The notes beneath the pieces were generated by a model. The model was not told the origin of the DNA, did not search any database, and saw only the letters and a list, made by a program, of their open reading frames with translations. Shown here one piece after another: positions 1-21,883 of a stretch of DNA of 21,883 nucleotides. The stretch spans positions 1 through 21,883 of the IMG/VR virus record IMGVR_UViG_3300030105_002979; one strand, written 5' to 3'. This DNA comes from a virus. Made by a program: the position numbers and the translations under genes. Position 1 is the stretch's first letter, and every line of letters starts with the position of its first letter.

Positions 1-845
1 AGCAAATAGATTATAACGAGGAGATGTCTAGAACACTAGGTGTTACTCGAGGTAATTTTCAGTGGGTTAATGGAATTAAAGATTCTCAAGTTATATTTTA
101 TCCAGATCCAAAGGGTAGATTTAAAACCAGTTGGGTTCCACCTCAGCAGCTACAAAACAAAGTTGTACTAAAGAATGGGGTTAAATGGCCAGGAAACGAA
201 CACATGGGTGCTTTTGGTTGTGATAGTTATGATATATCAGGAACAGTGGATGGAGTTGGGTCTAAGGGAGCTTTGCATGGACTAACAAAGTTTAGCATGG
301 AAGATGCTCCCGCTAATAGCTTTTTTTTAGAATACTTATCAAGACCTCCAACGGCGGAAATTTTTTTTGAAGATGTTTTGATGGCTTTAGTTTTTTATGG
401 AATGCCAATATTAGCAGAGAACAACAAACCGCGTTTATTATACTATTTAAGAAGAAGAGGCTATAGAGGGTTCAGCATGAATAGACCTGATAAAATATGG
501 AACAAATTATCTGTAGCAGAAAAAGAAGTTGGTGGTATACCAAATTCAAGCGAGGATATAAAACAAGCACACGCCGCTGCGATTGAGATGTATATTCAAG
601 ATCACGTAGGCGTTAAACAAGACGGAACTCACGGGGATTGTTATTTCAATGAGTTACTAAACGATTGGACAAAGTTTGATATAAACAAAAGAACAAAGCA
701 CGATGCGTCAATAAGTTCTGGCTTAGCTATTATGGCTAACAATAGGCACTTGTACGCGCCAAGTGCAAAAGTTGAAAAACCAAAGCTAAATATAAACATT
801 TCCAGATACACAAACACTGGAAATAATTCACAAATAATCAAGTAA
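1..845 (+). CDS. terL: Terminase large subunit, C-terminal nuclease part (5' partial)
   Basis: This is the DNA-packaging motor subunit; only its C-terminal end is present. The frame is open back to base 3 with no stop, so the ATG at 24 is internal and the ATPase domain lies left of the window. Numbering from that ATG, the three acidic positions of the RNase H-like terminase nuclease fold are visible. They are Asp67 in FGCDSYDISGT, Glu132 in ILAENNKPR, and Asp227 in KHDASISSGLAIMA. Spacing and surrounding residues fit the family: the middle acid follows a predicted strand, and the last lies just before a helix of the LA type. The domain cuts concatemeric DNA at the end of packaging. The portal starts 5 bases after the stop, the usual terminase-portal order. 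The assignment rests on motifs and synteny, without a database search. Confidence 0.85.
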   Translation, partial: QIDYNEEMSRTLGVTRGNFQWVNGIKDSQVIFYPDPKGRFKTSWVPPQQLQNKVVLKNGVKWPGNEHMGAFGCDSYDISGTVDGVGSKGALHGLTKFSMEDAPANSFFLEYLSRPPTAEIFFEDVLMALVFYGMPILAENNKPRLLYYLRRRGYRGFSMNRPDKIWNKLSVAEKEVGGIPNSSEDIKQAHAAAIEMYIQDHVGVKQDGTHGDCYFNELLNDWTKFDINKRTKHDASISSGLAIMANNRHLYAPSAKVEKPKLNINISRYTNTGNNSQIIK

Positions 846-850
846 TAAAT

Positions 851-3271
851 ATGGCAGAGTCTGGCATTAAAAGTTATTTCCCAAGTCAAACGGTTAGCGA
901 TGCCGAAAAGCTAAGCTATGAGTATGGGTTAAAAGTTGGTAAAGCTATAGAGCAAGAGTGGTTTAATAGCGATAGAGGCTCTAATAGGTATAAAACTAAT
1001 AGTAATGATTTTCACAATTTAAGATTGTACGCTCGAGGCGAGCAGTCTATTCAAAAGTATAAGGATGAGTTATCTATCAACGGTGATTTGTCCTATCTTA
1101 ATTTAGATTGGAAGCCTGTCCCTATTATTTCTAAGTTTGTCGACATAGTTGTTAACGGTATTGCCGAAAGAACTTACGATATAAAAGCTTACTCACAAGA
1201 TCCATTTGGTGTGGCTAAAAGAACTCAGTACATGGAGTCAATACTAGCAGATATGAGAGCTAAGGAGTTTAATGATTTTGCAATGAAAGCTTTTGAGGTG
1301 AATCTTTATGAGAATGACAAAGATTCTTTACCAGAAACAGAGGAAGAGTTAAAGCTCCATATGCAACTTACATACAAACAATCTATAGAGTTGGCGGAAG
1401 AACAGGCTTTAAATGTTTTAATGGAGGGAAATAATTACGAATTAATTAAAAAGCGTTTTTATTATGATTTAACCGTACTTGGTATTGGCGCTGTAAAAAC
1501 CAGCTTTAATACATCTGAGGGTGTTGTAATCGACTATGTAGATCCAGCCAACCTTGTGTATTCGTATACAGATTCTCCATATTTTGAGGATATATATTAC
1601 GTAGGTGAGGTTAAAACTATACCCGTAAATGAATTAGCCAAAGAGTTTCCGCATTTATCTGAGAGCGACTTAGAAGGTATAATGAAGAATAAGTCTAATA
1701 ATAGGTCTAATCACAACTCAAGACATAATTACGATAAAGAGGACACTAATACTATTCAAGTTCTTTACTTTAATTACAAGACCTATATGAACGAGGTTTA
1801 TAAAATGAAGGAAACAGCTAGTGGCGCTGATAAGATTATACCTAAAGACGATAACTTTAACCCACCTGAAGATAAAGAAGGTGGATATGGAAAAATGCTA
1901 AGGTCTATAGAATGCCTTTACGAGGGTGCTATGATTCTGGGTACTGATAAGTTACTTAAGTGGGAGTTGGCTAAAAACATGATGCGAGAAAAAAGTGATT
2001 TTACTAAAGTAAAAATGAACTACTCTATTGTTGCTCCTAGAATGTATGATGGTAGAATAGATTCTTTAGTTAAAAGGATAACTGGCTTTGCTGACATGAT
2101 TCAATTAACACATCTTAAGCTTCAGCAAGTAATGTCTAGATTAGTTCCAGATGGTATTTATTTAGATGCAGATGGTTTGGCTGAAATTGACTTGGGTAAC
2201 GGAACAAACTATAACCCACAAGAAGCCCTAAACATGTATTTCCAAACTGGATCTGTTATAGGTAGATCGTTTACTTCAGATGGTGATGTGAATCCAGGTA
2301 AAATACCTATTCAAGAGATTACATCTGGATCTGGTGGTAATAAAATGCAAGCTTTAATTGGTACGTACAACTACTATTTACAAATGATAAGGGATGTAAC
2401 TGGACTTAACGAAGCTAGAGATGGTAGTACTCCAGATAAAAATGCTTTAGTTGGTATACAAAAAATGGCAGCAGCAAATTCAAACACAGCCACTAGACAC
2501 ATACTACAAGCTGGGTTGTTTTTAACAGCAGAAACAGCTGGGTGTTTATCATTAAGGATTTCGGATATTATAGAGTATTCTCCAACAAAAGATGCTTTTA
2601 TACATCAGATAGGGGTTCACAATGTTGCTGCGCTAGAAGAAATATCAGAGCTACATCTTTATGATTTCGGTATATTTATTGATCTAATGCCGGATGACGA
2701 GGAGAAAGCTATTCTTGAAAACAACATTCAAATGGCCTTACAACAGCAAAGTATAGATTTAGAAGACGCTATTGACCTTAGAGACATAAAGAACGTAAAG
2801 CTTGCAAACCAACTTCTTAAAATACGTAGAAAAAAGAAAATGGATAAGGATCAAGCACTGCAAGAAAGGAATATGCAAATGCAAAGTCAAATGAATCAAC
2901 AAGCGGCTAAAGCAGCAGCTCAAGGTGAGGTTCAAAAAAACCAAGCACTAACAGCTAGTCAAGGGCAATTGGAGCAGTTAAAAGCTCAATTGGCTTCTCA
3001 AAAAATGGAGCAAGAGGTTGGGCACAAAAAACAGTTAATGCAATTAGAGTTCCAGATGAACATGCAGTTGAAAGGAATGGAAGTTAGTGGCAAAAGAGCA
3101 GGTGAAAAAGAAAAAGAAGATCGTAAAGACGAAAGAACAAAGATCCAAGCATCTCAACAAAGCGAGATGATTGACCAAAGAAATAGTGGTAAACCACCTA
3201 AAAACTTTGAGTCCGCGGGTAATGATATACTAGGTGGCGGATTTGATTTAGGTGCTTTTGACCCTAGGTAA
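851..3271 (+). CDS. Portal protein
   Basis: At 806 residues this is a large portal, the dodecameric ring at the head vertex through which DNA enters and leaves. The N-terminal region contains a segment at about residues 75-115 (DWKPVPIISKFVDIVVNG, then AERTYDI) that I associate with portals of Bacteroidetes phages. A second characteristic block, EARDGSTPDKNALVG, begins near residue 521. From about residue 617 to 770 the protein becomes helical, rich in Gln, Lys and Met, and looks like a long coiled-coil tail or barrel. The C-terminus ends in a short Gly/Asp/Phe peptide containing NFESAGNDI (785-793). A similar peptide occurs near the N-terminus of the next protein. The position directly after the terminase supports the call. 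The start at 851 has no Shine-Dalgarno; the leader reads AATAAAT. Confidence 0.85.
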   Translation: MAESGIKSYFPSQTVSDAEKLSYEYGLKVGKAIEQEWFNSDRGSNRYKTNSNDFHNLRLYARGEQSIQKYKDELSINGDLSYLNLDWKPVPIISKFVDIVVNGIAERTYDIKAYSQDPFGVAKRTQYMESILADMRAKEFNDFAMKAFEVNLYENDKDSLPETEEELKLHMQLTYKQSIELAEEQALNVLMEGNNYELIKKRFYYDLTVLGIGAVKTSFNTSEGVVIDYVDPANLVYSYTDSPYFEDIYYVGEVKTIPVNELAKEFPHLSESDLEGIMKNKSNNRSNHNSRHNYDKEDTNTIQVLYFNYKTYMNEVYKMKETASGADKIIPKDDNFNPPEDKEGGYGKMLRSIECLYEGAMILGTDKLLKWELAKNMMREKSDFTKVKMNYSIVAPRMYDGRIDSLVKRITGFADMIQLTHLKLQQVMSRLVPDGIYLDADGLAEIDLGNGTNYNPQEALNMYFQTGSVIGRSFTSDGDVNPGKIPIQEITSGSGGNKMQALIGTYNYYLQMIRDVTGLNEARDGSTPDKNALVGIQKMAAANSNTATRHILQAGLFLTAETAGCLSLRISDIIEYSPTKDAFIHQIGVHNVAALEEISELHLYDFGIFIDLMPDDEEKAILENNIQMALQQQSIDLEDAIDLRDIKNVKLANQLLKIRRKKKMDKDQALQERNMQMQSQMNQQAAKAAAQGEVQKNQALTASQGQLEQLKAQLASQKMEQEVGHKKQLMQLEFQMNMQLKGMEVSGKRAGEKEKEDRKDERTKIQASQQSEMIDQRNSGKPPKNFESAGNDILGGGFDLGAFDPR

Positions 3272-3298
3272 AATTATTAATTATTATTATATTATATT
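3272..3298 (+). promoter_or_regulatory. AT-only leader before the scaffold gene
   Basis: The gap between portal and scaffold consists solely of A and T, in TTA/TAT steps. Its last 14 bases plus ATGG form TATTATATTATATTATGG (3285-3302), which recurs exactly at 6001-6018 before another gene. A shared TATTAATT-like stretch lies further upstream in both. It could be a promoter, an unstructured translation-initiation leader, or both. I see no clear Bacteroidetes -7 box (TAnnTTTG). Confidence 0.35.
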
Positions 3299-4471
3299 AT
3301 GGAAGAAGAAAATGAAAAAGTAGTCGAAGAGATTACACAGGAAACAACTGAACAAGTTGATGAAAGTAAATTTGAATCCGCTGGAGATGACAGCATAATG
3401 AAAGTAGATTTAAGTAAACCCCCAATACCAAAAGAAGATGAAGTTAAAGAAAGTGACGCTGACGACAGCGGAGTGGTTGCAAGCGCTGAAGATGCCGAGC
3501 CCACACAAAAACAAGAAGAAGTACAACCGGAAGCACAAGCACAAGAAACTCCAGCGCTAGAGGAAGTAACCAAAGAAGAGGTTGAAGAGGTAGAAGAGCA
3601 AGTTGTAGAAGCTATAGCGCAAGCCGAGGCTACTGGAGAGGCTTTACCAGAAAATATACAAAAGCTAGTTGACTTTATGGGAGAGACTGGTGGTGATATA
3701 AATGACTACGTAAAGCTTAACCAAGACTACAGTGGGCTAGACGATTCTGATTTGTTACATGAATTCTACAAGCAAACAAAACCTCATTTAAACCAAGAAG
3801 AAATTAACTTCCTTATGGAAGATACATTCTCATTCGACGAAGATATGGACGACGATAGAGATATAAGAAGAAAAAAATTAGCGTTAAAAGAGCAAGTTGC
3901 AAGCGCTAAAAGCCACCTAGACGGGCAAAAGTCTAAATACTATGAAGAGATTAAGATGGGATCTAAGCTCACAACCGAGCAGCAGAAAGCAGTTAACTTC
4001 TTTGATAGGTACAACAAGGAATCAGAAGAGATTTCAAAAAGCAGTGAAAAAAATCGTAATAACTTTACACAAAAAACAAATAATGTTTTTAACGACAAAT
4101 TCAAAGGTTTTGAATACAACGTCGGTGATAAAAGCTATCGATTTAATGTTAAGGATGCGGATAAAGTTAAATCTGAACAAAGTGATATAAATCAATTCAT
4201 GACAAAGTTTGTCAATGAAGATTCCACTTTAAAAGATGCTAGCGGATATCACAAGGCATTATTTACAGCCAGCAACCCTGACGCGATTGCAAAGCACTTT
4301 TACGAACAAGGTAAAGCGGATGCTATGAAAGATAGTGTCTCTAAAGCCAAGAATGTAGATATGAACCCAAGACAAAGTCATGGGAAAATTGAAGCAGGTG
4401 GTACAACGTATAGAGTGTTAGGTAGTGATTCTTCTGGTTTTAAAATTAAAAATAATAAATTTAAAAATTAA
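3299..4471 (+). CDS. Capsid assembly scaffold-like protein
   Basis: This 390-residue protein sits between portal and major capsid protein, the usual place of the scaffold (or scaffold/protease) gene. Residues 1-110 are extremely rich in Glu, Asp, Gln and Ala and are probably disordered. The segment at about 120-220 holds a conserved-looking core (KLVDFMGETGGDINDYVKLN, then a helical part rich in charged residues). It resembles scaffold-region proteins I associate with Bacteroidetes phages. The C-terminal third is Lys-rich, giving the acidic-to-basic polarity common in scaffolds, whose basic end contacts the capsid protein. KFESAGDD at residues 24-31 matches the portal C-terminal peptide. I see no protease catalytic motif. 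The role is inferred from position and composition. Confidence 0.7.
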   Translation: MEEENEKVVEEITQETTEQVDESKFESAGDDSIMKVDLSKPPIPKEDEVKESDADDSGVVASAEDAEPTQKQEEVQPEAQAQETPALEEVTKEEVEEVEEQVVEAIAQAEATGEALPENIQKLVDFMGETGGDINDYVKLNQDYSGLDDSDLLHEFYKQTKPHLNQEEINFLMEDTFSFDEDMDDDRDIRRKKLALKEQVASAKSHLDGQKSKYYEEIKMGSKLTTEQQKAVNFFDRYNKESEEISKSSEKNRNNFTQKTNNVFNDKFKGFEYNVGDKSYRFNVKDADKVKSEQSDINQFMTKFVNEDSTLKDASGYHKALFTASNPDAIAKHFYEQGKADAMKDSVSKAKNVDMNPRQSHGKIEAGGTTYRVLGSDSSGFKIKNNKFKN

Positions 4472-4483
4472 AAAAACAAAATT

Positions 4484-5938
4484 ATGGCAATTACAGGAGG
4501 AGGCAGTTTACGCTCCACACCCGCACCAGTCCAAGCCGCGTTAGCGACTAATTTCTTAGACTTCGCAACAGGAGCTACGGATGACACAAACTGGGCACAA
4601 CAATTTTTACCAGATCTTATGGCTGCAGAGGCTGAGGTGTTCGGAAATAGAACAATCTCAGGATTTCTTGCACAAGTAGGAGCTGAAGAAGCAATGAGTT
4701 CTGACCAAGTAGTTTGGTCTGAGCAAGGTCGCTTACATTTATCGTACAACGGTGTGACATCATCAACTGGTGTAACATTTACCGTTGATTCTGACGTAGA
4801 CGGAAATGCTACAACTGATCACGGTATTAGAGTTGGTGATACGGTTATAGTATCTGACGCTAGTGCTAGTATCAAAGCATTTGTTAGTGCTGTTTCTGGC
4901 GCTGCATGTACTATTAATCCTTTTAATCATAATACAATGGTTGCTGGTGGTGTTGCTGATACAGCGGTAGCAGGAGCGGTTAATATATTAGTTTATGGTT
5001 CTGAATTTGGAAAGGGTACAGTTAACCAAACAACAGCTAATAAACCAAGTCATAAATCTTACTCTAATCAACCAATAATCATCAAAGACATGTACGAAGT
5101 TAATGGATCTGATGCTTCTCAAATTGGATGGGTTGAAGTTACTGGTGAAGACGGAGGCGCAAACGGTTACTTATGGTACTTGAAAGCTGAAGGTGAAACT
5201 AGAATGAGATTTACTGATTACTTAGAAATGGCTATGCTAGAAGCTGAAACTGCTGCTGCATCTGCAGGTACGAATGCTGCATCTATTACTCCTGCTGGAT
5301 CACTTGCTGGGGCAATTAAAGGTAGTGAAGGTTTATTTGCTGCTATTGCTGAAAGAGGTAATACAACTTCTGGCGTTACTGGCGTGAATGCTGCTACTGA
5401 TTTAGCTGAATTTGATGCTATCTTAGCTGAGTTTGATAGAAATGGAGCTATTGAAGAAAACATGATGTTTGTAAACAGAGCTACTTCGTTAGCAATGGAT
5501 GACATGTTAGCTTCTATGAATTCTTACGGAGCTGGTGGTACTTCTTACGGAGTATTTGACAATTCTGAAGATATGGCATTGAACTTAGGTTTCTCTGGTT
5601 TCAGAAGAGGTTCTTATGACTTCTACAAGTCTGACATGAAGTACTTAAACGATCAAGGCACAAGAGGTGGTATTAAAGATACTGTAAACAACATTAGAGG
5701 TGTTGTGATTCCTGCTGGAGTTTCTTCAGTATATGATCAACAATTAGGTAAAAACTTGAAAAGACCGTTCTTACACGTAAGATATAGAGCTTCTCAAACT
5801 GAGTCTAGAAAAATGAAAACTTGGATTACAGGTTCTGTTGGAGCTGTTACATCTGATTTAGACGCAATGACTGTTAATTACCTATCTGAAAGATGTTTAA
5901 TTACTCAAGGCGCTAACAATTTCATGTTAATGAAATAA
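4484..5938 (+). CDS. Major capsid protein
   Basis: This 484-residue protein is the main shell subunit, probably of the HK97 fold. Evidence is its place after the scaffold, its length, and an Ala/Gly-rich sequence with a long acidic helix. The stretch around residues 230-255 (YLWYLKAEGETRMRFTDYLE) and the C-terminal part after 330 look like Bacteroidetes-phage capsid proteins. Residues about 91-171 are rich in Thr, Val, Asp and Gly and look like an inserted beta-barrel domain, which would sit on the outer surface. The start at 4484 is preceded by AAAAAAACAAAATT and no Shine-Dalgarno. Codon use shifts strongly to GCT, TCT, ACT, TTA and AGA after about codon 200, as expected for a very highly expressed gene. 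A terminator-like hairpin follows the stop. Confidence 0.85.
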   Translation: MAITGGGSLRSTPAPVQAALATNFLDFATGATDDTNWAQQFLPDLMAAEAEVFGNRTISGFLAQVGAEEAMSSDQVVWSEQGRLHLSYNGVTSSTGVTFTVDSDVDGNATTDHGIRVGDTVIVSDASASIKAFVSAVSGAACTINPFNHNTMVAGGVADTAVAGAVNILVYGSEFGKGTVNQTTANKPSHKSYSNQPIIIKDMYEVNGSDASQIGWVEVTGEDGGANGYLWYLKAEGETRMRFTDYLEMAMLEAETAAASAGTNAASITPAGSLAGAIKGSEGLFAAIAERGNTTSGVTGVNAATDLAEFDAILAEFDRNGAIEENMMFVNRATSLAMDDMLASMNSYGAGGTSYGVFDNSEDMALNLGFSGFRRGSYDFYKSDMKYLNDQGTRGGIKDTVNNIRGVVIPAGVSSVYDQQLGKNLKRPFLHVRYRASQTESRKMKTWITGSVGAVTSDLDAMTVNYLSERCLITQGANNFMLMK

Positions 5939-5952
5939 GCACTATTTATATT

Positions 5953-5990
5953 AAAGAGACTGGGATTAATTTCCCAGTCCCTTTTATTTT
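5953..5990 (+). terminator. Rho-independent terminator after the capsid gene
   Basis: GACTGGGA (5958-5965) pairs perfectly with TCCCAGTC (5972-5979) around a 6-base loop. After one A-C mismatch, four more pairs extend the stem to 5953-5984. A T-rich tract (CTTTTATTTTTATT) follows immediately. This is the standard intrinsic terminator layout. It would cap or attenuate the abundant capsid transcript and set a lower level for downstream genes, which restart from the AT leader at about 5990-6014. Confidence 0.75.
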
Positions 5991-6014
5991 TATTAATTTA
6001 TATTATATTATATT
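5991..6014 (+). promoter_or_regulatory. AT-only leader repeated from the scaffold gene
   Basis: Bases 6001-6018, including the start codon, are identical to 3285-3302. Because it lies directly after a terminator-like hairpin, transcription of the next gene probably either reads through or restarts here, making a promoter role plausible. A translation-leader role is equally compatible. No -33/-7 pair is convincing by eye. Confidence 0.35.
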
Positions 6015-6884
6015 ATGGCTAAAAAAGCTAACACAAAGAAAGTTGAGGTAGAACCTCAAATCGAAACAATGGAAGAAGTAGTTACAGAATTTTTTGAAGA
6101 AACTGTGGTTGCAGAACCAAAAATTAAAAAACCGGTTATGGAAACTCCAAAACCAAAAAAAAATACTTGGGAAATAAAAGATAGATTATATCTTTTAAAA
6201 AACAACAGAACCCCTTTGAGTAAGTCTATTAAGTCTGCAAACATATATTGGTTTGACAAAGAACTAGGCTATGAAAGAGAAATAAAATATTGCGAAAATC
6301 AAAGAACTCCATTTGTAGATGAAATGAAGGGCGATCAAAGATTATCTCATATTATTTTTAGAAACGGAGTTTTAGCTGTGCCAGAAAACAAAGTGGTATT
6401 ACAAAGGTTTTTATCTTTATACCACCCGCACAGAAACAAAGTCTATGAAGAGCTAGATAGTGTAGAAATAGCAACCAATGAAATAGATATATTAGAGCGA
6501 GAAATCAAAGCTTTAAATGCGGCTCAATCTATTGACATAGACATGGCAGAGGCTATAATGCGTGTCGAGGTTGGTTCTAAAGTATCAGAGATGAGTTCTA
6601 AGGAACTTAAAAGAGATTTACTATTATATGCTAAAAGAAACCCAAGTTTGTTCTTAGAGCTAGTGAATGATGAAAATGTTGTGCTTAGAAACTTTGGTAT
6701 TAAAGCAACTGAAATGGGGATACTAAAATTATCTTCAGATCAAAGAACTTTTTCATGGGGATCTAACGATAGAAAACTAATGAACGTTCCGTTTGATGAG
6801 CATCCTTACTCAGCTTTAGCCGCTTGGTTTAAAACTGACGAAGGAATGGAGATTTACTCCAATATTGAAAAAAGATTAAATTAA
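6015..6884 (+). CDS. Conserved head-module protein of unknown function
   Basis: The 289-residue product is not assigned a function. Residues 1-50 are a low-complexity Lys/Glu/Pro/Val tail, probably disordered. A compact region follows at about 55-150. It includes YLLKNNRTPLS, a predicted strand-rich segment (SHIIFRNGVLAVPENKVV) and LQRFLSLYHPHRNKVYEELD. This pattern resembles proteins I have seen beside capsid genes of marine phages, but no fold is clear. From about 155 to 225 it is helical and charged, and the C-terminus carries a second small domain with Trp248 and Trp271. Placement between capsid and connector genes suggests a virion, head-completion or assembly role. The start is fixed by the AT leader ending at 6014. 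No catalytic motif or membrane segment is visible. Confidence 0.6.
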   Translation: MAKKANTKKVEVEPQIETMEEVVTEFFEETVVAEPKIKKPVMETPKPKKNTWEIKDRLYLLKNNRTPLSKSIKSANIYWFDKELGYEREIKYCENQRTPFVDEMKGDQRLSHIIFRNGVLAVPENKVVLQRFLSLYHPHRNKVYEELDSVEIATNEIDILEREIKALNAAQSIDIDMAEAIMRVEVGSKVSEMSSKELKRDLLLYAKRNPSLFLELVNDENVVLRNFGIKATEMGILKLSSDQRTFSWGSNDRKLMNVPFDEHPYSALAAWFKTDEGMEIYSNIEKRLN

Positions 6885-6891
6885 TCTAACT

Positions 6892-6928
6892 GTAGATGCG
6901 GTCGCCCTGCGGGGCGATCGTAAACTAC
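6892..6928 (+). other. GC-rich UNCG-type hairpin
   Basis: In the AT-rich gap between two genes, CGGTCGCCC (6899-6907) pairs with GGGCGATCG (6912-6920), with one G-T wobble. The loop is TGCG, so in RNA it is a C(UGCG)G tetraloop of the extra-stable UNCG class. Two further pairs (6897-6898 with 6921-6922) and, beyond a small internal loop, GTAG/CTAC (6892-6895 with 6925-6928) extend it. No T-run follows, so a standard terminator is unlikely. An mRNA-stabilising or processing element is more plausible. Confidence 0.7.
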
Positions 6929-6941
6929 TAAATTTAATTAT

Positions 6942-7103
6942 ATGAAAAAAAAATCAAAAGGCTTAGGAGATACAATAGAGAAAATTACAAAAGCAACTGG
7001 AATAAAAAAAGTTGTGGACACTGTAAGCAAGGTTGTTAAAAAAGATTGCGGATGTGGAGCAAGAAAAGATACTTTAAATAGATTGTTCCCATATAACAAA
7101 TAA
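6942..7103 (+). CDS. Small Cys-x-Cys phage protein, unknown function
   Basis: This 53-residue frame begins at the ATG at 6942 and ends at TAA 7101-7103, filling an otherwise empty gap between two structural genes. The product is strongly basic. Residues 7-26 (GLGDTIEKITKATGIKKVVD) form an amphipathic, conserved-looking stretch. The C-terminus reads DCGCGARKDTLNRLFPYNK, with Cys36 and Cys38 and an LNRLFPY end. I associate this C-x-C...LN..FPY ending with small uncharacterised proteins in the structural regions of many marine and Bacteroidetes phages. Two Cys could bind metal through a dimer or form a disulfide, but this is speculation. The next gene starts 9 bases downstream, and a stable hairpin lies just upstream. 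Confidence 0.75.
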   Translation: MKKKSKGLGDTIEKITKATGIKKVVDTVSKVVKKDCGCGARKDTLNRLFPYNK

Positions 7104-7112
7104 AAAGAAATT

Positions 7113-7826
7113 ATGGCGGTAAATATAGATACGGTGTACCAAAGAGTTTTAGCCCTTGCTAATAAAGAGCAGAGAGGCTATATAACACCTCAAGAGTTTA
7201 ACTTGTTTGCTAACCAAGCTCAAATGGAAATATTTGAACAGTATTTTTATGATTTAAACCAAGCAGCTATAATTCCCGGTAACCATTACGTGCATGCTGA
7301 TGTAGACGACATGCTTGAAGAAAAAATGCAGATATTTGAGCGTGACGACGGGGCTACTACTGTAAGTGCTTACCCTGTTATGCAGAGTGGTGCTTTACGA
7401 CTACCAGCTCGCGTGTACAGAGTAAGTGGGTTGGAGTATAATAATCAAGCCTGTGAACTACTAAAAACAAGTGACTTTATTAGGGCCATGCAATCCGGCC
7501 CTTTAGTAGCCCCGACGGACACCCGTCCTATAGCTAACATTAGGGGAGGCGCTATAAGGGTAGTTGGGAGTAACAATGCTTCTTTGGTTCCAACGGGTCT
7601 TTTTTACTTCAGGCGACCAGCCGCTGTTACCTGGGGATACTTTGTTGTTAGTGGCGTAGCTCTGTACAACCCAAGCGCTACTACAGACTTTCAATTGCAC
7701 GACTCAGAGCAATCGGAGTTAGTCTATAAGATATTAAAGTTTGCTGGTGTATCCATGAAACGGGGCGATATATTACAAGCTGGGCAAGGAATGGAAATGG
7801 CTCAAATTCAACAAGAAAAACAATAA
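7113..7826 (+). CDS. Connector/ring (head-tail joining) protein, putative
   Basis: The 237-residue protein begins with a helical N-terminus. Its segment YITPQEFNLFANQAQMEIFE (residues 23-42) resembles head-tail connector or ring proteins of Bacteroidetes phages. The middle (about 85-190) is strand-rich with a Pro/Arg core (GALRLPARVYRVSGLEY, FYFRRPAAVTWGYF). The C-terminus is a helix plus a Gln/Glu/Met-rich tail, as in adaptor proteins that wrap under the portal. It is followed 4 bases later by a second connector-type gene, fitting the order portal, capsid, adaptor, nozzle. The start is preceded by AAAAAGAAATT with no Shine-Dalgarno. The function is a synteny and pattern inference; gp11- or R1-like naming would need structure prediction. 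Confidence 0.6.
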   Translation: MAVNIDTVYQRVLALANKEQRGYITPQEFNLFANQAQMEIFEQYFYDLNQAAIIPGNHYVHADVDDMLEEKMQIFERDDGATTVSAYPVMQSGALRLPARVYRVSGLEYNNQACELLKTSDFIRAMQSGPLVAPTDTRPIANIRGGAIRVVGSNNASLVPTGLFYFRRPAAVTWGYFVVSGVALYNPSATTDFQLHDSEQSELVYKILKFAGVSMKRGDILQAGQGMEMAQIQQEKQ

Positions 7827-7830
7827 ATAA

Positions 7831-9174
7831 ATGGGACTACTAAACCAAACGCAACAAACGTACTACCAAAGCAATGACCATGGTAATTATCAATTTGTTT
7901 CTTTAACAGATATAATTAATCAATTTATGGTGGTTTATGTTGGGGAGGATAAAATAATTCCAAAAGTTAAAAGATTAGACGTGGCTTTCCACGCTCAAAG
8001 AGCGTTGGCTGAATTATCATTTGATACATTCAAATCTTGTAAGGCACAAGAAATCACCGTACCTCCATCACTTCAAATGACACTTCCACAAGACTATGTT
8101 AACTACACTAAAATTAGTTGGGTGGATTCTGCTGGTATAAAACATTTACTGTATCCAACTAGTAAAACTTCAAATCCAGGTAGCAATCCATTACAAGATG
8201 CTGATGGAGATTTTATACTTCAAGCTGTAGGAGATTTAGACGATGGTTCTGAAGATGTAGTTTTAACAGCTGAACACAAGGATATTATTGTTGGTATGAT
8301 TGTTACGGGTCCATATATTCCGGCTAATACTTTTGTTGGTGCTACTACAAACTTGAATGGCATTACAACCATAACGCTACATGATAGTGGTGGAATTGCT
8401 GTGTTGCCTACGCAGGGTAACACCGGGACAACACTAACCTTTACAAAGGTTGATGGTTCTTTAATATTACCACAAAAATCTTCCCATATAGTAGAAAGTT
8501 TAACTTGGAATCTTTTTGATTATAAAATAACAGGTACTGCTGCTGCTGAGCTGACAGATATTAAAGTTGGTATGATAGTATCTCACGATTATTTCCCTAT
8601 AGGAACCGTTGTGACAAATGTTTCTGGCACTACGATAGTAGTGGATCAACTACCATCTTTAGGGTGCTTCTTGAATATCTGTAATGATGGAGAAATCACT
8701 TTTATATCTCCAGATTTAATAGATTCAGATACTTGGTCTAACTACAAATCCGGAACGCCATCTGAAAACCAAGATGATTACCAAGATGATACTTATTGGC
8801 CAATGGACGGATCAAGATATGGATTAGATCCTCAACACGCTCAAGCTAATGGTTCGTTTTATATAGATTGTGTTTCTGGAAAAATACACTTTAGTTCTAA
8901 TATTAGCGGAAAAACTGTAATCTTAGATTACATAAGCGATAGTCTTGGTACGGATGGAGAAATGCAAGTGCATAAATTCGCTGAAGAAGCTATGTACAAG
9001 TGGATGTCGCATGCTATATTATCTGGTAAAGCTAACATCCCAGAATATCAAATCAATAGATTTAAAAAAGAAAGGTTTGCAGCTATAAGAACTGCAAAAT
9101 TAAGATTATCAAACATTAAGTTAGAAGAAATCACTCAAATTTTAAGAGGTAAATCAAAACAAATAAAACACTAG
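7831..9174 (+). CDS. Tail adaptor/tubular-type structural protein with beta insert
   Basis: This 447-residue protein has conserved-looking ends and a variable middle. Residues about 14-115 include YQFVSLTDIINQFMVVYVG, AFHAQRALAELSFDTFKSC and LPQDYVNYTKISWVDSAG. They form a helical, then strand-rich unit seen in connector proteins of marine phages. The C-terminal 70 residues are helical, with KKERFAAIRTAKLRLS and a basic RGKSKQIKH end. Between them lie two Val/Thr/Gly-rich beta repeats (about 141-206 and 231-278) containing the IVGMIVTG and KVGMIVSH cores. These recur in other proteins of the window. Its position before the giant nozzle-like gene suggests the adaptor layer of a short tail (T7 gp11 / P22 gp4 position). 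That role is inferred. Confidence 0.6.
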   Translation: MGLLNQTQQTYYQSNDHGNYQFVSLTDIINQFMVVYVGEDKIIPKVKRLDVAFHAQRALAELSFDTFKSCKAQEITVPPSLQMTLPQDYVNYTKISWVDSAGIKHLLYPTSKTSNPGSNPLQDADGDFILQAVGDLDDGSEDVVLTAEHKDIIVGMIVTGPYIPANTFVGATTNLNGITTITLHDSGGIAVLPTQGNTGTTLTFTKVDGSLILPQKSSHIVESLTWNLFDYKITGTAAAELTDIKVGMIVSHDYFPIGTVVTNVSGTTIVVDQLPSLGCFLNICNDGEITFISPDLIDSDTWSNYKSGTPSENQDDYQDDTYWPMDGSRYGLDPQHAQANGSFYIDCVSGKIHFSSNISGKTVILDYISDSLGTDGEMQVHKFAEEAMYKWMSHAILSGKANIPEYQINRFKKERFAAIRTAKLRLSNIKLEEITQILRGKSKQIKH

Positions 9175-9177
9175 TAC

Positions 9178-12100
9178 ATGCCAGAGATTAAGAAGCAGTT
9201 TACCGGTGGTAAAATGAACAAGGATGTGGACGAAAGACTTGTTCCCAACGGGGAGTATAGAGATGCTATGAATATACAGGTTTCAACATCAGAAGGATCT
9301 GAAGTTGGTACTATACAAAATATACTTGGTAATCACAGTATTGATGGACAAACATTTATACCTTACAGCGCTACTTGCATTGGTAGTATTGCTGATGAAA
9401 AGAACGATGCTTTTTACTGGTTTACGACAACAGCTGAAGAAAGTGCAGTTGATGCTCTCGCCAGCTTTACCTCGGCCCAACAACAACCAATCCTAGGAGT
9501 TTCCCACATAATACAGCATAAAAACAATATCATAACACCAGTGTTTACTGATGTGTCTTATGCCATATACAGCATGTTTAATAGTTTGGGCCATCCCACT
9601 TACGATTTAGCAGGCCAAACGATTACAATAATTACACCAACAGTTCCTATAATTGTTGGTATGAGTCTCACTATCCAGGACTACGTTGGTCTTACCACGT
9701 CTATGCCAAACGTAGTGACGGGTGTACTTGAAGGCACTATGCTTGGTAGTGTTATTACATTTCAAGATCCACTAACTTTCTTGGACGATTTAATGCAGCC
9801 CTTTAGCATGCCATCTATGCTTGGCACTATTTTGTATTTTAATTCTAGTAGTACTTTTGGGAATACTGCGGGCGAAGTTCTTGGTTTTACAAAAAGCAAC
9901 TTAATTACAGGTATAAACATTATTGATGATTTATTACTTTGGACAGATGGATCAACAGAACCTAAAAAAATAAACATAACGCGTAGTATTGAAGGTACAG
10001 CTTCAACAGGCGATAAAAACACTCTACTGATAAATCATGATCAAGGTATATTTGATTCTAACGATATACTTGCACGGGAAAAACATATAACTGTTATTAA
10101 ACAGTCTCCAAAAAATGCTTTAATAGTTGAAAAACAAACTGTACCAGATTATGGGTATGTAGCTTTGCCTTCCTCTATGAATTTTTTAAAGGATGTGAAC
10201 GATCCTGCTTTGGGTAATCTTTCCGTTGGCGAATTAGTTGATAACCAAGCTATGGATGGGCTTTTTTTGGAACTAGACCCTACTGTGGCCAATCCAATGC
10301 TGGGGGACATATTACTTTTTAACCCGGTTATCGGTAATAATACACCCCCTGAAGAATACCAAGTAAAAGTGAAATTAACTCAGTCGTTAAATAACGGTAA
10401 TAATACGTTGTATAATTCATTTCTCACATTCGTAAATAGCTTTTTAGGTCCTCTTTTTAATTTCTACACTGCAGATAGTTTTCAAATCTGGAGAGCCGAG
10501 ATAGTTACTATTAGTTATGATACGCTGACCGTTTCTCAAGACTGGAATTGGGCGGTTCAACCCCCAGAACAAAAAACCTTTAAAAATAAGTTTCCTAGAT
10601 TTTCTTATAGATGGCGGTATCAAGACGGTGAATATTCTACCTTTGCGCCGTTTACCAATGTTGTTTTTGAACCAAAAAATGAGTTTAAATACGATGTTAA
10701 GGAAGCTTATAATTTAGCTATGGAAAACGTCATAACACAAGTAAAGCTCTCTGGTTATAATCAAAACTTACCCGAAGACGTTGTAAGTATAGACATACTA
10801 TATAAAGAATCAAACTCACCCGTAATATATGTAGTAGATACTATAAATGATGTGAATCCACTTTCAATAGTTAATAGTTTTGAAGTTACGCCTAATCAAT
10901 TAAAAGCAGCCTTACCAAGCAATCAGCTTCTTAGGGCTTGGGATAACGTTCCAAGAACAGCTTTAGCTCAAGAAGTTAGTGGTAGCAGGGTTATATATGG
11001 TAATTACTTGCAAAACTACAACCTTGAAGAAGAAATAGTGATAAAGGCTAACACTGTAGACAGAAGTATTTGTGATGTTAATTACGAGAAAAAATCTTTA
11101 AAGTCAATTAGAAACTATGCTTTAGGGGTTTCTTTTTTAGATAAATATGGTAGACAGTCCCCTGTATTTACCGACAAAGAAGGCAGCATAGACATACCAA
11201 TAATAGAAGCGCAAAAGCAGAATCAACTAACAGCTAGAGTATCAAAGGGTACGCCTGGTTGGGCAACTCACCAAAAGTTTTTTATAAAAGATATTTCTAA
11301 TGAGTATTATAACTTAGCCATGGATAGGTTTTATGATGCAAGGGATGGTAATATCTGGTTGAGCTTTCCGTCTTCTGAAAGAAACAAAATTGATGACGAG
11401 ACGTTTTTAATATTAAAAAAAGGTGTTGAAGGAGATGTTCCTGTTGTTGAGTCAAATAAGTACAAGATTTTAGCTATAGAAAACGAAGCACCTCCTTTTA
11501 TAAAAAGGCGAGTTATTCCCATATCACTGGCTAGGGAGACTGACATAGATCCATTTGGAAATGGTACACCCAGTGTATTCGTGGATTCCACTGGCTATCC
11601 AACGGTTGGTAGTCAGAAAATCCTAATAGACAAACTTTACTGGGATGCTGTAGCATCACCTTTAGTTGACGCAAGCAGTGTAGCTTTATTTGAAGAAATT
11701 GAATTGAAATTTTCGATTGCAGTGGGTGCAAGTGGAGCTAGTCAGTCCTCTAAACCTTACAAAGTGAGTGCTATGAGTGTTGATGTCGCTTCAGGTGATT
11801 ATGTTTTTATGTTACAAGATAGTATATCAGATGATGATTCATGGCTTTCGAATTCTACTAACACACAACCTGAAGATACTATTGCTGTAGAGATAAGTCG
11901 CGTGGTCGTCAAAGATAGTCCAGAGTTTCAAGGTAGGTTTTTTGTTAAAGTAGCTAAAGATCCAATTGTAAACCAAAACATAATTGGTCAAGCAATAAAT
12001 AGCTTAGATACAGAAGAAAGAACTATATCAACTTTACCGTTTCATTATCTAGCAGATCAGGATGGTTCGTCAGGCCACGACACAACTTCTACTAAACACC

Positions 12101-15100
12101 AAGAATCTTCGACTGACACGTTTGGGAATTGGAATGCGGTTCTTTCTCCGTCAGCAACAAGTTCAACGCCTGAGGGCTTTTGGTTTATTGACGCGGCTTA
12201 TTACCATGGTACGTATGATCCGGTCATGTACGGCACATGTGTAGGTGCTTTTACCCCTTCGTATTGGCAAGCTATCAACATCCCAGCTGCAGCTCCTCCT
12301 TCAAATGATCCGGCAATGTATGGTGCTGCTATAACAACATCTGGCTTTAATAAAGGCATAGAGCCCGACGGTAATGGTGGAGCGTATATTTACTTAAGTT
12401 ACAGTAATTTACAAAACGCAGAAAGTAGTGGGTCTCTCCACACTTCTAGTGCGGACACCGACGCTATTTGGGAATGTGGAAATGCCGTAAGTAATTTAGC
12501 TCCAGGACCTCAGGAAGAGGCATTATATGAACACGGAATACAAGAATTAGGCCCTTGGGATTGTGGAAACACACAGCATTGGACACTTGGACAGCCGACC
12601 ATAAACTCTAACCACGCGACTGTAAAACAACAAAATCAGTTTTTTCAAGACTCTCGACTCATGTTTGCTGGGGGAGATGAGATCTATACTATCATTAGCC
12701 CGTATGAAAAAATTTACCATGTTAATTACACTGGTTTCCAGGAATCCGATGATTTGTATACAATAGCACATGAAGACCAACTGTTCAATGGATTTACGAC
12801 TATAACTTACTGGGAGGCTTTTTTTGACGAGATGTACTTTTTTGGAAGTCCTAATAATAGAAGGATAACATATAAAATACACCTTGACAAAGACCCTACT
12901 GATGCGCAGTATGGATTTAACCCAGTGGATCCAGCTACTGGAGCCACCGCAACTGAACTTGGTTATATATTCTTTATAGAAGAAGATTACGTGAATGTAG
13001 AAGATCAAGTTGTTAGTGAATTTCCAGCTATATGGGAAACAGAACCCAAGAAAGATGTTGATTTGGATATATACCGTGAAATAGATAGTACTTATCCTCT
13101 TGAAATAAATAATGATACAAATTATACTTTTGCACCTAAGGGTAGCACCATATCACTTAGTAAGTTTGGTAATCCCCTTCCGCCTTCAAACTTTATAAAC
13201 CCGTTTAACGCGGTTGTTCAAGCGTGGGTAGGGAATAAAGTTATACTTTCCAACCCTATTCAATTAGATGAATATTATTATAGCGACACGGCTAACATGC
13301 TAATAACGTTTCACAGGCCTGACGGTAGTTGTGTTAGTTCTACAATAGATGGCTGGGACGACGATGATTTAAGCGCGGTTGTTGGTTATCCTACTTGGCC
13401 AAGTGGCGAATTTTTGCCTACAAATATTGTTATTAATAAAAACGTTTCTAAGCAAACCGTTTCTTTATCTTGGTTTAATTGTTATTCTTTTGGAAACGGC
13501 GTAGAGTCACAAAGGATTAGAGATGATTATAATCAAATAACTATAGACAAAGGAGTCAAAGCCTCTTCGACGCTAAACGAACTGTATAAAGAAGAGCATA
13601 GAAAATACGGTTTAATATACTCTGGATTGTACAATTCAACTACTGGCGTAAATAATTTGAATCAGTTTATTGCGGCTGAGAAAATCACTAAAGATATAAA
13701 TCCTACTTACGGTAGTATACAAAAACTATACTCAAGATCTTCCGCGGATGGTGATTTAATAGCTTTGTGTGAAGATAGGATTTTAAAAATATTAGCAAAT
13801 AAAGACGCGGTGTTTAATGCTGATGGAAATCCACAATTAATAGCTACGGAAAATGTTCTAGGCCAAGCTATGCCTTACTCTGGGGAGTATGGTATATCTA
13901 AAAATCCAGAATCATTTGCATCGGAAAACTACAGGGTTTATTTTACGGATAAAGTTAGGGGAACGGTTATGAGGTTGTCTAAAGACGGATTGACGCCAAT
14001 ATCAAGTCACGGAATGAAAGACTGGTTTAGAGATAATTTAAAATTATCAACTAAACTAATAGGAAGTCATGATGATAGAAATAACGAATATAATATAAAC
14101 CTTAATTCCACTGTTTTAATGCCAACACTAGGCCAAACAGTTTCTTTTAGAGAAGATGTAAGGGGTTGGGTTAGTTTTAAATCTTTTATTCCAGAAAATG
14201 GTGTTAGCTGTGCGAATGATTATTATACGTTTCAGTATGGCAAGGCTTTTATGCATAACTCATCCACGCAGTTAAGAAACACTTTTTATAATGCGGGTGT
14301 TGATTCTAGCTTTACAGTTATTTTAAATGATGTTCCAGGAAGTATTAAATCTTTTGATACCATCAACTATGAGGGAAGTCAAGCTAGAATAACTGAGTTC
14401 ACGGGCGCCATCTTTAATAATGCTGTTGTTAATGACGGGCAGTACCACAACCTAAGCTCTGTACCGGGATGGTACGTTGATAACGTTAAAACAGATCAAG
14501 AAATTGGGGGTATTAATGAGTTTATAGAAAAAGAAGGAAAGTGGTTTAGCTATATGAAGGGTGTTGAAATAGCGCATTACGAAGGTGAACTCAACGGCCT
14601 CCCAGCGCAAAGGCCAACAATAAATCCTGATGGCAGTTCTACATTTGATCAGGCTAGCTTTGCAGTACAGGGGCTAGGTGTATTAGGTGGGACTCCGATC
14701 ATTAATTTAACAGGGGATTGTACAGATCCAACAGCTAGTAATTATAATCCAAATGCTGATTGGGATGATGGAAGTTGTATTCCATTTGTGTACGGATGTA
14801 TGGCGCTTTCTGCTTTTAATACTAGCGAACCACTGGCAAATACAGAGGATGGAAGTTGCAATTGGTATGGGTGTATTGATCCTGGTGGTGATATGTTACC
14901 TTCATCTGTTACTGCTTTTGGGGCAGAAGCGTTAAATTATGAGAATCAATATCCAGGAGCTATTCTAGATGACGGAAGTTGTATTCTTATTGTTTATGGT
15001 TGTTTAGATCCTTTGAATTCTAATTATAATCCTGATGCAAATATGAATGCGGAAGGAGGTAGCGCTGAAGCTTGTATTCCTATTGTATGGGGTTGTTTGG

Positions 15101-17331
15101 AGGAGGAAGGTGTTAATTATTACGCAGGAGCTGCATATGATAATGGTCTGTGTTCGATGCCTGGGTGTGTTCTTTATCCTAACGCCAGTAACTATCAATA
15201 TAGTACTGTAACTGGTGCACTATTCTCTAGCAGCGCTCTCAACTATGTTGTTTTTGACCCATTGGACCCTACTGCTGGAGTTTATGATGATGGATCTTGT
15301 ATAATACCGGGATGTACTGATTTCGGTGGTTTAACTGAGACAGAATGGATTGCACTGGGTTATCCAACGGCTAATACCACACAAGTGTACACGGGTAATC
15401 CAGCGGGAAATTACAGCTCTAACGCCACTACTGACAATGGCTCTTGCTTATACTGTTCTGATACTACTGCTAATAATGATGATGCTAGTGGTGGCTCGTC
15501 TAACATGACTGAGGGTTGTCAGTACTGTATGCTTGAAGGCTGGGCTCAATATTCTATTTCGGGAAATATTACTACTGGTGAACTTACCATAGTTGTTACG
15601 GCGGAAAATGGTTTAGGTAATATACCTCAGCCAGCCCTTGTCGATAGTATAGCGTTTACAATTACTGATTACACTACTTATCCAGCTGGATTTCCGCTTT
15701 TACTAGGCTTTGATCAACAAGACGTGGAGTATGACCCTACAACATTCACTTGGACTGTAGTGATACCTTCACTTGATCTTTATAACCCTATTAATATTAA
15801 TGTGATTGGAGAGTGTAGTAATACTGATAGTCAAACATTAAGTTTTACAACTACAGCTTTTGGAGTTCCAACACCTGGTTGTACTGAGTTGTATGCCTGT
15901 AATTTTAATATTAGTGCAACTTCTGATGATGGAACATGTGAATACTATTCGTGTAGTGGTTGTACAGATCCTTTGGCGATTTCTTCATCTTACAATAAAC
16001 AAAACACGGGCCCAAACGCAGGGCTGCCGTGTGTGGGTGCAACAGGATGTACTACAGCATGTGGTAATGGAATAATTGCTGGGGCCGGTGTTCCACCTGA
16101 TGGTTGTTGTGATTATGATATAATGGGTTGTATGGATGTTAATTATGATAATTATAATCCGCTAGCTACAGTTAGTGATGGTTCATGTATTATGTATGTT
16201 TATGGCTGTACTAACCAAGCATATACCCAATATGATCCATTAGCAAATGTTGATGATGGTAGTTGCGCTACACTTATTGACTACGGTTGTATTGATGATA
16301 GAGCGTGTAATTACCTATACAATCAAAATGGCATTCATATACCAACAATGGATCATGATTGTACTATGACTCAAAACGGTACAGTACACACCTGTTGCGC
16401 GTATGGATTTGATGATGTCTATGTTGGAGGAACAGCCGGCCAGTCGGGCTCAATACCATACGAATCTACTGGAGCTACATTGGCTAGTGATTTAGAACTA
16501 GAAAGAACCAAACACTATATAGATGGAAATTCTTTCCCTCCCGATATTAATATTGGCTTAAGTTTTGACCATTCACTTGGAAATTCTCTAATTGATCAAT
16601 TTTGGGCAAATATGTGGGAGAGAAACGACGATGACACCGGTTGGGATTGGATAGCGCAATATGTTAGAGTAAACGCAGGATCATATCTTACTAATAGTGG
16701 TGGGACATGGAATGACGCTCCTTTTAAAGAAGGAAGTAACACCTTTCAGTGGACAAACACCGCGGCAGATGATACGGACACAGATAACTATGACCACAAG
16801 CCCTATAACGCTATCGGTGGCATAAGAAAATACTTGGTAAGAATGGGTCAGAAGGTTAACGGTATTTCGTATGGGTATACTGTACTCCCTACCTATGGTA
16901 GTACTAACATACCGGGTTGTGGAGTCTCACTAGTATTTAATTTTGAACCGACTGGCTGCATGACACCTGATATATTTGGTGGGGCGCACGCGAATCCAAT
17001 ACTAGGTTGTTTAGATTTTGATGCGTGTAACAATGACTGTGCAGTAGATGCTAATGGAAATGCAACAGCACCCAGCACTGGTACAAATTGTGGAGATCAA
17101 GTTACTTGCCATGATCAAAACCTATGTACAATGCCACCTGATACCGCAACTTGTGTTACAACTACGACTAATCAGGGACAAACACACACTTGCGTGGCTG
17201 ATGCTTGCTTTATAGTTTCACCAGGACCTTATGTGGGGACTTTAATCTCCTCAGCTGTTTCTATATGTCAAAACACCGCTTTAGATCCATCAGATGGTTA
17301 TGCAAATAAATGCAATCTTGCTACCCAATAA
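9178..17331 (+). CDS. Giant tail nozzle-like protein with Cys-rich repeat C-terminus
   Basis: The 2717-residue product is the largest in the window. It opens with KQFTGGKMNKDVDERLVPNG and then EYRDAMNIQVSTSEGSEVGT, a start I associate with large tail proteins of marine phages whose beta-propeller part corresponds in role to P22 gp10 or T7 gp12. Similar elements recur: DGSTEPKKINITRS near 252, a YRWRYQDGEYSTFAPF block near 475, and LDKYGRQSPVF near 654. A block at about 1475-1630 (YGLIYSGLYNSTTGVNNLNQ onward) closes this part. Residues about 955-1160 look like an inserted, Gly/Ser/Trp-rich domain. From 1846 the character changes to tandem Cys/Asp repeats (10 recognisable units to 2363) with inserted beta domains, then further Cys-rich segments to the end. 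A fusion of tail nozzle and surface-exposed, possibly receptor-binding region is inferred. The start at 9178 is 3 bases after the upstream stop. Confidence 0.65.
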   Translation: MPEIKKQFTGGKMNKDVDERLVPNGEYRDAMNIQVSTSEGSEVGTIQNILGNHSIDGQTFIPYSATCIGSIADEKNDAFYWFTTTAEESAVDALASFTSAQQQPILGVSHIIQHKNNIITPVFTDVSYAIYSMFNSLGHPTYDLAGQTITIITPTVPIIVGMSLTIQDYVGLTTSMPNVVTGVLEGTMLGSVITFQDPLTFLDDLMQPFSMPSMLGTILYFNSSSTFGNTAGEVLGFTKSNLITGINIIDDLLLWTDGSTEPKKINITRSIEGTASTGDKNTLLINHDQGIFDSNDILAREKHITVIKQSPKNALIVEKQTVPDYGYVALPSSMNFLKDVNDPALGNLSVGELVDNQAMDGLFLELDPTVANPMLGDILLFNPVIGNNTPPEEYQVKVKLTQSLNNGNNTLYNSFLTFVNSFLGPLFNFYTADSFQIWRAEIVTISYDTLTVSQDWNWAVQPPEQKTFKNKFPRFSYRWRYQDGEYSTFAPFTNVVFEPKNEFKYDVKEAYNLAMENVITQVKLSGYNQNLPEDVVSIDILYKESNSPVIYVVDTINDVNPLSIVNSFEVTPNQLKAALPSNQLLRAWDNVPRTALAQEVSGSRVIYGNYLQNYNLEEEIVIKANTVDRSICDVNYEKKSLKSIRNYALGVSFLDKYGRQSPVFTDKEGSIDIPIIEAQKQNQLTARVSKGTPGWATHQKFFIKDISNEYYNLAMDRFYDARDGNIWLSFPSSERNKIDDETFLILKKGVEGDVPVVESNKYKILAIENEAPPFIKRRVIPISLARETDIDPFGNGTPSVFVDSTGYPTVGSQKILIDKLYWDAVASPLVDASSVALFEEIELKFSIAVGASGASQSSKPYKVSAMSVDVASGDYVFMLQDSISDDDSWLSNSTNTQPEDTIAVEISRVVVKDSPEFQGRFFVKVAKDPIVNQNIIGQAINSLDTEERTISTLPFHYLADQDGSSGHDTTSTKHQESSTDTFGNWNAVLSPSATSSTPEGFWFIDAAYYHGTYDPVMYGTCVGAFTPSYWQAINIPAAAPPSNDPAMYGAAITTSGFNKGIEPDGNGGAYIYLSYSNLQNAESSGSLHTSSADTDAIWECGNAVSNLAPGPQEEALYEHGIQELGPWDCGNTQHWTLGQPTINSNHATVKQQNQFFQDSRLMFAGGDEIYTIISPYEKIYHVNYTGFQESDDLYTIAHEDQLFNGFTTITYWEAFFDEMYFFGSPNNRRITYKIHLDKDPTDAQYGFNPVDPATGATATELGYIFFIEEDYVNVEDQVVSEFPAIWETEPKKDVDLDIYREIDSTYPLEINNDTNYTFAPKGSTISLSKFGNPLPPSNFINPFNAVVQAWVGNKVILSNPIQLDEYYYSDTANMLITFHRPDGSCVSSTIDGWDDDDLSAVVGYPTWPSGEFLPTNIVINKNVSKQTVSLSWFNCYSFGNGVESQRIRDDYNQITIDKGVKASSTLNELYKEEHRKYGLIYSGLYNSTTGVNNLNQFIAAEKITKDINPTYGSIQKLYSRSSADGDLIALCEDRILKILANKDAVFNADGNPQLIATENVLGQAMPYSGEYGISKNPESFASENYRVYFTDKVRGTVMRLSKDGLTPISSHGMKDWFRDNLKLSTKLIGSHDDRNNEYNINLNSTVLMPTLGQTVSFREDVRGWVSFKSFIPENGVSCANDYYTFQYGKAFMHNSSTQLRNTFYNAGVDSSFTVILNDVPGSIKSFDTINYEGSQARITEFTGAIFNNAVVNDGQYHNLSSVPGWYVDNVKTDQEIGGINEFIEKEGKWFSYMKGVEIAHYEGELNGLPAQRPTINPDGSSTFDQASFAVQGLGVLGGTPIINLTGDCTDPTASNYNPNADWDDGSCIPFVYGCMALSAFNTSEPLANTEDGSCNWYGCIDPGGDMLPSSVTAFGAEALNYENQYPGAILDDGSCILIVYGCLDPLNSNYNPDANMNAEGGSAEACIPIVWGCLEEEGVNYYAGAAYDNGLCSMPGCVLYPNASNYQYSTVTGALFSSSALNYVVFDPLDPTAGVYDDGSCIIPGCTDFGGLTETEWIALGYPTANTTQVYTGNPAGNYSSNATTDNGSCLYCSDTTANNDDASGGSSNMTEGCQYCMLEGWAQYSISGNITTGELTIVVTAENGLGNIPQPALVDSIAFTITDYTTYPAGFPLLLGFDQQDVEYDPTTFTWTVVIPSLDLYNPININVIGECSNTDSQTLSFTTTAFGVPTPGCTELYACNFNISATSDDGTCEYYSCSGCTDPLAISSSYNKQNTGPNAGLPCVGATGCTTACGNGIIAGAGVPPDGCCDYDIMGCMDVNYDNYNPLATVSDGSCIMYVYGCTNQAYTQYDPLANVDDGSCATLIDYGCIDDRACNYLYNQNGIHIPTMDHDCTMTQNGTVHTCCAYGFDDVYVGGTAGQSGSIPYESTGATLASDLELERTKHYIDGNSFPPDINIGLSFDHSLGNSLIDQFWANMWERNDDDTGWDWIAQYVRVNAGSYLTNSGGTWNDAPFKEGSNTFQWTNTAADDTDTDNYDHKPYNAIGGIRKYLVRMGQKVNGISYGYTVLPTYGSTNIPGCGVSLVFNFEPTGCMTPDIFGGAHANPILGCLDFDACNNDCAVDANGNATAPSTGTNCGDQVTCHDQNLCTMPPDTATCVTTTTNQGQTHTCVADACFIVSPGPYVGTLISSAVSICQNTALDPSDGYANKCNLATQ
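14713..16266 (+). repeat. Tandem coding repeats ending in DDGSC
   Basis: Ten units share the pattern GC-x-D/P-(x)-NYNP-x-A-x-x-DDGSC; the first reads GDCTDPTASNYNPNADWDDG, then SC. Each ends in a Gly-x-Cys-type pentapeptide. The unit-final Cys codons are at about 14776, 14857, 14980, 15073, 15151, 15298, 15445, 15937, 16186 and 16264. Units vary from about 22 to 50 residues because of insertions. A larger insert between units 7 and 8 (about 15530-15875) looks like an Ig/Fn3-type beta domain. The Asp/Asn spacing recalls calcium-binding loops, and the paired Cys suggest disulfides. Similar repeats are known in secreted proteins of flavobacteria. Degenerate units continue to about 17310. Confidence 0.85.
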
Positions 17332-17358
17332 ACCAATAATCTATATTAAAAAACAATT

Positions 17359-17715
17359 ATGGCTATAATACAAATATTAATTAGTTTCCCTGCTCTCAAT
17401 GTCTCTGTTCAAGTTGGAGATATAGTATACTGTACAGTTCAAGGTACAGCAGGGGGTTTTGACGCTTCAACGCTTTCTCAAACCAGAAGGATTGGGCCTA
17501 TTACGGCTATAAACGGTAATACTCTAGCTGTTAATTTTGATAGCCAATTAACGCATGGCCCTGGTCAAGGTGATTTTATTTCATTTGCTAAAGACAAAAC
17601 GGTTAATACTTCTAGTCTACTGGGTTACTATGCTAAGGTGAAGTTTGTTAACAGTTCTAAACACGAAGTTGAATTATTTTCGGTTGGATCAGAAATACAA
17701 GAAAGTAGTAAATAA
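17359..17715 (+). CDS. Small conserved virion-module protein
   Basis: The product has 118 residues and is mostly beta: a hydrophobic N-terminal strand (IIQILISFPALNVSV), then VGDIVYCTVQG and further strands to residue 75. The end (SSLLGYYAKVKFVNSS, then VELFSVGSEIQESSK) looks conserved. I associate such an ending with small uncharacterised proteins next to large tail genes of marine phages. There is no signal peptide with a convincing cleavage site and no catalytic motif. It lies between the giant tail gene and a second large structural gene, 12 bases upstream of the latter, so it is probably an accessory tail or decoration protein. The leader ATTAAAAAACAATT before ATGG matches the A-rich start context of the capsid gene. 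Confidence 0.6.
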   Translation: MAIIQILISFPALNVSVQVGDIVYCTVQGTAGGFDASTLSQTRRIGPITAINGNTLAVNFDSQLTHGPGQGDFISFAKDKTVNTSSLLGYYAKVKFVNSSKHEVELFSVGSEIQESSK

Positions 17716-17727
17716 ATAGAATAATAA

Positions 17728-17817
17728 ATGTCATATCACAATACAACTCCACCCACTACAACTACACAAAGCGCTACGGCCTTACAAAGAGCTACAAGTG
17801 CTCAAGGTCAAGTTGCG
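17728..17817 (+). other. Thr/Gln-rich N-terminal tail of the 735-residue protein
   Basis: The first 30 codons encode a low-complexity segment rich in Thr, Gln, Ser and Ala. In virion proteins such a tail is usually an unstructured attachment arm, but nothing here proves that role. Confidence 0.4.
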
Positions 17818-19935
17818 CCTCTTGGTTTTCATTACATGCCAGATGGTACACTAATGGCGGATAGCGAAATGCCTTCAAATCGTGATGCGGCAGTTGATGT
17901 AAAAACCATAGCTTATTTTAATATGGATTTGTCAACCCTACCCTCTAATGCAAACACTAGAGTATTTTCAATAACAGGCGATCATGGAGCTGTTTTTAGT
18001 CTAGAGATTAAAGACAATACTGGAAAGTACTATAATTTTATTACAAATGCTTTTCAAACAAACAAGTCTGGTTTATATAACAAAACCATTAACGGTGTTG
18101 ATTCTAAAGGTGTAGTAAGGTTTGCAGCGCTTCCTGATAACAATATTGATAGATATGACATATTTTTGTTTGCCGAGCCACTAACGACTAGGCATGCTGA
18201 TTATATTGAGGTTAGATTTGGGGATGGTAGTATAGACATAAATAGCTCTACCGGTTCCAACTCATTACTGATGACTAAGGTTTTATATCAATACCCAGCT
18301 GTAACGCTAAGCATTGTTCCATTTTCACCACAAAGCACTGTGGAGGCCGGAAGTTTAGTAACTGCTACTATAGCGGCTAACGTTGGGTCTGTGTCAAGTA
18401 AACAAGCGTTTAGCACATCCTGTGATGTAACAACTGCGACTAAATGTTATAGAATAATAAAACAACCTGGAACTATTGATTTAGCTTCTTACGTGGGATT
18501 GACAATAGGAGACGCTCCAATTAAAATACCTGGTGAAAACGAATACCCAACAGCAACACCTGCTTTTACAGGTGATGATATTAATGGCACAGTTATCAGT
18601 GGCAGGATAGTTAGAATGGATAACACTGATTTATCAGCGGTTATTAAAGTTGGAGATAAAATAACAACACCGGTAACTACTGACACCGTTGATGGGATTG
18701 TGGAAAGTGGTGTAAAAGTGGTTATGGATAATAATGTTGCCTTAAAAATGGCTATTGGAGACCAAGTTACCGGTAATGCTTATTTAGATGCAAACATAGT
18801 AACAGTTGCGGCATTAAACCCTGACGAAGACAACGCTAAAGAGTTTGCTTTATCAGAAGCCGTAGAGTTGGCAGACGGTATAACACTTTCATTTAGTTCT
18901 AAAATAAACAGAAGTCTAACAACGGTTACGGCTGTTGAAACTAGTAGTACAGATGCTGTTAACGGCGCTAGAGATGCGTCTGGTGTAGCTGTAACTATGG
19001 ATTCTGCTGTTGCAACTAAAATGGCCGTTGGAGATATAGTAACTGGAAATACCGCTCTTGACGCTGGTGTATTTACAGTTGCTTCTTTAGATAATACTAA
19101 CATTTTTTCTTTATCATCAGCGGTTGCAATAGCAGATGACACAATACTAACGTTTAGAACTGCCACTGATTTTACAATGTCTCAAGCTATTCAATTCCGT
19201 GATAATGCTCCTTTGACATTTTTTAATCAAGCAAATTATAGATGGAAAATAACTAATCGAGCGGATTTGATTAAGCCTGGAATGGCCATCGTAACAAACT
19301 CCGCTAATTTAACTGCTGACACAACTGTAGCTGATTACTTAGATACAACAACAATATTTGCTGACACGGAGTATGAGAAGAAATTAGTCAACGTTAGTCT
19401 ACCAGCTATAGATACTCTTGGAGCAAAGCCTGTAATAACAAATGGTTTAGTTATCTCGCAGGCTGGGAGTGTTATATTTGACAAACAACAAAAATTAGCC
19501 TTAGCTGGAGACGCATTGATAATTGGTGGGTATGGCTTAGAAGAAGTAAAAAGGATTAGTGGTTGGGAGGTTTTATTTACTGATCTTAAAGTGGTTTTAA
19601 GCCCGATAAGTACAACAACGACTGCTGTTGTTAGTAATAGCGCTAATGTGCCTGTTACCTCAAGAAACGGCATACTAGATAGTGTGAGCGTTGTTAGTGG
19701 TGTTGGAATTAATCCAGCGGCTGCCTTGCCAACAGTACAAGATGGTGCTGGAGCGGTAAGTGGCGCTGGCTCGCTGGTGCTTACTGCTCCTCAAACACTA
19801 GAGGCTGGAGCTCTTTTGACTTTTTCTGGTGCAGGTCAAAAAGCTACAATAACGGGTTTTGTTGAAATCATTAAATCTGGTACGGCAAGTAACGTGATAT
19901 ATATTGATGCAGAAAAACTACTATCTATAACATAA
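17728..19935 (+). CDS. Large beta-rich virion protein with duplicated domain
   Basis: At 735 residues this protein starts with a Thr/Gln-rich tail (1-30). A conserved-looking N-terminal domain follows (about 31-200: GFHYMPDGTLM, then strand-rich sequence around ADYIEVRFGDGS). The middle contains a tandem duplication. Residues 322-391 and 412-478 share a GV.V.MD..VA.KMA(I/V)GD.VTGN..LDA core and end in an ADxxxLxF-type strand. A half unit lies at about 285-320. The C-terminal part (from about 560) is Ala/Gly/Val/Thr-rich with several predicted strands. Such composition is typical of head-fibre, whisker or tail-fibre proteins exposed on the virion. The exact location is unknown. It starts 12 bases after the preceding stop and shows no enzymatic motif. 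Confidence 0.6.
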   Translation: MSYHNTTPPTTTTQSATALQRATSAQGQVAPLGFHYMPDGTLMADSEMPSNRDAAVDVKTIAYFNMDLSTLPSNANTRVFSITGDHGAVFSLEIKDNTGKYYNFITNAFQTNKSGLYNKTINGVDSKGVVRFAALPDNNIDRYDIFLFAEPLTTRHADYIEVRFGDGSIDINSSTGSNSLLMTKVLYQYPAVTLSIVPFSPQSTVEAGSLVTATIAANVGSVSSKQAFSTSCDVTTATKCYRIIKQPGTIDLASYVGLTIGDAPIKIPGENEYPTATPAFTGDDINGTVISGRIVRMDNTDLSAVIKVGDKITTPVTTDTVDGIVESGVKVVMDNNVALKMAIGDQVTGNAYLDANIVTVAALNPDEDNAKEFALSEAVELADGITLSFSSKINRSLTTVTAVETSSTDAVNGARDASGVAVTMDSAVATKMAVGDIVTGNTALDAGVFTVASLDNTNIFSLSSAVAIADDTILTFRTATDFTMSQAIQFRDNAPLTFFNQANYRWKITNRADLIKPGMAIVTNSANLTADTTVADYLDTTTIFADTEYEKKLVNVSLPAIDTLGAKPVITNGLVISQAGSVIFDKQQKLALAGDALIIGGYGLEEVKRISGWEVLFTDLKVVLSPISTTTTAVVSNSANVPVTSRNGILDSVSVVSGVGINPAAALPTVQDGAGAVSGAGSLVLTAPQTLEAGALLTFSGAGQKATITGFVEIIKSGTASNVIYIDAEKLLSIT
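18691..19161 (+). repeat. Two-unit tandem domain duplication
   Basis: Unit A (18691-18900) and unit B (18961-19161) encode about 70 and 67 residues and align without large gaps. Shared cores are MAIGDQVTGN / MAVGDIVTGN, then LDA, TVA.L, and F.LS.AV. The copies have diverged at DNA level, so the duplication is old or under diversifying pressure. The 60-base spacer encodes a Thr/Ser-rich linker. Confidence 0.8.
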
Positions 19936-19972
19936 TAGTAAAAAAACAAGCAAAAGTGTGACTATTATAGAT
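19923..19972 (+). repeat. Imperfect AT-rich inverted repeat after the fibre-like gene
   Basis: ACTATTATAGAT (19961-19972) is the reverse complement of ATCTATA (19923-19929) joined to ATAGT (19935-19939), with a 5-base bulge. The left arm overlaps the end of the preceding gene. The loop is about 21 bases and A-rich, and no T-run follows, so a terminator function is weakly supported. The rest of the gap to 19989 is AT-rich leader. Confidence 0.35.
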
Positions 19973-19989
19973 ATAAATTAAATTAAATC

Positions 19990-20487
19990 ATGTCTAACAA
20001 CGAGCTTCAAACTTTACTTGACAATACTCCTGCAAAATCCTACAAAGATAAGATAACACAAATTGAAGAATACCTTACTAGTATAGCTGATGGGGAGAAC
20101 ATAGTCGTGGGTAATGGCAATGAATTAATATACCCAGATATGTGGGAGTATAAACACTCGTTTGCCGACGGGGTTTATATTAGAGAGATGAAAATGAAGC
20201 AGGGTCAACTAGGTTTTTCAGCCATACACAAGCATAGTTATGGGTTTTTCTTGTTGTCAGGTATACTAGCATCGTCAAAACAAGAGGGTGTTGAAGAGTT
20301 TATAGCACCTTGTTACGTAGTGTCACCACGAGGAGCAAAAAGAGTTGTATATGCTGTTGAGGATTGTGTTATAACCACTGTGCACGCAAACCCAACAAAC
20401 ACTCAAGATTTAAAAAAAATAGAACAAAGCAATGTTGTTTTTAGCTGGGCGGATTACGAAGAATATTTAAAAGAAAATAAATTATGA
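19990..20487 (+). CDS. Cupin-like protein of the virion gene cluster
   Basis: This 165-residue protein has a helical N-terminus (1-35) followed by a beta-rich core of cupin type. The first cupin motif is visible as GQLGFSAIHKHSYGFFLLSG (72-91), giving a His80-x-His82 pair. The second is degenerate: APCYVVSPRGAKRVVYA (107-122) carries the Pro-x-Gly turn but Arg118 where His is common. A later His132 in TTVHANP may complete a metal site. Similar small cupin-fold proteins occur in phage structural regions, where their role is unknown. A sugar-modifying or ligand-binding function cannot be inferred from these residues alone. Its stop overlaps the next start (ATGA at 20484-20487), so the two genes are translationally coupled. 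Confidence 0.65.
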   Translation: MSNNELQTLLDNTPAKSYKDKITQIEEYLTSIADGENIVVGNGNELIYPDMWEYKHSFADGVYIREMKMKQGQLGFSAIHKHSYGFFLLSGILASSKQEGVEEFIAPCYVVSPRGAKRVVYAVEDCVITTVHANPTNTQDLKKIEQSNVVFSWADYEEYLKENKL

Positions 20488-21209
20488 TAAATTTAAACGG
20501 TACAATGTCACCAAATAACCATATGGATAGAACGTTTGGAGCTATTGCTGTTGGTCTAATAGGTGGGGCGGTCTCTATACACCAGGGAAACAAAAATAGA
20601 GATGACGCTAACAACATGGCGAAGGATGCCAAAGCCGAAAGAAGGAAACAAGAAGCGCTTTTTAACGAAGAAAAAAAAAGGTATAACGCTATGGAGTTTA
20701 AAAACGTGTATGCTAATATGGAAAACACTTACGAAGATCTAACGGTAAACCAACAACAAGCTCAATTCCAAGCACAGCAAGGCAATCAACAAAGAGCCAA
20801 CATAATGCAAGGCATGAGAGGTGCTGCTGGTAGCAGTGGTATAGCGGGCCTGGCACAGGCGATGGCTAACCAAGGCCAATTACAAACACAACGTATATCC
20901 GCATCTATAGGCCAACAAGAATCTAGAAACCAAGCGATGACAGCTAGAGGAGCTATGGCGATACAATCAGCAGAAAGAGGTGGTGAGCAATGGGTTCAAC
21001 AAGCAAATATGGATAGACAATCAACTCTTCTTGGAATGCAAATGGGTATGACAACCGGGGCAAACCAAGGCTTTCAACAAGCACAAGCAAATCAAATGAA
21101 TGCTGGAATAGCTCAACAAGAAAACCTAGCTAATCTTACAGGTACAGTAGCTGAAGCGGCTGGTTCAGGAGAACATAACATTTTCAGCGCAGAAGCTTGG
21201 TTAGGTTAA
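20484..21209 (+). CDS. Internal virion (ejection) protein, T7 gp14-like, putative
   Basis: The 241-residue protein has a hydrophobic Gly/Ala/Ile stretch near the N-terminus (residues 17-32, FGAIAVGLIGGAVSI). A charged helical or coiled-coil part follows (about 35-75), then a Gln/Ala/Gly/Met-rich helical tail. A GMRGAAGSSGIAGLAQAMAN block (about 109-128) and repeated QQ-x-Q patterns resemble the small internal virion proteins of T7-like phages. These leave the capsid with the DNA and form a channel across the host envelope. Position after the tail genes and before another long helical protein fits that core module. The start overlaps the cupin stop by 4 bases; a second in-frame Met at codon 8 is an alternative. 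Sequence identity to gp14 is not claimed, only layout and composition. Confidence 0.6.
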   Translation: MINLNGTMSPNNHMDRTFGAIAVGLIGGAVSIHQGNKNRDDANNMAKDAKAERRKQEALFNEEKKRYNAMEFKNVYANMENTYEDLTVNQQQAQFQAQQGNQQRANIMQGMRGAAGSSGIAGLAQAMANQGQLQTQRISASIGQQESRNQAMTARGAMAIQSAERGGEQWVQQANMDRQSTLLGMQMGMTTGANQGFQQAQANQMNAGIAQQENLANLTGTVAEAAGSGEHNIFSAEAWLG

Positions 21210-21240
21210 GAAAGCTAATAAAAATAAATAAAGCAAAAAT

Positions 21241-21883
21241 ATGGGAGCAGATAGTACACTAGTAGGTGCGGCGTTTAAGCTTGGTTCGGCTAGAGCTGGA
21301 GCGGATAACCCTAATACGAAACCACTAACAGATGCTAATACTAGCATTAGCAAGGGTTTTATGGATATAGCTGTAGGGGCTATGAATAATTACAATAAGA
21401 AAAAAGAAATTCAGAAAGCAGGTGTGGAAAGACAGGCGCAGGTTTTTGACAGCAGGGTGAACCGAATCATAGAGAGTATATACGAGCAGGAACAACCAAT
21501 GCACGATGGATTTATAGACGTATATAGGGGTCAAGTTGAGGCTTTACAAAAGCAGTTTGAGGATGTTAATACATTTGGTAAAAGTGATAATGTTGCTAAC
21601 ACTAGAGAGAGAGCTAGAATCATGGGCGAGTTAACAAGAATCAAAAGCGCCGCAGTGGGTTTTAGAGGTAAACTAGCGGCGTTTGTAGATGGACAACGAG
21701 TTGATGGTAATAAAGGCGAATACAATCAACATAGGATTGCTGCTAACAATCAAGCTCTGGATTTTTCTAACTACGATGAACTAATAAAAGATGGAAAGAT
21801 AAGATTGGATTACGGCAAAAATGGAGTAGAGATAGTTTCTATAATTGGTGAGGAAGAATTTACCGTTACATTAGATTCTCTTA
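21241..21883 (+). CDS. Second internal virion-type protein (3' partial)
   Basis: A frame opens at the ATG at 21241 and stays open to the window edge, giving 214 complete codons. It is preceded by an A-rich leader (AAAGCAAAAAT) like the other genes. Residues 1-55 are Ala/Gly-rich with a mildly hydrophobic helix (ISKGFMDIAVGAMNNY). A long charged, probably coiled-coil segment follows to about 150 (including VEALQKQFEDVNTFG and RERARIMGELTRIKSA). The visible end turns strand-like (IRLDYGKNGVEIVSIIG). The layout and location directly after a gp14-like gene suggest a second internal core protein, in the position of T7 gp15, but the rest of the gene is needed. No lytic transglycosylase motif is seen in the visible part. 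Confidence 0.65.
   Translation, partial: MGADSTLVGAAFKLGSARAGADNPNTKPLTDANTSISKGFMDIAVGAMNNYNKKKEIQKAGVERQAQVFDSRVNRIIESIYEQEQPMHDGFIDVYRGQVEALQKQFEDVNTFGKSDNVANTRERARIMGELTRIKSAAVGFRGKLAAFVDGQRVDGNKGEYNQHRIAANNQALDFSNYDELIKDGKIRLDYGKNGVEIVSIIGEEEFTVTLDSL

Follow-up and report, generated by a model that had tools for sequence, protein, structure and literature searches.

A near-invariant C-terminal portal tail and an optional, similar peptide in the adjacent scaffold-like protein of a phage group

In a widespread phage group, the portal protein ends in a near-invariant tail that is predicted to be disordered and runs for about 19-23 residues from an F-E-S motif to the stop codon. This tail is the solid result of the present analysis and is drawn from aligned sequences and AlphaFold2 models. 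A similar peptide, FESAG, occurs near the N-terminus of the protein encoded next, and the reading preferred here, with moderate confidence, is that a conserved portal docking tail has beside it a similar-looking element of the scaffold that is independent of it and swappable. With the same moderate confidence, this reading is ranked above three others: copying of the tail core by the scaffold-like protein, an old local duplication, and a common protease cleavage site.

Sequences and sampling

The window is the 21,883-base virus record that was analysed, in which the last part of the gene for the large terminase is followed by genes for the portal, a 390-aa protein, a probable capsid protein and further virion proteins. 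Relatives were the best 80 matches from each of four IMG/VR scans with portal queries, and the proportions given below are therefore valid for that sample only. Together with eight annotated phage regions and the window, these matches form a set of 313 loci, from which 267 distinct complete portals were obtained by leaving out portals that repeat the last 400 residues of another or are cut by a contig end. They comprise a close group A (122 portals, window included), distant groups B (75) and C (62), and the eight annotated records; counts out of 259 cover groups A, B and C, with the annotated records tallied separately. The open reading frame following the portal gene was taken from 117 loci of group A, 66 of B and 57 of C (240 in total, 123 of them distant). 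AlphaFold2 models of the portal and of the scaffold-like protein were each predicted from 48-row alignments.

The portal protein and its C-terminal tail

The portal gene (851..3271, + strand) encodes 806 aa and matches PHROG family phrog_6547 across residues 6-791 (E 1.3e-149). Foldseek searches with the AlphaFold2 model (mean pLDDT 69.6) returned portals as the top matches, with the phicrAss001 portal first (7qoi/7qog, E about 1e-20) and that of P22 lower. Two long helices are predicted at residues 649-707 and 711-779 (649-779 at 2795..3187, +), and by analogy with the placement of the P22 and crAss001 portals we infer that they form a helical barrel facing the capsid interior.

The tail itself comprises residues 780-806 and the stop codon (3188..3271, +), and pLDDT falls below 50 over residues 779-806, a prediction of disorder. 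Across the 48 aligned portals F786, E787, S788, F803 and P805 are invariant, and the consensus reads FES..(N/E)D..L.GFDL..F.P(R/K). F-E-S is present in 254/259 distinct sampled portals (122/122 in group A, 75/75 in B and 57/62 in C), the five exceptions being L210, L223, L224, L225 and L241 of group C. A longer pattern, in which FES is followed by F.(L/M/F) and then by a proline adjacent to the stop or one residue from it, is found in 242/259 (A 116/122, B 73/75, C 53/62). Within group A, the F, E, S, G, N and D of the motif are kept in all 122 portals and the A in 92. Taken together, conservation and predicted disorder make the tail a region in which one would expect a docking motif. No mention of an FES portal tail was found in the literature searched on portal and scaffold motifs and capsid targeting sequences, judged by titles, abstract openings and passages in a collection with few subscription journals, and the word FESAG is absent from the papers of the literature collection searched.

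The original prediction drew attention to the peptide NFESAGNDI in the portal (residues 785-793) and KFESAGDDS in the next protein (residues 24-32), and direct reading confirms both. The FESAG copies lie at portal residues 786-790 (3206..3220, +) and scaffold-like residues 25-29 (3371..3385, +), 165 bases apart as had been described, and their DNA is indeed alike, the best local alignment covering 23 bases. The portal had also been said to end with NFESAGNDI, which is mistaken: it extends 13 residues further, to ...LGGGFDLGAFDPR, at 806 aa.

The scaffold-like protein and its N-terminus

The 390-aa protein (3299..4471, +) is named scaffold-like by its position between the portal gene and that of the probable major capsid protein (4484..5938, +; phrog_13704, 'virion structural protein', E 2.1e-104). 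This position is the same in the annotated relatives, although Pachyviridae have additional genes inserted there, and the counterparts in elemoD, phi38:1 and Calle_1 carry the annotation 'structural protein'. The protein belongs to no PHROG or Pfam family. Its AlphaFold2 model (mean pLDDT 64.1) is mostly helical over residues 92-351, with pLDDT below 50 in residues 1-91 and 353-390. The model has no fold match in the PDB at E 0.001, and BFVD at the same threshold yields matches to four viral proteins, unnamed or uncharacterised, one of them from Cellulophaga phage phi18:3. Neither homology nor fold thus links it to a known scaffold in PHROG, Pfam, PDB or BFVD, and its putative scaffold role follows from its position. 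Both FESAG copies accordingly fall within segments predicted by AlphaFold2 to be disordered, as a shared docking motif would require.

Among 117 aligned N-termini of group A, the best-kept feature is the motif KVDLSKP (residues 35-41; 3401..3421, +), with K35 in 105 rows, V36 in 110, L38 in 115 and P41 in 108. Within the first 120 residues encoded by the following reading frame, strict FESAG occurs in 35/117 loci of group A, 0/66 of B and 0/57 of C, and the relaxed form F(E/D/N/K/M/G)SA(G/D/N/E/S) in 57/117, 0/66 and 0/57. Some of the group C frames are inserted genes and not the scaffold-like protein (e.g., L176, L203, L212 and L214), so that the 0/57, and the 0/123 for all distant frames with either form, include non-homologues. 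By alignment, a slot with F and S is present in 62 of the 117 group A rows and absent in 55.

Where FES is lacking, the slot holds, for example, KKPNINEDGDYVV, or else KVDLKK with a second KVDL copy further on, in EDDNVIKVDL. A single KVxL copy is found in 35/62 FES-bearing rows, and two or three copies in 43/55 FES-lacking rows; an F recurs ahead of a KVDL-like motif in seven of the latter 55. The 62 FES-bearing scaffolds, in which F and S are fixed by definition, have A in 58, E in 52 and G in 42, and their motif matches the portal form of the close group (AG, then N/D-D) and not the FES(N/T)ED of distant portals. Judged by these alignments, the conserved handle of the scaffold-like protein is KVDL.KP, and its FESAG is optional.

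These counts bear directly on the original prediction, which had proposed a short binding motif used by both proteins to contact the same capsid or assembly partner and had named a search for it in both genes of related phages as one check. The portal half stands, in that its copy lies in a near-invariant tail predicted to be disordered. The shared half fails because the scaffold-like protein lacks strict FESAG in 82/117 close relatives, as do 123/123 distant next-gene frames, while portal FES is kept in nearly all; over the whole sample, 254/259 portals with FES stand against 35/240 next-gene frames with strict FESAG.

Resemblance between the two peptides

The FESAG match taken alone is unremarkable over full-length proteins, because 27% of shuffled portal/scaffold pairs share at least one exact 5-mer, and 5% share at least two. 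The real pair has two, FESAG and IRRKK, and across the 13 open reading frames compared there are 27 pairwise common 5-mers, where shuffling gives 15.4 on average. An exact 5-mer match was therefore rejected as evidence. The best ungapped portal-scaffold segment is a Q/K-rich stretch elsewhere, with a score of 52 against 32 for the segment with FESAG. When the comparison is restricted, post hoc, to the last 40 portal residues and the first 60 of the scaffold-like protein, P is 0.0007 for an exact 5-mer and 0.013 for the segment score.

Comparing the profile of the portal tail (122 rows supplied to hhalign, 29 retained after the program's filter) with that of scaffold N-termini gave P 1.3e-4 for FES-bearing rows only and 0.0069 for all 117; the reversed alignment gave P 0.039. 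All these P values are uncorrected for the choice of a pair whose likeness had already been noticed. None of 300 column shuffles reached the observed score in either comparison, and the similarity spans only 8 or 9 columns. In 43 records scanned with a FESAG-like DNA pattern, which matched in 28 (a tighter pattern matched in 14/21), no FESAG was noticed in any third gene; the two matches noticed outside the portal and scaffold genes (in G032, and in G013 at 9766) encode FEWAG and FERAG. The portal/scaffold resemblance thus somewhat exceeds chance. Plain coincidence is strained because the profile match beats all 300 shuffles and FESAG is unseen in other genes, and it is made uncomfortable by the fact that the scaffold form agrees with the portals of its own close group.

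The profile match and the absence of FESAG from any third gene seen favour an alternative in which the scaffold N-terminus of some phages imitates the central part of the portal tail, both peptides binding the same pocket of a partner in the procapsid. Candidate partners would be the capsid protein, an internal protein or the folded region of the scaffold, and such mimicry would help to position the portal when assembly begins; phages could do without the scaffold mimic because KVDL repeats would serve this function in the others. The position of both peptides in predicted-disordered segments is in keeping with this idea. It is opposed by the lack of any F.S form in 55/117 close rows and of the strict and relaxed forms in all 123 distant frames (non-homologues among them), yet the portal tail stays. 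Mimicry is regarded as a tentative reading, clearly less probable than independent resemblance.

Selection and duplication

Selection on the scaffold N-terminus was estimated from 31 pairs, drawn with shift-tolerant identity from 67 rows that were selected by their left flank and not by F/S. In these left-flank-selected rows pN/pS for FESAG (0.46) resembles that of its flanks (0.44 for residues 1-13 and 0.48 for residues 14-19), and residues 43-62 reach 1.27. In rows selected by F/S, which are biased, the values were 0.285 (FESAG) and 0.15 (KFESAGDD), and ungapped portal identity misjudged some pairs (down to 0.08).

In the 31 pairs, the six positions F, E, S, A, D and D are constrained about as strongly as the KVDL region (0.23 vs 0.26), an observation that counts against independent resemblance and for mimicry where the left flank is common. 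Residue constraints also differ between the copies, the portal letting A vary and the scaffold E and G, which speaks for independent resemblance and against mimicry.

A recent local duplication was considered and is not supported. Across 25 loci whose portal and next gene both encode FESAG, the copies share synonymous codons at 2.16 of 5 positions where 2.41 would be expected, so their DNA is no more alike than the peptide itself forces, and the trace of a local duplication suggested in the original prediction finds no support as a recent event. An older copying, in which DNA encoding the portal tail entered the beginning of the gene that follows, would suit the 165-base spacing, the similarity over 23 bases and the restriction of the common form to the close group. 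The same lack of excess codon identity argues against it, as do the limitation of the profile similarity to 8 or 9 columns and the intermediates KFESKDDN, KFKSKDDD and KLDSANDD, which suggest point-wise change. We regard an old duplication as improbable.

The motif had further been proposed as a processing site. Portal and scaffold are both head-assembly proteins that carry it in flexible segments, as a common cleavage site for a head-maturation protease would need. However, a motif scan of all six frames found no FESAG copy in the window capsid protein, the scaffold copy is missing in most sampled relatives, and Peptidase_S78 was detected in 0/19 records, with the control positive in four genomes. 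Peptidase_S77 was likewise detected in 0/19 records, but there the control was silent too, so that this search is uninformative. Cleavage is the least probable of the explanations considered, and very unlikely.

Inheritance of the scaffold motif

The presence of scaffold FES requires at least 19 changes on the 117-row portal tree, which has very long outgroup branches, 12 of them forced by supported branches. Without outgroups (85 rows) there are 15 changes on the portal tree and 14 on the scaffold-core tree, with 7 of the 14 forced. For the 52 rows with all three genes, the changes number 9 on the portal tree, 8 on the scaffold-core tree and 17 on the capsid-protein tree, against shuffled means of about 17.5. 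Scaffold FES is thus clustered on the first two trees and random on the third, and therefore tracks the segment made up of portal and scaffold genes, whereas it does not follow the capsid protein; this pattern suggests a mosaic break near the scaffold-capsid boundary. The randomness on the capsid-protein tree speaks against tuning to capsid type and so against mimicry, although the form is clustered on the other trees. No co-variation with the scaffold motif was found between portals with FESAG and those with other forms (median sign-test p 0.625), in a weak test with about five informative pairs.

Proposed roles of the two peptides

Under the preferred reading of a docking tail and an independent scaffold element, the flexible portal tail would hang from the inner end of the helical barrel, by analogy with known portals, and project into the head. 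The tail may act as a docking peptide for something within the procapsid or head, where an internal protein or the scaffold could be tethered by it. The scaffold FESAG would be a separate, optional element of an acidic disordered N-terminus, in a slot that precedes the conserved (D/N).V.KVDL.KP and in many relatives holds a second KVDL copy or unrelated residues. This element probably travels with the mosaic inheritance of its gene. Its likeness to the portal tail would then be mainly coincidence and biased composition, and would reflect neither an essential contact common to both peptides nor a recent copy.

A more specific proposal, which we consider rather doubtful, is that in some marine flavobacterial-type podoviruses the scaffold-like protein mimics the portal docking peptide, the two competing or alternating at one procapsid pocket, and that the mimic is swapped with a KVDL repeat. 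The conserved disordered tail gives a tangible starting point for asking how the tails of portals reach their partners within the head. Should the scaffold form be a true mimic, these phages would provide a simple model for the incorporation of exactly one portal per capsid.

Comparison with known systems

The P22 portal (gp1) has the same fold as the window portal and ranks below crAss001 in Foldseek. In the P22 procapsid the portal barrel is reported to be unstructured; the scaffold complex touches the wing of the portal, and the barrel region is surrounded by an inner dome that probably consists of ejection proteins (PMC12005531). The crAss001 portal (gp20) shares the fold (E about 1e-20) and has long C-terminal helices, its C-terminal barrel extending about 80 A toward the capsid core (PMC10172136); unlike the window portal, it has a lysine-rich C-terminal end and no FES tail. 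Directly upstream of the crAss001 capsid gene (gp32), the hypothetical protein gp31 occupies the same position as the scaffold-like protein, is of similar length (389 aa) and likewise has an acidic N-terminus, although the two have no sequence similarity (BLAST E 7.4) and no FES element was seen in gp31.

Closer comparisons come from Elemovirus, Maribacter phage Panino, Callevirus and Pachyviridae, whose portals are homologous to the window portal over most of their length. FESAG was found in the first 130 residues of the presumed scaffold counterpart in 0/8 annotated phages, the choice of counterpart being doubtful for Gundel_1. At the portal tail, Gundel_1 has neither FES, FRS nor FSK, phi46:3 and phi13:2 have FSK, and phi38:1 and Calle_1 have FRS in place of FES, whereas the portals of elemoD, Panino and the uncultured ctfjg026 carry the FES tail, as the window portal does.

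The presence or absence of the F.S form in the slot ahead of the KVDL motif, at the N-terminus of the scaffold-like protein (window 3299-4471), was compared with gene trees for 52 rows carrying all three genes (portal, scaffold-like and capsid protein). This state was clustered on the portal and scaffold-core trees and was random on the tree of the capsid protein (window gene 4484-5938), which suggests that exchange near the scaffold-capsid boundary is frequent. The motif (D/N).V.KVDL.KP is retained in the scaffold-like protein (window 3401-3421 and aligned scaffold N-termini), with its KVxL part often present in two or three copies in the relatives' proteins. In many distant-group rows, the start is instead formed by M(E)(I/F/L)KV(R/K) or one of its variants.

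Elsewhere in the window, the 2717-aa protein (9178-17331) contains a run of Cys-containing repeats (residues about 1847-2363), many of which end in (D/E/S)(D/N)G(S/T)C, with nine such endings counted. Among the relatives, six annotated phage loci (L084-L089; Panino, elemoD, phi38:1, Calle_1, phi46:3 and phi13:2) carry a gene annotated as co-chaperonin GroES upstream of the large terminase gene, either directly ahead or one gene ahead.

In Bacteroides phage crAss001 (L316), the hypothetical protein gp31 (19102-20271), with the capsid gene directly downstream, is similar in place and size to the window's scaffold-like protein and likewise has an acidic N-terminus; the sequences of the two proteins are not alike.
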